DNA of 64,000 nucleotides, from positions 186,001 to 250,000 of the forward strand of contig OX639991.1 in assembly GCA_951828585.1 (NCBI GenBank), read 5' to 3'. The stretch comes from Longimicrobiales bacterium. Its GTDB lineage: Bacteria > Gemmatimonadota > Gemmatimonadetes > Longimicrobiales > Gaopeijiaceae. The position numbers were made by a program, and so were the translations under genes. Below, in pieces: positions 1 through 64,000 of this stretch. The stretch's first letter is position 1. Each line of letters starts with the position of its first letter. Under the pieces are notes generated by a model, which was not told where the DNA came from, ran no database searches, and saw only the letters and a list, made by a program, of their open reading frames with translations.

Positions 1-714
1 CTCGGCAAACTTCGTGTAGAGAACGACCAGGAGGCTGGCGCCACGGTCGTCCTCGGTCGCGAACACCGTCACCGACCAGAGATCGAATACGAGCTCGAAA
101 CGCCCGATGCCGCCCGAACCCGAAGCGGGTATGTACAGCTTCCGCGACGCTCCGCTTGTGCCGATGCGATCGGCCCATTTGAAGTACCACATCAACACCT
201 CCGCGGTGCTCGCGTCCGCCACGTACCCACCTCCCCCAACGACCAGGTCCTTCGTCTTGGCGGACGTGCTCGCGTTGGAGCGTACGCCGGGATAGACGGG
301 CACCCATTCGGGCGGAGATCCCTCTTCCATGATTCCGGCCCCGCCCAACTCCGCAAAGCCGGCCTCACCGCGCGCCAGCTTGTCGAGGATACCGGTCAGG
401 GTGGAGAATTCGAATTCCATCGGCCTTCCCTTCGGACCGCTCACCTCGAATGCGAACCCGGATCCGTCTCCAGCCGGCGTGACTCTCCACCCGCGACCCT
501 CCAATGTCGAATTCAACGCCGTAGCGATCGCGCCGACCAGCTTCGGAGCCACACTCCGCCGCACGTCCGCAGCCGACTCGTTCTCCTGGAGGCACGCGAC
601 CTCCGGCGCGGCCCCGGCCCCTGCCACCAGCAGGCACCCTCCGGCAAGCGCAACCGTGTTGAACCGGAAAAACCCCCTCCTTCGCGACACACCATTGCTC
701 AATGCAACCGACAT
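1..714 (-). CDS. Exported protein of unknown function, 3' end outside window
   Basis: The reading frame is open from ATG at 714 to the left edge (238 codons), so the C-terminus is missing. The N-terminus (residues 9-35) has an arginine cluster, SRRRGFF, followed by a hydrophobic stretch ending in GAGAAPEVAC. This resembles a twin-arginine signal peptide. The mature part is soluble-looking, with no membrane segment and no motif I recognise. It lies downstream of the APC permease gene in the same direction, about 100 bp away, and may be transcribed separately. The start is the first ATG ahead of the signal; no other in-frame start fits the signal better. Confidence 0.7.
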   Translation of the reverse strand, partial: MSVALSNGVSRRRGFFRFNTVALAGGCLLVAGAGAAPEVACLQENESAADVRRSVAPKLVGAIATALNSTLEGRGWRVTPAGDGSGFAFEVSGPKGRPMEFEFSTLTGILDKLARGEAGFAELGGAGIMEEGSPPEWVPVYPGVRSNASTSAKTKDLVVGGGGYVADASTAEVLMWYFKWADRIGTSGASRKLYIPASGSGGIGRFELVFDLWSVTVFATEDDRGASLLVVLYTKFAE

Positions 715-811
715 TCCACAACCCCCTTCATCTTGATATGGACACACTCGTTACGGCCCCGAAGGCCATGAGGTTCACATGCCCGGCGCCCCGTCAGCAA
801 CGTAGTGTAGC

Positions 812-2293
812 TCACCCCCGCGGCAACTCCCTGAACACCGCCTCCACATCCCCCCCACCCCGCCTCAGCCGCCGCATCTCGCGCACGAAAATCCCCGACG
901 CCAGGGCCATCACGCCTAACCACAACCAGGTGGAGTGGAAGTACCACGCCCCCACCTCGGCGCTGAGGTCCTTGTGAATGTGCACGACCAGGAACACACC
1001 AAGAAGTGCGATCCCAGCCACCCCGGCCACCCACTGTCCAACCCTCCCGCGCAGCACCCGCATCTCGGCCGCTCGCTCCGGATTGCGCCGCGCCAGCGTC
1101 AGCAGCGACAGCGACATGAGCAGGAAGTTCACCAGCATCGAGGTGACCAGGATGTCGACGCCGAGAAAGAAATCCCCAGCGAAGTGGCTTCCCAGTATGC
1201 CCAAGGAAGCCATGGCCCCGCTCGCCACCAGCGCGACGTGCGGGGTCCGCCGCCGCGGGTGCACGGCCGCGACCCCGCGTGGAAAAACCCCGTCCTCCCC
1301 CCACGCGAACATCAGTCGCGACACCGCCAGCAACATCGCCGGCAGATCATTGATGAGCGCCACGGCCGCCCCCGCGACGATCGCCACCGTCCAGCCCACC
1401 GGGAGCAGGTAGCCGAGCAGACCCGGCGCGGTGAGGTCGCGAAGCTGCGCCTCCTCGGCCACGAAGCTCCAGGGCACGGCGTGATAGATGGCGGCCGCGA
1501 AGAGGAGGTAGAAGGTCCCCACGGTGACAACCGCCAGGCCGGTCGCCAGGGGGAGGTTGCGCGCGGGCCGCCTCGCCTCGCCCCCGGCCTGTGCAATCGC
1601 GTCGAAACCGATGAAGGAGGAGAAGAGAAGCGCCGCTGCCGCGAGGAAGGGGCCGATCCGGAAGGGCGCTTCAGGCTCCGGTGGAACCGCCCGCCCCTCG
1701 GTGGCCATGAGCGCCGCCGAAAAGTCACCGTGGTCGAACATGAAACCGGCTACGATCACCACGCTCCCCAGCAGGAACATGACGAACATCATCGGCACCA
1801 GCGTGAGCTGATAGGCCCCCAGCCCCCGCAGGTTCACCACCACGAAGGTCCAGAGAAAGGCCAGCGCCAGCCCCACGCGTACAGGCCCGGTGCCCAGCGC
1901 CTCGGCCGTCCCCACCCACCCCAACGCATCCGCGATGTCGCGCAGGAACGGAATCAGCACGTATGACACGATCCCGATCGCAATCGAAAGCCCGAACCAC
2001 TGCGAGAAACTCGCCACGAAGCCCCAGTACGGGCTCAGGGAGCGGCTCACATAGACGTAGCTGCCCCCCGCCCGGGGCATGGCCGAGGCCAAGCTGGCGT
2101 AGGCAAGCGCCGCCAGCAGGGCGGGCAGCGCCGCGAAGGCGTACGCCGGCAGCACATGGGGTCCGATTCCCGGCACGCTTCGCTGCAGCATGATCGGGAT
2201 GACGTTGATCGCCGCCCCGAGCATGGCGCAGATGCCGGTCGCGGTCAGGCCCAGCAGGCCGAGGCGCCTGCTCAGTCCGGGTCCGGAGGTCAC
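812..2293 (-). CDS. APC-superfamily amino acid permease
   Basis: A 493-residue integral membrane protein with about twelve hydrophobic segments. The first begins around residue 12 (LGLLGLTATGICAMLGAAIN), the glycine-rich TM1 typical of amino acid/polyamine/organocation transporters. It is followed by the PRAGGSYVY motif of the family's second or third segment. Length fits the family (450-500). The likely role is secondary uptake or exchange of amino acids or amines in the cytoplasmic membrane; the substrate cannot be read from sequence. The start is GTG at 2293. It lies 43 bp downstream of the FmdB-type gene and is probably in one transcript with it. Confidence 0.85.
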   Translation of the reverse strand: MTSGPGLSRRLGLLGLTATGICAMLGAAINVIPIMLQRSVPGIGPHVLPAYAFAALPALLAALAYASLASAMPRAGGSYVYVSRSLSPYWGFVASFSQWFGLSIAIGIVSYVLIPFLRDIADALGWVGTAEALGTGPVRVGLALAFLWTFVVVNLRGLGAYQLTLVPMMFVMFLLGSVVIVAGFMFDHGDFSAALMATEGRAVPPEPEAPFRIGPFLAAAALLFSSFIGFDAIAQAGGEARRPARNLPLATGLAVVTVGTFYLLFAAAIYHAVPWSFVAEEAQLRDLTAPGLLGYLLPVGWTVAIVAGAAVALINDLPAMLLAVSRLMFAWGEDGVFPRGVAAVHPRRRTPHVALVASGAMASLGILGSHFAGDFFLGVDILVTSMLVNFLLMSLSLLTLARRNPERAAEMRVLRGRVGQWVAGVAGIALLGVFLVVHIHKDLSAEVGAWYFHSTWLWLGVMALASGIFVREMRRLRRGGGDVEAVFRELPRG

Positions 2294-2336
2294 GTCAGCC
2301 CCCCGGTACCTGTCCGGGAAATCCCGTCAAGGACTG

Positions 2337-2588
2337 CTACCCGTGGCGGTCGTGGCTCTCTTCGTACCGGATCCGCTCGTGCATCCGGTCGCGAGCCTGC
2401 GTGGCGTCCCGCCTCTTCGCGGCACGCATGGCCATGTCGTGGGTGCTCGAGGATTTCACCCGGGGCAGCGAAAGGCGACGCTCCAACCGGGTGCTCTCGC
2501 AGCCCGGACAGGACGGGCGCGTGCGGCCCAGGACCAGGCGCTCGAAGTCCAATCCGCAATCTTCGCAGGTAAATTCGTATATTGGCAT
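2337..2588 (-). CDS. FmdB-type zinc-ribbon protein
   Basis: An 83-residue protein beginning MPIYEFTCEDCG, the hallmark start of the FmdB regulatory-protein family. Two CxxC pairs (CEDC near residue 8 and CPGC near 27) should bind one zinc ion. The C-terminal half is basic and polar and looks disordered. Family members are small and of uncertain role, often called putative regulators. A longer in-frame extension exists upstream, but the conserved MPIYEF start decides for ATG at 2588. It precedes the APC permease on the same strand. Confidence 0.85.
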   Translation of the reverse strand: MPIYEFTCEDCGLDFERLVLGRTRPSCPGCESTRLERRLSLPRVKSSSTHDMAMRAAKRRDATQARDRMHERIRYEESHDRHG

Positions 2589-2736
2589 GGCACGAAGGTA
2601 AGGCGTCACGCTTGTCCCGTCACGGAACACTGGAACGCAGCTCCCCGCGCCGGGTATTGTCCAGGATACTTTGACGCCCGCGCCCTCGTACCGTAGCTTC
2701 GCCGAGCCCATCCTCACGATCCGGAGATCCTGTTCA

Positions 2737-3447
2737 GTGCGAAAACCACTCGGTGCCGCCCTCGTCACCCTCTGCGCGTGCCTGTTCGCGCCGGCGGACA
2801 CGTTCGCGCAATCGACGTTCTACCTGCGGATGCTCCCCGAGGTCGCGCTAACGTCCGTCATGCATACGAAACAGGTGACGAGTGGAGCGGGCTCGAGTTC
2901 CAGCGAATCCTCGACCGTCACACCGGAGGGGGCCATCAATCTCTACCTGGGGTACCTCAAGCCGACAGCGGGGAACTGGGTGATCGGCGGAGAGTTCCGG
3001 GGGACGATCTCTCTCCGGCCAGACATCGATGGCACCACCCCCCTCGCCGGCAGCGGCACTCACAGGGTATGGCCCGGCCCGTGGGACTTCACCAACCGGG
3101 TGGGTGTGGGAGTGAACCTCATCGTCGGGCGCGACTTGGCATCCATCAACTCCAGGGGCTTCCTCTTCGCGGGCTGTGCGAGATGGAACTCGGACTTCCG
3201 CTCCGCCGGTGCCGATCCCGCGTCCGAGGAACTGATCGATGACGAGAAGAAGACCGGGAGGTGGCCCCTGACCACGGGGATCGGCCTCACCCTTCCGTTC
3301 GACCGGCCCCTCGACATCCGGCTGCGCTACTTTCGCTCGGCTACGAGTTGGAGTGTTAGCCGCGATGTCAACCAGGAAGCCCTGGAGTTCGACTATTCCT
3401 TCGTCGTAAATGGCCTGGCCCTCTCGGTGGGGCTGGGAACGAGGTGA
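2737..3447 (+). CDS. Exported beta-rich protein, paralogue of next gene
   Basis: A 236-residue protein starting at GTG 2737, chosen because GGAG lies about ten bases upstream and a clean signal peptide follows (hydrophobic to residue 22, cut after ADTFAQ). The mature chain alternates polar and hydrophobic residues and ends LALSVGLGTR, like a small outer-membrane barrel or lipocalin-like fold. It shares organisation and short motifs with the downstream protein (a YLRMLPE/YVRLAPG-type start, HTKQV/HTKEV, RYFRS/SYFRS). I do not recognise a named family. It overlaps the next start by four bases (GTGA), so the two are translationally coupled. Confidence 0.7.
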   Translation: MRKPLGAALVTLCACLFAPADTFAQSTFYLRMLPEVALTSVMHTKQVTSGAGSSSSESSTVTPEGAINLYLGYLKPTAGNWVIGGEFRGTISLRPDIDGTTPLAGSGTHRVWPGPWDFTNRVGVGVNLIVGRDLASINSRGFLFAGCARWNSDFRSAGADPASEELIDDEKKTGRWPLTTGIGLTLPFDRPLDIRLRYFRSATSWSVSRDVNQEALEFDYSFVVNGLALSVGLGTR

Positions 3448-4199
3448 ACCACACCATGACCAAGTCAACCAGTGCCATCCGGGGGACTCTCGCCCCGGGC
3501 AGTCGACCGGCTGTGCACCCGTCAATCTGGGTCGTTGCGCTCTGCGGCGCCCTGCTCGCGCCGGAATCGGCACTTGCCCAGCAACTGGGATACTATGTAC
3601 GCCTGGCACCCGGGTTTTCCCGGACCACGGTCGAACACACCAAAGAGGTGTCCGTCGCGCAGCTAGGCAGTTTCATTTCCTCCGAGTCGACCGCGACCGA
3701 GTTGACCATGCACCTGGCGGGCGGTTTTCGGGGGCAGCCCGGGCTCAACTGGTTCCTGGACGTCGAGGTCGAGGCAATCATCTATGCGCCACGCAGCCTC
3801 GAAGGCGACATCGAGCCCACCGGCGGCAATGCTCCTCACGATATCGGCGCGGGAGCGTGGGAGTACACCAACAAGAGAGGCATGGGTCTGAACATCGGCC
3901 TCGAACGCAAGCTCGGTCCGGGCAGCCGGCGCATGCTGTTCTTCGCGGGGGTCCATCGAATGCAAACCGAAGTCGCGTCGGGGGGCACGGAAAGGACGGG
4001 TGCGTTCCGGGAGGACAGGCAGATTCGCAGCCGATGGCCATTCACCGGCGGCGCCGGCGTGGCGTGGGGACCCATGCATTTGCGGGTGAGCTACTTCCGC
4101 TCACTCATCCCCTGGGATTTCCTCCAACCGGATCTCGAAGTCCGCTACAGGTGGCGGACAAGCGGAGTGACCGCAACCGTGGGCGTGGAGGCGTTCTAG
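3444..4199 (+). CDS. Exported beta-rich protein, paralogue of previous gene
   Basis: A 251-residue exported protein from GTG 3444 (ATG 3456 is an alternative) with a signal ending near ESALAQ. The mature sequence resembles its upstream neighbour in layout: an opening YYVRLAPG strand, HTKEV, and a late SYFRSLIPW segment. It ends VGVEAF with a terminal Phe, as many outer-membrane barrels do. The GTGA overlap with the upstream gene implies co-expression of the pair, perhaps as partner subunits. The function is unknown. Confidence 0.7.
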   Translation: MNHTMTKSTSAIRGTLAPGSRPAVHPSIWVVALCGALLAPESALAQQLGYYVRLAPGFSRTTVEHTKEVSVAQLGSFISSESTATELTMHLAGGFRGQPGLNWFLDVEVEAIIYAPRSLEGDIEPTGGNAPHDIGAGAWEYTNKRGMGLNIGLERKLGPGSRRMLFFAGVHRMQTEVASGGTERTGAFREDRQIRSRWPFTGGAGVAWGPMHLRVSYFRSLIPWDFLQPDLEVRYRWRTSGVTATVGVEAF

Positions 4200-4205
4200 A
4201 ACCCC

Positions 4206-4232
4206 GCGGCGCAGGGGGCGGCGCAGCGCCGC
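4206..4232. terminator. Possible bidirectional terminator hairpin
   Basis: GCGGCGC and GCGCCGC are inverted with a 13-base loop, between convergent genes (stops at 4199 and 4253). There is no T-run, so this is a weak call. Confidence 0.35.
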
Positions 4233-4252
4233 GAGATTCCTGGAGCCGACCG

Positions 4253-7141
4253 CTACGAGATCTTCTTCGCCTTGACCCCCAGTCCCAGTTCCTTCCCCTT
4301 CAGGATCGCCGGCACCCCTTCCTCCATCCAGATCGGGGCCGGCGCGTCCATCAGGTAGTGGTCGAAGAACTGCTGCATGCGGATCGCCCAGTCCTTGCGG
4401 TCCGCCTCGCGGCTCAGCCCGTGTCCCTGGCCGTTGTAGTTGAGCATCCAGACCGGCCTCTGAAGCCGCCTCATGGCCACGAACATCTCGATCCCCTGGT
4501 ACCACGGGACCGCGCCGTCCTCGTCGTTGTGCATCATGAGGAGCGGGGTGTGGATCTTGTCGGCGTAGAAGACCGGCGAGTTGTGGATGTACTCGGCGGT
4601 GGACTCCCACAGCGTGCCGCCGATGCGGCTCTGGGTGCGTTCGTACTGGAACATGCGGCTCATGCCCGACCCCCAGCGGATGCCCCCGTAGGCGCTCGTC
4701 ATGTTGCTGACCGGGGCGCCCGCCTCGGCCGCCGCGAAGAGGTTGGTCTTGGTGATCATGTAGGCGATCTGGTAGCCACCCCAGGAGTGCCCCTGCACAC
4801 CGATCTTGTCCCGGTCCACGAATCCCTGCGCCACGATGCTGAGCACGCCGGGCACGACCGCGTCCAGCGCGCTCTCGCCCGGGTAGCCCACCTCGTACGG
4901 AATGTCCGGGACGAAGACCACGTAGCCGCGGCTGGCGTAGAAAGAGAAGGAGACGGATGAGCCGCCGGGCGTGGGGGGGCGGTAGGAGTGCAGCCCGTCG
5001 GAGCTGCGCTCGTAGAAGTACACCATCATCGGGTACTTGCGTGACGGATCGAAGCCGTCGGGCTTGATCAGGATGCCCTGGAGCGGCGTCCCGTCGTTCG
5101 AGTTCCACTCGGCGATCTCCGCCGTCCCCCACCGGTACTCGGACTGCTGGGGATTGGCGGCGGTCAGCTTGACCATGTCGGTGATGTCGCCGTCGGTCAC
5201 CCAGAGGTCGGGGAACTCGCGGAAATCCTGGCGGGTCAGGAGCCAGCGGTCCGCGTCGTCGGCGTGGCCGCCGAAGCTGAAGCGGATGGTCTTGTCGGCC
5301 ATGATGACCTGCTCGGGGGCGGTCTCCCGGTCCGTGCGTCCGCGGTAGAAGCCGGACTGCTTGTTCGTGTAGTGGAAGGCGCCCCAGAGCGCCTCGCCCT
5401 CGGGGATGTGGCTCTGTTCGAAGTCGGTGCGCGTGTAGCGGAAACGCATGTTGCCCGCGCGACCGGCACCGGCGGTCAGGTTTGTGGTCTGGCCGGTGGC
5501 GGGCTCGAAGCGCCAGACGTCGTGGCGGTCGTAGAAGAGGAAGGCCTCGTCGCCTTCGGTCCATCCCGCCGATCCGTAGGGGGGCGGCAGGTCGGGGTGG
5601 TCGTCGAGCTCGTTCCAGACGGCGTGGGGGACACCCTTGCTCGCCGCGACGGGGTCGCCGCCGGCCAGCGGGGCCACCATCCAGTGCCGGGCCGCACCGT
5701 CCCACCAGGAGGCGTAGTCGCCCGAGGGGGACGGGGAGGCGAAGCCCTTGGTCCTCTCCGCAATCTGGCGTGACTCGCCGGTGGAGACATCGATGGCGTA
5801 GTAGTCGTTGTAGCGCCCGTCCCAGGAGACGAGCTGGCGGTGCGGGAGGTTCGAGACGCCGAGCGCCCAGGGGGTGTCTCCCTCGGCGGGTAAGCTGACG
5901 TTGGGGACGCTTTCGGTGCCGAGCTGGACAAACCTGCCCTCGTCCAGATGGGCGACCGCGGTGTAGGTGCGGTTGCGCTCCTGGTTGGCCTGCACCAGCT
6001 GCATGGGCTGCAGGTACGGGTCCTTCCAGTTCCAGATGTCCAGCGTGACCTTGTCTTCGTCCAGCGTCTCGTCCTCCTCCTCGGGCTCGGGTCTGGGGGC
6101 CGTGCCGAAGACGAGACGCCCGCCGCCGTCAGAGAAGCGGACGTTGCCGTTCTCGCTGACCCACCAGCCCGCGGGCACGCCCTCGGTGGCCGAATTGGCG
6201 ACGGCCGTTCTCTCCCAGGCCGGGGCGGCGCCTCGGTACAGGGTGAACTCGGGCTCGTCGGCCTCGTAGTCGTCGCGATCGGAGAGGAAGGCGACCTGCG
6301 ACCCGTCTTCGGTCACCACCAGCCGCTTGTAGTTCCCCTTGCCCTCCATGACCGCGTGCCGCGCCATGTCGTCCAGGTTCACCACGAAGACACCGTCGCC
6401 CTCGCCGTCCTCGGCCGAGGTGGCGTAGGTGAGCACCGCGGCCTCTTCGGCGAAGAAGTACGCGGTCACCTTCTCGTAGCGCATCTCTTCACCGGTAGCC
6501 AGGTTGAGCAGGACCAGGGGCGATCCTTCATCCTTCTTCTTCTCCTCCTCCTCATCCTCCTCTTCGCCTTCCTCTCCCGGCTCCGGTTCCGGCTCAGGCT
6601 CGGCCTCGGGCTCCTCGGCACCCTCCTCTTCGGCGCCTTCGCCCTCTTCTTCGTCTTCGTCCTCGACCGGGGTGTACGCGACCCAGCTCCCTTCGTCGGC
6701 CACCCTGAAGTTCTCCACCGCGCCGATCGTCCGCCCCGCTACACCGTCCACCGTGATCACCCCAAGCGAGTCGTCGGGCAGGTCGTCGCCCCGCTTGCCT
6801 TCCTGCTTCAGCGAGTCGACCACCGCCTCGACGGGCGGGATGGAGTAGACGACGAAGCGTGAATCGGAGGTGAAGGTCGGGCGCGTTCCACGGAAGGTGA
6901 CTTCACCGGCGCCCTCGCGCGCGGCCTTGATCGCGAGCACCGGGTCGCCCTCCATGGCGGCCAGCACGTAGACGAGCCACGCGCCGTTCGGCGACAGCGA
7001 GGAAGTCATGATCCTGTTCCAGCGCAGACCGTCGTCGTGGTCGAGGGCGCGTTGCTGCGCGAAGGCGGGGGTGACCGTCGTCGCGGCCAGCAGGATGAGC
7101 GAGAGGGCGAAGGCGAAGGGGCGAAAGCGCCGGGGTGTCAT
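4253..7141 (-). CDS. S9-family (prolyl oligopeptidase-like) serine peptidase, exported
   Basis: A 962-residue protein with a signal peptide (cleavage near TPAFAQ) when started at ATG 7141; an ATG at 7174 is also in frame. The N-terminal two thirds should be a beta-propeller lid. The C-terminal alpha/beta-hydrolase domain has GHSWGGY (Ser about 786), a following NDEDG (Asp about 873-875) and GQGHG (His about 907), a complete catalytic triad. It likely trims peptides in the periplasm. Residues about 160-205 are an almost pure Glu/Asp/Pro run inserted in the propeller, an unusual low-complexity acidic block. It stands as a single gene, convergent with the upstream exported pair. Confidence 0.88.
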   Translation of the reverse strand: MTPRRFRPFAFALSLILLAATTVTPAFAQQRALDHDDGLRWNRIMTSSLSPNGAWLVYVLAAMEGDPVLAIKAAREGAGEVTFRGTRPTFTSDSRFVVYSIPPVEAVVDSLKQEGKRGDDLPDDSLGVITVDGVAGRTIGAVENFRVADEGSWVAYTPVEDEDEEEGEGAEEEGAEEPEAEPEPEPEPGEEGEEEDEEEEKKKDEGSPLVLLNLATGEEMRYEKVTAYFFAEEAAVLTYATSAEDGEGDGVFVVNLDDMARHAVMEGKGNYKRLVVTEDGSQVAFLSDRDDYEADEPEFTLYRGAAPAWERTAVANSATEGVPAGWWVSENGNVRFSDGGGRLVFGTAPRPEPEEEDETLDEDKVTLDIWNWKDPYLQPMQLVQANQERNRTYTAVAHLDEGRFVQLGTESVPNVSLPAEGDTPWALGVSNLPHRQLVSWDGRYNDYYAIDVSTGESRQIAERTKGFASPSPSGDYASWWDGAARHWMVAPLAGGDPVAASKGVPHAVWNELDDHPDLPPPYGSAGWTEGDEAFLFYDRHDVWRFEPATGQTTNLTAGAGRAGNMRFRYTRTDFEQSHIPEGEALWGAFHYTNKQSGFYRGRTDRETAPEQVIMADKTIRFSFGGHADDADRWLLTRQDFREFPDLWVTDGDITDMVKLTAANPQQSEYRWGTAEIAEWNSNDGTPLQGILIKPDGFDPSRKYPMMVYFYERSSDGLHSYRPPTPGGSSVSFSFYASRGYVVFVPDIPYEVGYPGESALDAVVPGVLSIVAQGFVDRDKIGVQGHSWGGYQIAYMITKTNLFAAAEAGAPVSNMTSAYGGIRWGSGMSRMFQYERTQSRIGGTLWESTAEYIHNSPVFYADKIHTPLLMMHNDEDGAVPWYQGIEMFVAMRRLQRPVWMLNYNGQGHGLSREADRKDWAIRMQQFFDHYLMDAPAPIWMEEGVPAILKGKELGLGVKAKKIS

Positions 7142-7356
7142 GGTCGGGACTCCGGTTCTGGGTGGGAAGCTCAATCACGGGGGAAAGGTTGGGCAGCGAG
7201 CGGTGTTGCCGCCAGTAGCCGGCCGGAGTGACCCGCCAGAGGAGCCGCAAGACGGCGGGCGAACCCTTGCCCTGCCGCACCGGACTCGTCTTGTAGGTGC
7301 CATCCCTCAGGTCCCGCGACAGTGTCGGTTGCGCCTTCCCGAATTATTCTCGCGGC

Positions 7357-8340
7357 CTACCGCCTACCCTCGTCACGCGGATCCGCCCCCATCTCCACAG
7401 GCAGATCCACCCGGTCCCCCCAGTCACGCCAGCTGCCGTCGTAGAAGTACACGTCCAGCCCGGTCATGCGCGCGGCCATGTAGTCGACGCTGGCCCGCAT
7501 GCCAATCATGCAGTAGACAACGTGGGTCTTCCCCGCCCCGGCCCCGTGCCGCTCCAAGATCGCGGCGATCTCGTCCGGCGGGCGGAAACGCGTGTTGTTG
7601 GCCGGATCCATCAGCTCCTCCCAGTAGAGCTGCGCGGCACCGGGGATGTGTCCGGGCCGTCCCCCATTTCCCAGCCCCCCGTCCTCTCCCGTGTACTCGT
7701 CGTCGGGCCGGGCGTCGAGCAGGACCAGCGACTCACCCCCCAGACGCGCATGGATCCAGTCGGCGGAAACGCGGAAATCGACCGGGTCGACCGCGACGAC
7801 ATCACCCGGCTCCACGGCGGCGGCCGGCCCGCTTTCCACCGCACCGCCCACAGCCTTCCACGCGGAGATGCCCCCGTCCAGCACGAACACCCGGTCCCCG
7901 AGACCCAGCAGGTCGAAGGTGACCCAGGTCCGCGCGGTCGCGGTCATGCTCTCGCCGTAGATGACGACCCGCGAGTCCCGACCGACCCCGGCGCGCCGAA
8001 AAGCCGCCACGATCTCGTCCCGGTCCCGGAACTCGGCGATCCACCCCTCCTCTCCCTCCCACGCGATTTCATCGAAGCGGAGGCGCCGCGCTCCGGCGAT
8101 GCGTTCCGCCTCGAACCGTTCGGACCTGCGCTCCATGTGCAGGACCACCACATCGTCGTCGTCGATGTGTTCGAGCAGCCAACCGACCTCGACAAGGGGC
8201 TCGACGGGTGTGGTCTGGAGGACCGGTGACTGGGCCGTGGCCGCGGAAGACGGGATCAGCGGGACGACCGAGAGAAGGAAGACCGCGACGACGGCCTGGC
8301 GAAGGAGGGTGCAGCCCCCGAACACACCCACCCGGGCCAT
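7357..8340 (-). CDS. Exported two-domain rhodanese sulfurtransferase
   Basis: A 327-residue protein from ATG 8340 with a signal peptide ending near SSAATAQ. Two rhodanese domains follow. The first is non-catalytic (no Cys in its loop: IYGESMTATA). The second carries the active-site loop YCMIGMRAS with the persulfide cysteine. This is the layout of thiosulfate/3-mercaptopyruvate sulfurtransferases, moving sulfane sulfur to an acceptor, here outside the cytoplasm. A longer upstream frame is only the shadow of the receptor gene. It lies 20 bp after the TonB-dependent receptor and is probably co-transcribed with it. Confidence 0.85.
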   Translation of the reverse strand: MARVGVFGGCTLLRQAVVAVFLLSVVPLIPSSAATAQSPVLQTTPVEPLVEVGWLLEHIDDDDVVVLHMERRSERFEAERIAGARRLRFDEIAWEGEEGWIAEFRDRDEIVAAFRRAGVGRDSRVVIYGESMTATARTWVTFDLLGLGDRVFVLDGGISAWKAVGGAVESGPAAAVEPGDVVAVDPVDFRVSADWIHARLGGESLVLLDARPDDEYTGEDGGLGNGGRPGHIPGAAQLYWEELMDPANNTRFRPPDEIAAILERHGAGAGKTHVVYCMIGMRASVDYMAARMTGLDVYFYDGSWRDWGDRVDLPVEMGADPRDEGRR

Positions 8341-8360
8341 GAGAGCCAGCCGCTCAGCTC

Positions 8361-10523
8361 TCAAAAGCGGGACGTCACGGTCACCCGGAAGCTCCGCGAA
8401 GCCCCCGGATTCCGTTCCTGGATGTCCACGTATTCCGCTTGCAACAGATTGGCGACCTTGGTCTGCACATCCACGTCCATGACCTCGAAACTCAGCCGCA
8501 GATCGACCAAAGTCACGTCCCCGCGCTCGTCGAGCGGGTACGCGAGCACCACCTCGGGCCGGGTGCGATAGCGCATGTCGAGGCCGATCGCGTCGTCCCA
8601 CGCCGACAGGGTGGTGGTCAGGTTGTGACGCGACCGGTAGGCCAGCTGCTTGCCGGATTCGAGATCCTCGGAGTCGAGGAAGAGGTAGTTCGTTTGCAGG
8701 TTGAGCTTGTTCGGAATAACGCCCACTCGAAAGCCCGTGTCGAGTCCCCTGATTCTGGCTTCGGAGACGTTGCGGAACTGAAAGGTGAAGAGATCCACGC
8801 CACCCCGCGCCGCCGCCACCTCGATGAGACCCGAGTACTCGCTCCAGAAGAGCCCCGCGTCGAACCACAGGCGGTCGCCGGGCGAAGCAGTGGCCCCGAT
8901 CTCGCCGGCCCAGGCCGACTCTCCGCGCAGCTCCAGGTTCGGGACGACCCGGAACCCGAAGACGGTCGTGGCGGTGAACTGCTCCGAGACGCTGGGCGCC
9001 CGGTAGCCGCGGCTGAGCGAGGTTCGCAGACTGAAGCGATCCGAGCGATGGTAGACGATTCCGATCTTGGGATTGAACTCCACGTCGTTCTCCACGAACG
9101 ACGCCCTGTGCGTGTCGAGGCGAACCCCTATGGAACCGTGGACCCGTTCGGAGAAACCAATCTCGTCCTGGGCGAACAGCGCCAGATCCGTGACGGCGGG
9201 GTTCGGTTCGAGGAAGTTTGACGATACACCGGTGTGCGCCGCCTCTCCACCGACCGTAACCGTGTGCCGGCCGCCCGAATACAGGGACAGCTGAAGATCG
9301 GTGGCGTAGCGCGTGGAACGGTGGAAGTCGTCGCTGTCGCGAAAATGGTTCTGTGATCGAACATGCTGGACCTGCGGACGCAACTCCAACTTGAGCCGCG
9401 ACGTGACCAGTGGCCTGGCCGTGAGTCCGACGATTAGATCCGAATCCCGCTTCCAGTCATCCAGATAGTCCGGATTGACCTCCAAGGGGCGCTCCGGAGA
9501 CACCCACGTGAAGAACTCTTCCAGGTCCTGGAGTTTCCAGCTCGTGAAGAACTCCCACGGCGCGACCGATTCGGCACCGAAGATCGCCTTTGCACGCACG
9601 TGCCAACGGTCCATTGCGCCGTTCTGCCGAAAGCCGTCGGATCCCTCGCGCCCCACGAAGGCCGTGGTATGGGCGCTGCCAATCCTCTGGGAATGCTGAA
9701 CCTGAATCCCCCGCATGCTCAGACGCTCGTCGGAGAAGTCGAGGTGACCGGGGGTATCGAAGAGTCCATAGTACCCGCGCACGACGGTGCGGCTCCCGCC
9801 CAGAGGAGGCCGGGTGATCACATTCACGACGCCCCCCAGCGCGTTGGTGCCCCAGAGCGTCGAGTGCGGTCCCTTCACGATCTCGATGCGTTCCACGTCG
9901 AGGATCGGCATGACCCCGAAATCGATGGCCGAGGTCACGCCCCCCAGCGTGCGGTGGCCGTCCAGAAGCATCAGCACCCGGCTGCCCACGCCCCGCGAAA
10001 TGCCGCTGGAGCCGCGGATGTCCATCTCTCCCGCGTTGAAGGTCACCCCCTGGGCGAAGGGCAACGCTTCGTCCAGTCCGGTGACGTTGCGCCGCCTCAG
10101 TTCGTCGCCGCTGACGACCGCGACGCTGGTGGCCGCGTCACCCGGGCTGGTTCCGCGGTTGGCCGTGACGGTGAGGTTCGGGATCTCGAAGAAGAGGCGC
10201 TCCAGTTCGATGCGGATGGGCGCGTCCTCTGCCGCCATCGGCCGGATCGTCCGTTCGACGGTACGGAATCCGTCGGCGGCCACGACGAGGACGTAGGTCC
10301 CCGGGGTGAGGAGAGTGATCTCGAAGCTTCCGTCTTCGCCGGCGGTAGTGCGCAGCGGGGTCGAACGGATCAGGATGCTCGCGCCCGGGAGCGGTTCCGC
10401 GGTCTGGCCATTGATGACGATTCCGTGTATGGCGGGCGGTTCCTGCGCACCCGCGGACACGGGGATCAGGAGAAGGGCCAGGTGTGTCCAGGCCAGCGTT
10501 ACGCATCGACCGGGCCGGCACAC
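8361..10523 (-). CDS. TonB-dependent outer-membrane receptor
   Basis: A 720-residue receptor starting at GTG 10523, directly after the stop of the lipoprotein gene. Order of parts: signal (to about residue 26, SAGAQE), a carboxypeptidase-regulatory-like domain (IHGIVINGQTAEPLPGAS), a plug with the TVTANRG and NALGGVVNVITR motifs, and a C-terminal barrel ending in TSRF with the terminal Phe required for assembly. The plug and short barrel resemble BtuB/FepA-type siderophore, cobalamin or metal-chelate receptors. The ligand is not evident. Adjacency to a periplasmic sulfurtransferase and a small lipoprotein suggests one uptake unit. Confidence 0.88.
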   Translation of the reverse strand: MCRPGRCVTLAWTHLALLLIPVSAGAQEPPAIHGIVINGQTAEPLPGASILIRSTPLRTTAGEDGSFEITLLTPGTYVLVVAADGFRTVERTIRPMAAEDAPIRIELERLFFEIPNLTVTANRGTSPGDAATSVAVVSGDELRRRNVTGLDEALPFAQGVTFNAGEMDIRGSSGISRGVGSRVLMLLDGHRTLGGVTSAIDFGVMPILDVERIEIVKGPHSTLWGTNALGGVVNVITRPPLGGSRTVVRGYYGLFDTPGHLDFSDERLSMRGIQVQHSQRIGSAHTTAFVGREGSDGFRQNGAMDRWHVRAKAIFGAESVAPWEFFTSWKLQDLEEFFTWVSPERPLEVNPDYLDDWKRDSDLIVGLTARPLVTSRLKLELRPQVQHVRSQNHFRDSDDFHRSTRYATDLQLSLYSGGRHTVTVGGEAAHTGVSSNFLEPNPAVTDLALFAQDEIGFSERVHGSIGVRLDTHRASFVENDVEFNPKIGIVYHRSDRFSLRTSLSRGYRAPSVSEQFTATTVFGFRVVPNLELRGESAWAGEIGATASPGDRLWFDAGLFWSEYSGLIEVAAARGGVDLFTFQFRNVSEARIRGLDTGFRVGVIPNKLNLQTNYLFLDSEDLESGKQLAYRSRHNLTTTLSAWDDAIGLDMRYRTRPEVVLAYPLDERGDVTLVDLRLSFEVMDVDVQTKVANLLQAEYVDIQERNPGASRSFRVTVTSRF

Positions 10524-10524
10524 C

Positions 10525-10968
10525 CTATTGCTTCCTCCAGACGGTGGTCGAAACCGCCAACGCTGGCTCGGTGACCACGACGGTCAGGATGTTGTTCTGG
10601 AGGGTAAAGGTTCCCAGGGCCTGAAACCCCGTCGTAAACTCCTGCTCCCAGGAGCCATCGAACCGATTGGTGTAGACCCCTTCGTTTTCGAGGGTGGTGC
10701 CTGGCCCGGTTTCGCTGGGAAACATGATGAAGAGGTCCAGCGTCCCCATGGCCTCCTGCTCCAACACGCTTGTCTGCACCAGCGTGAACGAGCCGTCGGC
10801 CGCGGGCGGCGTGAGCGTGTCTCCCGCGGTAAAGGTGGACGTGAACGAAACGAGAGTGTACGAACCGGACAGGTCGGGGGGGGTGTCGTCCGGTTCGATC
10901 GGCTCTTCGCCGCAACCCGCCGCGAGAAAAATCGCGGTGAAGACGGTCGCGGCCAAACGCAAATCCAT
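10525..10968 (-). CDS. Small lipoprotein, lipocalin-like
   Basis: A 147-residue protein from ATG 10968. The signal ends in the lipobox LAAGC, giving a lipid-anchored protein. The mature part is short beta strands (SGSYTLVSF, GSFTLV, NRFDGSWEQEF, FTLQNNILTVV), consistent with a lipocalin-like META/META-like sheet, though no family is certain. It ends one base before the receptor start, so it should be the first gene of the lipoprotein-receptor-rhodanese unit. Confidence 0.7.
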   Translation of the reverse strand: MDLRLAATVFTAIFLAAGCGEEPIEPDDTPPDLSGSYTLVSFTSTFTAGDTLTPPAADGSFTLVQTSVLEQEAMGTLDLFIMFPSETGPGTTLENEGVYTNRFDGSWEQEFTTGFQALGTFTLQNNILTVVVTEPALAVSTTVWRKQ

Positions 10969-11117
10969 TCGTCCTGCATCTGGAACCAGCACCGAATCCT
11001 CCTATTCAGCGGCGGGATTCGTTCCGGGTGCGCCGCCCGCTGCTCCGCGCACCCTTGGACAACAGGAGGGACATCCAACAACATACGGTTTCGCTTTTGT
11101 ATACACCAGCAGGAGGA

Positions 11118-11654
11118 ATGATCCCCTGGCCGACACCCCGCGCCTGATCGGTGGCGAGACCGCCGAGGGTCCCCGCGACCTTTTCCGCCGCCTCGACCGA
11201 CTCGGCATCGCCCACGCGACCATGCGGCATGAACCGGTATTCACCGTGGAGGAAGCCCTTCGGCTGCGCGGCCGGATACCCGGGGCGCAACTCCAAGAAC
11301 CTGTTCGTCCGCGACAAGAAGGAGCGACACTGGCTGGTCTCGTGCCTCAGCGACCGGAAACTGGACCTGAAATGGCTGGCCGGGGAGCTGGGGACGAAGC
11401 GGTTGACCTTCTGCAGCCGGCGGCGCCTTGAAGGATACCTGGGGATCCGGGCCGGCGCCGTTTCGCCCTTCGCGATCCTGAACGACGTCACGGGGGTCGT
11501 GCGCGTGGCGCTCGACGCCGACCTGCTGGACCGGGAGCCGCTCAACTTTCATCCCCTGGACAACTCGAGGACCACGACGATCTCCCGGGCCGGACTGCTG
11601 CGTTTTCTCGAGGCGGAGGGGCATCCACCCCGGATCATCCGCTTCCCGGCTTGA
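11118..11654 (+). pseudogene. ProX/YbaK-type prolyl-tRNA editing deacylase, frame-disrupted
   Basis: The protein is legible only across frames. One frame gives FRRLDRLGIAHATMRHEPVF and VEEALRLRGRIPGA; the other continues as NSKNLFVRDKKERHW and on to the stop at 11654. The family motif IPGxHxKNLF spans the break, placing one extra base near 11288. The well-placed ATG 11118 (after AGGAGG) is also one base out of frame with the first part, around the C run at 11122-11125. The family hydrolyses Ala-tRNA(Pro) and related misacylated tRNAs. Either the gene is dead or these are assembly indels; the otherwise well-kept sequence favours recent loss or error. Confidence 0.75.
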
Positions 11655-11673
11655 GTTTCCCGGTGCCTTCCGG

Positions 11674-12831
11674 TCAGCGGAACGCCGGAATGATATAGTC
11701 CACCAGCACGTCCATCGTCTGCCGCTCGTAGCGACCCGCGGACGCGCCAACGCCGCGCCAGTTGTTGGTCGTGACGATCACCAGATGCAGCTCGGGCACA
11801 ACCACCACGTATTGGCCCCCGAATCCCCACGCGAAGTAGAGCGGCCCGGGAATCCCCGGCACGACCCACCACAGGAAACCGTACGAGATGCCCGTCAGTC
11901 TCCCGGAGTTGAAGCGCCAGGCGAAATGCGGGACCGATGAGCGGGCGACCCATTCCCCGGGTATGATCGGACTTCCGGCGCTTTCACCCTGCTGGAGGTA
12001 GAGTTGCCCGAAGCGTGCCAGATCGCGGGGACGCAGATCGAGTCCCGCGCCCCCGTTGTGGAACCCTTCGGGGAACGGCTCCCAGCGGCTCCTCGCGATG
12101 CCGATGCGGCTAAAGAGCAATTCGTCCGCGAGCTCGGGCAACGGCGTGCCCGTGGCCTGTTCCAGGACCACGCCCACCACGTGCACCGCCCCCGAATTGT
12201 AGTTGTAGCGCGTCCCGGGCTCGTCGACGAGGGGTTTGTCCAGGACGTAGCCGAGAGGGTCGTCCGACACAATCCACTCCGTGTAGTCACCAAACCCGCC
12301 GGTCTCGTCCCACTCCAGACCGCTGGCCATGTTCAAGAGGTGCTCGATCGTGATCGCGGCCTTCTCGGGTTCCAGATCGCTGACGAGCGTGTCGAGGTAG
12401 CCGCCGATGGGATCTTCGACGCTGCCGATGTCACCCCGCTCGATCACCAGCCCGGTAAGCGCCGAGACCACACTCTTGGTCACGGAACGCACATCGTGCA
12501 GATCTTCCCCCGCAGCGTTGCCGAAATACTCCTCGACGACCAGCCGGCCGCTCTTCACCACCAGCATGCTGAGCAGCCGCTCGTTGTCGCGCGCCCGCTC
12601 CAGACCGTCCTCCACCATTTCGGTGGAACCTCCAACCTGGGCGACCGACGCGGTGGCCCACGGCAACGCCAGATCGATGTTCGGCGACCCGGTGAACTCC
12701 GGCGCCACGGTCTCGCCGCCGCACGCCGCGAGAAGGAGTGCGGCGGTCAACAACCCATGGCGAGCAGGCGCACCGGGCGCGGAACGGCCACCGCGGCCGC
12801 GCTTGGCGAGGTAAGCGGGAGTACGACGCAC
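11674..12831 (-). CDS. Serine hydrolase, class-C beta-lactamase fold, lipoprotein
   Basis: A 385-residue protein starting at GTG 12831, supported by a purine-rich AGGGGAGA about ten bases upstream and by a lipobox LLAACGGE near residue 37. It has the penicillin-binding/beta-lactamase motifs: SVTK (Ser-x-x-Lys), YNYNSG (Tyr-x-Asn) and a late WGFGGQ in place of KTG. Such proteins act as esterases, D-amino-acid peptidases or beta-lactamases; the substrate is unclear. It converges on the disrupted ProX gene. Upstream in-frame sequence to 13296 is the shadow of the divergent gene. Confidence 0.85.
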   Translation of the reverse strand: MRRTPAYLAKRGRGGRSAPGAPARHGLLTAALLLAACGGETVAPEFTGSPNIDLALPWATASVAQVGGSTEMVEDGLERARDNERLLSMLVVKSGRLVVEEYFGNAAGEDLHDVRSVTKSVVSALTGLVIERGDIGSVEDPIGGYLDTLVSDLEPEKAAITIEHLLNMASGLEWDETGGFGDYTEWIVSDDPLGYVLDKPLVDEPGTRYNYNSGAVHVVGVVLEQATGTPLPELADELLFSRIGIARSRWEPFPEGFHNGGAGLDLRPRDLARFGQLYLQQGESAGSPIIPGEWVARSSVPHFAWRFNSGRLTGISYGFLWWVVPGIPGPLYFAWGFGGQYVVVVPELHLVIVTTNNWRGVGASAGRYERQTMDVLVDYIIPAFR

Positions 12832-13033
12832 GAAGGGGTCTCCCCTGGTCAGGCAACGCGTGCTTGGAGCGTTGAATCTGTAGCCGCCGGGCGTGGGGCG
12901 CCAGCGAGCTCTCACCGTCGCTCGGACCCGGGTGCCTCTGGCGCAACCACCCACTTCATGGGAATGTTGGACGCCGCAGGTGGGTTGCCCCGCACCATCC
13001 ACGAAACCATCGATTCGACCAGGGAGATTGAAG

Positions 13034-13687
13034 ATGAAACCCCCTACACAGATAGCCCGCGGAATGAATCCCTCCGGCATGCGAGCGGCACGGCACACCC
13101 GCGGACTCATCCACCTACTGCTGGCTCTGACCGCACTGGCCATCTCCGGCATGTGGAGTTGCGTGTCGTCACAGGTCGCGAACCCGGAAGAACAGATCGC
13201 CCAGGCGCTGGTCGCCGCACCGGAGGACAAGGCGGTTGCAGCCCGCATTCTGGGATATGCCACCGACGGCAGCGTGGTCGAACTGAGGGCGGGCACGAAC
13301 GACCTGGTATGCCTCTCGTCGAATCCGGCCCGCGAGAACTTCTCCAGCTCGTGCTACCACGCTTCGCTGGAGCCGTACTTCGCCCGTGGCCGCGAGCTGG
13401 ACGCGGAAGGAGCCTCCCGGGAGGACCGCTACCGGATCCGGTTCGAGGAGATGCGGGCCGGGACGCTCCCGATGCCGGTGATGTCGGCCACCCAGTACAT
13501 CTTCGACGGGAGCTGGGACTCGGAGACCGGCACCGCCGATGGAAGGGTGCGATGGGTGATCTACGTTCCGGACGCGACTCCGGAGAGCACCGGCCTCTCT
13601 CTGCAGCCCCAGGAGGGTGGGCCCTGGCTGATGATGGAGGCGACCCCCGGAGCGCACATCATGATCATGCCCCCGCGGGGCGGGTAG
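13034..13687 (+). CDS. Exported protein of unknown function
   Basis: A 217-residue protein from ATG 13034 with AGGGAG about ten bases upstream. There is a hydrophobic segment at about residues 24-43 (HLLLALTALAISGMW) followed by SCVSS, so it is either a cleaved or a lipid-anchored protein with a non-standard lipobox. The remainder is soluble, with three more cysteines and a MSATQYIFDGSWDSETGTA stretch. I recognise no domain. It is divergent from the serine hydrolase gene and about 110 bp upstream of the cardiolipin synthase. Confidence 0.65.
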   Translation: MKPPTQIARGMNPSGMRAARHTRGLIHLLLALTALAISGMWSCVSSQVANPEEQIAQALVAAPEDKAVAARILGYATDGSVVELRAGTNDLVCLSSNPARENFSSSCYHASLEPYFARGRELDAEGASREDRYRIRFEEMRAGTLPMPVMSATQYIFDGSWDSETGTADGRVRWVIYVPDATPESTGLSLQPQEGGPWLMMEATPGAHIMIMPPRGG

Positions 13688-13794
13688 GCCAGACAGGTCG
13701 AGAGCGGGGGGTACCCCTCGAGGCTGCAACGAGTGAAGAATCCGTGTCATCGCAAGGGTAACACCTTATCCCCGGACTCCCCATCTTGGTAGGC

Positions 13795-15246
13795 ATGTTG
13801 GACACCTTCGACGCACTCGCAGCCTTCGCTTCCGCCGCGGCCCTGTTCGTGATCAACGCGGTGTTCGTGGTCTTTGTTCTCTTGCGGCCGCGCGTGCGCC
13901 AACCTTCCTCGCTGGCGTGGATCCTGGTGATCGTGGTGGTGCCGGTCGCGGGGATCGTCCTGTACCTGGCGGTCGGCGAGGTGCGGACCGGGAGCAGACG
14001 CAAACGACGTCACCGTACGATCCAGCAGAACATCCGCACGGTGGTGCGGAAGGCCTGGAGTGTGACTTCCGGTACCGCGGTGGTCCCCTGGGGCACCGAA
14101 TCCATCGCCCGTCTGGCGCGGCTCGGCGACGAGACACAACCCCGCCAGGGCAACCGGCTGGCGTTGCTGGCCACCGCCGACAGCTTCGTGCACTCGCTGG
14201 TCGCCGATATCGATGCCGCCGAGCGGCACGTCCACCTCCTCTTCTACATCTACCTCGACGACGAGGTGGGACAGGCTGTCGCGGCGGCCCTGATCCGGGC
14301 CCGTAAGAGAGAGGTCTCCTGCCGCCTGCTGGTCGACAATGTGGGCTCCAGCGACTTTCTCAAGTCGCGGCTCTCCCGGAAGCTGCGGGACGCGGGCATT
14401 CAGGTCGTGGCGGCGCTCCCGACACGGATCACCCAGATCGTCTCGATTCGGTTCGACATGCGCAACCACCGCAAGATCGGGGTAATGGACGGAAGGGTGG
14501 GCTATACGGGGAGCCACAACGTGGCCTCGGAGAATTTCCACCCCAAACCGCGTTTCGCACCATGGGTGGACGCGACCCTGCGGATCGAGGGACCGGCCGT
14601 GCGCGATCTCCAGGCGCTCTTCATCGAGGACTGGTACATGGACACCATCGAGAACCTCGACCACATGATCGCCTACACGCCGGAGGAACACGCGGACGGG
14701 CGAATCGTGCAGATCGTGGGGACGGGGGTGAACTCGCAGAACGAGGCGCTCGTGCGCGTGATCCAGTCCGCCGTCCACATGGCCCGCGAAGAGCTGATCA
14801 TCACGACGCCCTACTTCGTCCCCGACGAGGGGACCCTGGCTGCGCTCACCACGGCCGCGATCCGGGGCGTACGCACGATCATCGTGGTGCCCGCGCGCAA
14901 CGACTCGCCGCTCGTGGCGCTCGCGAGCCGCAGCTTCTACGAGACGCTGCTGGGTGCGGGCGCCGAAGTGCACGAGTACACCGAGGGGCTGCTGCACGCC
15001 AAGACCATTACGGTGGACCGGGACTTCGCCCTCGTCAGCACCGCCAACCTGGACCGCCGCAGCTTCGAGATCAACTTCGAGATCAGCACCCTGATCTACG
15101 ACAGCGACTTCGCTTCGCAGCTCCGCCTGCTCCAGATGCGCTACCTGGAGGACTGCGTTGCGGTGGACGCGGCCAAGTGGGCGGCGCGGCACTGGCCGCG
15201 CAGGCTGGCGGAGAACGTGGCCGGTCTGGTCAGCGCTCTGTTGTGA
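13795..15246 (+). CDS. cls: Cardiolipin synthase (phospholipase D family)
   Basis: A 483-residue protein from ATG 13795 (TTG 13786 is also possible). Two N-terminal membrane segments are followed by two HKD motifs, HRKIGVMD near residue 224 and HAKTITVD near 400, each with the usual downstream GSHN or STANLD. This is the bacterial ClsA layout: two phosphatidylglycerols give cardiolipin plus glycerol at the inner membrane. Its stop overlaps the next start by four bases (GTGA), indicating coupling with the methyltransferase. Confidence 0.9.
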   Translation: MLDTFDALAAFASAAALFVINAVFVVFVLLRPRVRQPSSLAWILVIVVVPVAGIVLYLAVGEVRTGSRRKRRHRTIQQNIRTVVRKAWSVTSGTAVVPWGTESIARLARLGDETQPRQGNRLALLATADSFVHSLVADIDAAERHVHLLFYIYLDDEVGQAVAAALIRARKREVSCRLLVDNVGSSDFLKSRLSRKLRDAGIQVVAALPTRITQIVSIRFDMRNHRKIGVMDGRVGYTGSHNVASENFHPKPRFAPWVDATLRIEGPAVRDLQALFIEDWYMDTIENLDHMIAYTPEEHADGRIVQIVGTGVNSQNEALVRVIQSAVHMAREELIITTPYFVPDEGTLAALTTAAIRGVRTIIVVPARNDSPLVALASRSFYETLLGAGAEVHEYTEGLLHAKTITVDRDFALVSTANLDRRSFEINFEISTLIYDSDFASQLRLLQMRYLEDCVAVDAAKWAARHWPRRLAENVAGLVSALL

Positions 15247-16271
15247 TACCCCCACGCGGGGACATCGCCTCGCCTGTGGCCGCGGAGTGGGCCCGGTCGC
15301 GGACCCGCGGGGAGGCACACCACGCGAAGGACCACCCCCGCGCTCTCGTGCTGGCCGACCCCGCCCCCCACCTCGCCCGCGCCCTGGAAGAATCGGGCCA
15401 CTCGGTCACCCGCTGGCACCGCTTCCTCACGCCCGGCCAGCAGTGCACCGCGTGGCCCCCGCGCGGCCCCTTCGACGAGGTCTGGGTGCGCATGCCGCGG
15501 TCCTCGCTGGAGGCCGCCATGCTCCTGCACGCCGCATCGGCCCGGGTGGAGGACGGCGCCCGCATCCATCTCTTCGGCGCCGGCGACGAAGGCATCCGCT
15601 CGGCCGCCAAGCACTTCCCGGCGGGCACCGGCGAGGTCCAAACGGCGCTGATCAAACGACGCTGCCGCGTCCTGGTCGCGGCCCGGGAGGCGTCTCCGCC
15701 CCACGCGGACGGTCTCGGCAGCTGGGAAACCCGGGTCCCCATCGACTGGGGCACCGGCGCGCGCGACTGGACCTTCTACCCCGGAGTCTTCGCCCACGGA
15801 CGGCTCGACCCGGCCACCGCCCTGCTCATCGAATGCCTCCCTCGAGTCCCGGCGGGCGCCCGCATCCTGGACTTCGGCGCGGGCACCGGTCCTCTCGCGG
15901 CGGCGGCGCTGGAACGCGGTGGCGACGGCGCCGAAGCCGTGCTCCTCGACGCGGACGCGATCTCGCTGGCCGCGGCGGCGCGGAATGTCCCGGCGGGCAA
16001 GCAGGTGCTCGGCCGCGACCTCGCCGCCGTTTCCGGCCCCTTCGACCTGATCGTCTCCAACCCCCCGATCCACACGGGCAAACCCCAAAGTTTGCGCACC
16101 GTCGAGGCGTTCATTCGGGAAGCTCCCCGGGTTCTCGCGCGGAGAGGCGAGCTCATCGTGGTGGCCCAGAGGCGGCTGCCGGTCGGAGACCTGCTGGCCC
16201 GCTCCTTCAATCGCGTTCGCACCGACGCCGACCGCGGTCCGGTTCGGGTCCGGGCGACTGTCGCCCCCTAG
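15243..16271 (+). CDS. Class I SAM methyltransferase, RsmC-like
   Basis: A 342-residue protein from GTG 15243. The N-terminal half is a weakly conserved methyltransferase-like domain. The C-terminal half has motif I ILDFGAGTGPLA and the catalytic NPPIHTGK, as in RsmC/RlmG rRNA guanine-N2 methyltransferases, which have this duplicated two-domain layout. The likely target is 16S rRNA G1207, but the N-domain is divergent, so the substrate is provisional. It is translationally coupled to cls, and the stop codon abuts the first copy of the intergenic repeat. Confidence 0.78.
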   Translation: MIPPRGDIASPVAAEWARSRTRGEAHHAKDHPRALVLADPAPHLARALEESGHSVTRWHRFLTPGQQCTAWPPRGPFDEVWVRMPRSSLEAAMLLHAASARVEDGARIHLFGAGDEGIRSAAKHFPAGTGEVQTALIKRRCRVLVAAREASPPHADGLGSWETRVPIDWGTGARDWTFYPGVFAHGRLDPATALLIECLPRVPAGARILDFGAGTGPLAAAALERGGDGAEAVLLDADAISLAAAARNVPAGKQVLGRDLAAVSGPFDLIVSNPPIHTGKPQSLRTVEAFIREAPRVLARRGELIVVAQRRLPVGDLLARSFNRVRTDADRGPVRVRATVAP

Positions 16272-16690
16272 CAGCCCGTGGATAGAGCCGCCCGAGTACC
16301 GAGAGCGGCGAGGCGCCGGGCTGGCAAGGCGCGACGAGAGGTGAATAGCACCGCTATTCGCCCGAGGAGCAACGTAGAGCGCAGCGGCCCAGCCCGGATG
16401 CATCGCCGGTCGAATGCCGGGAGGGTTTGTCCGCGGGCTGCCCAGCCCGTGGATAGAGCCGCCCGAGTACCGAGAGCGGCGAGGCGCCGGGCTGGCAAGG
16501 CGCGACGAGAGGGGAATAGCAGAGCTATTCGCCCGAGGAGCAACGCAGAGCGAAGCCGCGAACGAGCAAGAAAGTATGGTAAACATGACATTTGATAAAG
16601 TGAAGTTTACAGAGTGACCAGTTCGAGCGAAGCGGTCCAGCGCGGATGCATCGCCGCTCGAATGCCGGGGGGATTTTGTCCACGGACTGC
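16271..16690. repeat. Two copies of an intergenic repeat family
   Basis: Two tandem copies (16271 to about 16440, and 16441 to 16690) begin GCAGCCCGTGGATAGAG and end in TCC(A/G)CGG(A/G)CTGC, so each unit is bounded by inverted ends. Both contain a GAATAGC/GCTATTC hairpin. The second copy carries an AT-rich core (about 16575-16615) that the first lacks. The same family recurs at 21149-21894 and in miniature at 26174-26233. No coding role is evident. Confidence 0.85.
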
Positions 16691-16809
16691 TAGCCCGAAG
16701 TTCTGCCCCGAACGGGGCTGATTTCGGGCCGTAACCCGGTGTGGGGAAGGGACTTGACATGGGTTCGGGTTTGGGCTATGTGTACCCATGTAATGGAGAT
16801 GCTATTCTA

Positions 16810-16838
16810 TTGACATAATGTCGTTTAGCTGTTACGAT
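16810..16838 (+). promoter_or_regulatory. Transposase promoter
   Basis: TTGACA (16810-16815) is followed after 17 bases by TACGAT (16833-16838), close to the sigma70 consensus. Transcription would begin at about 16845, essentially on the ATG at 16846, so the mRNA would be leaderless. Confidence 0.65.
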
Positions 16839-16845
16839 TGAAGCC

Positions 16846-18573
16846 ATGTATATCGAACGCGTGCCCAACCGGAAGTCCCCGCCCGCCGTGCTCCTGCGCG
16901 AATCCTACCGCGAAGGCGGCAAGGTCAGGAAGCGCACCCTGGCCAACCTGTCGAAGTGGCCCGACGAACTCGTCCGGGGGCTCCGCGTCCTGCTCAAGGG
17001 AGGCGTGGCCCTGAAGTCCATGGACGACGCCTTCGAGATCCTGCGCTCCCGCCCCCACGGGCATGTCGCCGCCGTGCTGGGGACGGCCCGCAAGCTCGGC
17101 CTCGAGAGACTGCTCGACCGCCGTCCGTCGCGGATGCGGTCGCTCGCGCTGGCGATGATCGCCGGGCGCGTGCTCGACCCCCGCTCGAAGCTCGCCGCCG
17201 CCCGCGGCCTCGGCTCCGAGACCCGGACCGACACGCTGGGCGAGGAGACCGGCGCGGCGGACGCGACGGCCGAGGAGCTGTACGAGGCGATGGACTGGCT
17301 GCTGCGGCGCCAAAAGCGCATCGAGCGAACTCTGGCGGCGAAGCGCATCGAGGACGGCTCGCTCGTGCTGTGCGACCTGACTTCGGTGTACTTCGAGGGC
17401 TCCAAGTGCCCCTTGGCCAAGCGCGGCTACTCCCGCGACGGCAAGCGCGGCAAGCTCCAGATCGTCTTCGCGCTGCTCTGCGACCGGGAGGGTTGTCCGG
17501 TGGCCGCCGAGGTCTTTCGCGGCAACACCGCCGATCCCGGCGCCGTGGCCGACCAGGCCGACAAGCTGCGCCGGCGCTTCTCGCTGTCGCGCGTCGTGCT
17601 GGTGGGGGACCGGGGATTGCTGACCGACGCCCGCATCCGCGAGGACCTCTCTCCGGCGGGGCTGCGGTGGATCACCGCGCTCCGGGCCCCGAAGATCCGC
17701 AAGCTGGTCTCCGGAGGCGACTTGCAGCTGTCGGTCTTCGACGAGCGGGACCTCGCGGAGATCTCCGCGCCCGAGCTCTACCCGGGCGAGCGGCTCGTCG
17801 TCTGCCGCAACCCGCTGCTCGCCGCCGAGCGGGCCCGCAAGCGCGAGGCGCTGCTGCGGGCCACGGAGGCGAAGCTCGACCTGGTCGCGCGGGCCACGAA
17901 GCGCGAGAACCGTCCGCTGCGGGGCGAGAAGAACATCGCCGTGCGCGCCGACCGGGCCCTGCGCGCCCACAAGGTCGGCAAGCACTTCATGACCGCCGCG
18001 ACCGACGACGGCTTCTCGTACGAGCGCGACGAGGAGAAGATCGCCGAGGAGGCCGCGCTGGACGGCATCTACGTGATCCGCACCAACGTGCCCGACACGG
18101 AGATCGGACCCGAGGACGCGGTGCGGGCCTACAAGAGCCTCGGCCGGGTCGAGCGCGCCTTCCGGAGCCTCAAGGGCGTGGATCTCAAGGTGCGCCCCGT
18201 CCACCACCGCCTCGAAGACCGCGTCCGCGCCCACGTCTTCCTCTGCATGCTCGCCTACCACGTCGAGTGGCACATGCGGCGCGCCCTGGCGCCCATGCTC
18301 TTCGACGACGACGACCCGGCCGCCGCCGAGGCCGCCCGCGCCTCACCCGTCGCGCCCGCGCGGCGCTCCCCGTCGGCGCGCGCCAAGGCGGGCGGGAAAC
18401 GCACCCCCGACGGCCTGCCCGTCCACAGCTTCCAGACCCTGCTCGGCGATCTCGCCACCCTGACCCGCAACCGCGTGCGGCCCGCCGTCCCCGGCGCCAT
18501 GACCGCCGACATCCTCGCCCGCCCCACGCCGCTCCAGGCCAAGGCCTTCCGTCTCCTCGGCGTCCGCCCATGA
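16846..18573 (+). CDS. IS1634-family DDE transposase
   Basis: A 575-residue transposase. The DDE residues are visible in LCDLTSVYFEG, VLVGDRGLLTD and VERAFRSLKGVDLKVRPV, in the order and spacing of the IS1634 (IS4-superfamily) group. The C-terminal MLAYHVEWHMRR is also typical. It is full length without frame breaks. There is no Shine-Dalgarno upstream; the start is placed at the predicted transcription start. Confidence 0.92.
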   Translation: MYIERVPNRKSPPAVLLRESYREGGKVRKRTLANLSKWPDELVRGLRVLLKGGVALKSMDDAFEILRSRPHGHVAAVLGTARKLGLERLLDRRPSRMRSLALAMIAGRVLDPRSKLAAARGLGSETRTDTLGEETGAADATAEELYEAMDWLLRRQKRIERTLAAKRIEDGSLVLCDLTSVYFEGSKCPLAKRGYSRDGKRGKLQIVFALLCDREGCPVAAEVFRGNTADPGAVADQADKLRRRFSLSRVVLVGDRGLLTDARIREDLSPAGLRWITALRAPKIRKLVSGGDLQLSVFDERDLAEISAPELYPGERLVVCRNPLLAAERARKREALLRATEAKLDLVARATKRENRPLRGEKNIAVRADRALRAHKVGKHFMTAATDDGFSYERDEEKIAEEAALDGIYVIRTNVPDTEIGPEDAVRAYKSLGRVERAFRSLKGVDLKVRPVHHRLEDRVRAHVFLCMLAYHVEWHMRRALAPMLFDDDDPAAAEAARASPVAPARRSPSARAKAGGKRTPDGLPVHSFQTLLGDLATLTRNRVRPAVPGAMTADILARPTPLQAKAFRLLGVRP

Positions 18574-18660
18574 CCCGTACCCAGTAGCGTACACTCCCCC
18601 AATCGCACTATGTCACTGCGCCGCAATCACTTGCCCGATTCACAGCCGCAGAACTTCGGG

Positions 18661-18686
18661 CTAGCAGCCCGGCGCCTCGCCGCTAC
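18661..18686. repeat. Truncated intergenic repeat fragment
   Basis: CTAGCAGCCCGGCGCCTCGC joins the start of the repeat (GCAGCCC) directly to its internal GGCGCCTCGC-like part. It is a short remnant between the IS right end and the pstB stop codon. Confidence 0.55.
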
Positions 18687-19472
18687 TTACCCGTACCGCC
18701 CCTCGATATAGTCGGCCGTCTTGGAGTGCTTCGGCGAGAGAAACAGCTCCTCCGTGCGACCGTGCTCGATGATCTTGCCCAGCAGCATGAACACGCATTC
18801 CTCCGACGCTCTGCGCGCCTGGGCCATGTTGTGCGTGACGATCAGGATCGTGTAGTCGCCGCGCAGCCTCCAGATCAGCTCCTCGACGGCCTCGGTGCCG
18901 GCGGGGTCCAGCGCCGAGCACGGCTCGTCCATGAGGAGGACCTCCGGCTTCACCGGGAGCAGACGCGCAATGCACAGCTTCTGCTGCTCCTCCAGCGAAA
19001 GTCCGGTCGCGGGCTTGTCCAGACGGTCCTTCACGGTGTCCCACAGCAGGACCTGTTGGAGCGCCGACTCGAGAACCTCGTCCTCCTCCGCCGCAGTGAC
19101 CTTGCGCAGCCGCGCCTCGTGGAGCCGGAAGCCGAAGAGGACATTTTCGCGGATCGAGATCGGCAGCGGGTTGGGGCGCTGGAAGACCATCCCGATCTGC
19201 TTGCGTACCTGCACCAGCTCCACGTCGTCCCCGAAGATGTTGTGCCCAAGGATATTGACGCTCCCCGTCGTACGCACGTAACCGAGCCGCTCGATGATGC
19301 GGTTGCAGGTACGCAGCAGGGTGGTCTTGCCGCACCCCGAGGGACCGATCATGGAGGCGATGATCCCGCGCTTGACCGCGAGGTCGACGTCGTAGAGCGC
19401 CTGGAAGTCGCCGTACCAGAGGTTCAGCCCCCGGGTCTCGATGGCGAAATCGTCGTGCCGGCCGCTATCCAA
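18687..19472 (-). CDS. pstB: Phosphate ABC transporter ATPase, degenerate signature motif
   Basis: A 261-residue ABC ATPase of the PstB type: Walker A GPSGCGKT (43-50), Q-loop Gln98, Walker B VLLMDEP (178-184) and switch His214 in VTHN. The signature motif is abnormal: LSLEEQQ (158-164) instead of LSGGQQ. It energises PstCA phosphate import at the cytoplasmic face. It is the last gene of the cluster and overlaps the other pstB by eight bases. The second ATPase keeps the signature but has lost Q-loop and switch residues, so the two probably form an asymmetric heterodimer. Confidence 0.88.
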   Translation of the reverse strand: MDSGRHDDFAIETRGLNLWYGDFQALYDVDLAVKRGIIASMIGPSGCGKTTLLRTCNRIIERLGYVRTTGSVNILGHNIFGDDVELVQVRKQIGMVFQRPNPLPISIRENVLFGFRLHEARLRKVTAAEEDEVLESALQQVLLWDTVKDRLDKPATGLSLEEQQKLCIARLLPVKPEVLLMDEPCSALDPAGTEAVEELIWRLRGDYTILIVTHNMAQARRASEECVFMLLGKIIEHGRTEELFLSPKHSKTADYIEGRYG

Positions 19473-20280
19473 AACGTCCCTCGATGTAGCCGGTGGTGCG
19501 TTCGTCCTTCACCTTGCCTTCGAAGAGGTCCTCCGTGGCGCCGATCTCCACCAGTTCACCCATCAGGAAGAACGCGGTGCGATCCGCGAGGCGCCGCGCC
19601 TGCTGTACCAGGTTGGTGACAAGCACGATGGTCAGCTCGCCGCAAAGCTCCTTGAGTACGTCCTCGATCCGCATGGTGGTGACCGGATCGATCGCGATGG
19701 AGAATTCGTCCAGGAGCAGCAACTCGGGCTCCTGCGACAGCGCGCGGGCGATCGTGAGGCGCTGCTGCTGACCCCCGGAAAGCAGGCTCCCGAGCGAATC
19801 GAGCCGGCCCTTGACCTCGTCCCAGAGGGCGGCGCGGGTCAGGCATCGCTCCACCACCTCGTCCAGTTGGGCCCTCTTGCGGATCCCGCGTAGGCGCGGG
19901 GAGAATGCGACGTTCTCGTAGACCGTCAGCGGGAGCCCCACGGGCAGCGGAAAAACGACCCCGATCCGGCTCCGGAGCGCGTACTCGTTCTGCCAGTCGT
20001 TGATGTTCTTGCCGTTGATGCTGACGCTTCCCCGCACCTCCATGCCCAGGTTGAAGGCCTCCATGCGGTTCAGCGCGCGCAGGAACGATGTCTTGCCGCT
20101 GTTGGCCGGGCCGATGATCCCGAAGATCTCGTGCCGGTAGATGTCCAGCGTCACGTCCTGCAGCGCGGTCTTGCCGTCGTAGCTGATCGACAGGTCCTGG
20201 ACCTCAATGATCGGGGCCGCGTCGTAGAGTGGGCCGACGGCTCCGTTCGCGACCTCCGCCGCCCCGTTCCCGTCTACCAC
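19465..20280 (-). CDS. pstB: Second PstB-like ATPase, degenerate Q- and H-loops
   Basis: A 271-residue ABC ATPase from GTG 20280, overlapping the pstA stop by seven bases. Walker A is GPANSGKT (57-64), the signature LSGGQQ is intact (167-172) and Walker B ends DE (191-192). The Q-loop Gln is replaced by Pro111 (VFPLPVG) and the switch His by Asn223 (VTNLVQQA). Its own nucleotide site should therefore be weak, while its signature can complete the partner's site. Both ATPases end YIEG(R)xG alike (YIEGRYG, YIEGRFG), so they are paralogues. Confidence 0.87.
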   Translation of the reverse strand: MVDGNGAAEVANGAVGPLYDAAPIIEVQDLSISYDGKTALQDVTLDIYRHEIFGIIGPANSGKTSFLRALNRMEAFNLGMEVRGSVSINGKNINDWQNEYALRSRIGVVFPLPVGLPLTVYENVAFSPRLRGIRKRAQLDEVVERCLTRAALWDEVKGRLDSLGSLLSGGQQQRLTIARALSQEPELLLLDEFSIAIDPVTTMRIEDVLKELCGELTIVLVTNLVQQARRLADRTAFFLMGELVEIGATEDLFEGKVKDERTTGYIEGRFG

Positions 20281-21143
20281 TTCTTGAGCCCCCTGAGGTA
20301 GACGCGGAAGCCGATCGAGGTCGCGTTCATGGCAAGCACGATTGCAATCAGGACCAGGGCCACGCCGAAGGTGAGCTGCTCGGGCACGTCGGTCGCCTGG
20401 GTCGCGGTGTAGTACAGATGGTACGACATGGCCATCGTCTGGTCGAAGACGCTCTCCGGCAGAAACGCCAGGAACGCGGCGGCTCCCGTGAACATGATGG
20501 GAGCGGTCTCCCCGGCCGTGCGGGAGACCTCCAGGATCACTCCGGTCAGGATTCCGGAGATGGAGTTCGGGAGAACCACCTTGCGGATCGTCTGCCAGCG
20601 CGTCGCCCCCATGTTCCAACAGGCTTCCCTGAACGCGTGGGGCACTGCCTGGAGTGACTCGCGGGTGGCCACGATGACCACCGGAAGGGTCATGATCGCC
20701 AGGGTCAGGCCCGCGGCCAGGATGGACTGCTGCATATTGAAGAAGTACACGAATGCACCGACGCCGAAGAGCGCGTGCACGATCGACGGCACCCCGGCGA
20801 GGTTGATGATGGCGAGGTTGATCGTGCGGGTGAGCAGGTTGTCCGGCGCGTATTCGCTCAGATAGAGGGCCGCGGCCACGCCGACCGGCACCGACGCCAG
20901 GAGCGCGACCACGACGAGCCAGATGGTACCCACCAGGGCGGGTAGAATTCCCCCCGCCGTCATGTTGTCCCGCGGCGCGGTGAACAGGAACTCCCAGGAG
21001 ATGGCCGGCCCGCCCTTGACGACCAGCGTGCCCACGATGATCAGCACCGGGATCACGAGAGCCACCGTCATCAGGAAGAACACGGCCTTCGCCAGACTCT
21101 GGGTGCGGTAGCTGCGCCGGTTGAGGCGGGTTGCAGTGAACAT
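20274..21143 (-). CDS. pstA: Phosphate ABC transporter permease PstA
   Basis: A 289-residue permease with six hydrophobic segments and the family's EAA-type cytoplasmic loop (HAFREACWNMGATRWQTIRK). The region after the first segment carries the PstA-like PAISWEFLFTAP. It pairs with PstC to form the membrane channel for phosphate. The ATG at 21143 lies only five bases from the 249-bp repeat array and has no recognisable Shine-Dalgarno. Initiation may depend on ribosomes finishing the frame that runs through the repeats and stops at 21146. Confidence 0.9.
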   Translation of the reverse strand: MFTATRLNRRSYRTQSLAKAVFFLMTVALVIPVLIIVGTLVVKGGPAISWEFLFTAPRDNMTAGGILPALVGTIWLVVVALLASVPVGVAAALYLSEYAPDNLLTRTINLAIINLAGVPSIVHALFGVGAFVYFFNMQQSILAAGLTLAIMTLPVVIVATRESLQAVPHAFREACWNMGATRWQTIRKVVLPNSISGILTGVILEVSRTAGETAPIMFTGAAAFLAFLPESVFDQTMAMSYHLYYTATQATDVPEQLTFGVALVLIAIVLAMNATSIGFRVYLRGLKKW

Positions 21144-21148
21144 GGCTA

Positions 21149-21894
21149 GCAGTCCGTGGACAGAGCCGCCCGAGCACCGAGAGCGGCGAGGCGCCGGGCT
21201 GGCAAGGCGCGACGAGAGGTGAATAGCAGCGCTATTCGCCCGAGGAGCAACGCAGAGCGAAGCCTGGGAAAGGCATAATGTATACTATACATGACATAAT
21301 GTAAATTATCATTTACACTATAGACAAGCCAAGCGAAGCGTCCAGCACGGATGCATCGCCGTTCGAATGCCGGGGGGATTCTGTCCACGGGCTGCCCGCA
21401 GTCCGTGGACAGAGCCGCCCGAGCACCGAGAGCGGCGAGGCGCCGGGCTGGCAAGGCGCGACGAGAGGTGAATAGCAGCGCTATTCGCCCGAGGAGCAAC
21501 GCAGAGCGAAGCCTGGGAAAGGCATAATGTATACTATACATGACATAATGTAAATTATCATTTACACTATAGACAAGCCAAGCGAAGCGTCCAGCACGGA
21601 TGCATCGCCGTTCGAATGCCGGGGGGATTCTGTCCACGGGCTGCCCGCAGTCCGTGGACAGAGCCGCCCGAGCACCGAGAGCGGCGAGGCGCCGGGCTGG
21701 CAAGGCGCGACGAGAGGTGAATAGCAGCGCTATTCGCCCGAGGAGCAACGCAGAGCGAAGCCTGGGAAAGGCATAATGTATACTATACATGACATAATGT
21801 AAATTATCATTTACACTATAGACAAGCCAAGCGAAGCGTCCAGCACGGATGCATCGCCGTTCGAATGCCGGGGGGATTCTGTCCACGGGCTGCC
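21149..21894. repeat. Three tandem 249-bp intergenic repeats inside the pst operon
   Basis: Units start at 21149, 21398 and 21647, identical by eye. Each opens GCAGTCCGTGGACAGA and closes with its near-inverse TCTGTCCACGGGCTGC, has a GAATAGC/GCTATTC hairpin, and an AT-rich core containing ATTATCATTTACACTAT (first copy 21305-21321). The array fills the whole space between the pstC stop and the pstA start. As 249 is 83 codons, a minus-strand frame stays open from 21886 to TAG at 21146. I treat it as non-coding repeat DNA. Confidence 0.92.
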
Positions 21895-22826
21895 TACTTT
21901 TTCCGGATTCCGCGGACCACGATGTCCGCGGTGAGGTTGATGACGAAGGTGACGACGAAGAGGAGGATGCCCAGCGCGAAGAGAGAGCCGTAGTGATTCC
22001 CGCCCTGCACCGTGTCCCCGAGTTCGGCCGCGATCGTGGCCGTCAGTGCCCGCACCGAATCAAACGGGCTCGTGGGAAGGTTGATGGCGTGCCCCGAAGC
22101 CATGAGCACGGCCATCGTTTCCCCGAATCCCCTCCCCACCCCCAACAGCACCGCCGCAAGCAGCCCGTTCTTGCTGGCCGGGATCACCACCTTGACGATC
22201 ACCTCCCACCGCGTCGCCCCCAGGGCCTCCGCCGCCTCCCGGTACGTATCCGGCACCGCCTTGAGCGCGTCCTCCGCAATCGTGGTCATGATCGGCGCCG
22301 CCATCAGCCCCAGAATGAGCCCGGCGTTCAGCACGGTCAGCCCCACCGGAACATCGAAGATCTGGATGATCAGGGGGTTCATGATCGACATCCCGACGAA
22401 GCCCCAGACCACCGACGGGATGGCCGCGAGCATCTCCACCAGGATCTTCAGCGTCTCGCGCGTCTTGCCGGTGGCGAACTCCGCGATGAAGAGCGCCGCG
22501 CCCAGCGACAGGGGCACCGACAGCAGCATCGCGAAGCCCGTCACGCTCGCGGTCCCGACGATGAGCGCCAGCGCCCCGTAGGTCGGGTTGTTCGACGTGG
22601 GCCGCCACGCAATCGAGGTGAAGAACTCTCCCAGATTCAATGGCCCGATGACGAAGTCCAGACCCTCCTTGGTGACAAAGACGAAGATCCCGACGATGAA
22701 TACAATCGCCGAGATGCCCCCGATGAACACGAGAATCCGGGCGGCCCGGTCCACGTACCAGGCCATGTCCCTGCGATCCATCGCACCGGGATGCGCCACG
22801 GCGCCGGGACTATCCGCCGGAGTCAC
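21894..22826 (-). CDS. pstC: Phosphate ABC transporter permease PstC
   Basis: A 310-residue permease with about six membrane segments and the EAA loop YREAAEALGATRWEVIVKV. The order phoU-pstC-pstA-pstB-pstB and the family motif PSVVWGF support PstC. Its start overlaps the phoU-fusion stop by four bases; its stop codon shares its last base with the repeat array. It forms the channel with PstA. Confidence 0.9.
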   Translation of the reverse strand: MTPADSPGAVAHPGAMDRRDMAWYVDRAARILVFIGGISAIVFIVGIFVFVTKEGLDFVIGPLNLGEFFTSIAWRPTSNNPTYGALALIVGTASVTGFAMLLSVPLSLGAALFIAEFATGKTRETLKILVEMLAAIPSVVWGFVGMSIMNPLIIQIFDVPVGLTVLNAGLILGLMAAPIMTTIAEDALKAVPDTYREAAEALGATRWEVIVKVVIPASKNGLLAAVLLGVGRGFGETMAVLMASGHAINLPTSPFDSVRALTATIAAELGDTVQGGNHYGSLFALGILLFVVTFVINLTADIVVRGIRKK

Positions 22827-23899
22827 TCGTCGTCCCGTACTCCAAGGGTCGTCATCAGGCCCCTGACACGGACATTGAGGATGCGGTACAGTGCCGCCGC
22901 CTTCGTCTCAGCGGTGACCCCATCCTCTTCCAGGTCCCACTGGAGGACTGCGGTGCGGTACGGAACTTCGAAGTGTCGGGACGGATCCACGCCCAGTCCC
23001 ACGATCACATGGTAGTGCGGACCCACGTCGAGCGCCTCGTCGAGGGAGCGGGGGGCGTCACCTTCCGGCAAGACAATGCCCCGCCGCCGACAGAAGCCCA
23101 GCAGCTTCGAATCGAAGGCGTCCGCCGGTGCCAGTCCCGCGGAACCGAAGCGCCCGGCGTACGGATAGCTCTCCGCGAGCGCCAACTCCGCCAGCTTGCT
23201 GCCCATCGCATGGTCCGCGTCCAGGAAGAGGATCCGGAAGCGTTTCGCCTTCTTCCGCTTCCCCTTTACGGCGAAGAGGGTCATGTCGCAGGTGTTCTCC
23301 GCCTGCTCCGCCGTCCGCTGCAGGAGCCGGAAGACCAGCAGGGCCCCGAACAGATCCCGCGCCGGGCAGCTTTCGGATTCGGCAGCCGAGATCAGCACCT
23401 CGAAGGCATAGGGATAGACCGCGGCGGTCTGGGTCGCGATTCCGCGGGAGACGCGCGCGCTGTCAGGGTCCCCGTCCAGGAATCCCTGCAGGGCGGTGCC
23501 GAGCGCCTTGCCCGCGTGCTCGCCCATCATCCCGATGTTGTGCCGGACGGTATCCGGCAACGGCGACTCCATGTGGCGCGCGACCCGGCAAATGGCGACG
23601 GAATAGTCGCCTACGCGCTCCAGCGCCACGGCGAGGCGGAGGGCGGCCGAGATGAAGCGCAGGTGACTCCCGCTCGGCAGGTGCCGCGCCACGAACAGGT
23701 GGCACAGGTGATCGAGATCCCGGATATCCTGGTTGACCGCGCGATCCTTGATCAGGGTGTCGTTGGCAAGGCGCGGGTCGGATTCGAGGACCGCCCGGAC
23801 ACCGTGCCTCAGGTTGTCCTCGACCTGTTCCGAGACCAGTCGCAGGCGGGCCCGAATCTCGAGCAGGTCCGCTTCCAGCCGTTTGTCGTAGAAGCTCAA
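22823..23899 (-). CDS. phoU: PhoU fused to a degenerate LMW-phosphatase/ArsC-like domain
   Basis: A 358-residue protein. Residues 1-215 are PhoU-like three-helix repeats with the metal-site motifs ERVGDYS (94-100) and QRTAEQAENT (194-203). Residues 221-358 resemble low-molecular-weight phosphotyrosine phosphatase or arsenate reductase: RILFLDADHAMGSKLAELAL at 222-241 matches the P-loop region, but the catalytic Cys and Arg of CxxxxxR are absent. PhoU links Pst transport to the PhoR/PhoB switch; the tail may be a phosphate or protein sensor. The start is TTG 23899 (TTGA overlap with pstS, GGAG five bases upstream); GTG 23905 is an alternative. Confidence 0.78.
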   Translation of the reverse strand: MSFYDKRLEADLLEIRARLRLVSEQVEDNLRHGVRAVLESDPRLANDTLIKDRAVNQDIRDLDHLCHLFVARHLPSGSHLRFISAALRLAVALERVGDYSVAICRVARHMESPLPDTVRHNIGMMGEHAGKALGTALQGFLDGDPDSARVSRGIATQTAAVYPYAFEVLISAAESESCPARDLFGALLVFRLLQRTAEQAENTCDMTLFAVKGKRKKAKRFRILFLDADHAMGSKLAELALAESYPYAGRFGSAGLAPADAFDSKLLGFCRRRGIVLPEGDAPRSLDEALDVGPHYHVIVGLGVDPSRHFEVPYRTAVLQWDLEEDGVTAETKAAALYRILNVRVRGLMTTLGVRDDE

Positions 23900-24780
23900 G
23901 CACACTCCATTTCGGTGTACGGTGCATATCCGCGCTCGAGGATCAGGCACTGGCCCTCCTGTGAGAGGATCCAGTCCATGTACTCCTTGACCGCGCCCTG
24001 GGGCTGCCCCGCCGTGTACATCAGGAGCGGGCGGGCGATAGGATAGCTTCCATCGACGGCCGTGGCGACGGTCGGTGTCACGCAGTCGCCGCCGTCTTCC
24101 ACCGCAACGCACGGCATGCCCACATGTTCGGTGGCGTAGGCGAGTCCGCTATACCCGATCGCGCACGGTGTGTTCTCCACCAGCTCGACCACATCCTTGG
24201 AGCCGTGCATGTCGCGCGAACCGAGCTTGTACTCGCCGTCGTCGCCGAGCACCGTCTCCTTGAAGTACACGTACGTGCCCGAGTTGTTCTGGCGGCTCAC
24301 CAGCACGATCTCGTCGGAGCTGCACCCCGGGACGCTGACGCCCAGATCCGACCACCGCGTGACAGTCCCCCCCTCGCCGTAGATCGCCCTAAGCTGGGCC
24401 AGACTCAGGCCATCGATGGGGTTGTCCTCGTGGAGGTAGACGGCCAGAGCGTCGTAGCCGACGACGAACTCGACGGGCTCGACGCCGTTTTCGCGCGCCG
24501 CCCCGATCTCCGAATCACGCATTTTGCGAGATGAATTCGCGATGTCGATGTTCCCGTTGATCATCGCGGAGATCCCGGTGCCGGATCCTCCGCCGGTGAC
24601 GGCAACAGCCACATTCGCATTGACGGTAGCGTACGCCTCGGCCCATGCCTGGGCGACGTTGAGGAGCGTGTCCGAGCCCCGGTTCTGGATGACCGCCCGC
24701 TGATCGCGGTCGCCGCCGCGCCCGCAGGCGATGATGGCCAGGGCGACGAGCGGAACGACCCGTTGCGCGACTTGCTTCAT
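23896..24780 (-). CDS. pstS: Phosphate-binding lipoprotein PstS
   Basis: A 294-residue periplasmic binding protein with a lipoprotein signal (LALAIIAC-type end near residue 18). Phosphate-site motifs are clear: SDTLLN, GGGSGTGISAMINGNIDIA, NNSGTYVYF. It delivers phosphate to PstCA. The start is ATG 24780; ATG 24789 is also in frame. It is downstream of the porin gene on the same strand, 116 bp apart, with its own promoter-like sequence. Confidence 0.88.
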   Translation of the reverse strand: MKQVAQRVVPLVALAIIACGRGGDRDQRAVIQNRGSDTLLNVAQAWAEAYATVNANVAVAVTGGGSGTGISAMINGNIDIANSSRKMRDSEIGAARENGVEPVEFVVGYDALAVYLHEDNPIDGLSLAQLRAIYGEGGTVTRWSDLGVSVPGCSSDEIVLVSRQNNSGTYVYFKETVLGDDGEYKLGSRDMHGSKDVVELVENTPCAIGYSGLAYATEHVGMPCVAVEDGGDCVTPTVATAVDGSYPIARPLLMYTAGQPQGAVKEYMDWILSQEGQCLILERGYAPYTEMECA

Positions 24781-24820
24781 TTCTCTCATTTCTCCGTTTC
24801 TCGATGTGGATGACGGTGGG

Positions 24821-24852
24821 ATTCTACCAGACGTTTGTAACGGCGGAGTCAC
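24821..24852 (-). promoter_or_regulatory. Candidate Pho-box promoter of pstS
   Basis: On the minus strand GTGACT (24852-24847) and GTTACA (24841-24836) are 11 bp apart. Nine bases after GTTACA comes TAGAAT (24826-24821) as a -10 box. The same GTTACA-N9-hexamer layout precedes the porin gene. Direct repeats at 11-bp phase replacing a -35 box are how PhoB-type activators bind. Confidence 0.5.
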
Positions 24853-24896
24853 CGTGTGGCGACGACGATGTACCGATGTTTCCCGGCACGGTTGGT

Positions 24897-25961
24897 TCAA
24901 TAGTACAGATAGGTCTGAAGCTTGAAGGAGTACTGCATGGAATCGGGCCCGTGGTCGTAGATGTCCAAGTTCGCCCCGATGCGGTTCTTGCCCTTCACGT
25001 ATAGGAACAGGCCGGGGGTGACGACCATCCCCCTGTCATCCGCGGTGCCCCGGTCCGGATCTCCCCAGCTGACGCGCGCCATGGGCTCGAACCCCTCCAT
25101 CCGCGCCCCGCCCAGGGGGAAATACCGGCTCAGAATCCCCTGCCACGCAACGAAACGGGGCACCTTGCCCGACGACGACTCGAACCGCCAGTTGGCGCCC
25201 CCGACAAGGCCGATCTGCAAGTGGGTGCCGCTCCGAAAGCCCCCGATCTCCAGGTCGCCCCCGAAGGCCGTGGCAGTTTCGGTTACGTCGTCTTCGTCCA
25301 CGTAGTCGTGCCTTGACACATTGCCCGATAGCACGATCCCGTCGGCCAGACGGAATGAAACGCGGCCGGCCAACGATTTCCGGGAATTCTCGTCCGAGCC
25401 CGACGTCCCCGTCCCGTTGGTGACCGTGGCCATATAGCTGACCCGCTCGCCAAGCGACCCATCCACCTTCACCCCGATGTCGCGGTCCGAATACCCCAAC
25501 TTCTCGGTAAACCGGCTGAGCGTGCATACTCCACCCGGCCCCGCGCACCCCCCCACCCCATCGATCCGACCGGTCCTCTCCACGACCACGATGTCGGTCG
25601 AACTGTTCAGCTCGAAGATGTCGAAGGCCCTCTTGAACTGGCCCATCGAGAGCCTAAAAGCGCGATCGAAGCTCAGCCGGAAGTACGCGTCCTTGAGCTC
25701 CAGCTCTCCGCCCCCGAAATCAGGCTGAACCCGGGCGTCGAGGAGCGGCGAGACGCGCACGTCGATGGTGAGCCGCGCCCTGCGGGTAAAGAAATCGGTG
25801 GACTTTCCGCCGTCCGCCGAACTGGTGGCGAACTGGGAATGGAGACGGCCGCCGAAGCGGATCGCAGCGCCTCGGGCGTTGATCTCCACCTGTCCCGCAA
25901 GCGCCTGTGTACCACCCTGCACCAAGCAGAGCAATACCCCGAGCCAACGAAGCCTGGGCAC
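24897..25961 (-). CDS. Phosphate-selective porin (OprO/OprP type)
   Basis: A 354-residue outer-membrane barrel from GTG 25961. The signal ends TQALAG; the barrel then shows the porin O/P pattern (RFGGRLHSQF, RRARLTIDVRVSPLLDARVQPDF, LSMGQFKRAFDIFEL) and ends YLYY with aromatic residues. It should pass phosphate or other anions across the outer membrane to PstS. A run of 12 G residues lies five bases upstream of this GTG. In-frame TTG 26003 would put the G run inside the coding region. Either way, tract slippage would alter expression. Confidence 0.82.
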   Translation of the reverse strand: MPRLRWLGVLLCLVQGGTQALAGQVEINARGAAIRFGGRLHSQFATSSADGGKSTDFFTRRARLTIDVRVSPLLDARVQPDFGGGELELKDAYFRLSFDRAFRLSMGQFKRAFDIFELNSSTDIVVVERTGRIDGVGGCAGPGGVCTLSRFTEKLGYSDRDIGVKVDGSLGERVSYMATVTNGTGTSGSDENSRKSLAGRVSFRLADGIVLSGNVSRHDYVDEDDVTETATAFGGDLEIGGFRSGTHLQIGLVGGANWRFESSSGKVPRFVAWQGILSRYFPLGGARMEGFEPMARVSWGDPDRGTADDRGMVVTPGLFLYVKGKNRIGANLDIYDHGPDSMQYSFKLQTYLYY

Positions 25962-25966
25962 GTATA

Positions 25967-25978
25967 CCCCCCCCCCCC
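25967..25978 (-). repeat. 12-base poly-G tract at the porin start
   Basis: Twelve consecutive G on the minus strand, directly upstream of GTG 25961 where a ribosome binding site belongs. Homopolymers of this length slip during replication. Confidence 0.9.
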
Positions 25979-26045
25979 GGATACTGGTATCCACGGCGCG
26001 CAAGCGGAGCGTAGGCCGCCCCGGATCGCGCGACTGCGAGGGATC

Positions 26046-26088
26046 ACAATAGGTGGTTCATGTAACAAAACGGTATCCGGGCAATCAC
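26046..26088 (-). promoter_or_regulatory. Candidate Pho-box promoter of the porin gene
   Basis: On the minus strand GTGATT (26088-26083), GATACC (26077-26072) and GTTACA (26066-26061) recur every 11 bp. Nine bases later comes TATTGT (26051-26046). The layout matches the site before pstS. Confidence 0.45.
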
Positions 26089-26173
26089 GGAACGGTTACA
26101 CAAGCGGCATTCCCAAGAGGCATGGTCACGGCATGATGGCGAGAAACGGTTCTGGCGCCGTCTTGCGGACGCC

Positions 26174-26233
26174 GGCAGCCCGTGGAAGAACACTCGGCTG
26201 ACGCTCTCGAGGCCCATTCTTCCACGGGCTGCC
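26174..26233. repeat. Miniature repeat with perfect 16-bp inverted ends
   Basis: GGCAGCCCGTGGAAGA (26174-26189) and its exact inverse (26218-26233) flank 28 bases. The ends match those of the larger intergenic repeats, so this is a minimal family member. It may also fold as a terminator downstream of the flotillin gene. Confidence 0.75.
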
Positions 26234-26252
26234 CGGCGAAGGTGATGGGCGG

Positions 26253-27542
26253 CTATCCCACCTGCGCCTCTTCGCTGCCCTCGCCGACCGCCCGCTGCAG
26301 CACCTTCTGGATGTCCAGCCCGAGCACCGAGGCCAGTCCCTCCATCGTTCCGTAGGCTCCCTTCACCCGCTGGTTCAGAGCATTGGACACCCCCTCGCCC
26401 TGCCCCCCGTCCATCACCACCACGCGGTCGATGTCGACGCCCTCGACCGCGCCCACGGCGATCTCAAGCAGCTCGGGCAGCTTCTCGGCAATGAAGACCG
26501 CGAAGGCGGCATCGCCCCCGGCGCGGACCTCCCCGTACAGTCGCCTCAGCACCTCGACCTGCGCCTTTCCGCGCTCCAGAATCGGCGCGGCCTCCGCTTC
26601 GGCGCGCGCGAAGGCGGCCATCTTCTCAGCGTTGGCCGGCTCGACCACATCGGCGCGGAGACGCTGCTCCTCCTTCTCCACACGCCTCATCTCGAGGATC
26701 TTCTCGGCCTCGACCTCGGCTTCCTGCGCCTTCACCCGCGCGATCTTCTCGGCGGTCTCACCCTCGCGGTCCAGCTCGGCCTGGCGGACCCGCAGCTCGT
26801 TCTTCGCCTCGGCCACCTTGATCGCCGCCCCCGCCTCCCGCACCTCGGCGCGCCGGCTGGCCTCGGCCTGCGCCTCACGCGTATCGGCCCGCTTCCGCGC
26901 TTCGGCAATCTCCGCCTGGCGGATCGCCTCGGCCGACTTCTCACGCCCGATCGCGGCCAAGTAGCCGCGTTCGTCGCTCACGTTCTGGATCTTGAGCACA
27001 TCCAGGTGGAACCCCAGCGAGGCCAGATCCTCGCCGGCGTCCTCGGAAAGGGCCTTCGCGAAGCCCAGCCGGTCCTCGTTCACGGCCTCGGGCGTCAGGG
27101 TGGCGAGCACGCCGCGCAGGTTGCCGGTCAGCGTGTCCTGGGCCAGCGCCTTGATCTCGTCCTCGGTCTTCCCCAGCAGCCGTTCGACTGCGTTGTTGAA
27201 GACCCATTCGGGCTCGGAGGCGATCTTGACGTTGGCGATCGCCTCGACGTTGAGCGGGATGTTGCCCTTCGAGAAGGCGTTGTTGACGGAGACCTCGATC
27301 GGGATGGTCTCCAGGTTCATGTGCTGCACCGTCTCGATGATCGGGACGCGGAAGACGCGCCCGCCGGAGATGGAACGGTATCCCACCCTCTCGCCATCCG
27401 TGAGCAGGCGGTTGCGGCCGGTCAGTACCGCGGCCCGGTTGGGCGGCGCGATGACGATCAGGCTCTTGATGGTAGCGATCAGCACGGTGATCACGATGAC
27501 GAGGACAATGCCCGCAACGAGGGCCATTATCGGGGTATCCAA
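26253..27542 (-). CDS. Flotillin/SPFH-domain membrane protein
   Basis: A 429-residue protein. The start at TTG 27542 is chosen because AGGAG lies seven bases upstream; ATG 27527 is the next choice. One N-terminal membrane anchor (VAGIVLVIVITVLIATI) is followed by an SPFH domain (about 35-190), a long Ala/Glu-rich coiled coil (about 190-330, many EAEA/AEAR heptads) and a C-terminal oligomerisation region. Flotillins form membrane microdomain scaffolds and are commonly paired with NfeD proteins, as here. Confidence 0.88.
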   Translation of the reverse strand: MDTPIMALVAGIVLVIVITVLIATIKSLIVIAPPNRAAVLTGRNRLLTDGERVGYRSISGGRVFRVPIIETVQHMNLETIPIEVSVNNAFSKGNIPLNVEAIANVKIASEPEWVFNNAVERLLGKTEDEIKALAQDTLTGNLRGVLATLTPEAVNEDRLGFAKALSEDAGEDLASLGFHLDVLKIQNVSDERGYLAAIGREKSAEAIRQAEIAEARKRADTREAQAEASRRAEVREAGAAIKVAEAKNELRVRQAELDREGETAEKIARVKAQEAEVEAEKILEMRRVEKEEQRLRADVVEPANAEKMAAFARAEAEAAPILERGKAQVEVLRRLYGEVRAGGDAAFAVFIAEKLPELLEIAVGAVEGVDIDRVVVMDGGQGEGVSNALNQRVKGAYGTMEGLASVLGLDIQKVLQRAVGEGSEEAQVG

Positions 27543-27597
27543 TTGATTTCTCCTGTGGGTGGGGGACGTACGCCCCGGTCTTGTTTGGCGATGGGGT

Positions 27598-28179
27598 TCA
27601 TTCCTCAAGCAACTTTGGACCTATGGGACTCACGGACGCGATTCCATCCTCCATCTCGACGACCACTACCGGCTGTCCGGCCGCCAGTGCCTCGGCTGCC
27701 TGGTAGGTGTCCACCACCTGCGCGCGGATGCGAACGCGGCGGTCTCCCCTGCGCACCGTCACGCTGCCACGGCTGCCGGGCGCGATCTCCATCGAAACCT
27801 CACCGGTGAGTCCGAGGAAGGACTGCTCTCCGCGCAGGGTTCCCGACTCGGTGCGCTTGAGGTACCCGAAAACCGAGCTGATCAGCGCTCCCGAGGCCAC
27901 GCCCATGCCGCCCGCGATCGTCGCGGTCAGAACCGGCTGGCCGCCACCCCAGATGAGGTGTAGCAGGGATCCGGCGGCGCCAAAGCCGAAGAGAGCGTTG
28001 ATGAGGGCGCGGATGGAGAAGAGCTGCGCGATGCCGCTTCCGTGAGCCAGGGCATCCATATCCGCATCGACATCCACATCGGTATCGACGTCGACATCGC
28101 TTTCCATGAAGTCTCCGAAGAAGGAGAGGGCGAGGAAACCGCCGCCGACCGCGAGGCAGAAGATGTAGGCTGTGAGCAT
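27598..28179 (-). CDS. NfeD-like membrane protein, flotillin partner
   Basis: A 193-residue protein from ATG 28179. An N-terminal membrane helix is followed by an Asp/Val repeat (DVDVDTDVDVDADMD), two more hydrophobic segments, and a C-terminal OB-fold (LTGEVSMEIAPGSRGSV, RIRAQVVD, GQPVVVVEMEDG) typical of NfeD/YuaF proteins. It lies 55 bp upstream of the flotillin gene, the standard pairing. The acidic alternating stretch faces the extracytoplasmic side by prediction and is unusual. Confidence 0.82.
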   Translation of the reverse strand: MLTAYIFCLAVGGGFLALSFFGDFMESDVDVDTDVDVDADMDALAHGSGIAQLFSIRALINALFGFGAAGSLLHLIWGGGQPVLTATIAGGMGVASGALISSVFGYLKRTESGTLRGEQSFLGLTGEVSMEIAPGSRGSVTVRRGDRRVRIRAQVVDTYQAAEALAAGQPVVVVEMEDGIASVSPIGPKLLEE

Positions 28180-28377
28180 TGTTGCGGCTCTCCGTTTCCA
28201 TTGTCGCCACTTTTCTACGAACGGCGGCGGGTTCATGTTCACGCGTCCACCGGCCCGCAACGTATCTATCATTCCGCGCCGCCGACACCTGACCGGATAC
28301 CCGGAGTCTGCGCCTTGACCCATCTCCCCTGGCCCCTGGCAATCGCCGGCACGATGTCCTGCCGTCGTCGCAACCCG

Positions 28378-30342
28378 ATGCCTTCCCGCCTGTTGCCGCC
28401 CACGGCGTGGACGGCCCTTCTGGCCACCATGCTCCTCGGGACCGCTCCGGCCACCGCCCAGAGTGGCGCCGCCGACGGCGAGTGGCGATACAACGGCGGT
28501 GATCCCGGCAGCACCCGCTACGCACCGCTGGACCAGATCAACCGGGACAACGTCGCTTCGCTGGAAGTCGCCTGGCGCTGGAAGGCCGCCAACTTCGGCC
28601 CGGCACCAGAGTACAACTACCGCACCACGCCACTCATGGTGGACGGCGTGCTCTACGCCACCGCGGGGTATCGCCGTGCGGCCGTGGCCATTGACGCGGG
28701 GACCGGCGAGACACTGTGGACCTACCGCCTGGACGAAGGGGGCAGGTCGGCCCCGAGGCGCAATTCGGGGCGGGGAGTGGCGTACTGGGACTCGCCCGCG
28801 ACGGGCCCGCGCATCTTCCTTGTCACGCCCGGGTTCCATCTGGTAGCGCTGGACGCGCGGTCGGGGATTCCCGTTCCGGACTTTGGCAACGGGGGGGTGA
28901 TCGATCTGCGCCGCAACCTGGGTCGCGAAATCGATCTCGAGCGCGCCCCCATCGGATCCAGCTCTCCTCCCATCGTGGTCGACGGCGTGGTCGTGGTCGG
29001 TTCGGCGATGCCCTCGGGCGGGCGCCCCCCTTCCCCAGAGATGCCCCCGGGCCACGTACGAGGATACGACGCGGCTACCGGAGAGCTGCGCTGGACCTTC
29101 CACACCATCCCCCAACCGGGCGAGTACGGGAACGACACCTGGGAGGACGGTTCCTGGGAGTACACGGGCAACGCCGCCGTGTGGACGGCGATCAGTGCCG
29201 ACCCCGAGCTCGGCCACGTCTATCTGCCCGTGGAGCTGGGCACCGGCGACTACTACGGTGGCCACCGGCCCGGCGACAACCTCTTCTCGCAGAGCCTGGT
29301 CGCCCTCGACGCCGCGACCGGCGAACGGGTCTGGCACCGCCAAACGGTCCGCCACGGAATCTGGGACTACGACCCCCCCGCCGCCCCCGTCCTGGTCAAC
29401 CTGGTCGTCGACGGACGCGAGATCGAAGCGGTCGCACAGATCACCAAGCAGACCTTCACCTTCGTCTACGACCGGCGCACAGGCCAACCCGTCTGGCCCA
29501 TCGAGCAGCGGCCCGTCCCTCAGTCCGACGTTCCGGGCGAGCGCACCGCCCTCACCCAGCCCTTCCCCACGAAACCGCCGCCCTACGACCGTCAGGGCGT
29601 CGACCCGGATGAGCTCATCGACTTCACCCCGGAACTTCGCGCCGAGGCCGAGGAGATCCTGGCACAACTGCGCCACGGCCCCCTCTACACGCCGCCGTCC
29701 CTGGCCGTGGAGGGTGGCACGCAGGGCACGCTCATGGTGCCGGGGTCGCTTGGAGGCGCCAACTGGCCGGGCGGCGCTCTCGACCCCGAGACCGGCTACC
29801 TCTATGTGCAGTCGGCGACCGCACCCAGCGTGATCACTCTCGTCCAGGACCCCGACGCTTCCGAGATGGACTACATCCAGGGCCGAGGGGCTCTTCGTCT
29901 GCGGCGCGGCGGCGGCCCCCAGGGGCTGCCCCTCTTCAAGCCGCCGTGGGGCACGATCGCGGCGATCGACCTGAACGCGGGCGAGATCGCGTGGAAGGTG
30001 CCGAACGGCGACGCACCCGACTACGTGAAGAATCATCCCGCGCTCGAGGGGATCGACGTGGGGAGGACCGGGCGGCCGGACCGCGGGGGCATCCTGGTGA
30101 CCCGCACCCTGCTCTTCGCGGGAGAAGGGGGTGGGATGTACGCCGCGTTCGGGTCGGGGGGGAACATGCTGCGCGCCCACGACAAGGCCACGGGCGAGGT
30201 GGTGGCCGAGATCGAGCTCCCCGCCAACCAGACCGGGCTGCCGATGACCTACATGCACGAGAGGCGGCAGTACGTCGTGGTGGCGGTGGGGGCGCGGGGC
30301 CGGGCGGGGGAGTTGGTGGCGCTGGCGTTGCCGGAGGGGTGA
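28378..30342 (+). CDS. PQQ-dependent dehydrogenase (quinoprotein), exported
   Basis: A 654-residue protein from ATG 28378 (ATG 28354 also possible) with a signal ending APATAQ. Eight-bladed propeller repeats are visible as tryptophan-docking motifs (AIDAGTGETLWTYR, GYDAATGELRWTFH, ALDAATGERVWH, AIDLNAGEIAWKV). GIWDYDPPAAP is typical of membrane glucose/alcohol quinoprotein dehydrogenases. There is no cytochrome c domain. It oxidises a sugar or alcohol in the periplasm and passes electrons to quinone. It is divergent from the NfeD gene. Confidence 0.87.
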   Translation: MPSRLLPPTAWTALLATMLLGTAPATAQSGAADGEWRYNGGDPGSTRYAPLDQINRDNVASLEVAWRWKAANFGPAPEYNYRTTPLMVDGVLYATAGYRRAAVAIDAGTGETLWTYRLDEGGRSAPRRNSGRGVAYWDSPATGPRIFLVTPGFHLVALDARSGIPVPDFGNGGVIDLRRNLGREIDLERAPIGSSSPPIVVDGVVVVGSAMPSGGRPPSPEMPPGHVRGYDAATGELRWTFHTIPQPGEYGNDTWEDGSWEYTGNAAVWTAISADPELGHVYLPVELGTGDYYGGHRPGDNLFSQSLVALDAATGERVWHRQTVRHGIWDYDPPAAPVLVNLVVDGREIEAVAQITKQTFTFVYDRRTGQPVWPIEQRPVPQSDVPGERTALTQPFPTKPPPYDRQGVDPDELIDFTPELRAEAEEILAQLRHGPLYTPPSLAVEGGTQGTLMVPGSLGGANWPGGALDPETGYLYVQSATAPSVITLVQDPDASEMDYIQGRGALRLRRGGGPQGLPLFKPPWGTIAAIDLNAGEIAWKVPNGDAPDYVKNHPALEGIDVGRTGRPDRGGILVTRTLLFAGEGGGMYAAFGSGGNMLRAHDKATGEVVAEIELPANQTGLPMTYMHERRQYVVVAVGARGRAGELVALALPEG

Positions 30343-30352
30343 GGGAACGCGC

Positions 30353-30661
30353 TACGCGGCGTGGGGCGGTGAGAAGATCTCGCCGCGCGAGGTGGACGAG
30401 GTGCTCATGGACCACCCGGCCGTGCAGCAGGTGGTCACCTTCGCGATGCCGCACTCGAAGCTGGGCGAGGAGGTGGCCGCGGCGGTGGTGCTGCGAGAGG
30501 GGGCGGAGGCCGTCCCCGGTGCGATTCGCGACTTCGCGGCGGGACGGCTGGCCGGGTTCAAGGTGCCGCGCAAGGTGGTCATCCTGGACGAGATACCGAA
30601 GGGGCCGACGGGCAAGCTGCGCCGGATCGGGTTGGCGGATCAGCTGGGGTTGGGGGGGTGA
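30353..30661 (+). pseudogene. C-terminal remnant of an acyl-CoA synthetase
   Basis: About 103 codons read GGEKISPREVDEVLMDHPAV then IPKGPTGKLRRIGLADQLGL. These are the hinge and C-terminal lid, with the catalytic lysine region PTGKLRR, of AMP-forming acyl-CoA synthetases. The roughly 400-residue N-terminal domain is absent; the fragment begins just after the PQQ dehydrogenase stop. A deletion that fused the two neighbourhoods is the simplest explanation. Confidence 0.82.
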
Positions 30662-30740
30662 GGGGGATGAGGGCGACGATCCGGAACACGGGAACGACAT
30701 CGGCAAGGACCGGCGTAGTGCCCGTGCAGGGGCGCCTGCG

Positions 30741-31719
30741 ATGAGGGTCGCGATCTACGGCGCGGGGGCGACGGGCGGTTATCTGGGGGCGAAACTGGCG
30801 CTGGCGGGGGCCGACACCACGCTTATCGCGCGAGGGCCCCACATGGAGGCAATGCAGCGGGATGGCGTGCGGCTCCTGATCGAAGGCGAGGAGTTGGTGG
30901 CCCGCCCCCTCTGCACCGACGATCCTGCCGAAGCGGGACCGCAGGACTTCGTGATCGTCACGCTGAAGGCGCACTCCGCGCCCAAGGTCGTGGACGCCAT
31001 GCAGCCGCTGTTTCGGACCCGAAACGGCGGTGGTGACCGCGCAGAACGGCTTGCCCTGGTGGTACTTCTACAAGGTCGGGGAGCCCTACGAGGGGCTCCA
31101 GCTCGAGAGCGTGGACCCCGGCGGTCGCCAGTGGACAGGCATCGGTCCCGAGCGCGCGATCGGGTGCGTGGTCTACGTGGCGAGCGAGATCGCGGAACCG
31201 GGGGTGATCCGCCATCTGTCGGGCAACCGATTCACGCTGGGTGAGCCGTCGGGAGCGAAAACCGCGCGCGTCAAGGCGATCAGTCGGGCCCTGATCGGGG
31301 CCGGGGTGCGGGCACCGGTGCGCAACATCCGCCACGAGATGTGGCTCAAGCTGTGGGGCAATGTCTCCTTCAACCCCATCAGCGGGCTGACGCTGGCCAC
31401 CCTGGACAAGGTGGCTACCGAGCCGGGGACGCGAGGCGTCGCGCGCGCCATGATGGAGGAGACGCGCGAGATCGCCGCCGCGCTGGGGGTGCATCTGCGC
31501 ATTGGCATCGAGCGGCGCATTGAGGGGGCGGTGGCGGTGGGGGCGCACCGGACCTCGATGCTGCAGGATCTGGAGAAGGGCCGCGCCATGGAGATCGACG
31601 CGCTCGTGACTTCGGTGCAGGAATTGGGGAGGCTGGTCGGGGTGGCGACGCCCGCGATCGACATCGTGCTCGCGCTGGTGCGGCAGCGAGCGGAGGTGGC
31701 GAGGCTGTATCCGGGGTAG
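30741..31719 (+). pseudogene. panE: 2-dehydropantoate 2-reductase, frameshifted
   Basis: ATG 30741 opens MRVAIYGAGATGGYLGAKLA, the NADPH-binding start of PanE/ApbA. The frame is lost near 31018-31023 (after MQPLFRT) and resumes one frame over as ETAVVTAQNGLPWWYF, continuing through the C-terminal domain (HEMWLKLWGNVSFNP) to 31719. PanE reduces ketopantoate to pantoate for coenzyme A. One indel in an ACCCGAAA context accounts for the break. It may be a real lesion or a sequencing error. Confidence 0.8.
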
Positions 31720-31793
31720 CTTCCAGCGACGCTCCGCTCCGCGTGCCGCATGGCCGCATCGTCCTCCAAAGAGTAGTCTGGCTGGCCCTCGAT

Positions 31794-31964
31794 ATGGCGC
31801 TTCAGGAAGAACAGGAGCGGAGAGCCCTGGAGGGCGAGTTGTGGCTGCTTGAACAGGCCTGGCAGGAAGCGGAAGAGATCGCAGCGATCTCGGACGATCT
31901 GCTCCTTCCCGCGAGAACGGACGCCTTCTTCGATCGGCACGGGAAAGCGGCTGACAAGCCCTGA
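31794..31964 (+). CDS. Small acidic helical protein, unknown
   Basis: A 56-residue frame from ATG 31794 (an in-frame GTG at 31743 would add 17). It is strongly helical and acidic (LQEEQERRALEGELWLLEQAWQ, EEIAAISDDLLLP). The amphipathic pattern and position ahead of a hairpin suggest a real small gene, but there is no family match I know and no clear Shine-Dalgarno. Confidence 0.4.
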   Translation: MALQEEQERRALEGELWLLEQAWQEAEEIAAISDDLLLPARTDAFFDRHGKAADKP

Positions 31965-31979
31965 CCATGTTTCACCACC

Positions 31980-32002
31980 CGCGCAACGTTTCTTGTTGCG
32001 CG
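31980..32002. terminator. Hairpin between convergent genes
   Basis: CGCGCAAC and GTTGCGCG form an 8-bp stem with a 7-base loop, between the small frame ending at 31964 and the Nramp-like stop at 32027. It is likely bidirectional. Confidence 0.6.
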
Positions 32003-32026
32003 ACCTTCGCAGCCCGCGGGCCACCC

Positions 32027-33547
32027 TCACCCCCCGAACAGCGTTACCTCGAAGATCCGGCCCAGTATCAGGACCAGGCTCATACCCGTGAACACCACGA
32101 TGCTGATCCAGGTGAACACGCGCGCAAAAGCCGACGGGTAGAAGTGCGGGTCGTCCTTCGGGATCACCTTCAGGCAGTAATGGAAATTCAGGCAGAAGAT
32201 GACCGGCGCCACGAAGTAGGCCAGCGCAGACGCCACCAGCACGAGGAACACCGGTCGCGGCACCACGGCGATGAAGACCACTGCGGCCACCAGTGAGAAC
32301 AGCATCGTCACCCGGTAGATATTGTATTCGGAGTACCAGCGGCGACGGTGCTCGATGGTCAGACGGTCCGCCGATGTCCCCGCAAGCGCCGCTGTCGGCC
32401 GGAAGAGATTGCGGCAGCACGCCCCCACGATCCGCGGCCAGCCGTCGAAGTAGTTGAAGGCGGTCGAGAAGGTCGCCGCGAAGGCCCCGATCATGAAGAT
32501 CGTCATCATCCACGGACCCACGCTATCGGTGAAGATCCCCGCGATCTCGCCCATGACCGCCCGTCCCTCGATCGGGTTGGGGTACAGCCAGACGGCGGCC
32601 AGCAGCAGGAAGATCGTCGCGATCACGAACGACACCACATGGCCGAGCCGGAAGTCCCACAGACTGATTCTGAAGCAGCGACGGCTGTATTCCAGCGCGC
32701 GCGGGGGCAACCGACGGACATCGACGGTCAGATCGCTCGTCTTGGGCGCGAACGGGTCGAAGGTGGGCGCAAGGCCCGCAGCCTCGAGCCGGTCCCGAAT
32801 CCGTGCCATCCCGGCGCGCTTGGCCTTCCCCCATTCGGAAGCCTGCAGCGACACGTCGATCCCGGTCGGCAGCAGCCCGAGAAAGCCAGCGATCACCAGC
32901 CACGACCCCGGCGGTGCGTCGAAGATCAGGAAGTGCTCCAGCTCGCCGATCGGCGCGGGACGCACAAAGTAGACGATCACCGCCGAGACGAAGAGTAGAC
33001 CGCCCGCGATCTTGGCCCCCGCTTCGAGCGCGGCGTACCGTCCCCACAGCAGGATCGTCACCGACATCACACCGAGGAAGGCCGCCCATCCCCACAGCGG
33101 CACCGCAAAGCCCATTTGCCCCGAGAAGAGGTAGTAGAGCACCGCGGCCGCCGCGATCAGCCGGCCCGCCTGCCCCACCGCGCATTGGATGACCGTCGTT
33201 ACGAGCACGTACCACACCGGCAGCTTCCCCCGCGACGTGGCATACGCCGCCATGAGGCTCTTGCCGGTCGCGTTGGTGAACCGGAAGGCCAGCTCGAAGC
33301 CATAGTACTTGAAGACGTACGCCAGCAGAACGCACCACAGCAGCGCGAACTCGAAGCGCCCGCCCGCGGTCGGCGCCGTGACCAGATGGCTGGTGCCGAT
33401 CCCCGTCATCATGAGAATCATCCCGGGGCCGAACTGGCGCAGCAGGCTGCGCGGGCTCATGTCGGGGATCTTGAGGTCGTCGAAGGAGGGGGTGGAGGGC
33501 CTGTCCCCCTCTGGGCCGGTCGCGGAAGTGGAGGATGATTCGGACAC
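32027..33547 (-). CDS. Divergent Nramp-type carrier
   Basis: A 506-residue protein from GTG 33547 with about eleven hydrophobic segments. The first carries GPGMILMMTGIGTSHLV, aligned with Nramp TM1, but the metal-binding DPGN is replaced by GTSH. The TM6 region reads LLPTGIDVSLQASEW rather than MPHN. It is therefore in the Nramp fold but unlikely to be a standard manganese/iron importer; the substrate is open. The much longer in-frame extension upstream is only the antisense of the oxidoreductase genes. Confidence 0.78.
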   Translation of the reverse strand: MSESSSTSATGPEGDRPSTPSFDDLKIPDMSPRSLLRQFGPGMILMMTGIGTSHLVTAPTAGGRFEFALLWCVLLAYVFKYYGFELAFRFTNATGKSLMAAYATSRGKLPVWYVLVTTVIQCAVGQAGRLIAAAAVLYYLFSGQMGFAVPLWGWAAFLGVMSVTILLWGRYAALEAGAKIAGGLLFVSAVIVYFVRPAPIGELEHFLIFDAPPGSWLVIAGFLGLLPTGIDVSLQASEWGKAKRAGMARIRDRLEAAGLAPTFDPFAPKTSDLTVDVRRLPPRALEYSRRCFRISLWDFRLGHVVSFVIATIFLLLAAVWLYPNPIEGRAVMGEIAGIFTDSVGPWMMTIFMIGAFAATFSTAFNYFDGWPRIVGACCRNLFRPTAALAGTSADRLTIEHRRRWYSEYNIYRVTMLFSLVAAVVFIAVVPRPVFLVLVASALAYFVAPVIFCLNFHYCLKVIPKDDPHFYPSAFARVFTWISIVVFTGMSLVLILGRIFEVTLFGG

Positions 33548-33724
33548 GGGGCCTCTTTGCGGGCGTGGATCAGGGGGGACTGGATGACGGTCAGAGTATG
33601 TGCGTGGGGACCACGTGGCCAGTGTGGAAAGCGCTGAACGACGGATCGCGGACGGGATATGCGACGTGGACAGTCCTGGCGTGCGAATCTTGCGGTCAGG
33701 CGCGAATGCGGTCAGGCGCGAACC

Positions 33725-33769
33725 TTGAACGACAGCGCCTCTCATGGTAATGTGTAAAGGATTCCTTAC
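33725..33769 (+). promoter_or_regulatory. Promoter and palindromic operator of the AbrB/PIN pair
   Basis: TTGAAC (33725-33730), 17 bases, TAATGT (33748-33753), then the near-palindrome GTAAAGGATTCCTTAC (33754-33769, 14 of 16 positions) at the transcription start. This suits autoregulation by the AbrB-fold protein. Confidence 0.6.
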
Positions 33770-33790
33770 TTCACGGAAAAGTTGATTCCC

Positions 33791-34015
33791 ATGTTGGCCA
33801 AACTCACCTCCAAGAACCAGCTGACCCTTCCCAAGGCGGTGATCTCCGACTTCGGCGGCACCGAGTACTTCGACGTGACCAACGAGAACGGCCGGATCGT
33901 GCTGACGCCGGTGCGGGTCAATCGCGCGGACGCCGTCCGCGCCAAGTTGGCCGAGGTCGGGATCACCGAGGGGGATGTCGCGGACGCTGTCGAGTGGGCT
34001 CGCCGAGGCGAATGA
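33791..34015 (+). CDS. AbrB/MazE-fold antitoxin-type regulator
   Basis: A 74-residue protein from ATG 33791. The N-terminal swapped-hairpin domain is recognisable (LAKLTSKNQLTLPKAVISDF), as is the C-terminal toxin-binding tail (AVRAKLAEVGITEGDVADAV). Such proteins bind palindromic operators and neutralise a partner nuclease. The partner here is the PIN gene 126 bp downstream, an unusually wide gap for such a pair. Confidence 0.78.
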   Translation: MLAKLTSKNQLTLPKAVISDFGGTEYFDVTNENGRIVLTPVRVNRADAVRAKLAEVGITEGDVADAVEWARRGE

Positions 34016-34141
34016 CCTGCACGTGGCCGAAGGGACGAAGTGTGGTGACCCGCATGTGCCCGGCGGACTCGGGTGCTCTGACTCGCGCGGACGATTCCGC
34101 GGCGTGACCTGCGCACCCCGGGGCAGCCGACGCGAGCCATC

Positions 34142-34570
34142 TTGCAGGTGACTCGCACCCGCTGGGTTCTCGACACCAACGTGCTCCTCTCCGTCCTGCT
34201 CTTCCCGTCCGGCAGGGTGACCCGGCTGCGCGACGCGTGGCGATCCGGGGTCATCGTGCCCCTCGTCAGCCGGGAGACGACCACCGAGCTGCTCCGGGTG
34301 CTCTGCTATCCCAAGTTCAAGCTGACCCCCAGCGAGCGGGAGGACCTGCTCGCCGACTACCTCCCGTATTGCGAGTCGGTCATCGTGTCCACCACACCGC
34401 CCCTCCCCGCCTGCCGCGACCCCTTCGACCGCCCCTTCCTCGAGCTCGCCCTGGCCGCAAAGGCCGACGCCCTCGTAACCGGCGACAAGGACCTTATCGC
34501 ACTCACCCCCGCCTTCCCGATCCCCATCCTGACCCCCGCCACCGCCCTTGCCACCCTCCCCCCGAAGTAG
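34142..34570 (+). CDS. PIN-domain ribonuclease, toxin type
   Basis: A 142-residue protein (TTG 34142; GTG 34148 also fits). The PIN motifs are in place: VLDTNVLLS (first Asp), ETTTELLRVL (Glu), DPFDRPFLELALAAKADALVTGDKDL (two late Asp). It belongs to the putative-toxin PIN group (COG1569-like). It probably cleaves RNA and is restrained by the upstream AbrB-fold protein. Confidence 0.8.
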   Translation: MQVTRTRWVLDTNVLLSVLLFPSGRVTRLRDAWRSGVIVPLVSRETTTELLRVLCYPKFKLTPSEREDLLADYLPYCESVIVSTTPPLPACRDPFDRPFLELALAAKADALVTGDKDLIALTPAFPIPILTPATALATLPPK

Positions 34571-34609
34571 TTCTTTCGTCCCGGCCTCGAAACGGACTAG
34601 ATTGCATAC

Positions 34610-36490
34610 ATGATTGCATCCATGAAGCCCACGGACACCCGGAACCCCGACCACTACCACCGCGTGGTCGATTGCCAGTGGGGGTGTCCCGCGCACACCG
34701 ACATCCCCGAGTACATTCGGCTCATCGCGAACGGGCAGTACACCGAGTCGTACCTGCTCAACCGCAAGTCGAACATCTTCCCGGGGATTCTGGGCCGGAC
34801 CTGCGACCGCCCCTGCGAGCCGGTGTGCCGGCGCGTGCGCCTGGACGGCGAGCCCGTGGCGATCTGCCGGCTGAAGCGGGTGGCTTCCGACCTGCGCGAC
34901 GACATCCGCCCCTACCTCCCCGAGATCCCCACCGAGAAGAACGGCAAGCGGATCGCGTGCATCGGCGCCGGGTGCGCATCGCTGACCGTCGCCAACGACC
35001 TCCTGCCGCTCGGCTACGAGGTCACGATCTTCGAGAAGCTGGCCAAGCCCGGCGGGCTGATGTGGACGAACATCCCCGAGTTCCGGCTGCCCGCACAGGT
35101 CCTCTGGGAGGAGATCGACTACATCCTCGACATGGGGGTCGACCTGCGGCTGAACCACCCGATCGACAGCCTGGCGGCGCTGCTGGAAGAGGACTACGAC
35201 GCCGTGTTCATCGGTTCGGGGGCGCCCAAGGGCAAGGAACTCAACCTGCCCGGGCGGTGGGACTCGAAGCAGATCCACATCGGTATCGAGTGGCTGGAAT
35301 CGGTGCGCTTCGGGCACATCGACGAGTGCGGCGACCGGGTGCTGGTGATCGGCGTGGGGAACACGGCCATGGACTGCTGCCGCACGGCCCAGCGGCTGGG
35401 CGCCAGCGACGTGAAGGTCATGGCGCGGAAGACCAAGCCGTACTTCAAGGCGTCGCCGTGGGAGCTGGAGGACGCGATCGAGGAGCAGGTCGAGATCCTG
35501 GAGAACCACTCGCCGTCGCGGTTCATCATCGAGGACGGCAAGGTGAAGGGGATGGTCTTCGACCTGGTCAGCTGGCACCCGTGCGAGAACGGGCGGCTCA
35601 AGGCCGAGGTGCACGACACCAAGGTCATCGAGGCCGACGAGGTGATCCTCGCGATCGGGCAGGACACCGCGTTTCCCTGGATCGAGCGTGACATCGGGAT
35701 CGAGTTCAACAACTGGGACATGCCGATCGTCGACAAGACGACCTTCATGACCTCGCGGGACGGCGTCTTCATGGGCGGCGACGCGGCCTGGGGACCCGAG
35801 AACATCATCTGGGGGGTCGAGCACGGCCACCAGGCGGCCATCTCGATTCACGCGTACTGCCACGGCGAGTCGCTGACCGACCGTCCCCCCGAGGGGATGA
35901 ACCTGATCAGCCAGAAGATGGGCCTGCACGAGTGGACGTATTCCAACGACTACGACGAGGCCCAGCGCGCGAAGATGCGCCACGTGGACCTGCAGGAGCG
36001 TTTCAAGCGGATGGACATCGAGGTCGAGGAGGGGTTCGACATCGAACAGACGCTCAAGGAGGTCGAGCGCTGTCTCAACTGCGACGCGCAGACGCACTTC
36101 GAGGCGAACCTGTGCATCGAGTGCGACGCCTGCATCGACATCTGTCCCCTGGACTGCCTGACGATCACCCACAACGGCCCCGAAGAAGACCTGACCCAGC
36201 GGCTGACGGCCCCGCTGCTGAACTACCCGGAGGAGCCCCTGTTCATCTCCGAGGAACTCCCCCAGACCGGACGGATCATGGTCAAGGACGAGGACCTCTG
36301 CATCCACTGCGGGCTCTGTGCGGAACGGTGTCCCACGGCGGCCTGGGACATGCGCAAGTCGGACCTGCTGATCCCGTACGCGGGGCTGGCGGCGGGCGAG
36401 CTGCACCCGGGGATGTCGATCATGGACCTGGCCGGTGCGCCCGCGGCAGTCGGCGAATCCGAACTCGCGGAGGCCGGCGCGGTCCGATGA
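34610..36490 (+). CDS. GltD-like FAD/NAD(P) oxidoreductase with 4Fe-4S ferredoxin tail
   Basis: A 626-residue fusion. Residues about 20-80 have the cysteine cluster of glutamate-synthase small subunits (CQWGC, CDRPCEPVCRR). There are two dinucleotide folds (IACIGAGCASLTVAND near 115 and VLVIGVGNTAMDCC near 245). The C-terminus has two 4Fe-4S motifs (CIECDACIDICPLDC, CIHCGLCAERCP). It probably moves electrons between ferredoxin-level carriers and NAD(P) for the adjoining 2-oxoacid oxidoreductase. The stop overlaps korA by ATGA. Confidence 0.88.
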   Translation: MIASMKPTDTRNPDHYHRVVDCQWGCPAHTDIPEYIRLIANGQYTESYLLNRKSNIFPGILGRTCDRPCEPVCRRVRLDGEPVAICRLKRVASDLRDDIRPYLPEIPTEKNGKRIACIGAGCASLTVANDLLPLGYEVTIFEKLAKPGGLMWTNIPEFRLPAQVLWEEIDYILDMGVDLRLNHPIDSLAALLEEDYDAVFIGSGAPKGKELNLPGRWDSKQIHIGIEWLESVRFGHIDECGDRVLVIGVGNTAMDCCRTAQRLGASDVKVMARKTKPYFKASPWELEDAIEEQVEILENHSPSRFIIEDGKVKGMVFDLVSWHPCENGRLKAEVHDTKVIEADEVILAIGQDTAFPWIERDIGIEFNNWDMPIVDKTTFMTSRDGVFMGGDAAWGPENIIWGVEHGHQAAISIHAYCHGESLTDRPPEGMNLISQKMGLHEWTYSNDYDEAQRAKMRHVDLQERFKRMDIEVEEGFDIEQTLKEVERCLNCDAQTHFEANLCIECDACIDICPLDCLTITHNGPEEDLTQRLTAPLLNYPEEPLFISEELPQTGRIMVKDEDLCIHCGLCAERCPTAAWDMRKSDLLIPYAGLAAGELHPGMSIMDLAGAPAAVGESELAEAGAVR

Positions 36491-38355
36491 CGGGCGACAG
36501 CCGAATCTCCGCGAACGGCGGCCCTCCTCCCGCCCTCGCGCGGGTCAACGATCTGGCCTTCAAGATCGGGACGGTCAACGGCACCGGCTCGGCCAGCGCA
36601 AACGGACTCCTCAGGCGGGCCATCTTCCGCATGGGGATCCCCGTCTCGGGCAAGAACCTCTTCCCCTCGAACATCCAGGGCCTGCCCACCTGGTACGAGA
36701 TCCGCGCCAACGCCGACGGCCACACCGCGCGCACCGCCCGCTTCGACCTGGTCGTCGCCATGAACCCCGCGACCTACCAGCGCGACATCGAAGAGGTCAC
36801 CACCGGCGGCTGGGTCCTGCACGATTCCAGCTGGCCCCTGCCCCGCGACCTCGACCGGGACGACGTGAACTTCCTGGGCGTCCCCCTGGCGAAGATGACC
36901 GTCGACAACTTCAAGGGATCGCGCGTGCGGATCCTGATGAAGAACATCTGCTACGTGGGGGCGCTGGCGGCGCTGCTCGACATTGACATGGAGATCGTGC
37001 GCGGGCTGCTCAAGGAGACCTTCGCCGCCAAGGCCAAGCTGCTCGACGCCAACTACCTCGCGATCGACCTGGGCCACGACTATGCGCGGGAGCACTTCGA
37101 CTGCCCGCTGCCCGTGCGGCTGGCGCCGATGGACGGCAACCGGGACTCGATCGTGATCGACGGCAACACGGCGGCGGCGCTGGGGTGCGTGTATGCGGGG
37201 GCGACCGTGGCCGCGTGGTACCCGATCACGCCATCCACCTCGCTGGTTGACGCTTTCACCGCATTTTGCCACCAGTTCCGCAAGGATCCGGAGACGGGAA
37301 AGAACCGCTTTGCCATCGTGCAGGCCGAGGACGAGCTGGCGGCCGCGGGCATGGTGATCGGGGCGGGGTGGGCGGGTGCGCGGTCGTTCACGTCGACGAG
37401 CGGGGCGGGCCTGTCGCTGATGAGCGAGTTCATCGGGCTGGCGTACTATGCGGAGGTGCCGTCGGTGTTTTTCGATGTGCAGCGTGTGGGGCCCTCGACG
37501 GGGATGCCGACGCGGACGCAGCAGGGGGACATCCAGTTCGTGGCGTATGCGTCGCACGGGGACACGAAGCACATCGTGATCTTCCCGGCGAATCCGCACG
37601 AGTGTTTCGATTTCGCGGTGAAGGCGTTCGACCTGGCGGAGCGGTTCCAGACGCCGATCTTCGTGCTGACCGACCTGGATATCGGCATGAACGACTGGGT
37701 GGTGCCGAAGCTGGAATGGGACGACGCGTACCGGCCGGACCGGGGCAAGGTGCTGACGGCCGAGGAGCTGGAAGCGGCGACGGGTCCGTTTCACAGGTAT
37801 CTGGATGTGGACGGGGACGGGATCCCGGCGCGGACTCTTCCGGGGGTGCACCCAAAGGGGGCTTATCTGACGCGTGGATCGGGACATGACCGTTACGGCA
37901 ACTACACCGAGGACTCGGAGCCGTACGCGGATGTGCTGGCGCGCGTGGGGAGGAAGATCGAGGGGGCGGCGGCGCATCTGCCCGCGCCGGAGATTCGGGT
38001 GCGCGAGGGGGCGGAGGTCGGGCTGGTGACGGTGGGGGGATGCCGGGGGGCGGTGCTCGAGGCGGTGGAGGCGCTGGCGGAGCGTGGAATCGAGGTGGAC
38101 TACATGCGAATCCGGGCCTTCCCTTTCCACCCCGACGTGGAGCCGTTCCTCGCCGCACACAAGGTCAACTTAGTGGTCGAACAGAACCGGGACGGGCAGC
38201 TCAGGAAGCTGCTGATCACCGAGACGGGGGCCGCGAAGGAGTCGCTGGTCTCGATCCTCTACTACGGAGGCTATCCCATGAGTTGCCACCACGTCATGGA
38301 CGGGCTGGCCGAGCACGTCGAATTGGGCGCGGTCCCCCAGGGAGCCACCCCATGA
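36487..38355 (+). CDS. korA: 2-oxoacid:ferredoxin oxidoreductase, fused gamma-alpha subunit
   Basis: A 622-residue protein. Residues about 20-190 are the gamma domain (KIGTVNGTGSASANGLLRRA) and the rest is the alpha domain with AWYPITPSTSLVDAF and the EDELAAAGMVIGAGWAGARS region. With KorB it converts a 2-oxoacid, most likely 2-oxoglutarate, and CoA to an acyl-CoA with reduced ferredoxin (reversible). ATGA overlaps at both ends make the three genes one operon. Codon choice in the 3' half shifts to G-rich codons, without breaking the frame. Confidence 0.9.
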   Translation: MTGDSRISANGGPPPALARVNDLAFKIGTVNGTGSASANGLLRRAIFRMGIPVSGKNLFPSNIQGLPTWYEIRANADGHTARTARFDLVVAMNPATYQRDIEEVTTGGWVLHDSSWPLPRDLDRDDVNFLGVPLAKMTVDNFKGSRVRILMKNICYVGALAALLDIDMEIVRGLLKETFAAKAKLLDANYLAIDLGHDYAREHFDCPLPVRLAPMDGNRDSIVIDGNTAAALGCVYAGATVAAWYPITPSTSLVDAFTAFCHQFRKDPETGKNRFAIVQAEDELAAAGMVIGAGWAGARSFTSTSGAGLSLMSEFIGLAYYAEVPSVFFDVQRVGPSTGMPTRTQQGDIQFVAYASHGDTKHIVIFPANPHECFDFAVKAFDLAERFQTPIFVLTDLDIGMNDWVVPKLEWDDAYRPDRGKVLTAEELEAATGPFHRYLDVDGDGIPARTLPGVHPKGAYLTRGSGHDRYGNYTEDSEPYADVLARVGRKIEGAAAHLPAPEIRVREGAEVGLVTVGGCRGAVLEAVEALAERGIEVDYMRIRAFPFHPDVEPFLAAHKVNLVVEQNRDGQLRKLLITETGAAKESLVSILYYGGYPMSCHHVMDGLAEHVELGAVPQGATP

Positions 38356-39422
38356 GCCACATCAAGAAACCCCGCATCCACCACCCGGCCCTGACCCGCA
38401 ACCGCCTCGGCCTCACCCGCCGCGACTACGAAGGCACCATGTCCACGCTGTGCGCCGGCTGCGGCCACGACTCCATCACCGCCGCGATCATCGAGGCGTT
38501 CTGGGAACTGGAGATCGAGCCCCACCGCGTGGCCAAGACCTCGGGGATCGGGTGCAGCGGCAAGACCCCCACCTACTTCCTCCAGGAGGCCCACGGCTTC
38601 AACGGCGTCCACGGCCGCATGCCGTCGATCACCACCGGCGCGCACGCCGCCAACCGGGAGCTGTTGTGCATCGGCGTCTCGGGCGACGGCGACAGCCTCT
38701 CGATCGGGATGGGCCAGTTCGCGCACGTGGTCCGGCGCAACGTGGACATGCTCTACATCATCGAGAACAACGGCGTGTACGGGCTGACGAAGGGGCAGTT
38801 CTCGGCATCGGCCGACGTGGGTTCCACGGCGAAGCGGGGCCAGGTGAACCGGGAGCACCCAATAGACTCGGTGCTGCTGGCGCTCAACCTGGGCGCGGGC
38901 TTCGTTGCGCGGAGCTTCTCGGGCGACAAGGAGCAGCTCGTCCCCATCCTCAAGGCGGGCCTGCGTCACCGTGGATTCGCTCTGATCGACATCATCTCCC
39001 CCTGCGTCACCTTCAACGACCACCACGGCTCGACCAAGAGCTACCAGTACACGCGCGACAACTACAACCAGCTCGTGTACGCCGACTTCGTGCCGCCCGC
39101 GCACGAAATCGCGGCCACATACGACGAGGGCGACGTGCGCACGGTGAAGCTGCACGACGGGAGCAGCATCAGGTTTCGGAAGGTGCCGGGGAACTACGAC
39201 CCGACGGATCGGGACGCGGTGTATGGGTACATCAGGGAGCGGCAGCGGGCGGGGGAGGTGGCGACGGGGCTGCTGTATGTGGAGGAGGCGGGGGGGGTTG
39301 GGGAGGAGTCGGACTTTCATGGGCTGCAGGGGACGGTGGAGGAGCCGCTGGTGGATTATCCGTTTGCGGAGCTGTGTCCGGGGGCGGAGAAGCTGGAGAG
39401 GTTGCAGGAGAGGTTTCGGTAG
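38352..39422 (+). CDS. korB: 2-oxoacid:ferredoxin oxidoreductase, beta subunit
   Basis: A 356-residue thiamine-diphosphate subunit. CAGCGHDS near residue 34 and CSGKTPTYF are the usual cysteines and loop; GVSGDGDSLSIG with NNGVYGLTKGQ is the TPP/Mg site. The catalytic partner is KorA. The stop is at 39422, 76 bp before the XRE-ImmA/IrrE gene, which has its own operator. Confidence 0.9.
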   Translation: MSHIKKPRIHHPALTRNRLGLTRRDYEGTMSTLCAGCGHDSITAAIIEAFWELEIEPHRVAKTSGIGCSGKTPTYFLQEAHGFNGVHGRMPSITTGAHAANRELLCIGVSGDGDSLSIGMGQFAHVVRRNVDMLYIIENNGVYGLTKGQFSASADVGSTAKRGQVNREHPIDSVLLALNLGAGFVARSFSGDKEQLVPILKAGLRHRGFALIDIISPCVTFNDHHGSTKSYQYTRDNYNQLVYADFVPPAHEIAATYDEGDVRTVKLHDGSSIRFRKVPGNYDPTDRDAVYGYIRERQRAGEVATGLLYVEEAGGVGEESDFHGLQGTVEEPLVDYPFAELCPGAEKLERLQERFR

Positions 39423-39462
39423 GGGGGCGGGGTCCGGGCGCCAAGGAATCTCCCGTATTCTT

Positions 39463-39484
39463 CTTGCAATAGCATCAGTGCAAG
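39463..39484. promoter_or_regulatory. Inverted-repeat operator before the XRE-ImmA/IrrE gene
   Basis: CTTGCA-N10-TGCAAG, 14 bases ahead of ATG 39499, with a further CTTGC half-site at about 39490. This is a plausible site for self-repression by the XRE-type DNA-binding domain. Confidence 0.55.
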
Positions 39485-39498
39485 ATTAGCTTGCCTTC

Positions 39499-40620
39499 AT
39501 GTCAATGCAATCAGGTGTGATCGGTCTGCGCCTCAAGGCGGCCCGCGAGCGATCCGGTCTGACCCAGCAGGAGCTGGCTGACGCTCTGGGCCTGCGACAT
39601 CGCCAGACCATCGCCAGCATTGAAGCCGGGGACCGCCGCCTGAGCGCCCGGGAGATGATCGGAGCCATGCGGATTCTCGGTGTCGACCTGGACTACCTCA
39701 CCGACCCCTTCCGGCTGGTGGGTGAGGGACAGTTTGCATTCCGGACCAACGGTGCCGTCGAGCAGCGGGTGCTCGACCGGTTCGAGGAGCAGGCGGGAAG
39801 ATGGATCGCCTTGTACCGCGAATTGTCCCGGGAAGCGGGCGATCCACCGCGATGGCTGGGTTACAAGCTGAATCTGAATCCGCACTCCACCTTCGAGGAT
39901 GCGCAGGCCGCCGGTGAAGCGGCAGCGGATCTCTGGAAGCTCGGTTCCCGTCCTGCGGACCATCTCCGCTCCGTGATGGAGGATCGGCTCCACATCCTGG
40001 TCCTGTACGTCGATACGCCCCCGGGAATATCGGGCGCTGCCTCCCGTGTGCCAGGGTTGAACTGCGCGCTCGTGAATCGGGACGAGTCCGAGGGACGAAG
40101 GAACTTCGACCTGGCTCACGAGCTGTTCCATCTACTCACCTGGGACGCGCTTCCGCCCGAGCGGACGGCATCGGTCGATGCGTCGCGCCGGGGGAAGCGG
40201 TGGCGGGTGGAGAAGCTGGCTGACAACTTCGCGGGGGCGCTTCTCATGCCCGCGGAAGAACTCAGGGGGACCTGGGAGAACACGAGCGGGGTTCGGGAGG
40301 TTCGTGCGCGTGTGACGGACGTTGCCGGCGAGATGGGGGTCTCCTCACTGGCCTGCAGGTGGCGCCTGCAGAATCTGGGCCTGCTCTCTCGGACGGATGT
40401 GGAAGCGATCGACGACGGGCTTTGGGGTGAGCAGCGTCGCCCGGCGTGCCGGACCCTGGAAGCTCCCCATTTCAGTCGGCAATTCGTGGGCCAGGTTGGG
40501 TCAGCCCTGGACGCGGGCCGACTTTCGTTCCAGCGAGGGGCCAAGCTTCTCGGGGTCTCGATGACGGGGTTGGCGCAGATCCTCCAGGCCTATGGTCACA
40601 AGACGTATTTCGAGGCTTGA
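39499..40620 (+). CDS. XRE-type HTH protein with ImmA/IrrE zinc-metallopeptidase domain
   Basis: A 373-residue protein. The helix-turn-helix is at 8-60 (LKAARERSGLTQQELADAL, QTIASIEAGDRRLS). The M78 peptidase motif HELFH is at 207-211, with KLADNFAGALLMP downstream supplying a further ligand region. Such COG2856 proteins act as repressors or antirepressor proteases for toxin or mobile-element genes. It overlaps the next gene by four bases (TTGA), making an antitoxin-toxin-like pair. Confidence 0.87.
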   Translation: MSMQSGVIGLRLKAARERSGLTQQELADALGLRHRQTIASIEAGDRRLSAREMIGAMRILGVDLDYLTDPFRLVGEGQFAFRTNGAVEQRVLDRFEEQAGRWIALYRELSREAGDPPRWLGYKLNLNPHSTFEDAQAAGEAAADLWKLGSRPADHLRSVMEDRLHILVLYVDTPPGISGAASRVPGLNCALVNRDESEGRRNFDLAHELFHLLTWDALPPERTASVDASRRGKRWRVEKLADNFAGALLMPAEELRGTWENTSGVREVRARVTDVAGEMGVSSLACRWRLQNLGLLSRTDVEAIDDGLWGEQRRPACRTLEAPHFSRQFVGQVGSALDAGRLSFQRGAKLLGVSMTGLAQILQAYGHKTYFEA

Positions 40621-41132
40621 GAGCGCTGTCTCGGTCCCCGGGCAACATCGTGCTCGTCGACACCATGATCGTGATCGAGGCCGTTGACACCGGTTGCTGG
40701 AACGCAATCACGGGACAACTGTCCATCGCGACTTCGGTCGAATGCGCGGAAGAGCTGCGAAGAGGAGAAGCGTCCAGGCCCGGATATGTCCGGGTCTCGG
40801 AAAGAGACATCCTGCGCGCCACCGTGCTGGACGTTTCCGACGTAGCCAAAGTCGAGTTTGGACTCCGCTACCCAGACGCGCACCGCCTGGACGCCGGTGA
40901 ACGCGATCTGCTGACTATCGCTGTCGATCTCACGGACAGCTTTCGAATGTGTAGTTGCGACAAGGCTGCCGTGGTGGCTGCTCACACGCTGGGATATCTC
41001 GACTCGGTTGTATCACTTGAGCGTCTGGCGGCACGCGTGGGGGTTCGTGGTACGCGGCCGTTCCGACGTCAGTATACCGAGCAGGTGATGCGGAGCTGGA
41101 GAACTTCCCTGTTGCTCGGACAACTGCCCTGA
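40617..41132 (+). CDS. PIN-like protein paired with ImmA/IrrE regulator
   Basis: A 171-residue protein if started at TTG 40617; GTG 40650 would give 160. The sequence opens IVLVDTMIVIEAV, with a conserved Glu in ECAEEL, Asp/Glu in LDAGERDLLTIAVDL and a late Asp in SCDKAAVV, matching a PIN nuclease fold. In known pairs the ImmA/IrrE protein restrains such a nuclease. It is the likely effector of this two-gene unit. Confidence 0.7.
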   Translation: MRALSRSPGNIVLVDTMIVIEAVDTGCWNAITGQLSIATSVECAEELRRGEASRPGYVRVSERDILRATVLDVSDVAKVEFGLRYPDAHRLDAGERDLLTIAVDLTDSFRMCSCDKAAVVAAHTLGYLDSVVSLERLAARVGVRGTRPFRRQYTEQVMRSWRTSLLLGQLP

Positions 41133-41682
41133 CGAGTGCCCAACCGCTGATGAGATTGCACCTCTCGGTAGACCCAGTCGGGTGGGTCAAACGGGAATTG
41201 GGGCGTCACGAAATCGCTCATACCTCTCCGCGAGCAAATCGATCGCCGGCCTTTCCACCCGTTTCCGCGGCAAGATGATCCGCCGATTGTGCAGCCCCTG
41301 AATCGAGTGTCGCAGCGTGGGCCCGTCGTGTTCCCGGAGGACATCGGGCCTGACCTGTATGACGTAGTCCTTCCGAATCCCCACAAAGAACCGGTCGAAC
41401 GCGGCGTGGTGCAGTCTGCAGAGGGCCAGTCCGTTGTTGACCTCCGGTGCACCATCGGGCTCGGAGTCGGGAATGATGTGGGCGGCGTCGAGCAACACTT
41501 CGTGCCGTAGACGGCACAGCGCGCACTGGTGGCGATAGGCACGCAACACCCGCTCCCGGAACTCACCTTGGTGCAAACGACGCTTCACCTCCACGATCGC
41601 GTATTCTCGCCGGACTGAGGTGGTCCCGGTTTTTCGGACAGGTCGTTAAGGTGGATTCCACTATGGAACAGGAGGCACCGAG

Positions 41683-41970
41683 ATGGCCAGGAAGAGACGG
41701 AGGTTCACAGCGGAGTTCAAGGGCCGGGTGGCGCTGGAGGCGCTTCAGGAGCGCGACAGCGTGCAGGCGATCGCCGTGCGGCATGAGCTTCATCCGAACC
41801 AGGTGAGCGCCTGGAAGCGGCAGCTGCTCGACGCCGTGCCGGAGGTGTTCGCCAAGGGCGGGAGCCGGAAGCTCGCCAAGGAGCATGAGGCGAAGGTCCA
41901 CGACCTGCACGCGAAGATCGGAGAGCTCACCGTCGAGCGGGATTTTTTTCGGCGCGGGTTGAAGCGCTGA
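41683..41970 (+). CDS. IS3 OrfA, helix-turn-helix protein
   Basis: A 95-residue protein: RRRFTAEFKGRVALEALQER starts the HTH, followed by a leucine-zipper-like tail (KVHDLHAKIGELTVERDFF). Near its end the codons GAT TTT TTT CGG contain seven T (41943-41949), a T-TTT-TTT slip site that would shift ribosomes -1 into orfB. Confidence 0.9.
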   Translation: MARKRRRFTAEFKGRVALEALQERDSVQAIAVRHELHPNQVSAWKRQLLDAVPEVFAKGGSRKLAKEHEAKVHDLHAKIGELTVERDFFRRGLKR

Positions 41971-41990
41971 GCCGGACGGAGCGCTTCGGG

Positions 41991-42806
41991 ATGATCGAGC
42001 CTGATGGACCGCTGAGCCTGTCGAGGCAGTGCGTGCTGCTGGGCGTGAGCCGGTCGTCGCTCTACTACCGGCCGAAGGGAGAGAGCGCGGAGAACCTGGC
42101 CCTGATGCGGCGGATGGACGAGCTCCACATGGACTATCCGTTCTACGGGAGCCGGCAGCTGATGCGGCATCTCCGCCGCGAGGGTGTCACGGCTGGCCGG
42201 CACCGGATCCGGCGGCTCATGCAACTCATGGGGATCGAGGCGACCTACCGGCGGCCGCGCACGAGCGTGGCGAACCCGGCGCACCGGATCTTTCCCTATC
42301 TGCTGCGCGGCCTCGAGATCTTTCGTGCGGACCACGTGTGGTGCGCCGACATCACCTATATCCCTGTGACGCAAGGGTTTTTCTACCTTGTGGCCGTGAT
42401 GGACTGGGCCACCCGGCACGTCCTCTCCTGGCGGTTGTCCAACACGATGGACGCCTCGTTCTGCATCGGGGCTCTGGACGACGCGCTCATCCGGACGACT
42501 CCGGAGATCCTGAATACGGACCAGGGCTCGCAGTTCACCAGCGAGGCGTTCGCCGACCGGGTGCTGGGTGCGGGCGTGGCGTTCTCGATGGACGGCCGGG
42601 GCCGCTTCCTCGACAACATCTTCATCGAACGGCTGTGGCGGTCGCTGAAGTACGAGGCCGTGTACCTGCACGAGCTTCGCGACGGCCCGGAAGCCGGTCG
42701 GCTCATCGGGACGTGGATCGACTTCTACAACGAGGTGCGCCCGCACTCGGCGCTGGCCGGGCGCACGCCAGGCGAGACCTACCGTAACGGCACGAGGGTG
42801 ATGTGA
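41991..42806 (+). CDS. IS3 OrfB, DDE integrase-type transposase
   Basis: 271 residues from ATG 41991; the functional protein is probably the OrfAB fusion made by -1 frameshifting at 41943-41949, since the orfB frame is open back through that site. The catalytic residues are in WCADITYIPV, LNTDQGSQFTS and ERLWRSLKYE. The C-terminal YNEVRPHSALAGRTP is typical of the family. It appears intact. Confidence 0.92.
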   Translation: MIEPDGPLSLSRQCVLLGVSRSSLYYRPKGESAENLALMRRMDELHMDYPFYGSRQLMRHLRREGVTAGRHRIRRLMQLMGIEATYRRPRTSVANPAHRIFPYLLRGLEIFRADHVWCADITYIPVTQGFFYLVAVMDWATRHVLSWRLSNTMDASFCIGALDDALIRTTPEILNTDQGSQFTSEAFADRVLGAGVAFSMDGRGRFLDNIFIERLWRSLKYEAVYLHELRDGPEAGRLIGTWIDFYNEVRPHSALAGRTPGETYRNGTRVM

Positions 42807-42903
42807 ACAGCGGATCATTGCGGGGCTGGCGACCGCCCTCGCGAGACAGCGGCGGGGAGCGGGTGATACGCCCATTCTGCGCGCCGCGCGCCACAGGTGT
42901 CCA

Positions 42904-42946
42904 AGCCCCGCTCGCCGGTCGGGTCCCCCTCCCGGCGAGCGGGGCT
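42904..42946. other. Strong hairpin near the IS3 right end
   Basis: AGCCCCGCTCGCCGG and its exact inverse form a 15-bp stem with a 13-base loop between orfB and the right terminus. It could terminate transcription or shield transposase mRNA; there is no T-run. Confidence 0.6.
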
Positions 42947-44393
42947 CATCCTGGCATCCGTCCTTTTCCTTGCCCCAAAGGACCGCAGACCGTAGAATCC
43001 CCTTCAAGACAGAACAGCGAATGCTCCCGAGGGCTCCGACAACCAGCCGGAGTCCACCTTAGCTTTGCCCTCGGACTGTCCAACGAAGTAGGACCACTTC
43101 AGACCTCCGATCCGACAGCCTGCCACTCCACGGGCGCCAGCAGGTTCGATTCGGCGGCTGCGAGATCTACCAAGAACGTCAGCCGCTCCGGGGCATCACC
43201 GACCACGAAAGCGGGCCAGACCGCCAGGTATTTTCCGGGCAGAATGCGGTGAAAATAGGCCAGCGGCAGCCTGTCCCGCATCGCAAGGCGCAGACCGCGG
43301 TTGTCCCGGTGATCGGGATCGGTCCCTCGGTATTCGTATTGCAACAGGTTGTCGGAACCGAACGCGTCGCCGTACGGACCGCTCGGCACGGTTGCGATCG
43401 ACAGGGGCACGGCCATGGCTTTCGGCTTGAAGATGCCTTGGGGCCCGAGAAGCCGGATCCGCTGGTCATCGAGGTCGAATCCATCAGCCAGGAGTGATCT
43501 TGGCAGGACCTCTCCATAGATCGAGCATTGGCTCGCGAGCCACTGGAAAGCGGCGTTCCTGATTTGGGTATCGCGTGTTCGGTCGTAGCCGGTCATTCAG
43601 GTGTCGCGCCCCCGGCTTCGTCGAGGGCGGGCGTCGGCCTGTCCGGGAGGCGAGCAACCTCCTTCCAGACCGGCTCGCCCACGGTCAACCCCTGAAGCAG
43701 TGCTCATTGTGCCATTCGAGGCTGCCCGGGTCGGGTTGAAGAGCCAGATCCACGGGCGCCCACACCTTTCGACCGTGTAGCCGATAGTAGTCGCGACCGT
43801 TCTCGTAGTCCTCCCGAATCCGGTCACTCACTTCGAACCTGTGCCCGGGAGTGACCGTCACGTAACCCTTGTCGAACAGGCTGTGAATGTCTCTGCGAAG
43901 GAGCAGGCCGTTCGAGATCTCGTGGCTGTGGTCCCTCGCATAGGGCCGAATGTGGGCAGCCTCCAGGGCCGGCAATGTTCTTTCGGCGGTGACGGCGCAG
44001 CGTCGCTTGTACACGTCGATGACACGAGTTCGGAATCCCCCCTGCCCCAACCGCGGGCTCACCAGCTGAGGCTTTCCGAACGCCGCGGTTCCGAGGGGAT
44101 TGTCCGTCGCGCGACGAGAGAGCCGGACCGAGACCGCATCCCACAGACTGCGTCCGTCCGGCTCATCGGAACGGTAGGTCTTGAAGCTGACGATGTTGGG
44201 ACTCCAACTCGCTGGCACCGGTATCCAGTCCGCCCGATCGAAGAAGAACGGCAGGGCCAGGATGCGGCATCCGACCGAAAAATCGCTGCGATCCTCGAGG
44301 GATGTTCGGCGGTACTTGATGATCCTGTCCCGCATCTGCAAAAAGGTTGCCGCGCCATTCAGTTCCCGGAACGTCTCCCAGGCGATCGAGCAG

Positions 44394-46036
44394 GGGTTCT
44401 TCCCCTTTTCTGGTGGGTAGCAGGTCATGTGCGCAGGCCATCGGGGTAGAGGTCGAGGCCGCCGAGGTGGAAGAGGATGGCGTTCGCGAAGCGTTCCCGG
44501 TTGCGAAAGCCGCGGCTGCGGACCTTGACTGTCTTGATCCGGCTGTTGATGCCTTCCGCCGGTCCGTTGGTGGCGCGGAGGATGATCGCATTGACGATTC
44601 CCCACAGATGCTCCCGGATCATCCGGGCGGTCTTCAGGACCGGCTCCAGATCGCAGTCCGATGCCCACTCCAGCCACCGGTGCCATCCGGCCAGCGCCCA
44701 GGTTCTGCTCCGGTAGTTCCAGAGGTTCGCGGCCGCTTCCTTCAGCTCCCAGGCCTGGGCGGTCCGGCGGGTGCCCGCACGGAGCCTCGCGAACGCCAGC
44801 TTTTCGGCGTGCGTCTTCCGTCTGGGGCCCTTCAGCCACTGCCACTTGGTGCCCACGAGGATCCCGTTGCCCTCCTTCACCAGCGCCCGGTGCTCCGCCC
44901 GCCGGACCTTGTCCACCGCGTCGCCGAGGTGCTTGGCCACGTGGAACCGGTCGAACGCGATCTTCATCACGGCGTCCGGGATCATCGCCAGAGTCGCCGA
45001 GATGTAGGGCCCCCACATGTCCATGCTGACGCTCTCGACAGCCTCCCGGTACTTCTCTCCCATGCCCTCGTAGAACGCCAGGAGCACGTCCTTGCCCCGT
45101 CCCGGGGCGACATGCACGACGTGGCCCGTCTCCGGATTCGACACCACGGTCACGTACTGGCGCCGGCGGCGGAACGAGGTCTCGTCCACCGAAAGGCGCC
45201 GAACCGCCTTCGTCTTGCGGCGCGCAAGTCCCCGCGCCACTGCACGTTGCATGATTCCGTCCACCGCGTTCCAGCTCAGCCGCATCCGGCTGGCGACCGC
45301 CTGTACGCTCGCCACCTTGAGCCACCGGATCACCTCCGCCTCGAACTCCATCGTGTACCTCGTGCTCCCCTCCGCCCACGGCACCTGAATCGTGACCACC
45401 CCGTGCTCCGGGCACTGGACCCGCGGGACATTGCAGACCAGAAAGGTCTTGTAGCCCCAGGCATCCAGGTTCCGCCACTCGCGGCGGCGCGTATCGTAGC
45501 CCGGGCACGCCTCGCCGCAGTGAGGACACCTCAACGGGCTCCCTCCGGTCCGTTGCAACTCCACCCGAAGTTCCTTGGGGTCCCGGGTCGGCTCCACCCT
45601 CGTGACCTTCCACTCCGGACCCAGGCCCAGAACGGCGTCCAGCCAGTCTCTTCCGGCCATGTCTGCGAGTTCCCTTCCGTCTCGTTGTGGACACCTGCCG
45701 GGAGCGAGCGCTCCGCGGCCTGACCACGCAATTTCCTCCGAGTCTCGCGATCCCGAAAGGCAACCCGCTACTCTCCTCCCCGTTCAGCACCAGCGCCGGT
45801 GGCTTCCGCGCCCAACCAAGTCGTTGTGCGAGGAGTGGTCGAGAGGGTCACCCCGGCCGGTCGGCGGCACGTCAGCCTTCGCCGAAGGGGATCGCCCCTC
45901 CCGTCGTCTACTACATCCTCGCTGTTCCACTCTCTCCACCCACGCTCATCCCACCGCCGCTGTTGCGAAAGCCCGCCAACCCGCCCCATAATTCGACCCT
46001 CCCCCTTGCCCGCCCACCACGACAGGGGAAGAACCC
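44394..46036 (-). mobile_element. ISL3-family insertion sequence
   Basis: A 1643-bp element. The ends are GGGTTCTTCCCCT at 44394 and its inverse AGGGGAAGAACCC ending at 46036, flanked by GAGCAG duplicates (44388-44393 and 46037-46042). One transposase gene is at its left. The 376 bp between the transposase start (45661) and the right end hold no gene I can support. Confidence 0.9.
44425..45660 (-). CDS. ISL3-family transposase
   Basis: A 411-residue protein. The N-terminal zinc-binding part is CPHCGEACPGYDTRRREW with a later CPEHG. The HTH is near 120-150. The DDE residues are in LSVDETSFRRR, SMDMWGPYI and NGPAEGINSRIKTVK. It starts at ATG 45660 with GGAAGGGA upstream and appears intact. Confidence 0.92.
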   Translation of the reverse strand: MAGRDWLDAVLGLGPEWKVTRVEPTRDPKELRVELQRTGGSPLRCPHCGEACPGYDTRRREWRNLDAWGYKTFLVCNVPRVQCPEHGVVTIQVPWAEGSTRYTMEFEAEVIRWLKVASVQAVASRMRLSWNAVDGIMQRAVARGLARRKTKAVRRLSVDETSFRRRRQYVTVVSNPETGHVVHVAPGRGKDVLLAFYEGMGEKYREAVESVSMDMWGPYISATLAMIPDAVMKIAFDRFHVAKHLGDAVDKVRRAEHRALVKEGNGILVGTKWQWLKGPRRKTHAEKLAFARLRAGTRRTAQAWELKEAAANLWNYRSRTWALAGWHRWLEWASDCDLEPVLKTARMIREHLWGIVNAIILRATNGPAEGINSRIKTVKVRSRGFRNRERFANAILFHLGGLDLYPDGLRT

Positions 46037-46378
46037 GAGCAGGGAAGCGAAGTGGCGTGCGTGAAGATCCCTCCACCCACGATCTGGTTCCTCGGTGCGT
46101 GCAGCTTGAAGAGGAATAGTTCGCCCGGGCTCAGCGCCTTGAAACCGGTGTTGGAAGGAGCCCAGAAATTCACTTCCGGGGGATCGGGAAGTCGACGGAG
46201 GTGGTTGAACCAGTCCCAGTCGGTCACGGCGACGACGAGCTTGATGGCCATCCTCACCGCTCCAACTCAAACTTCGGATCCACCCGCGGCCCCTCCACCG
46301 CCGCCGCCCTCCCCAAGACCACTTTTCGCACTGACCTGTCGAGCGAGGGATGCAACGAGGATACGCGCCCCACCCCCC

Positions 46379-46786
46379 CTACCCCCGCCGCAGCACCACC
46401 GTCGCCACCGCCCCCGCCACCCCCCACAGCACCACCGACACGACCGCGTCCATCAGCGCCGCGTTCATCGTGCTGGTGTTCATGGTGCCCAGGGTCATGA
46501 ACCCGAAATACAAACTCAGCAGCAGACCTACGAGCGCGCCGCCCTTGAATCCGTCGGCGGCGTTCTCCGCTCCCTTCCACGAGAGCGCGCAGACCAGCAG
46601 CGTTGACGCGCAGAGCTGCCCCACGATGATCTGCCAGAACACCGGCGCCTCCTTGATCACGCCCGTCGCGGTGCCCGCGTTGTCCGCAAAGAATCCGCCC
46701 AGCAACGGCTCGTAGGCGACGTAGCCGAGCACAAACATCGTGACGAAGGCGGCGAGAATCGCCAGGATGCAGTTCTTGTTCACCAT
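46379..46786 (-). CDS. Small four-helix membrane protein, unknown
   Basis: A 135-residue protein with four hydrophobic segments (about 7-30, 47-68, 83-103, 110-130). The loop FFADNAGTATGVIKEAPVFW resembles a group of small bacterial membrane proteins (DUF1761-like), but I am not certain of the family. It lies upstream of the split HNH operon and downstream of the DUF4143 ATPase on the same strand; there is no sign of coupling to either. Confidence 0.7.
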   Translation of the reverse strand: MVNKNCILAILAAFVTMFVLGYVAYEPLLGGFFADNAGTATGVIKEAPVFWQIIVGQLCASTLLVCALSWKGAENAADGFKGGALVGLLLSLYFGFMTLGTMNTSTMNAALMDAVVSVVLWGVAGAVATVVLRRG

Positions 46787-46889
46787 CGATCATCTTCCCC
46801 GGATTGGACCTTGGGCGGCGGCCGGTCCGCAGCCTCGTAGGGAACTTGCGGACGGGGTGAGAAGCGCCGCAAGCCCACTCCACCGGCAC

Positions 46890-48050
46890 TCACAAAACCA
46901 CCTCATCCCCCCACAACCGCTCCAGAAACCGCTCCCACGGCAGAATCCAGATCCCGTCCGCCGTCCGCCGGATCGCGCTCCCGTTGCACACCATGATCGC
47001 CTGCCGCGGCCCGTGCTCGTCGATGAACGCCCGCAGTCCCCGCAATTCACGGGAACCCGGGTTGGTTCCACCCTTCACCTCGATCGCGACGCCCCCCTCC
47101 CGGCCCAGCACGAAGTCGCACTCCAGCCCGGACTTCGTCCGCCAGAACCGTACCGGGAAGTCGTGCTCGCGATAGGAGCGATACGCGAGGATCTCCATCA
47201 ACACGAAGTGCTCTAGGGCCCGTCCGAAGTCGGGACAGGCTGGCCGCTCAATCCGACGACCCGTGACGTAGCCCGCGACGCCCACGTCGAACAGGTAGAA
47301 CTTCGGCGCCTTCGTGATCACCGCGCGCGAGCGGCGTCGGCTGAACGGCTCCACCAACACGCCGAGCAGGGTGTCCACAAGAATCTGGAAGTACTCCTTG
47401 ACGGTGTTCGAGCTGACGCCGCAGTCCCGGGCGACGTTGCTGTAGTTCATCAGTTCGCCGTGGCAGAAGGCGAGCGCCTCGAAAAACCGGGCGAAAGCCG
47501 GTGCGTTGCGCGTCAACCCCTCCTCGAAGACCTCTTCCTTGAGGTAGTCGTCGACGTATCCCGCAAGCGTCCGCCGGGGTGCGGCGGAGTCGTAGTGTGA
47601 CGGGATCAGTCCGTGGTTCAGCGCCCTGAGCAGGTCGAATCCGGGAACTTCGGCCCAAGTGAGGGGATGCAAGGCGAAGCGCCAGGCCCGGCCGCCCAAG
47701 AGGTTCGCGCGGCCTCTCTTCAACTTCCTCGCACTGGAGCCGCAGAGCACGAAACCGAAGCCGTCTTCCTCGATGAGGCGGTGCACTTCGTCGAGGATCG
47801 CCGGGACCTTCTGCACCTCATCGATGAGGATCGGACGCTTTCGCTGGGCGGGAGCCAACGCGCGGACGCGTTCCGGCAGCGTCCACGGCGCCCGCGTAAA
47901 CTCGAGCATCACCCGGGTGTCGAGCAGGTCGAAGCGCGCCGACAGTGGAAACCGCTGTCTGAGCAACGTCGACTTGCCGGTCTTGCGCGGACCCCAGAGG
48001 AAGGCGGACTGGCCCGGAGGCAACTTGATGTTGAGCGTACGGGAGTACAT
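46890..48050 (-). CDS. AAA-type ATPase with DUF4143 domain
   Basis: A 386-residue protein: Walker A GPRKTGKST (20-28), Walker B ILIDEVQKV near 75, a winged helix near 210-230 (NYSNVARDCGVSSNTVKEYF), and a C-terminal PD-(D/E)xK-like DUF4143 part (GLECDFVLGREGGVAIEVKGG). This family is widespread in accessory regions and its role is unclear. A palindromic sequence lies just upstream of ATG 48050. It is a distant relative of the ATPase at 59197-60459. Confidence 0.85.
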   Translation of the reverse strand: MYSRTLNIKLPPGQSAFLWGPRKTGKSTLLRQRFPLSARFDLLDTRVMLEFTRAPWTLPERVRALAPAQRKRPILIDEVQKVPAILDEVHRLIEEDGFGFVLCGSSARKLKRGRANLLGGRAWRFALHPLTWAEVPGFDLLRALNHGLIPSHYDSAAPRRTLAGYVDDYLKEEVFEEGLTRNAPAFARFFEALAFCHGELMNYSNVARDCGVSSNTVKEYFQILVDTLLGVLVEPFSRRRSRAVITKAPKFYLFDVGVAGYVTGRRIERPACPDFGRALEHFVLMEILAYRSYREHDFPVRFWRTKSGLECDFVLGREGGVAIEVKGGTNPGSRELRGLRAFIDEHGPRQAIMVCNGSAIRRTADGIWILPWERFLERLWGDEVVL

Positions 48051-48061
48051 TTCTCGATTTT

Positions 48062-48110
48062 TTCGTAGATTACTTCGAAATGGATGAACTAATTTGAAGT
48101 ATTCTACGAA
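48062..48110 (-). promoter_or_regulatory. Inverted-repeat operator of the DUF4143 ATPase
   Basis: TTCGTAGATTACTTC (48062-48076) and GAAGTATTCTACGAA (48096-48110) are inverted copies, 14 of 15 positions pairing, beginning 12 bp upstream of ATG 48050. An AT-rich stretch separates them, suiting a promoter under local repression. Confidence 0.6.
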
Positions 48111-48165
48111 TTAGTCAAGTTGAGATCGCCAACAACTCCGCTCCTCGTGAACCGTAGAGCGGTCC

Positions 48166-49284
48166 TCACCGCCACTCGCTCACATCGTACCAGTCGACCG
48201 CGCGCTCTGCGATTCCGTCTGGATCGTCCGGTGCGAGCTGCCGCTCGACCACCACCACCAGCGTCGACCCCAGCAGGTCGAACCCCATGATGCGATCATA
48301 GACCCTGACGCTGCCGAAGTATGCCGCTTCGCCGGGCAGGTACACATCCAGGTAGGAGAATTCGTCCCGGTCACGCTGGGTCGCAATCCAGAACCGGCCC
48401 TGTTCGTCGAACATGTACTGTCCGAGAAGCAGGTGATAGTTCTTGGGAGTGTTCCGGAACCGGTCCAGCCTTTCCTGATCCAGGGGAATACCGGCAGTGG
48501 CCAGCAGGCTCATGCTCTCGGTCCGCTCGGCCACATCGCGGTCATGCGGCAACTCGCCGGTGTAGGTAGGTGCCCGGACCACCGTCGGTTCACCGCCGGC
48601 CCCGACGAAAACCAGATGTCCCTCGCAGGCGATGAAGACCCAGCCACCCCCAGGATTGGGGAAACCGCGCAGAATCCGCCCGCATTCGACTTCGGCGTCG
48701 ACCGGTGGGACCTCTTCTTCCCGCACCAGTTCCGACGAGGCGACATCGACCTCGAACACGGTGAGGAGCCCTCCAGGTCCGGCCCCGGCCCGGATCGCGG
48801 CGGGATCGAAGGTCGTGATCGACACACCTGCCAGGGTTTCCGCGAAGCGCCCGACCGGGCTCAGGCCGACGGCGGCACCGGGAAGCGACACCTCGGTCAG
48901 GAGGATTCCGGACGCCTCGTACACACCGAACCGGTCATTGCCGAGATCAAGCGCCCCCACGGTACCGTCAGGGCCGCCCAGGACTCTTGAGAGGCGTGCG
49001 AACTCGCCGGGGCCTTCCCCCTCCCGTCCAAAAGCTCCAGCAACCGCACCGCTCCGGTCCACGCAGGTGACTTGAACATCGTACGAGTCGATGACGCAGG
49101 CGGTGGTCTCATCCGAGAGCAGCGCGACACTCCCGTTCGCGCTCATGGGTACCCGCGCAGTGCCGATTCTCTCAGGGGTAAAGGTCCGGCCGAGGTCTCC
49201 GGCATCGGCACCGCCGTCGGTACCGCAACCAAGCGTGAGAGCCAACAAAAGGGCGGTCGTCCAACCTGCGTTCAACCCTCTCAT
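48166..49284 (-). CDS. 6-bladed beta-propeller lipoprotein
   Basis: A 372-residue protein from ATG 49284 with lipobox LTLGC. The mature part has propeller repeats and the family motif GREGEGPGEFARLSRVLGG. Later strands include GRILRGFPNPGGGWVFIACE and YMFDEQGRFWIATQRD. Of the four intact family members here it is the most divergent and stands apart on the minus strand. The function is unknown; such lipoproteins often sit near transport or stress genes. Confidence 0.8.
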   Translation of the reverse strand: MRGLNAGWTTALLLALTLGCGTDGGADAGDLGRTFTPERIGTARVPMSANGSVALLSDETTACVIDSYDVQVTCVDRSGAVAGAFGREGEGPGEFARLSRVLGGPDGTVGALDLGNDRFGVYEASGILLTEVSLPGAAVGLSPVGRFAETLAGVSITTFDPAAIRAGAGPGGLLTVFEVDVASSELVREEEVPPVDAEVECGRILRGFPNPGGGWVFIACEGHLVFVGAGGEPTVVRAPTYTGELPHDRDVAERTESMSLLATAGIPLDQERLDRFRNTPKNYHLLLGQYMFDEQGRFWIATQRDRDEFSYLDVYLPGEAAYFGSVRVYDRIMGFDLLGSTLVVVVERQLAPDDPDGIAERAVDWYDVSEWR

Positions 49285-49289
49285 CTCAC

Positions 49290-49634
49290 TCACGCTCCAC
49301 CGAACACCTCATCCGTCTTCGCCGCCATCACGAAGTCATTCACATGCAGATTCCTGATCTTGTGCGTCCACCACGTTACGGTCACCCGCCCCCATTCCGT
49401 CAGCAGCGCCGGATGATGCCCCTGCTCCTCGGCGATCTCCCCCACCCGGTTCGTAAACGCCATCGCCGCCGCGAAGTCCCCGAACCCAAACACCCTCTCC
49501 AGCGTGGGAATCCCGTCCCGGTCCACAATCTCCCACTCCGGAATCTGCCCGCTGAACTCGGCGATCTCGGCCTCGGTGGCCGGCGGCGCACCCTTGCGGC
49601 ACGCCACACATCTCTGCCCGACGAGCTCGGTCAT
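49290..49634 (-). CDS. 4a-hydroxytetrahydrobiopterin dehydratase
   Basis: A 114-residue pterin-4a-carbinolamine dehydratase. The N-terminus has the common [12 protein letters not shown] segment; the active-site [16 protein letters not shown] and the [15 protein letters not shown] ending are intact. It recycles the pterin cofactor after aromatic hydroxylation. The start ATG 49634 overlaps the stop of the membrane-protein gene upstream (ATGA), so the two are co-translated. Confidence 0.92.
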
Positions 49635-50191
49635 GGCCACAGCCACCCGAAGGTGCCTCCGGTCACCAGCGCATAGATCAGCCCGTCCAGCATGCTGCGG
49701 AAGGTCGCGGGCCACCCCTGCGACATCCAGATCGCGTCCTGCGCGTGCGCGAGGGCGTACCCCATGAACGCGGTGGTCGACGCGATCTTGAAGACGGCCA
49801 TGTAGTCGGCGCCGGGTCCGAGCGCCAGCCCCGTCACGTACCCGGCGAACAGACCCACGACGACGCAGTAGACGAACCACTGGACGAACTGCTTGCCCAT
49901 ATCCGACGGATCGCCCGCCCGCAACACGGTGAAGAATGCGCAGGGACCGCGCTTGGCCCTGGCCTGGAACTCCTCGCTCCGCATGACTTCGCGGCTCTCC
50001 GCGCGGGGCACCAGGTAGTTGCCCGGCGGGAGGTCGAAGGCGCGCAGGGCGTCCATCAGGCCGTCCTCGTCGGGGACACCCTGCAGGTCGTTCTTGTGCC
50101 AGTTGAGCACCATGTGGATGAGCGAACTCGCGACGAAGACGAGCAGGGCCGACAGCAGGATGGGCGCCCAGAGACTGAGGGCGGATACCAT
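49631..50191 (-). CDS. Integral membrane protein, unknown
   Basis: A 186-residue protein with an N-terminal helix, a polar middle (about 35-95, [19 protein letters not shown]) and three C-terminal helices ([20 protein letters not shown] onward). It resembles small hypothetical membrane proteins found across bacteria but no named family. It is coupled by ATGA to the pterin dehydratase. Confidence 0.75.
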
Positions 50192-50274
50192 GGCGGGTCC
50201 TCCGTGTTGGGGGTGACTTGCCGGGACGCCGTCAAGGATAAGGCGCGGTCGGGGCGCTGACCAATCGCCACCCC

Positions 50275-51135
50275 CTACCAGTTCGGCTTCTCCAGCCCCT
50301 CGATCAGGTCCGCGTACACATGCTGCAGCCCGTCCCCGATGACCAGCGGCATCACGGTGAAGTGGTCGCGGTTGGTGTAAAGTCGTGTGTAAAGGTCCAG
50401 GCCGGGATACTCGCGCAGCCTCAGGTTTTCGGCGAGCAGGGTCGTGCGGCTGACCAGGCGCTGGGCGGACAGCGCCGTATGGTTGAGCTCGCCGTCCGCC
50501 ATGCCGATGAAGACCCTGGCCTCCAGGTCATCGTGGTCCTTCGCGTACTCCGCCTCGAGATCGATCGTGAGCCCGTTGGTCCCGCTCCCGATGATGAAGC
50601 GGCCGAAGGCGCCCGGGCGGGCCAGCAACGCGTAGCCTGCGAACCCGCCGCCCGCCGAATGTCCCCAGAGTGTGTGATCGTCGGCCATGCGATACTTCTC
50701 GCCCAGCGAAGGACGCAACTGGTCCACCAGGAAATCGAGAAACAGGTTGCCCTTCATGAACGGCGCGGCCATGTCGAAGTCGAATCCCATCCCCTTCATG
50801 TGGTCGCGCGCGAGGCCCGGATCCGACCAGACGCTGCCGGGCGGGAACAGGTCGAAGGTGCGGTTGGCGAGTCCCAGCATGCCCGTCTCGCTGCTGTGCC
50901 CTACGCCGACCACAATGATCTCCGGGATGCGCTTTCCCACGGTGTAGAGGTTGACGATGCCGGCCGTCACGGCGAAGGCCATCGCGCCGTCCATCGACCA
51001 GAGCACGGGATAGCTCTGGTCCGGGGAGACGTGGTAGGACGGGGGAAGGGCGACCAGGATCTCGTGGTCGTGGTCGTATCCTTCGGCGCGGGCGTAGGCG
51101 GGCTCTTCCCAGGACATGGCGTAGGGGATGGTCAT
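50275..51135 (-). CDS. Alpha/beta-hydrolase esterase (IroE/Fes-like)
   Basis: A 286-residue protein. The nucleophile elbow is GHSAGGG; the region YPVLWSMDGAMAF and the late TNRDHF are as in putative esterases of the Fes/IroE (COG2819) group. There is no signal peptide. Likely acts on an ester of a siderophore or other small molecule. The last gene before the minus-to-plus switch at 51.1 kb. Confidence 0.8.
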   Translation of the reverse strand: MTIPYAMSWEEPAYARAEGYDHDHEILVALPPSYHVSPDQSYPVLWSMDGAMAFAVTAGIVNLYTVGKRIPEIIVVGVGHSSETGMLGLANRTFDLFPPGSVWSDPGLARDHMKGMGFDFDMAAPFMKGNLFLDFLVDQLRPSLGEKYRMADDHTLWGHSAGGGFAGYALLARPGAFGRFIIGSGTNGLTIDLEAEYAKDHDDLEARVFIGMADGELNHTALSAQRLVSRTTLLAENLRLREYPGLDLYTRLYTNRDHFTVMPLVIGDGLQHVYADLIEGLEKPNW

Positions 51136-51248
51136 TCGTAGGCGGGACTTGGGGGACAGAGGGGGGCCACTTCATCTTGCCTGCCGGGAATCGGGGCGCA
51201 AGGGTAAGGCAAGCCCGGAAACCGCACCCTTCCCCAGCGAGAGTCCCC

Positions 51249-52313
51249 ATGCGAACCGCCCTCCTCACCGCCCTCTGCCTGTTCGCCGCCTGCCAGGCGC
51301 CCGACCTGCGAACCGACGACACTCCCGCCGACACTCCCCTTCCGCCCGGCTCCGACTTCGAGGGCCCCGCCTTCGAATTCGAAGAGGTCGTCCCTGGCAT
51401 CTACCACGCACGCGGAACCGGCAGCCTCGCGGTGGGCTCGCACGGCGCCGTCATCGTCAACGAAGACGATGTCCTCCTGGTCGAGTCGCACATCTCGCCC
51501 GCCGCCGCGCACGCCGTCGTGAACGAGATCGAGGCCCTCACCGACAAGCCGGTCCGCTACGTGGTCAACACCCACTTCCACTTCGACCACGCCCACGGCA
51601 ACCAGATCTACCCGCCCGACGTCCACGTGATCGGCCACGAGGTCACGCGGGAAATGCTCGTGAACGGGGGCTCGATGGGACGGTCGTACCAGACATTTCT
51701 GGGGGGCCTGCCCGCGCAGATCGCCGCGCTCGAGGAGCGGATCGAGGGGATCGAGGACGAAGAGGAGCGTACCGAAGCCGAAGGCATGCTGGCCTACATG
51801 AAGAACTACCAGGCCGGGCAGGACGCGACCGTGCCGACCGGGCCCAACACCACCCTGTCCGAGCGGATGACCCTTTTTCGCGGCGACCGCGAGATCCGGC
51901 TGCTCTTCTTCGGCCGCGGCCACACCGGCGGCGACGTGGTGGTGCACCTGCCGGCCGAGCGGGTGATCGTCACCGGCGACCTGCTGGTGCCCGGGCTGCC
52001 GTTCATGGGGGACGGCTATCTCGACGAATGGGTTCAGACCCTGGAGCACCTGAAGGGGCAGGAGTTCGACTGGGTGCTGCCCGGGCACGGGAGCCCGTTC
52101 CAGGACAGGGAACGGATCACGTATCTGCAGGACTACATGCGGGATCTGCAGGCACAGGCGGTGGCCCTGCACGCGGAGGGTTTGTCGTATGAGGAGGCGG
52201 CGGCGCGGATCGACATGACGGATCACGCGGAGCGCTATCCGCAGATCACGGGGCCGGGGGTGTCGGCCGTGGCGGTGCTGCGCGTGTTCGAGTTGCTGGA
52301 CGGGGGGAGCTAG
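51249..52313 (+). CDS. Metallo-beta-lactamase-fold hydrolase, lipoprotein
   Basis: A 354-residue protein from ATG 51249, with lipobox LFAAC. The metal motif HFHFDHAHG is present, followed by GHTGGDVV, GDLLVPG and a late PGHGSPF, giving a full di-zinc site. It resembles exported MBL-fold hydrolases (for instance quinoprotein-relay or cyclase-like types); the substrate is not known. It converges with the AlbA-type gene five bases away. Confidence 0.87.
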   Translation: MRTALLTALCLFAACQAPDLRTDDTPADTPLPPGSDFEGPAFEFEEVVPGIYHARGTGSLAVGSHGAVIVNEDDVLLVESHISPAAAHAVVNEIEALTDKPVRYVVNTHFHFDHAHGNQIYPPDVHVIGHEVTREMLVNGGSMGRSYQTFLGGLPAQIAALEERIEGIEDEEERTEAEGMLAYMKNYQAGQDATVPTGPNTTLSERMTLFRGDREIRLLFFGRGHTGGDVVVHLPAERVIVTGDLLVPGLPFMGDGYLDEWVQTLEHLKGQEFDWVLPGHGSPFQDRERITYLQDYMRDLQAQAVALHAEGLSYEEAAARIDMTDHAERYPQITGPGVSAVAVLRVFELLDGGS

Positions 52314-52318
52314 ACCCG

Positions 52319-53545
52319 CTACGCCGCCCAGACCACCAAGCGCAGCTCGCTGTCGTCGATCAGGGTGTACTCGGGCATCCGCCCCGACAAGTCGTCGCTC
52401 TCACCGAGGATGATCGGTACTCCATCCCCCCGGCGGTCCATGATGCGTGATCTCCCAAAACTCCCGTCAACCGGCATTTGGCAGCGCGCCAACAGCGAGA
52501 CGACCAGCTCGTTTCGGCTGTATTGCCGAAGGTGCATGCTGTCCGTCGTGAGCGTATTGGCTAAAGAGCCCGGGACATAGAGTTCAAGGCGGTCGCCGAA
52601 CATGTGAAGGCGGATTCGCGCACCGGCCATGGAATAGTCGCGGTGGGCAACCGCGTTCGCGAGCGCCTCGAAGACTGCCCTCTCGCTGAATTGAGGGCGC
52701 TCGGTCCGAGTCGTCGTTTTCGCGGCTCGCACGAGCATGTTTCGGCGCACGAAGTCCAGCGTTTCAAAGATCTGTTCATCCAACGGACCACTGAAGTCGC
52801 GGGCGTCGATCTGGTAGTTCACGTCACGTCGTTCGCCCGCGTAGCTGACTGCTTGAACATACGCGTGAGGCAACCACTGCGTCGGTTCCGCCGTGCAAAG
52901 CAGCGCCCCGCTAACCGTAATCCTCGCGATATCGTCTTCGTCCCTTGCGATGAGTCGGAGCTTGGTCAGCGGGGTCTCCCCTGCTCCAGCATCCGGCGCC
53001 AGAAAACGCATAACCAGTCGCGATTCGAGATCGTCCGGCGAGGATCCCGGGATCGGCGTCTCGTCGAACCGGATGACGCGAGACTGGCTGCGCTCCTGAA
53101 GGAGTCGTGCCAATACCTCCGCAGGGAGTCTTCGCCTGGAACTCCCGATTCGACGAAAATAGCCCCCCGGACTCTCATGCACGAAGAGGCTCCGGGGCAC
53201 GACGACCTCGATGACGTTGCGAAGAGTGCCGTCGCTGTCTGGAAGTTCCAGTTTGTTGATTTGCGCGTCGAGCGGGGGCTTGATCGAATCGTTGCACATC
53301 TCCCGAACCCATGCTTCGACCAGGTCGATTCGATGCAAAGGAATGCCCACGATTTCTCGGGTCCGATCCGCCACACCCAGAACCAGCGTCCCTCCTCGCG
53401 AGTTGGCCATGCCGGCCATTTCGTCCGCGAGATCGTCGCGCTTGGGATCGGTGACCCTGTTACCGGCAACGAGGATGCGCTTCAGCTCCAGGGTCGAGTC
53501 TTCCCCGAGCCGAATCCGCCTCGCCATCGCATGAGTGTCCCTCAT
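52319..53545 (-). CDS. AlbA/Schlafen-type ATP-binding protein
   Basis: A 408-residue protein. The N-terminal AlbA_2 (Schlafen-like) domain is at about 10-130 (ESTLELKR-like DSTLELKRIL, NSRGGTLVLGVAD). A GHKL-type ATPase C-domain follows (FSERAVFEALANAVAHRDY, LELYVPGSL, GDGVPII). This COG2865-like architecture occurs in transcriptional regulators and in defence loci. The start overlaps the upstream PHP-ATPase stop by ATGA, so it is the second gene of a tight two-gene operon. Confidence 0.85.
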   Translation of the reverse strand: MRDTHAMARRIRLGEDSTLELKRILVAGNRVTDPKRDDLADEMAGMANSRGGTLVLGVADRTREIVGIPLHRIDLVEAWVREMCNDSIKPPLDAQINKLELPDSDGTLRNVIEVVVPRSLFVHESPGGYFRRIGSSRRRLPAEVLARLLQERSQSRVIRFDETPIPGSSPDDLESRLVMRFLAPDAGAGETPLTKLRLIARDEDDIARITVSGALLCTAEPTQWLPHAYVQAVSYAGERRDVNYQIDARDFSGPLDEQIFETLDFVRRNMLVRAAKTTTRTERPQFSERAVFEALANAVAHRDYSMAGARIRLHMFGDRLELYVPGSLANTLTTDSMHLRQYSRNELVVSLLARCQMPVDGSFGRSRIMDRRGDGVPIILGESDDLSGRMPEYTLIDDSELRLVVWAA

Positions 53546-56271
53546 GACACCGACCGATCCAGGGGCATGATCCGCCTGTACCGACTCGCGAAGGCTTCCT
53601 GTCCGCCTTCCATGACCTCGCAGATCCTGTCTCTTACCTTCTGTTCCTGAAGGCCACCTTCACAAGCCTTTCGGCTCTGGCCATCTCCGGCTTCCAACGC
53701 CAGAACGAACTCGGCGTCGCCGTGCACCACGATGTTCGGATTGTGTGTCACGACGATCACCTGGCGCCTGAGCTTCGTTTCCTTCAGCTGGTTGACCAGC
53801 AGATCGTAAATCAGGGTGTTGTCGAGATCGTCCTCCGGTTGGTCGAGAATGATAGGCTCCTCGCCATGGCCCAGAACGAAAGCCAGGAGGGCGGCCGTCT
53901 GTTGCCCCGGAGAGCCTTGCCTCAGCGGTCGCCAACCCTTGTTTCGATCCCGAAACGCCACGCGTACGTTGTCATCGGGGCTGTACAGAGCCAGCCGATC
54001 TATGCTCTCGGGCGCAACTTTCCTGAGCGTCGCTTCGAAGCGCCAATCCTCCGCTGTCCAAGCCTCTGACTCGTCCGCCTGGAAATCGCGGATGGCCGAC
54101 ACTAGCGAATCGAGGTGGTCCCAACTCCAAGGCTTCCCCGGCCCAAGCCGGATCCTTTCGGAAAGAGCCTTGCGGTCTGCTTCAAACCGATCGGTCCCCA
54201 GAATCCCGATCAGTTCATGCGGAAGCCCACGGTGGCTTTCAAGAGGGATCACTTCAACGCGAATGACTTCGCCTGTGGCTTCCGCCGCGAACGCGTTTCT
54301 GGCGCTGCTCAGATCTTCGCGCCGCTCGCGATAAAGTCCCAGGGTCTGCTCGGCCTCCCGCCTGAGTTCCCCCGCGCGACTTCGCTCCCGCTCCAATCCC
54401 TCGATCTCCCGCCACAGACGGGCTGCATCCGCGACTAGACCCCGGTATTCCCCGGGACTACGGATCCCCCGGTCGGCAAGCTGGGCAGACGCCTCCCGGA
54501 ACCCTTCCTCGCGGGCCTCCAAGGCCGCTTGCCACCGTAGGACATGCTCTCCCGCCAGTATCTGTTCGATCTGCCGCTGCGCGTCGTCAACGGTGTCGAG
54601 TACCCGTCCCCGAAGGCCTGCTACGGCGCGGCTGAGCGCTTCGTGAGCCTTCTCAAGATCTTGCTGTGGCGGATCTTCGTCGGAGCCAGCGGTCCCGAGG
54701 TCAAGATCGGCAACCGACAGTTGCTCCGCACCTTCCGCTACCGAACGAACACTCTGCCAAGCCGCCGACACTACAGCTTGCCACGTGTCGTCCTGCTGGC
54801 GCCTCCGGCGGTATTCGCTCAGTTGCCGTGCCTGATCACCTTCCTGAAGGAAGTCGAGCTTGTGCTGAGCGTCACTGAGCGCCGCCCGTCGAGCGCTGAG
54901 CCCCTCCGCACGTGCCGCGGCCGTACGGGCCTGGGCACGCAGGGACAGATACTTGGACTTGAGGTGAGCGATCTCACGGTCTCTCTCCGTCGCTTGGACG
55001 TGAGGGCTCCGATCGATGTCCGTCAGCAGCGCCCCCAGATCCTGAGCCATCGCAAACAATTGTTTCTGGCTGTAAATGCGTACCGGGAACCGCTCCGAGA
55101 CACTCCCTTCCTCGGGCGTCCGTCCCCCTTTACTCAGGCGACTGATCGAGGGCGTCCCTCCAGCGGGACTCCACGACAACGCGAATCGATCATCGTGTTT
55201 GCGGTAGGTCACTTCTATGTGGGTCTCCTCTCTAAGGAGCCCTTCGCGGTCACGCTTTGGTGGGACCCGCACGCGGCGGTCGAAGATCTTTCGTAGCGAT
55301 CCGTCGTCACCGGTTCCGCTACCGTCCAATTCCGAATCGAGCCGAAGCGTCTTGCGGCAGAAGTCCACGAGCGTGGATTTCCCGGTCCCCCGGCCACCGA
55401 TAATCGCGTTCAGCCACGGATTGAAGCGAACCACCATCGGCTCCTGCCGTCCCATGAACCTGGCGTTGGAAACGGTGATCTGTTCGATGATCATCTCCCC
55501 GTGACGGGAATTGGGATCTCCGGGCTCGGCAGAAGTCGCAGGCTTGAGAGAATCAGGCCCGTCCATCAGAGCCAGACCCAACCCCTCAATGTCGGGACGG
55601 GTCATCTTTACCCATGTGAAGCGCCGCCCCAGTTCCTCCAATTCGTGAGCGTCCGACGACCATACTCGTGAGATCCGGCGACCCACCTCCGCTTTGCTAC
55701 CGTCCAGCCAGCTCTCGTCAACACTGTGGTTGGGATCGATCTCGACGGCAGCCAGGCGTGAGTCCCTCAACACTGCCAGCCTCTGTTGGCCGTCGTGTAC
55801 GGCCAGGATCCCTTTGGGCCCGTTGGCGTGCGGCCCCAGGATGAGAGAGTCTCCACCCAGTTCCTCGAGAATCTTCTCGACGCTGAGTCCCGACCGCGCG
55901 AGTTCGGTCCCTCGCTCATCCACCGCTATTCCTACTCTGGAAAGCAGATCTTCCACGTGCTCTTCGCGGCAAGTCGGATCCAGCAGGACGAGCAGGTGAA
56001 CCCCGTCGCTGGCCGTTAGTTCTACGCCGGGAAAGAGAACCGGAGCGTCCGGCAGGCTCCCGGCCGCGGACTGGATCTCCGAAATCGCCCCGGCCGTATT
56101 GTGGTCGGTGACCGCTATTGCGTCGAGACCGGCCGCAAATGCCGCTGTAACCCAGCCAGGCCAGTCGTTCTCGTCGTCGTTTTCCCTACGGAAGTCCCTG
56201 GACCCGGGGGAATGGGCGTGCAGATCCACACGCCACCAACGCGAGCCTGGCCATTCCTGACTTCGGTCCAT
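53542..56271 (-). CDS. PHP-domain plus SMC-like ATPase (TrlF type)
   Basis: A 909-residue protein. The N-terminal PHP phosphoesterase keeps its metal ligands: DLHAHS (16-21), TDHN (55-58), PGVE (81-84), GPHAN (146-150), SDAH (206-209). The ATPase follows: Walker A GGRGTGKS (292-299), a coiled coil from about 400 to 700, an ABC-type signature GSPGQQTA, and Walker B PIILDQPEDDLDN near 830. This is the TrlF/PHP-ATPase layout, also known as a single-gene phage defence protein. Here it is co-translated with an AlbA/Schlafen ATPase. The PHP part may cleave nucleic acid or nucleotides on ATPase sensing. Confidence 0.88.
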   Translation of the reverse strand: MDRSQEWPGSRWWRVDLHAHSPGSRDFRRENDDENDWPGWVTAAFAAGLDAIAVTDHNTAGAISEIQSAAGSLPDAPVLFPGVELTASDGVHLLVLLDPTCREEHVEDLLSRVGIAVDERGTELARSGLSVEKILEELGGDSLILGPHANGPKGILAVHDGQQRLAVLRDSRLAAVEIDPNHSVDESWLDGSKAEVGRRISRVWSSDAHELEELGRRFTWVKMTRPDIEGLGLALMDGPDSLKPATSAEPGDPNSRHGEMIIEQITVSNARFMGRQEPMVVRFNPWLNAIIGGRGTGKSTLVDFCRKTLRLDSELDGSGTGDDGSLRKIFDRRVRVPPKRDREGLLREETHIEVTYRKHDDRFALSWSPAGGTPSISRLSKGGRTPEEGSVSERFPVRIYSQKQLFAMAQDLGALLTDIDRSPHVQATERDREIAHLKSKYLSLRAQARTAAARAEGLSARRAALSDAQHKLDFLQEGDQARQLSEYRRRRQQDDTWQAVVSAAWQSVRSVAEGAEQLSVADLDLGTAGSDEDPPQQDLEKAHEALSRAVAGLRGRVLDTVDDAQRQIEQILAGEHVLRWQAALEAREEGFREASAQLADRGIRSPGEYRGLVADAARLWREIEGLERERSRAGELRREAEQTLGLYRERREDLSSARNAFAAEATGEVIRVEVIPLESHRGLPHELIGILGTDRFEADRKALSERIRLGPGKPWSWDHLDSLVSAIRDFQADESEAWTAEDWRFEATLRKVAPESIDRLALYSPDDNVRVAFRDRNKGWRPLRQGSPGQQTAALLAFVLGHGEEPIILDQPEDDLDNTLIYDLLVNQLKETKLRRQVIVVTHNPNIVVHGDAEFVLALEAGDGQSRKACEGGLQEQKVRDRICEVMEGGQEAFASRYRRIMPLDRSVS

Positions 56272-56436
56272 GGACGTTGCCTCTTGTTCGGGGTATCCGG
56301 CCCTACCGACGATTCCGGAATACCTCGGTCGCCGTGTTGGAATATAGGGGGTCGGGCCAAGTCACCAACGTCGGCGGCGGCGATGGCGCCCTTCTACCCC
56401 TCGGCCGCTGGCCGCACGCACGGCGGATCGGGAAAG

Positions 56437-56664
56437 CTAAGGAGGACCAGGCGCCCCACCCCGATCCAGGCCGTACACCTGCACGTACTCCACGCCCAGT
56501 TCGTCCCGTGCGACCATGCGGACACCCGCGCTGTCCGTCACGCTGTATCCGGTCGCCGGGGGCAACTCCACAACACCTTCGGAGCAGCCCCAGGCGGCCA
56601 GAAACAGCCACCACGCCAAGTTTGATCCGAGGCTGGGTCTCCTATGTGGCGTCGGCGCGTTCAT
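56437..56664 (-). pseudogene. Internally deleted beta-propeller lipoprotein remnant
   Basis: A 75-codon frame from ATG 56664: signal and lipobox (FLAAWGCSEGV), the family's first strand (YSVTDSAGVRMV), then at once the C-terminal strand (ARDELGVEYVQVYGLDR) of a 6-bladed propeller lipoprotein. The body of roughly 300 residues is missing in frame. It is either a decayed copy or a short surviving product. Confidence 0.65.
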
Positions 56665-56800
56665 CGAACACTTGTCTCCCAAGTCAGCAACCCCTACGGT
56701 GGCCAGCGGTGTCAAAACGTAGGCGGTGGGCCGCTCTCAGCAACACTTTGCGGTTCGAAACCGACTCATTCCTGATGATGCCAACACGGCGGAGGAGATC

Positions 56801-58000
56801 ATGAATCCCCCGGTCAACACGGCCTCGGAATCGGCAGAGCGCCTGTGTCAATGGTCACGGCTCGTTCTGCTCTCCTCGCTTCTCGTCTCCGCTTCATGCG
56901 ACGACGGCGGGGCTTCCGGCTCAGGTGGCGCGCTCGCAAGTTGGACCCTCTCCGACGAGCCCAGCGTCGTCATCGGCGGCGCCGACGAACGCGAGGGCTA
57001 TCTCCTCCACCAGATCGTCGGAGCAGCGCGTCTCGGGGATGGCCGCATCGTCGTCGCCAACGGAAGCACTCTGCAACTGCGGTACTACGATCCGAAGGGG
57101 ACGCACCTCTTCGACGCCGGGGGCGAGGGCGAGGGGCCGGGCGAGTTTCAATCGCTGGTCCACCTGACCCGCCTTCCGGGGGACTCGATCCTTGCTCTTT
57201 CCTGGCCATCGCAACTCGTTCGATTCGGGCCCGAGGGCCGGTACGCAGGGTCGAGTCCCTACGAACCGTCACCCTGCCAGGGCTGCATGTGTCACGACGG
57301 TCGCCTCTTCCCTGATGGCTCGCTCCTGATGGTCTACTCGCTCTATGCCGGTATCTACCAATCCCGGAGGTGCCCGATCCCCACCGAGCCGCGGCCTTCG
57401 GCAGCGATCGGACGATTCGACCCGGCAACCGGGGTGCTCGACACAATCGCCGAGTTGCCGGGGGCCGAGCTGAGCTACCCGGCCGCGGACAGGATGTTTG
57501 CCTACCCGAAGAGTCTGGTCCACGGGATCGCGCGGGATCGAGTCTATCTCGGGGACACCGGGTCCGACATCATTCTCGAGATGGGTCTCCGGGGCGACAC
57601 CATCGCGACCCTTCCCGTACCCTTCGATCCGTTGCCCGTGCCCGCCGACGCCAGGCAACAGCCCAGGGAGCGGGAGTCCCGCTGGACATATATCTATCCG
57701 GATCACTACCCCCGCTACGCGCGACTCGTCGCGGCTCCCGGTGAACGGGTCTGGGTGATGGCCTATCCACCTGCGAAGGAACACCTGGATCACTGGGATT
57801 TGGAGAGTCCGAGCCAGTTCAGCCGACCGGAGGATGGAGGAGCGCTGTGGAGGATTGTGGGCCGGGATGGATCGTCTGTCGCCGAACTGCGAACGCCGGA
57901 AGGCTACTTTCTGCTGGAAGTGGGCGACGATTACATCCTGGGGATCCACAAGGACGAATTCGATCGCGAGAGTGTCCGGCTGTATGGGCTGATTCGGTAA
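56801..58000 (+). CDS. 6-bladed beta-propeller lipoprotein, copy A
   Basis: A 399-residue lipoprotein (lipobox VSASCDDGG) from ATG 56801 with GGAGGAGATC just upstream. Family motifs: SWTLSDEPSVVIGG, DEREGYLLHQIVGA, GGEGEGPGEFQS, RDRVYLGDTGSDIIL and the terminal DEFDRESVRLYGLIR. Five extra cysteines around 165-190 may form disulfides. It is a close paralogue of the genes at 60628 and 61968, sharing order and motifs throughout. The function is unknown. Confidence 0.82.
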   Translation: MNPPVNTASESAERLCQWSRLVLLSSLLVSASCDDGGASGSGGALASWTLSDEPSVVIGGADEREGYLLHQIVGAARLGDGRIVVANGSTLQLRYYDPKGTHLFDAGGEGEGPGEFQSLVHLTRLPGDSILALSWPSQLVRFGPEGRYAGSSPYEPSPCQGCMCHDGRLFPDGSLLMVYSLYAGIYQSRRCPIPTEPRPSAAIGRFDPATGVLDTIAELPGAELSYPAADRMFAYPKSLVHGIARDRVYLGDTGSDIILEMGLRGDTIATLPVPFDPLPVPADARQQPRERESRWTYIYPDHYPRYARLVAAPGERVWVMAYPPAKEHLDHWDLESPSQFSRPEDGGALWRIVGRDGSSVAELRTPEGYFLLEVGDDYILGIHKDEFDRESVRLYGLIR

Positions 58001-58043
58001 ACTCGCGACCTTTTGACATGCGTCGCACCCGGATAGTCAGCTG

Positions 58044-58142
58044 TACTTGACAAAATGTAATGTGTAATTGACATTCTACTGTCGGTCACCCTGATCCCTT
58101 CCTCCTCCGGAGGTGCTGGCGGCGCCGTGGTGGATGGTGATC
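58044..58142 (+). pseudogene. DUF4143 ATPase tail with promoter-like remnant
   Basis: An AT-rich stretch (about 58044-58080, with TTGACAAAATGTAATGTG) is followed by PEVLAAPWWMVI and stop TGA at 58141-58143. That tail is the C-terminus of the DUF4143 ATPase at 59197-60459. The body has been deleted. Confidence 0.65.
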
Positions 58143-58194
58143 TGACGGCCGCGCTCCGGCCTTCAGGGCACGCCCGGTTCCACCGCGGGCGAGA

Positions 58195-58590
58195 TCACGC
58201 GCCCGGCAGCACCTCGATGTCGGGACACCGCAGGAGCGACCGGTCCGCCGTCACCAGCGTGAGCCCGTGCACCATCGCGGTCGCCGCAATGAAGCGATCG
58301 GCCGGATCGTCATGGCCAAGGCGGATGGCGCGGCTGCCAAACGCGATGTCGAGCGTCATCGGGACGGAGCGCATGGGCCGGACGGTCAGGGCGGTGCGGA
58401 TCCAGCTCCAGGGGTCCGGATCGAGAATTACACGTCCCTTTTCCGCGAGCACCAGCGCCTCCCAGACACTCACGGGCGACAGAGCCAGCGTGTTCGCCGG
58501 TTCGGTCAACTGGCTGCGCGCCCGGTCCGAGAGCCGGTCCGGGTCCAGCAGGCTCCAGAGCCAGATGTGGGTGTCGAGGAGGAGATTCAT
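58195..58590 (-). CDS. vapC: PIN-domain VapC-type toxin
   Basis: A 131-residue protein: LLLDTHIWLWSLLD start with the first Asp, SVWEALVL (Glu), then HDDPADRFIAATAMVHGLTLVTADRSLL with the two late Asp. This matches the VapC ribonuclease family. The start overlaps the antitoxin stop (ATGA), the usual antitoxin-first order on the minus strand. Confidence 0.88.
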   Translation of the reverse strand: MNLLLDTHIWLWSLLDPDRLSDRARSQLTEPANTLALSPVSVWEALVLAEKGRVILDPDPWSWIRTALTVRPMRSVPMTLDIAFGSRAIRLGHDDPADRFIAATAMVHGLTLVTADRSLLRCPDIEVLPGA

Positions 58591-58991
58591 GGACCGTCAA
58601 CGTCCTTCGGGCGGCGATGCCTGGACCCGGCCGTCTCCGGCCGCAGGACATCCCAGTCGGACGGGTCGGACGCGGGAGAGACGATGTCCCCGACGATTTC
58701 GCCCGCATCCCGCATCGCGCCCATCCATGTCGCGTCGGCGGCGTGGGGGTCCCGGCAGTCGTCGGCTTCCCCGGCCATGTCGCTCTCTGCGCCGGGGACG
58801 GTCGGGGTCGCTCTGAGGGCGGCGGACATCCGGGCCCGCTCACGCACCACGCCGAGCCCGCGTTTGGGGAGGGCATGGCGCTCCAGCAGATAGCGCAACT
58901 CGCCCTCCAGCGAGCGATGGTTGGCCCTGGCCCGTTTCTTGAGTGCGACGATCACTGCATCGTCCACGTTGCGGATGGTCAGTACTCCCAC
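58587..58991 (-). CDS. FitA-type ribbon-helix-helix antitoxin
   Basis: A 134-residue protein from GTG 58991 (AGGAG about ten bases upstream). The N-terminal ribbon-helix-helix reads VLTIRNVDDAVIVALKKRAR then HRSLEGELRYLLERH, as in FitA. The C-terminal half is long and disordered for the family (usual length about 80), probably wrapping the toxin. It is the partner of the VapC-type gene downstream. Confidence 0.82.
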   Translation of the reverse strand: MGVLTIRNVDDAVIVALKKRARANHRSLEGELRYLLERHALPKRGLGVVRERARMSAALRATPTVPGAESDMAGEADDCRDPHAADATWMGAMRDAGEIVGDIVSPASDPSDWDVLRPETAGSRHRRPKDVDGP

Positions 58992-59165
58992 TTGAGTTGA
59001 GCTCCTCTTGTTGATGACTGCGAAACGCAGTCGTAATGTAATGGGTTCGCATGCATTATGAAATCTGACCCGCCGCTCCAACCAGGTATGCTGCGACTGC
59101 GGCGGGGGCTGCCATTCACGATATGCAGCTCAGGCCATCCACAGCCTCCGCCTCCTTAGCTTTTC

Positions 59166-59202
59166 ATTCACGTCATGAATGATTATCATTCACACTATGA
59201 AT
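59166..59202. promoter_or_regulatory. Two phased palindromes at the start of the DUF4143 ATPase
   Basis: ATTCACGTCATGAAT (59166-59180) and ATTCACACTATGAAT (59188-59202) are 22 bp apart, two helical turns; the second covers the ATG at 59197. The core ATTATCATTCACACTAT (59182-59198) also occurs, with one change, in the intergenic repeats. Confidence 0.6.
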
Positions 59203-60459
59203 AATCCAGTTCTCCCGCGCGTCGTCTCCCGGCGCCTCGACGGGACGATGCGCGTCATGCCCGCCGTTGTCGTTTGCGGGGCGCGCCAAACCGGCAAGAC
59301 CACGCTCGCGCGTGCCATTGCGGGGCGCAGTGCCGGCGGCGGCCGGACGTCCAGCCCAGCCACCTCCAGTCGCCAATACCTCTCCCTCGACGACCTCGAT
59401 GTCCTCGATCTCGCCCGCCGCAACCCCGACGCTCTCGTCCGCGGCACCCATCCGGTCACCCTGGACGAAGTTCAGCGCGAGCCGAGTCTCCTGGGCGCGG
59501 TCAAGCGGGAGATCGACCGGGAGCGCACACCGGGACGCTTTCTTATGACAGGCTCCGCCAACCTTCTCCTGATGCGGAGGGTCTCGGAGTCGCTGGCCGG
59601 CCGCGCAAGCTATCTGACGCTCTGGCCCATGACGCGGCGGGAGCAGCTGGGCCTCGGGCGGTGCGGAATCTGGGAGGAGTTTTTCGAGGTTCCCGACCGT
59701 GATTGGCTGGATGTCGTTGCTGCCCGGGCCGGGCAGCGGGAGGATTGGCGGGCGTTGGCCCCACGCGGAGGATTCCCGTTCCCCGCCGTCCACCTCGGCG
59801 ACTCCGCCCAACGCGCGATCTGGTTCGACGGTTACGTGCGGACCTATCTCGAGCGAGACCTGCAGGCGCTCTCCTCGATTTCCGCCCTTCCCGATTTCCG
59901 CCGCCTTGTCAGGGCCGCTTGTCTGCGCCTCGGATCACTGGTCAACCAAAGCGACCTCGGGCGTGACATCGGACTGCCGCAACCGACGGTTCATCGCTAT
60001 CTGAACCTGCTCGAGACATCCTATCTGCTCGTCAGGGTTCCGGCCTATTCGGTAAACCGCACCAAGCGGCTGATCAAGTCCCCCAAGCTGTATTGGAGCG
60101 ATACGGGTCTGGCCATGCACCTCTCGCAGGAGGAGGAGCCCCGCGGCGCCCACCTGGAGAACCTGGTCCTGCAGGATCTGCTGGTGTGGCGCGACTCGCG
60201 GTCGTCCCGGGCCGATGTTCTGCACTGGCGCACGACCACGAATGAGGAGGTGGGTTTCGTGGTGGAAGCGGAGGGAGCGCTGCTGCCGATCGAGGTGAAG
60301 GCCACCCGCCGGCCGAGACTTCGAGACGTTGCCCACCTGCACAGCTTCCGGAGGGAGTACGGTAGTGCCGCTCGCCCGGGCTTGCTGCTGCACGGCGGCG
60401 ATACTCTGGAGTGGATCACTCCCGAGGTGTTGAGCGCGCCCTGGTGGATGGTGATCTGA
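59197..60459 (+). CDS. AAA-type ATPase with DUF4143 domain, intact copy
   Basis: A 420-residue protein from ATG 59197. Walker A GARQTGKTT and Walker B VTLDEVQRE are present; SANLLLMRRVSESLAGRAS is a further AAA motif. The winged-helix part is DLGRDIGLPQPTVHRYLNLLE. The C-terminal part SVNRTKRLIKSPKLYWSDTG and EEVGFVVEAEGALLPIEVKA carries the nuclease-like core, and the chain ends WWMVI. Degraded copies of this gene flank it at 58044-58142 and 63543-63942. The biological role of the family is unsettled. Confidence 0.87.
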   Translation: MNNPVLPRVVSRRLDGTMRVMPAVVVCGARQTGKTTLARAIAGRSAGGGRTSSPATSSRQYLSLDDLDVLDLARRNPDALVRGTHPVTLDEVQREPSLLGAVKREIDRERTPGRFLMTGSANLLLMRRVSESLAGRASYLTLWPMTRREQLGLGRCGIWEEFFEVPDRDWLDVVAARAGQREDWRALAPRGGFPFPAVHLGDSAQRAIWFDGYVRTYLERDLQALSSISALPDFRRLVRAACLRLGSLVNQSDLGRDIGLPQPTVHRYLNLLETSYLLVRVPAYSVNRTKRLIKSPKLYWSDTGLAMHLSQEEEPRGAHLENLVLQDLLVWRDSRSSRADVLHWRTTTNEEVGFVVEAEGALLPIEVKATRRPRLRDVAHLHSFRREYGSAARPGLLLHGGDTLEWITPEVLSAPWWMVI

Positions 60460-60627
60460 GCCTGACGGACTGTCCAACCAGCGTGTCAAGAGGACAACGG
60501 ACAGTTGATCACGTACGTTCCGTGGCCAAGGCGGATCCATACAACCCCGCAGTGACCCCGGCGTGTCCCCTGAACACCGGCCGGGTTTTCCCGATCGGTT
60601 CCCGGGAACACCGCCGAGGAGGAGATC

Positions 60628-61821
60628 ATGAAAGCACGGCTGACCGCCCCTGTGGTTCCGTCAGCGCGCCGGATTGCGGTCATGACACCTGCCCTCCTCG
60701 CGACCTTGCTCACCGCCGCATCATGTGGCGACCGCGCGGATTCCGGCTCGCCGGACAGCATCGCCACCTGGACGCTGTCCGACGAGCCCACCGTCATCAT
60801 CGGAGGCGCCGACGAACGCGAGGGCTACCTGCTCCACGAGGTGGTCGACGCGATCCGCCTCGGCGATGGCCCCATCGTCGTCCTGAACGGCAGCACTCTG
60901 GAACTGAAGTACTACGATCCGGAGGGGTTGCATCTCCTGGACGCCGGAGGCGAGGGCGAGGGGCCGGGCGAGTTTCAATGGTTCTGGGGCGTCACCCGCC
61001 TTCCCGGAGACTCGGTCCTGGTGCTCTCGGGAACGGGGCTCACACGATTCGGGCCCGATGGTCGGTACGCGGGTTCTATCGCCTTCGAACCGCCGCCGCC
61101 CGGAGAGTGCAGGTGGAGCATCGAGGGTGGCCAGCACCCGCTTGCCGATGGTTCGATCCTGGCGGTCTTCAACGTCTATGTCGGCATCTACGGCAACTGG
61201 AGGTGTCCGATACCGAGCGAGTCGCAGCCTCCGGCTCTGGTCGGGCGATTCATCCCCGCAACCGGGGCTTTCGACACGATCGCCGAGTTGCCGGGTGTGG
61301 AGGAGTCGTATGGAGACACCAGGTACGCCCATCCCCGGAACCTCGTCTACGCGATTGCGGACGACGGCGTCTATCTCGGCGACACCGGGTCGGGCACCGT
61401 CCTGGCGATGACCATGAGCGGCGACACCATCGCGACGCTGCCCGTGCCCTTCGATCCGGTCGCCGTCCCCGCCGACGCCAGGGAGGCGACGGGGTCCGCG
61501 CGCGGCACCATCATCTATCCGGATCACTATCCGCGGTTCGCGCGACTCGTGGCAGGTTCGGGGGACCGGGTCTGGGTGATGGCCTATCCACCGTTGAAGG
61601 AACCGGTGCGGCACTCGGATGTGGCGATCGCAAGACAATATCGCCGCACCGAGGACGGAGGGGCGCGGTGGAGGGTGATGGGACGGGATGGACTGGTGGT
61701 CGCCGAGGTGCGAACGCCCGAAGGGTTCTTTCTGCTTGAGGTGGGCGACGATCATGTCCTCGGCCTGCACAAGGATGAACTCGATCGCGAGAGCGTCCGG
61801 CTGTATCGGTTGATTCGATGA
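60628..61821 (+). CDS. 6-bladed beta-propeller lipoprotein, copy B
   Basis: A 397-residue lipoprotein (lipobox LTAASCGDR) with GAGGAGGAGATC ahead of ATG 60628, the same leader as copy A. It repeats the family motifs TWTLSDEPTVIIGG, DEREGYLLHEVVDA, GGEGEGPGEFQW, GDTGSGTVLAM and the terminal DELDRESVRLYRLIR. It starts 168 bp after the DUF4143 stop. Confidence 0.82.
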   Translation: MKARLTAPVVPSARRIAVMTPALLATLLTAASCGDRADSGSPDSIATWTLSDEPTVIIGGADEREGYLLHEVVDAIRLGDGPIVVLNGSTLELKYYDPEGLHLLDAGGEGEGPGEFQWFWGVTRLPGDSVLVLSGTGLTRFGPDGRYAGSIAFEPPPPGECRWSIEGGQHPLADGSILAVFNVYVGIYGNWRCPIPSESQPPALVGRFIPATGAFDTIAELPGVEESYGDTRYAHPRNLVYAIADDGVYLGDTGSGTVLAMTMSGDTIATLPVPFDPVAVPADAREATGSARGTIIYPDHYPRFARLVAGSGDRVWVMAYPPLKEPVRHSDVAIARQYRRTEDGGARWRVMGRDGLVVAEVRTPEGFFLLEVGDDHVLGLHKDELDRESVRLYRLIR

Positions 61822-61967
61822 GTGAGTGTGAGTGAGGACACCGGGTTCAACGCCCTGACAGGAGTGGAAGCGGCGCTGGCACAGCTTCCACGCGGGGCGT
61901 AGCTTCGTCCTCACCGTCGGCGGACGCTGGCGCGATCCTGGTGAGGACCCTGGCTGTGGAGGAGAGA

Positions 61968-63194
61968 ATGAGTGCGAGGAACCACGTATCCCTCATGGCG
62001 TCCTGGCGCGGGCTTCCATTCCTGACGGTTGCCTTGATGAGCTCGGTGCTGGGGGCCACTTCCTGCGGCGACGCAATGGGCTCCGGTGCGCAGGGCACAA
62101 TCCAGAGCTGGAGCCTGTCCGACGAGCCCACCGTCGTCATCGGCGGAACCGACGAGCGCGAGGGGTATCTCCTCCACCGGATCTTCGGAGCGACGCGTCT
62201 CGGCGACGGCCGGATCGTCGTTGCGAATGGTAGCAGCCTCGAGCTGAAGTACTACGATCCGGAGGGGAGGCACCTCTACAACGCCGGGGGCCAGGGCGAG
62301 GGGCCGGGCGAGTTCCGGACGTTCGGCGGATTCACCCGCCTTCCCGGGGATTCGGTGCTTGTGGAGTCCTGGTTGAAGCTCACGCGATTCGGCCCCGATG
62401 GCCGGCACGTGAGCACAAGCGACTACGAATTGCCACCGCGCGGACGCTGCACGAGCCTCGAGGGTGGCCAACACCTGCTCCCCGACGGTTCGATGCTGCT
62501 GGTCATCTCGGTCACTGTCGGTCGCGGCCACGACTACGATTGTCTGGAACCCAGCGAGCCGAGGCCTCCGGCGACGATCGCGCGATTCGACCCCGCAACC
62601 GGGCTTCTCGACACGATCGCCGTGTTGCCGGATGCGGAGATTGTCTACGGAATCGAGAGCCAGTACGCATACGCGAAGAACCTGGTCCACGGGATCGCGC
62701 GCGATCGCGTGTACCTCGGCGACACCGGGTCGGACACCATCCTCGCGATGAGTTTCAGGGGTGACACCATCGCGATCCTGCCCGTTCCCTTCGAACCGGT
62801 CCCGGTTCCCGCCGACGCCATGGAGAAGGCGTTCGAGGATCGGGAGTGGACCGGGGGAGGGCAGACCATGACAGAACGGACCACCTTCATTTATCCGGAG
62901 AACTATCCTTCCTACGCGCGACTGGTGGCGGCTCCCGCGGACCGGGTATGGGTGATGTCCTATCCCGCGTTGAAGGATCCGGTGATGCGCTGGGTATTGG
63001 TGAATCCGCAGTCTTCCCTCCGCTTGGCTGAAGGGGCGTGGTGGAGGGTGGTCAATAGCGATGGACACGTGATCGCCGAACTGCAAACGCCTCCGGGCTT
63101 CTTCCTCTTGGAAGTGGGTGACGACCACGTACTCGGCCTGCACAAGGACGAACTCGAGCGCGAAAGCGTGCAAGTCTATGGCGTGATCCGGTGA
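61968..63194 (+). CDS. 6-bladed beta-propeller lipoprotein, copy C
   Basis: A 408-residue lipoprotein (lipobox-like GATSCGDA) from ATG 61968 with GGAGGAGAG upstream. It is nearest to copies A and B: SWSLSDEPTVVIGG, DEREGYLLHRIFGA, GQGEGPGEFRTF, GDTGSDTILAM and the terminal DELERESVQVYGVIR. The three copies probably arose by tandem duplication. Confidence 0.82.
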   Translation: MSARNHVSLMASWRGLPFLTVALMSSVLGATSCGDAMGSGAQGTIQSWSLSDEPTVVIGGTDEREGYLLHRIFGATRLGDGRIVVANGSSLELKYYDPEGRHLYNAGGQGEGPGEFRTFGGFTRLPGDSVLVESWLKLTRFGPDGRHVSTSDYELPPRGRCTSLEGGQHLLPDGSMLLVISVTVGRGHDYDCLEPSEPRPPATIARFDPATGLLDTIAVLPDAEIVYGIESQYAYAKNLVHGIARDRVYLGDTGSDTILAMSFRGDTIAILPVPFEPVPVPADAMEKAFEDREWTGGGQTMTERTTFIYPENYPSYARLVAAPADRVWVMSYPALKDPVMRWVLVNPQSSLRLAEGAWWRVVNSDGHVIAELQTPPGFFLLEVGDDHVLGLHKDELERESVQVYGVIR

Positions 63195-63425
63195 GCGACC
63201 TCGAGCGCGAGAGCGTCCGGATCTTCACTTCACATCACCCGGCCCGGTTCAGCATCCAAGGAACGACTGCATCCGCCGTTTAAGGAGCCCGCTTATCGAC
63301 AGGAGTTGGTCCATCCGATGGGTACCCACCGCCTGGACGCAGGGGCACGTTGGAGGGTCGTCCTTGGGATACACAGGGACGAGTTGCATAGCGAAGTGTC
63401 CGGGTCTATCGCTTGATCCAGTAGG
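63195..63425 (+). pseudogene. Remnants of a further propeller lipoprotein
   Basis: Directly after copy C, DLERESVRIF (63202-63231) repeats the family C-terminus. At about 63340-63425 GARWRVVLGIHRDELHSE, then VRVYRLIQ and a stop one frame over, again copies the C-terminal strand. These are scraps of at least one deleted copy. Confidence 0.6.
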
Positions 63426-63542
63426 GACACTGGCTCACCGAGATGGTCGGCGCAGGACGCGGACGAAATAGTCCACTACACATGACATTCTTCGAGCCAA
63501 CGGACCGCCGCCGCACGGCGACGGGCAGGGAGGCCGATCTCA

Positions 63543-63942
63543 CAGGCCGCCTGCCTGCGCCTTGGATCACCGGTCAACCAGAGTGACCTGGGCCGGGACA
63601 TCGGACTCACGCAACCAACGGTGCATCGCTATCTGAACCTGCTCGAGACCTCCTACCTGCTCGTGCGCGTTCCCGCCTATTCGGTGAATCGCACCAAGCG
63701 GCTGCTCAAGTCCCCCAGGCTGTATGGGAGCGACGCCGGTCTGGCCACGCACCTGTCGCAGGAGGAGAAGCCGCGCGGCGCTCACCTGGAGAACCTGGTC
63801 CTGCAGGACCTGCTGCTGTGGCGCGATTCGCGGTCCACCCAGGCCGAGATCCTGCACTGGCGAACGACCACGAATGAAGGGGGATTCACTGGAGTGGAGC
63901 ACGCCCGAAGTGCTGGCCGCGCCGTGGTGGATGGTGATTTGA
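63543..63942 (+). pseudogene. Degraded DUF4143 ATPase, 3' half only
   Basis: From about 63543 the sequence follows the 59197-60459 gene closely (NQSDLGRDIG, PTVHRYLNLLETSYLLVRV, HLENLVLQDLL). After WRTTTNE a deletion and frame change lead straight to GDSLEWSTPEVLAAPWWMVI and TGA at 63940-63942. The 5' half with the ATPase motifs is absent; upstream lies ACACATGACATT, like the AT-rich motif near other copies. Nothing is seen after 63942. Confidence 0.8.
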
Positions 63943-64000
63943 GGCCGGGTCCCTCCGACGGCGGTCCTTGCCCGCCTCGATCAAACGATCGGTCATGGGC

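What the first reader, a model, noticed from the sequence alone, without database searches (positions are those of the whole stretch)
21149..21894. Three identical 249-bp repeats fill the pstC-pstA junction and keep an 83-codon frame open
The array begins and ends exactly at the flanking genes. Its period is a multiple of three, so a minus-strand frame runs from 21886 through all three units to a TAG two bases before the pstA ATG. pstA has no visible Shine-Dalgarno, so reading through the repeats may feed ribosomes to pstA, and copy number could tune PstA:PstC ratio.
Basis: partly seen in the sequence, partly recalled or inferred. Interest (0 to 1): 0.7.

Follow-up and report, generated by a model that had tools for sequence, protein, structure and literature searches.

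The report
Mobile palindromic repeat inside phosphate operon
Three identical copies of a small transposon that lacks its own transposase (a MITE-like palindromic repeat found dozens to hundreds of times per genome in a genus of sponge-associated Gemmatimonadota) have landed on the stop codon of pstC, and the family as a whole sits in operons in one preferred orientation with a reading frame kept open, so the idea that ribosomes pass through it is plausible but unproven.

Summary
In detail: 3 x 249 bp, identical, filling the pstC-pstA gap, one minus-strand frame open throughout. But it is not a pst-specific device. Each unit is a copy of a dispersed palindromic transposable element (ends RCAGYCCGTGGACA, TA duplication in a YTAR/CTAG target, no transposase), with at least 66 matches in this genome and matches in all 22 congeneric genomes searched. 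Relatives have the same junction empty (TAG-CCC-ATG), with one unit, or with remnants. The insertion hit the TA of pstC's TAG stop; the element's first base rebuilds that stop and the duplicated TAG stands before pstA. That partly supports ribosome passage, but intact frames are not enriched in operonic copies (36/43 versus 70/89), and a rival exists: the antisense-orientation RNA folds 25 kcal/mol more tightly. Copy-number tuning of PstA:PstC is untested. Verdict: a new MITE family of ERIC/YPAL/Chunjie type; the operon-sense bias is the interesting part.

The parts
21648..21892 (-). element copy 1 in transcription order (CAG...CTG, 245 bp), next to pstC
21399..21643 (-). element copy 2 (245 bp)
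21150..21394 (-). element copy 3 (245 bp), next to pstA
21644..21647 (-). 4-bp linker CGGG between copies 1 and 2 (same linker as in the 174-bp array of L147)
21395..21398 (-). 4-bp linker CGGG between copies 2 and 3
21894..21896 (-). pstC stop codon TAG; its TA is one half of the target duplication
21146..21148 (-). second TAG (other half of the TA duplication plus the old third stop base), stop codon of the repeat frame, 2 nt before the pstA ATG
21146..21886 (-). open frame through all three units (GTG start 7 nt after the pstC stop; 246 aa)
21274..21325 (.). AT-rich variable core of the unit with several dyads (repeated at +249 and +498)
21894..22826 (-). pstC (upstream permease gene)
20274..21143 (-). 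pstA (downstream permease gene)
16272..16440 (-). short-class copy (169 bp) of the same family
16443..16689 (-). long-class copy (247 bp) of the same family, tandem to the short one
26176..26231 (.). 56-bp mini copy (ends only)

Best explanation
Shown: each 249-bp unit is one insertion quantum of a non-autonomous transposable element (245-bp CAG...CTG body, one terminal R/Y base on each side, TA target duplication; 249 = 83 codons). One copy entered the TA of the pstC stop codon TAG; the element's terminal G completes the upstream TAG, and the duplicated TAG ends up in front of pstA at about the old spacing. Inferred: the copy was then amplified in place to three identical units. Shown for the family: co-directional (operon) junctions are preferred, TAG stops are over-used as targets, and in operons the element lies mostly with the same strand in sense. 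Inferred: orientation is filtered after insertion, because only in this orientation is a frame open from a GTG 6-7 nt behind the upstream stop to a stop beside the downstream start. Ribosomes that re-initiate at the GTG can cross the element, protect the mRNA from polarity and hand over to the next gene (here pstA), which has lost the Shine-Dalgarno-like sequence it had in the pstC 3' end. The element is thus probably a tolerated, operon-compatible parasite rather than a dedicated pst regulator. Confidence in the mobile-element identity alone is about 0.95; in ribosome passage as the reason for the bias about 0.4.
For: Dispersed family with at least 66 matches in its own genome and matches in 22 of 22 congeners. 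Inverted ends and long hairpin, with compensatory changes (126 double-change cells versus 46.8 +- 5.7 shuffled). Empty, single-unit and remnant versions of the pstC-pstA junction in relatives. Flank composition symmetric (left base before TA: C>T>G>A; complement of right base after TA: C>T>G>A), so a palindromic YTAR target and no built-in insertion orientation. Fixed length 245 in 116 of 150 copies. Co-directional junctions 59, convergent 3, divergent 2, against 193/32/25 for gene pairs (p 0.008). Sense:antisense 50:9, deduplicated 43:9 (p 2e-6), held-out sample 14:2. Upstream stop is TAG in 30 of 39 operonic cases against 113 of 313 genes. Frame 0: 6 stops versus 31.6 +- 3.8; N/S relative to expectation 0.69 versus 1.03 and 1.12 for the other two forward frames.
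Against: The intact frame is not enriched in sense-operonic copies (36/43 versus 70/89, p 0.64). Downstream genes of broken-frame copies do not have better Shine-Dalgarno sites. Frame 2 is also somewhat stop-depleted (0.64), so shared ancestry of copies inflates the frame statistic. About half of the short-class copies (169 bp) have lost frame 0. In the pst case the repeat frame is shifted by one against pstC, so only re-initiation, not stop readthrough, could work. No transposase with matching ends was found.
Confidence: 0.5

Rival explanations
1. Neutral parasite; the sense bias arises only because the antisense-orientation transcript is a much tighter hairpin and is purged from operons. The open frame is a by-product of the element's make-up and recent common ancestry.
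For: Mean RNA folding energy -99.7 kcal/mol in the sense orientation against -124.3 in the other; intact frames not enriched in operonic copies; other frames also deviate in shuffles.
Against: Frame 0 is depleted of stops far beyond any other frame (ratio 0.19 against 0.64-1.08) and shows N/S 0.69.
Confidence: 0.3
2. ERIC-like mRNA element: the co-transcribed hairpin sets the stability of the upstream or downstream message (RNase E/III), in an orientation-dependent way, and three copies change the pstC:pstA transcript ratio.
For: Long covarying hairpin, operon location; ERIC in Yersinia does this and orientation matters (De Gregorio 2005 as reviewed in PMC2229807).
Against: No Rfam match, no expression data; the conserved open frame is not explained.
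Confidence: 0.15
3. The element carries a real small gene (about 80 aa) expressed by hitch-hiking on operons.
For: Open frame, N/S 0.69, stops avoided.
Against: No protein family above a curated cut-off; the short class deletes 25 codons or shifts frame; the right half shows no codon-position pattern.
Confidence: 0.05
4. The AT-rich core is a promoter that compensates for lost coupling.
For: Promoter-like pairs in the core on the sense strand.
Against: Sense and antisense strands score alike (5.67 and 5.54, shuffled 5.0); the few short copies without the core at operon junctions are also in sense.
Confidence: 0.07
5. Assembly artefact that tripled one unit.
For: Units are identical.
Against: Single-contig 4.47-Mb assembly; other tandem arrays with diverged units and linkers at several loci; a relative has one unit plus a stub of a second at the same junction. 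The reads themselves were not available.
Confidence: 0.03

Closest known systems
ERIC / RU-1 and YPAL / RU-2 (enterobacterial small mobile palindromic repeats)
   Same: Long-hairpin repeats of 127-168 bp with inverted ends; ERIC has TA at its ends; co-transcribed with neighbours; some carry contiguous open frames; orientation matters for the mRNA effect (PMC2229807, PMC2759123).
   Different: Different host phylum and different size classes (245 and 170). An in-operon sense bias and a rebuilt stop codon are not described in the texts read.
Chunjie MITE of Geobacter uraniireducens
   Same: 235-bp MITE with a copy inside a phosphate-uptake operon; 38 copies of 178-235 bp plus partial copies; [quoted passage not shown]).
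   Different: Original paper not held, so frame, target and orientation could not be compared; no sequence comparison made.
Rickettsia palindromic elements (RPE)
   Same: Palindromic repeats of about 150 bp with a conserved peptide frame, compatible with coding context (PMC10969869).
   Different: RPEs sit inside genes in frame; this family sits at stop codons between genes.
REP/BIME/REPIN with RAYT
   Same: Palindromic, intergenic, arrays, targeted by an IS110 element.
   Different: Units are 170-249 bp and no Y1 transposase was found in this genome.

Membership tests
bacterial MITE (non-autonomous, TIR-flanked small element) | short, multicopy, dispersed, no transposase gene | tested here: met
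bacterial MITE (non-autonomous, TIR-flanked small element) | terminal inverted repeats | tested here: met
   RCAGYCCGTGGACA ... TGTCCACGGRCTGY
bacterial MITE (non-autonomous, TIR-flanked small element) | target duplication and empty sites | tested here: met
   TA duplication; empty pstC-pstA junctions in relatives
bacterial MITE (non-autonomous, TIR-flanked small element) | ends shared with an autonomous element (a usual clue, not a strict requirement) | tested here: inconclusive
   ends not found on the IS630-type (PF13358), PF13586 or PF01609 loci examined; not every transposase family or copy was searched
ERIC | 127-bp palindrome with TA ends, enterobacteria and vibrios | tested here: not met
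   size 245/170, Gemmatimonadota; TA target shared; no direct alignment to ERIC made
REP/RAYT | 20-40 bp palindromes with a Y1 transposase in the genome | tested here: not met
   no PF01797 match in own genome; units too long
known structured RNA (Rfam) | match above gathering score | tested here: not met

The most novel reading that the evidence does not exclude
An operon-adapted transposon: a palindromic element whose length (multiple of three), terminal base (rebuilds the stop), target (TA of TAG) and open frame together let it insert between translationally coupled genes and carry ribosomes across itself, so that coupling and mRNA protection survive the insertion.
Probability: 0.3. Interest if true: 0.75.

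Novelty: new member of a known kind. Interest (0 to 1): 0.5.

Why it matters
MITE-like repeats are usually thought to survive by landing where nothing is read. This family is found mostly between co-directional genes, in one orientation, with a frame kept open across about 22 species. If ribosome passage is confirmed, it would show how a parasite can colonise operons without polarity, and would give dozens of natural replicate insertions for measuring translational coupling. It also warns that the 80- to 246-aa hypothetical proteins predicted at such places are probably repeat frames.

Tried and rejected
REP/RAYT origin: no Y1 transposase. IS630 (PF13358) and IS5/IS4-type (PF13586, PF01609) as source: ends differ. 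Rfam: none. Protein function of the frame: only sub-threshold matches (DUF3938 at E 4e-4, below its cut-off; NF001279 at 14 bits for one unit against a cut-off of 282), rejected as composition matches. Promoter asymmetry: not found. A first intact-frame count with a too strict end rule suggested a Shine-Dalgarno difference; with the corrected rule it vanished. The RNAalifold consensus of the whole set was uninformative; the consensus MFE pairs were used instead. Viral contigs: no exact match to a 24-base conserved stretch. The pst tree does not settle whether this site was hit once and lost repeatedly or hit several times.

Full report
Observation. The window holds three units of 249 bp at 21149-21895, identical to the base apart from the last position, which is flank. 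They fill the gap between pstC (21894-22826, minus) and pstA (20274-21143, minus), both BPD_transp_1 permeases, in an operon with a PstS-like protein, a PhoU domain protein and ABC ATPases (PstS and the second ATPase by position and sequence only). One minus-strand frame runs from GTG 21886 through all units to TAG 21148-21146, two bases before the pstA ATG.

It is a mobile element. A search of the same 4.47-Mb single-contig genome gave 66 matches (221 candidates, 40 scored), at 83-88% identity for full-length copies elsewhere. All 22 congeneric genomes searched have matches; other genera of the order have few or none. The nearest named records are sponge and marine Gemmatimonadota MAGs (placement near Palauibacter is my inference). 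Copies have inverted ends, CAGYCCGTGGACA / TGTCCACGGRCTG, and come in two main lengths, 245 bp (116 of 150 long copies exactly 245) and 169/170 bp (core deleted), plus minis of 41-80 bp. The unit folds as one long hairpin, and its pairs show compensatory changes beyond shuffles.

Insertion site. In relatives the junction reads AAG/AAA-TAG-CCC-ATG/GTG with no element (L058, L062, L063, L067, L069), carries one unit (L057), one unit plus a 29-nt stub of a second (L054), or remnants of 7-80 nt (L055, L059, L060, L061, L064, L065, L066). So the array is an insertion. Flanks of 150 copies fit a YTAR/CTAG target with a TA duplication and a symmetric flank composition. Because the element begins with G (or A), TA plus G rebuilds the stop codon TAG of the upstream gene, and the other TAG ends up next to the downstream start. 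In pst there is one extra G, so the repeat frame is shifted by one against pstC. The three units are joined by CGGG, not by the target duplication; they probably arose by amplification in place (inference). No second tandem array of long units was seen among 150 copies, but short units form arrays with GG or CGGG linkers.

Across 73 distinct 245-bp copies the frame had 5 stops against 25.2 +- 3.3 in column shuffles, three of them at codon 1, before the GTG. With codon 1 left out and 113 copies: 6 against 31.6 +- 3.8, other frames 0.64-1.08 of expectation. A later set of 41 distinct copies alone gave 4 against 9.4 +- 2.0, which is weaker. Nearest-neighbour differences give N/S 0.69 of expectation in this frame, 1.03 and 1.12 in the other two forward frames; the reverse frame that shares its third positions gives 0.70 but is full of stops. 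I read this as moderate evidence that the frame is kept open.

Orientation. With a codon-usage score trained on 101 long ORFs, copies at co-directional gene junctions lie with the frame in sense 37:7 in the first 96 copies, 14:2 in a held-out set of copies fetched afterwards, and 43:9 overall after removing orthologous sites (p 2e-6). Only five copies lie at convergent or divergent junctions. The upstream stop is TAG in 30 of 39 cases against 36% of genes. Since the target is palindromic, the bias most likely arises after insertion (inference).

Mechanism. The simplest mechanism that uses all of this is ribosome passage: re-initiation at the GTG 6-7 nt behind the upstream stop, translation across the element, and termination beside the next start. 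Translational coupling by termination-reinitiation is an established process (PMC6728339, abstract). In pst, the insertion has removed the GGAAGAAG-like run from in front of pstA, so re-supply of ribosomes would matter there. Against it, the frame is not more often intact in sense-operonic copies than elsewhere (36/43 against 70/89), and broken copies are not rescued by better Shine-Dalgarno sites. A purely structural rival explains the bias: the antisense RNA folds at -124.3 against -99.7 kcal/mol. A promoter explanation is weak.

Known relatives. The element meets the working definition of a bacterial MITE except that no autonomous partner was found. It works most like ERIC and YPAL, which are co-transcribed and partly carry open frames, and Chunjie of Geobacter, which also sits in a phosphate-uptake operon. 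It is not a REP/RAYT system and has no Rfam match. I found no description of this family in the library, which holds only open-licence papers.

Verdict. Real, and not an ordinary tandem duplication, but a new family of a known kind. The family-wide sense bias in operons with a preserved frame is worth a test.

Noticed in passing
L138, L141, L142, L143, L144 (own genome): An IS110-family element (PF01548/PF02371) sits at exactly the same position (TCCACG^GACTGC) inside the right end of five different copies of this repeat, as IS621 does in E. coli REP (PMC11208160). Its bridge RNA would be expected to match the repeat end.
   Followed up: partly
L149:5500-10620: A roughly 5-kb island with a tyrosine recombinase (PF00589) is integrated inside one short unit of a tandem array, flanked by the 12-bp direct repeat TGCCAGCCCGGC: the repeat may serve as its attachment site.
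   Followed up: partly
window 16693-18665: A DDE_Tnp_1 insertion sequence with ends CCCGAAGTTCTGC sits in the CTAG at the end of a repeat unit, with CTAG on both sides; a fragment of another repeat follows at 18666.
   Followed up: partly
L147, L148, L149, L150, L151, window 16271-16690: Tandem arrays of short units joined by fixed linkers (CGGG or GG) that are not the target duplication, which hints at circle or rolling amplification rather than repeated insertion.
   Followed up: no
unit core, e.g. window 21274-21325: The AT-rich core holds dyads (CATKACATTATGTMATG, ATGTATACTATACAT); GACATAATG also occurs upstream of the window transposase at about 16812 and of a DDE_3 transposase in L155. 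Possible shared regulator site.
   Followed up: no
L051-L070 pstC-pstA junctions: Filled, stub and empty junctions are scattered over the pst tree, so this stop codon is either a repeated target or repeatedly cleaned out.
   Followed up: partly

Follow-up and report, generated by a model that had tools for sequence, protein, structure and literature searches.

An overlapping TrlF-AlbA gene pair, probably a two-part variant of a known anti-phage defence

Two overlapping genes of a Longimicrobiales bacterium probably form one two-part variant of a known defence, since they are co-inherited in several phyla and located inside known anti-phage gene clusters. The genes lie in the window, i.e., the whole stretch of 64,000 nucleotides analysed here (GCA_951828585.1, OX639991.1:186001-250000), and encode a TrlF-family protein and a protein with Schlafen/AlbA_2 and GHKL domains, hereafter named AlbA. 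Judging from comparative genomics, the two genes likely work together as a defence module. The gene coupling reported in the first-pass annotation was confirmed, with both genes on the minus strand and a 4-nt ATGA overlap. The locus is organised as follows.

53542-56271, minus strand: TrlF-family gene, 909 aa, ATG start; PHP domain, SMC/Rad50-type ATPase head and long coiled coil
52319-53545, minus strand: AlbA_2/Schlafen-GHKL gene (AlbA), 408 aa
53542-53545, minus strand: 4-nt ATGA overlap, AlbA start codon and TrlF stop codon
55522-56244, minus strand: PHP domain, TrlF residues 10-250; ligands H18, H20, H57, E84, H148, D207, H209; EndoQ is the nearest solved fold
55372-55398, minus strand: Walker A GGRGTGKST, TrlF residues 292-300
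54277-54993, minus strand: predicted coiled-coil helices, TrlF residues 427-665, from AF2 secondary structure
53734-53913, minus strand: ABC signature, Walker B (ILDQPED) and H-loop (THN), TrlF residues 787-846
53126-53503, minus strand: SLFN_AlbA_2 domain, AlbA residues 15-140 (Pfam)
53480-53503, minus strand: E15-x4-E20-x-K22 motif of AlbA, aligning with SLFN13 E205/E210
53366-53368, minus strand: D60 of AlbA, aligning with SLFN13 D248
52322-52870, minus strand: GHKL-fold ATPase-like domain, AlbA residues 226-408, with N-box E293/N297/H301/R302; Pfam HATPase_c_4 covers residues 308-403
52314-56874, unstranded: accessory insertion, missing at the equivalent site of congeners G021 and G029; right boundary at 56874-56932

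The 909-residue protein had been described as a TrlF-type combination of an intact PHP metal site, an ABC/SMC-type ATPase and a long coiled coil, and this description held. The protein scored 489 bits against the NCBIfam model NF045780 (cut-off 350) over residues 9-901, which places it in the TrlF family. All PHP residues (D16, H18, H20, D56, H57, E84, H148, D207, H209) and all ATPase motifs (Walker A K298, Q-loop Q402, signature S787/G789, Walker B D810/E813, H-loop H843) are intact, and the AF2 model (pLDDT 87) agrees with this architecture. Among solved folds, the modelled PHP domain best matches that of EndoQ (Z 21.0, rmsd 3.2 over 221 residues), which is a DNA endonuclease of the PHP family; the head resembles SMC/Rad50 (Z ~18). 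A profile search for a solved structure of Ppl/TrlF returned no chain carrying both parts. The Ppl model NF042955 matched over the whole length with 455 bits, below its equivalog cut-off of 1000, and PADLOC also labels the protein Ppl-like. With its sites intact, the window TrlF very likely has a mode of action related to that of Ppl; we regard it as Ppl-like in its presumed working and, given the equivalog cut-off, claim no Ppl membership.

AlbA scored 52.6 bits against SLFN_AlbA_2 (Pfam cut-off 25.3), assigning it to the Schlafen/AlbA_2 family, and HATPase_c_4 is its other Pfam domain. In the predicted model (pLDDT 85), the first part resembles Schlafen/SAMD9 nuclease domains (Z ~10) and the last part GHKL ATPases/kinases (Z ~9.5). 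Over its whole length, the fold matches Corynebacterium diphtheriae DIP2311 (PDB 3lmm, structural genomics; Z 23.5). When the SLFN13 catalytic triad was used as a residue reference (PMC5862951), E15, E20 and D60 of the window AlbA corresponded to the two Glu and one Asp of that active site, and all are kept in the window's clade. In the GHKL domain, the N-box is invariant, and the DxGxG box was not recognised (residues 325-326 are PG). AlbA (52319-53545, minus strand) also weakly matches PADLOC profiles PDLC02394 and PDLC02402, of pAgo and Argonaute-associated SIR2, which raises the possibility that short Argonautes have similar domains as fusions or partners.

The pair is not unique to this genome, a possibility that the first-pass annotation had raised against itself. 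The genome holds three TrlF-AlbA pairs, the other two at ~774.5 and 2162 kb, with TrlFs that are distant paralogues of the window's, and further pairs occur in other genomes and phyla. Across 395 Gemmatimonadota genomes searched with the NCBIfam TrlF model, which is blind to AlbA, 20 TrlF genes exceeded the family cut-off and 17 of them had AlbA directly downstream; the shorter ATPases without PHP that this search also listed are not followed by AlbA. Among 121 family genomes, 12 carry a relative, and in similarity searches with the window protein all full-length TrlF genes recovered were followed by AlbA. One of these AlbA genes is broken: in G037 (L026:447-1483) it is split into two ORFs with ~80 residues missing, next to an intact TrlF. 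Another locus (L061:1345-3022) is a deletion remnant in which TrlF is reduced to its PHP end and AlbA to its GHKL end. The gene order is conserved as well, with TrlF first and AlbA second in all pairs seen and never the reverse, and junction lengths range from -22 to +26 nt over all intact pairs of four clades. No TrlF-AlbA fusion was present among the ORFs scanned. Outside the phylum, plasmids of Pseudomonas, Yersinia, Vibrio, Klebsiella, Citrobacter and E. coli carry the pair, as do the E. coli JJ2434 chromosome and an Acidimicrobiia contig, and a decayed form was detected on a Bergeyella plasmid (Bacteroidota); at least 80% of the IncC-type pair is present in 38 of 5426 complete E. coli genomes. 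Beyond Gemmatimonadota and plasmids, this distribution reflects thin coverage, namely one genome-contig scan with a single protein and two loci. No plasmid relatives of clade IV were found.

The two genes also share their history. The TrlF and AlbA trees contain an identical set of four clades, and pairwise distances are correlated across 25 pairs (Mantel r = 0.959, 0 of 9999 permutations as high) and inside the window's clade (r = 0.989). Chance adjacency was ruled out by the three pairs in one genome, the phylum-wide count, the tight junctions and the congruent distances. Compared with relatives 71-84% identical, dN/dS was ~0.15-0.16 for TrlF and 0.10 for AlbA, so both are under purifying selection. 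In the TrlF tree, solo plasmid TrlFs nest within the paired clades, consistent with AlbA having been lost or gained repeatedly.

The first-pass annotation had proposed a search for defence-gene neighbours. The pairs do have such neighbours, a claim that we based on positions internal to operons. Pairs were found inside an Hma operon (HmaA-HmaB-TrlF-AlbA-HmaC, L237), inside a BREX operon (PglX-TrlF-AlbA-PglZ-BrxL) and, on IncC plasmids, within type I restriction-modification (R-M) loci in two different gene orders. The same R-M locus with the pair adjoins Tn7-like transposition genes on an E. coli chromosome. Other pairs lie near PglX/PglZ (L232), near DruE-like and helicase genes (L240) or near HmaA or DpdE/ZorD-like helicases (L016, L236). 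The window pair itself is accessory: its flanking genes are also present in the congeners G021 and G029, where they lie 95 and 360 bp from each other and enclose no pair.

The association is asymmetric: a TrlF of these clades is almost always accompanied by AlbA, whereas AlbA relatives often stand alone, even inside BREX. It had been asked whether AlbA occurs mostly beside unrelated neighbours, and this was half borne out, since 10 of 32 clade-I-like AlbA genes follow TrlF; the remainder have no evident partner or lie next to other genes, among them HsdM and PglX, in the latter case with or without PglZ on the other side. Two AlbA-GHKL proteins ~50% identical to the window's illustrate such solo positions, one between PglX and PglZ (L224:2-4225) and one directly after PglX (L212:3-2754), both without TrlF. 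Since relatives stand alone between PglX and PglZ, AlbA can apparently act without TrlF. Solo TrlF is in turn common on plasmids, and nearly all TrlFs of viral contigs are solo; given how frequent both solo genes are, AlbA looks like an autonomous accessory module adopted by certain TrlF clades. The proposal that the second protein is a functional partner therefore stands for a recurrent accessory partner, as coupling and order indicate, but not for an obligate half of every TrlF system, because solo TrlFs and solo AlbAs occur and Ppl works as one gene. A phage-borne origin of the pair was considered and rejected: among viral-contig TrlF loci with PHP, AlbA was present only at L142, and annotated phages gave short partial matches only. 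Many viral-contig loci (e.g., L134-L141, L194-L195), as well as L056-L060 and L065, encode TrlF relatives of ~620-680 aa without PHP and without AlbA. A solo clade II TrlF is located on a Staphylococcus epidermidis plasmid (L253:4986-7607); in this species, a published GWAS ties ppl-type genes to phage resistance (PMC13152194).

The predicted active sites vary among clades. E15, E20 and K22 are invariant across AlbA clades I, II and IV. Clade III AlbAs (L071, L072, L073, L086, L142) and L081 carry a conserved Gln for the second catalytic Glu, E20 (GEDSRxQFK and similar); clade III partners do not have the full set of two Glu and one Asp of the SLFN13 active site. This Schlafen lineage is probably not an RNase, and the Gln at E20 in clade III partners suggests that not all pairs require RNase chemistry. 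In clade II TrlF (L017, L031, L048, L049, L063, L079, L082, L083, L249-L254), a conserved CALQVNP replaces DLHxH, and D-V/I replaces D-x-H, from Firmicutes to Gemmatimonadota. CALQVNP is common to solo and paired clade II TrlFs, so the PHP site looks repurposed and apparently non-canonical rather than decayed. For the same reason we set aside a "complementary decay" in which AlbA would be the effector where the clade II PHP is dead, with the reverse in clade III.

According to a 2026 review (PMC12904381), E. coli Ppl is an exonuclease acting on ssDNA 3'-5'; NTPs inhibit it, and 3'-OH ends are a further requirement. In our preferred reading, TrlF and AlbA would together be a single accessory module against phage, a version of TrlF/Ppl defence with two genes. 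TrlF would act as sensor and DNA-directed enzyme: its nucleotide-gated SMC/Rad50-like head would sense DNA ends, a drop in nucleotide levels or both, and DNA would, by extension from Ppl, be cut by the EndoQ-like PHP domain. The co-translated AlbA-GHKL protein would be a Schlafen-type RNase, with tRNA as the probable substrate, held silent by its GHKL domain and by contact with TrlF until TrlF is triggered; it would then deliver a second hit by stopping translation. Anti-phage function, physical contact, RNase activity and trigger are what we infer for the pair. In favour, we counted the 17 of 20 pairing, the congruent trees, the insertion into defence operons, the empty sites, the SLFN13-like residues, the Schlafen/SAMD9 tRNase folds and the solo AlbAs in BREX; against, the clade III Gln, the lack of a recognisable DxGxG, and the frequency of TrlF without AlbA and of AlbA without TrlF. 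The full dual-effector mechanism is accordingly a tentative proposal that falls somewhat short of an even chance.

For the window's clade, a TrlF sensor and DNA nuclease with a gated AlbA RNase is nevertheless favoured over the reading in which AlbA is a non-catalytic regulator or adaptor, binding nucleic acids, sensing nucleotides and restraining or loading a toxic TrlF nuclease that is the sole effector. This reading is less probable and still a serious contender. It would account for the conserved replacement of E20 by Gln in clade III while pairing persists, and for the invariance of the GHKL residues E293, N297, H301, R302 and G373/G375; Ppl alone is reported to suffice for defence (PMC12904381), and since Ppl is inhibited by NTPs, a partner that binds nucleotides is plausible. 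It sits less well with the invariant E15, E20 and K22 of the other clades, with AlbA relatives maintained in BREX and next to HsdM where TrlF is missing, and with solo TrlFs that manage without AlbA.

We judge it unlikely that TrlF and AlbA are two independent effectors, co-transcribed through shared insertion into the same kinds of operons and exchanging no contact or signal: each is also found without the other at such sites (TrlF after BrxL, AlbA between PglX and PglZ), but the trees are congruent, and the strict order and short junctions hold in four clades. A housekeeping role in DNA repair or genome maintenance is very improbable. The SMC/Rad50-like head and EndoQ-like PHP domain are repair folds as well, yet the distribution is patchy (12 of 121 family genomes), and empty sites, conjugative plasmids and positions inside Hma, BREX and R-M operons do not suit such a role. 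More speculative than the preferred module, and on the doubtful side, is a dual DNA/RNA nuclease guard inside BREX, Hma and type I R-M that would fire when phages disable the host system, PARIS- or PrrC-like with unrelated effectors. Its catalytic roles would have shifted among clades, clade II TrlF having lost canonical PHP ligands and clade III AlbA the second Glu; only here is complementary decay retained.

Both components resemble proteins already known. The window TrlF shares with the Ppl/TrlF family the PHP and SMC-type ATPase, a full-length match and intact sites, but Ppl is a tested single-gene defence, whereas the window TrlF has a co-evolving second gene. BREX-linked Schlafens with a kinase-like tail were proposed to be backup RNases (PMC12839542), and a preprint, as cited there, concerns bacterial Schlafens in anti-phage defence. 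The window AlbA shares with these proteins and with SLFN11/13/14 the AlbA_2 fold, the E-x4-E-x-K and GVxD residues and a GHKL-like tail, and close AlbA relatives occur inside BREX. Vertebrate Schlafens differ by a two-lobed core, in place of one AlbA_2 lobe and a GHKL domain, and other Schlafen/AlbA_2-HATPase_c_4 proteins differ from the window AlbA in its tie to TrlF, its RNase role being putative. PARIS (AriA-AriB) is similar by analogy, with an ABC-type ATPase, a separate putative tRNase partner and BREX/R-M contexts, but AriB is a Toprim nuclease, whereas the window ATPase has a PHP domain and a Schlafen-type partner; no AriB model matched this partner, an AlbA_2-HATPase_c_4 protein. No description of the TrlF-AlbA pair was found in the open-access literature searched; operons of this kind may already be noted in a 2020 survey of ABC ATPases in conflict systems (Krishnan et al., doi 10.1093/nar/gkaa726). 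TrlF/Ppl and Schlafen-type accessory proteins are both known, and as far as the searched literature shows, the co-evolving pair appears to be what is new.

Two recently identified components of immunity, Ppl/TrlF and the bacterial Schlafens, would be joined by the pair into one co-inherited unit, Ppl being a relative that cuts DNA against phage and AlbA being related to human antiviral Schlafen proteins. The pair could explain the presence of such inserts in BREX, Hma and R-M operons, and could show whether regulation without nuclease activity is a possible role of a Schlafen fold. Natural pairs of IncC plasmids and the E. coli chromosomal copies beside Tn7-like transposition genes make a test in laboratory E. 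coli feasible. Near the locus, the window also encodes a PIN/FitA-like toxin-antitoxin pair and two DUF4143 AAA ATPases (58195-59081, minus strand; 46890-48050, minus strand; 59179-60459, plus strand).
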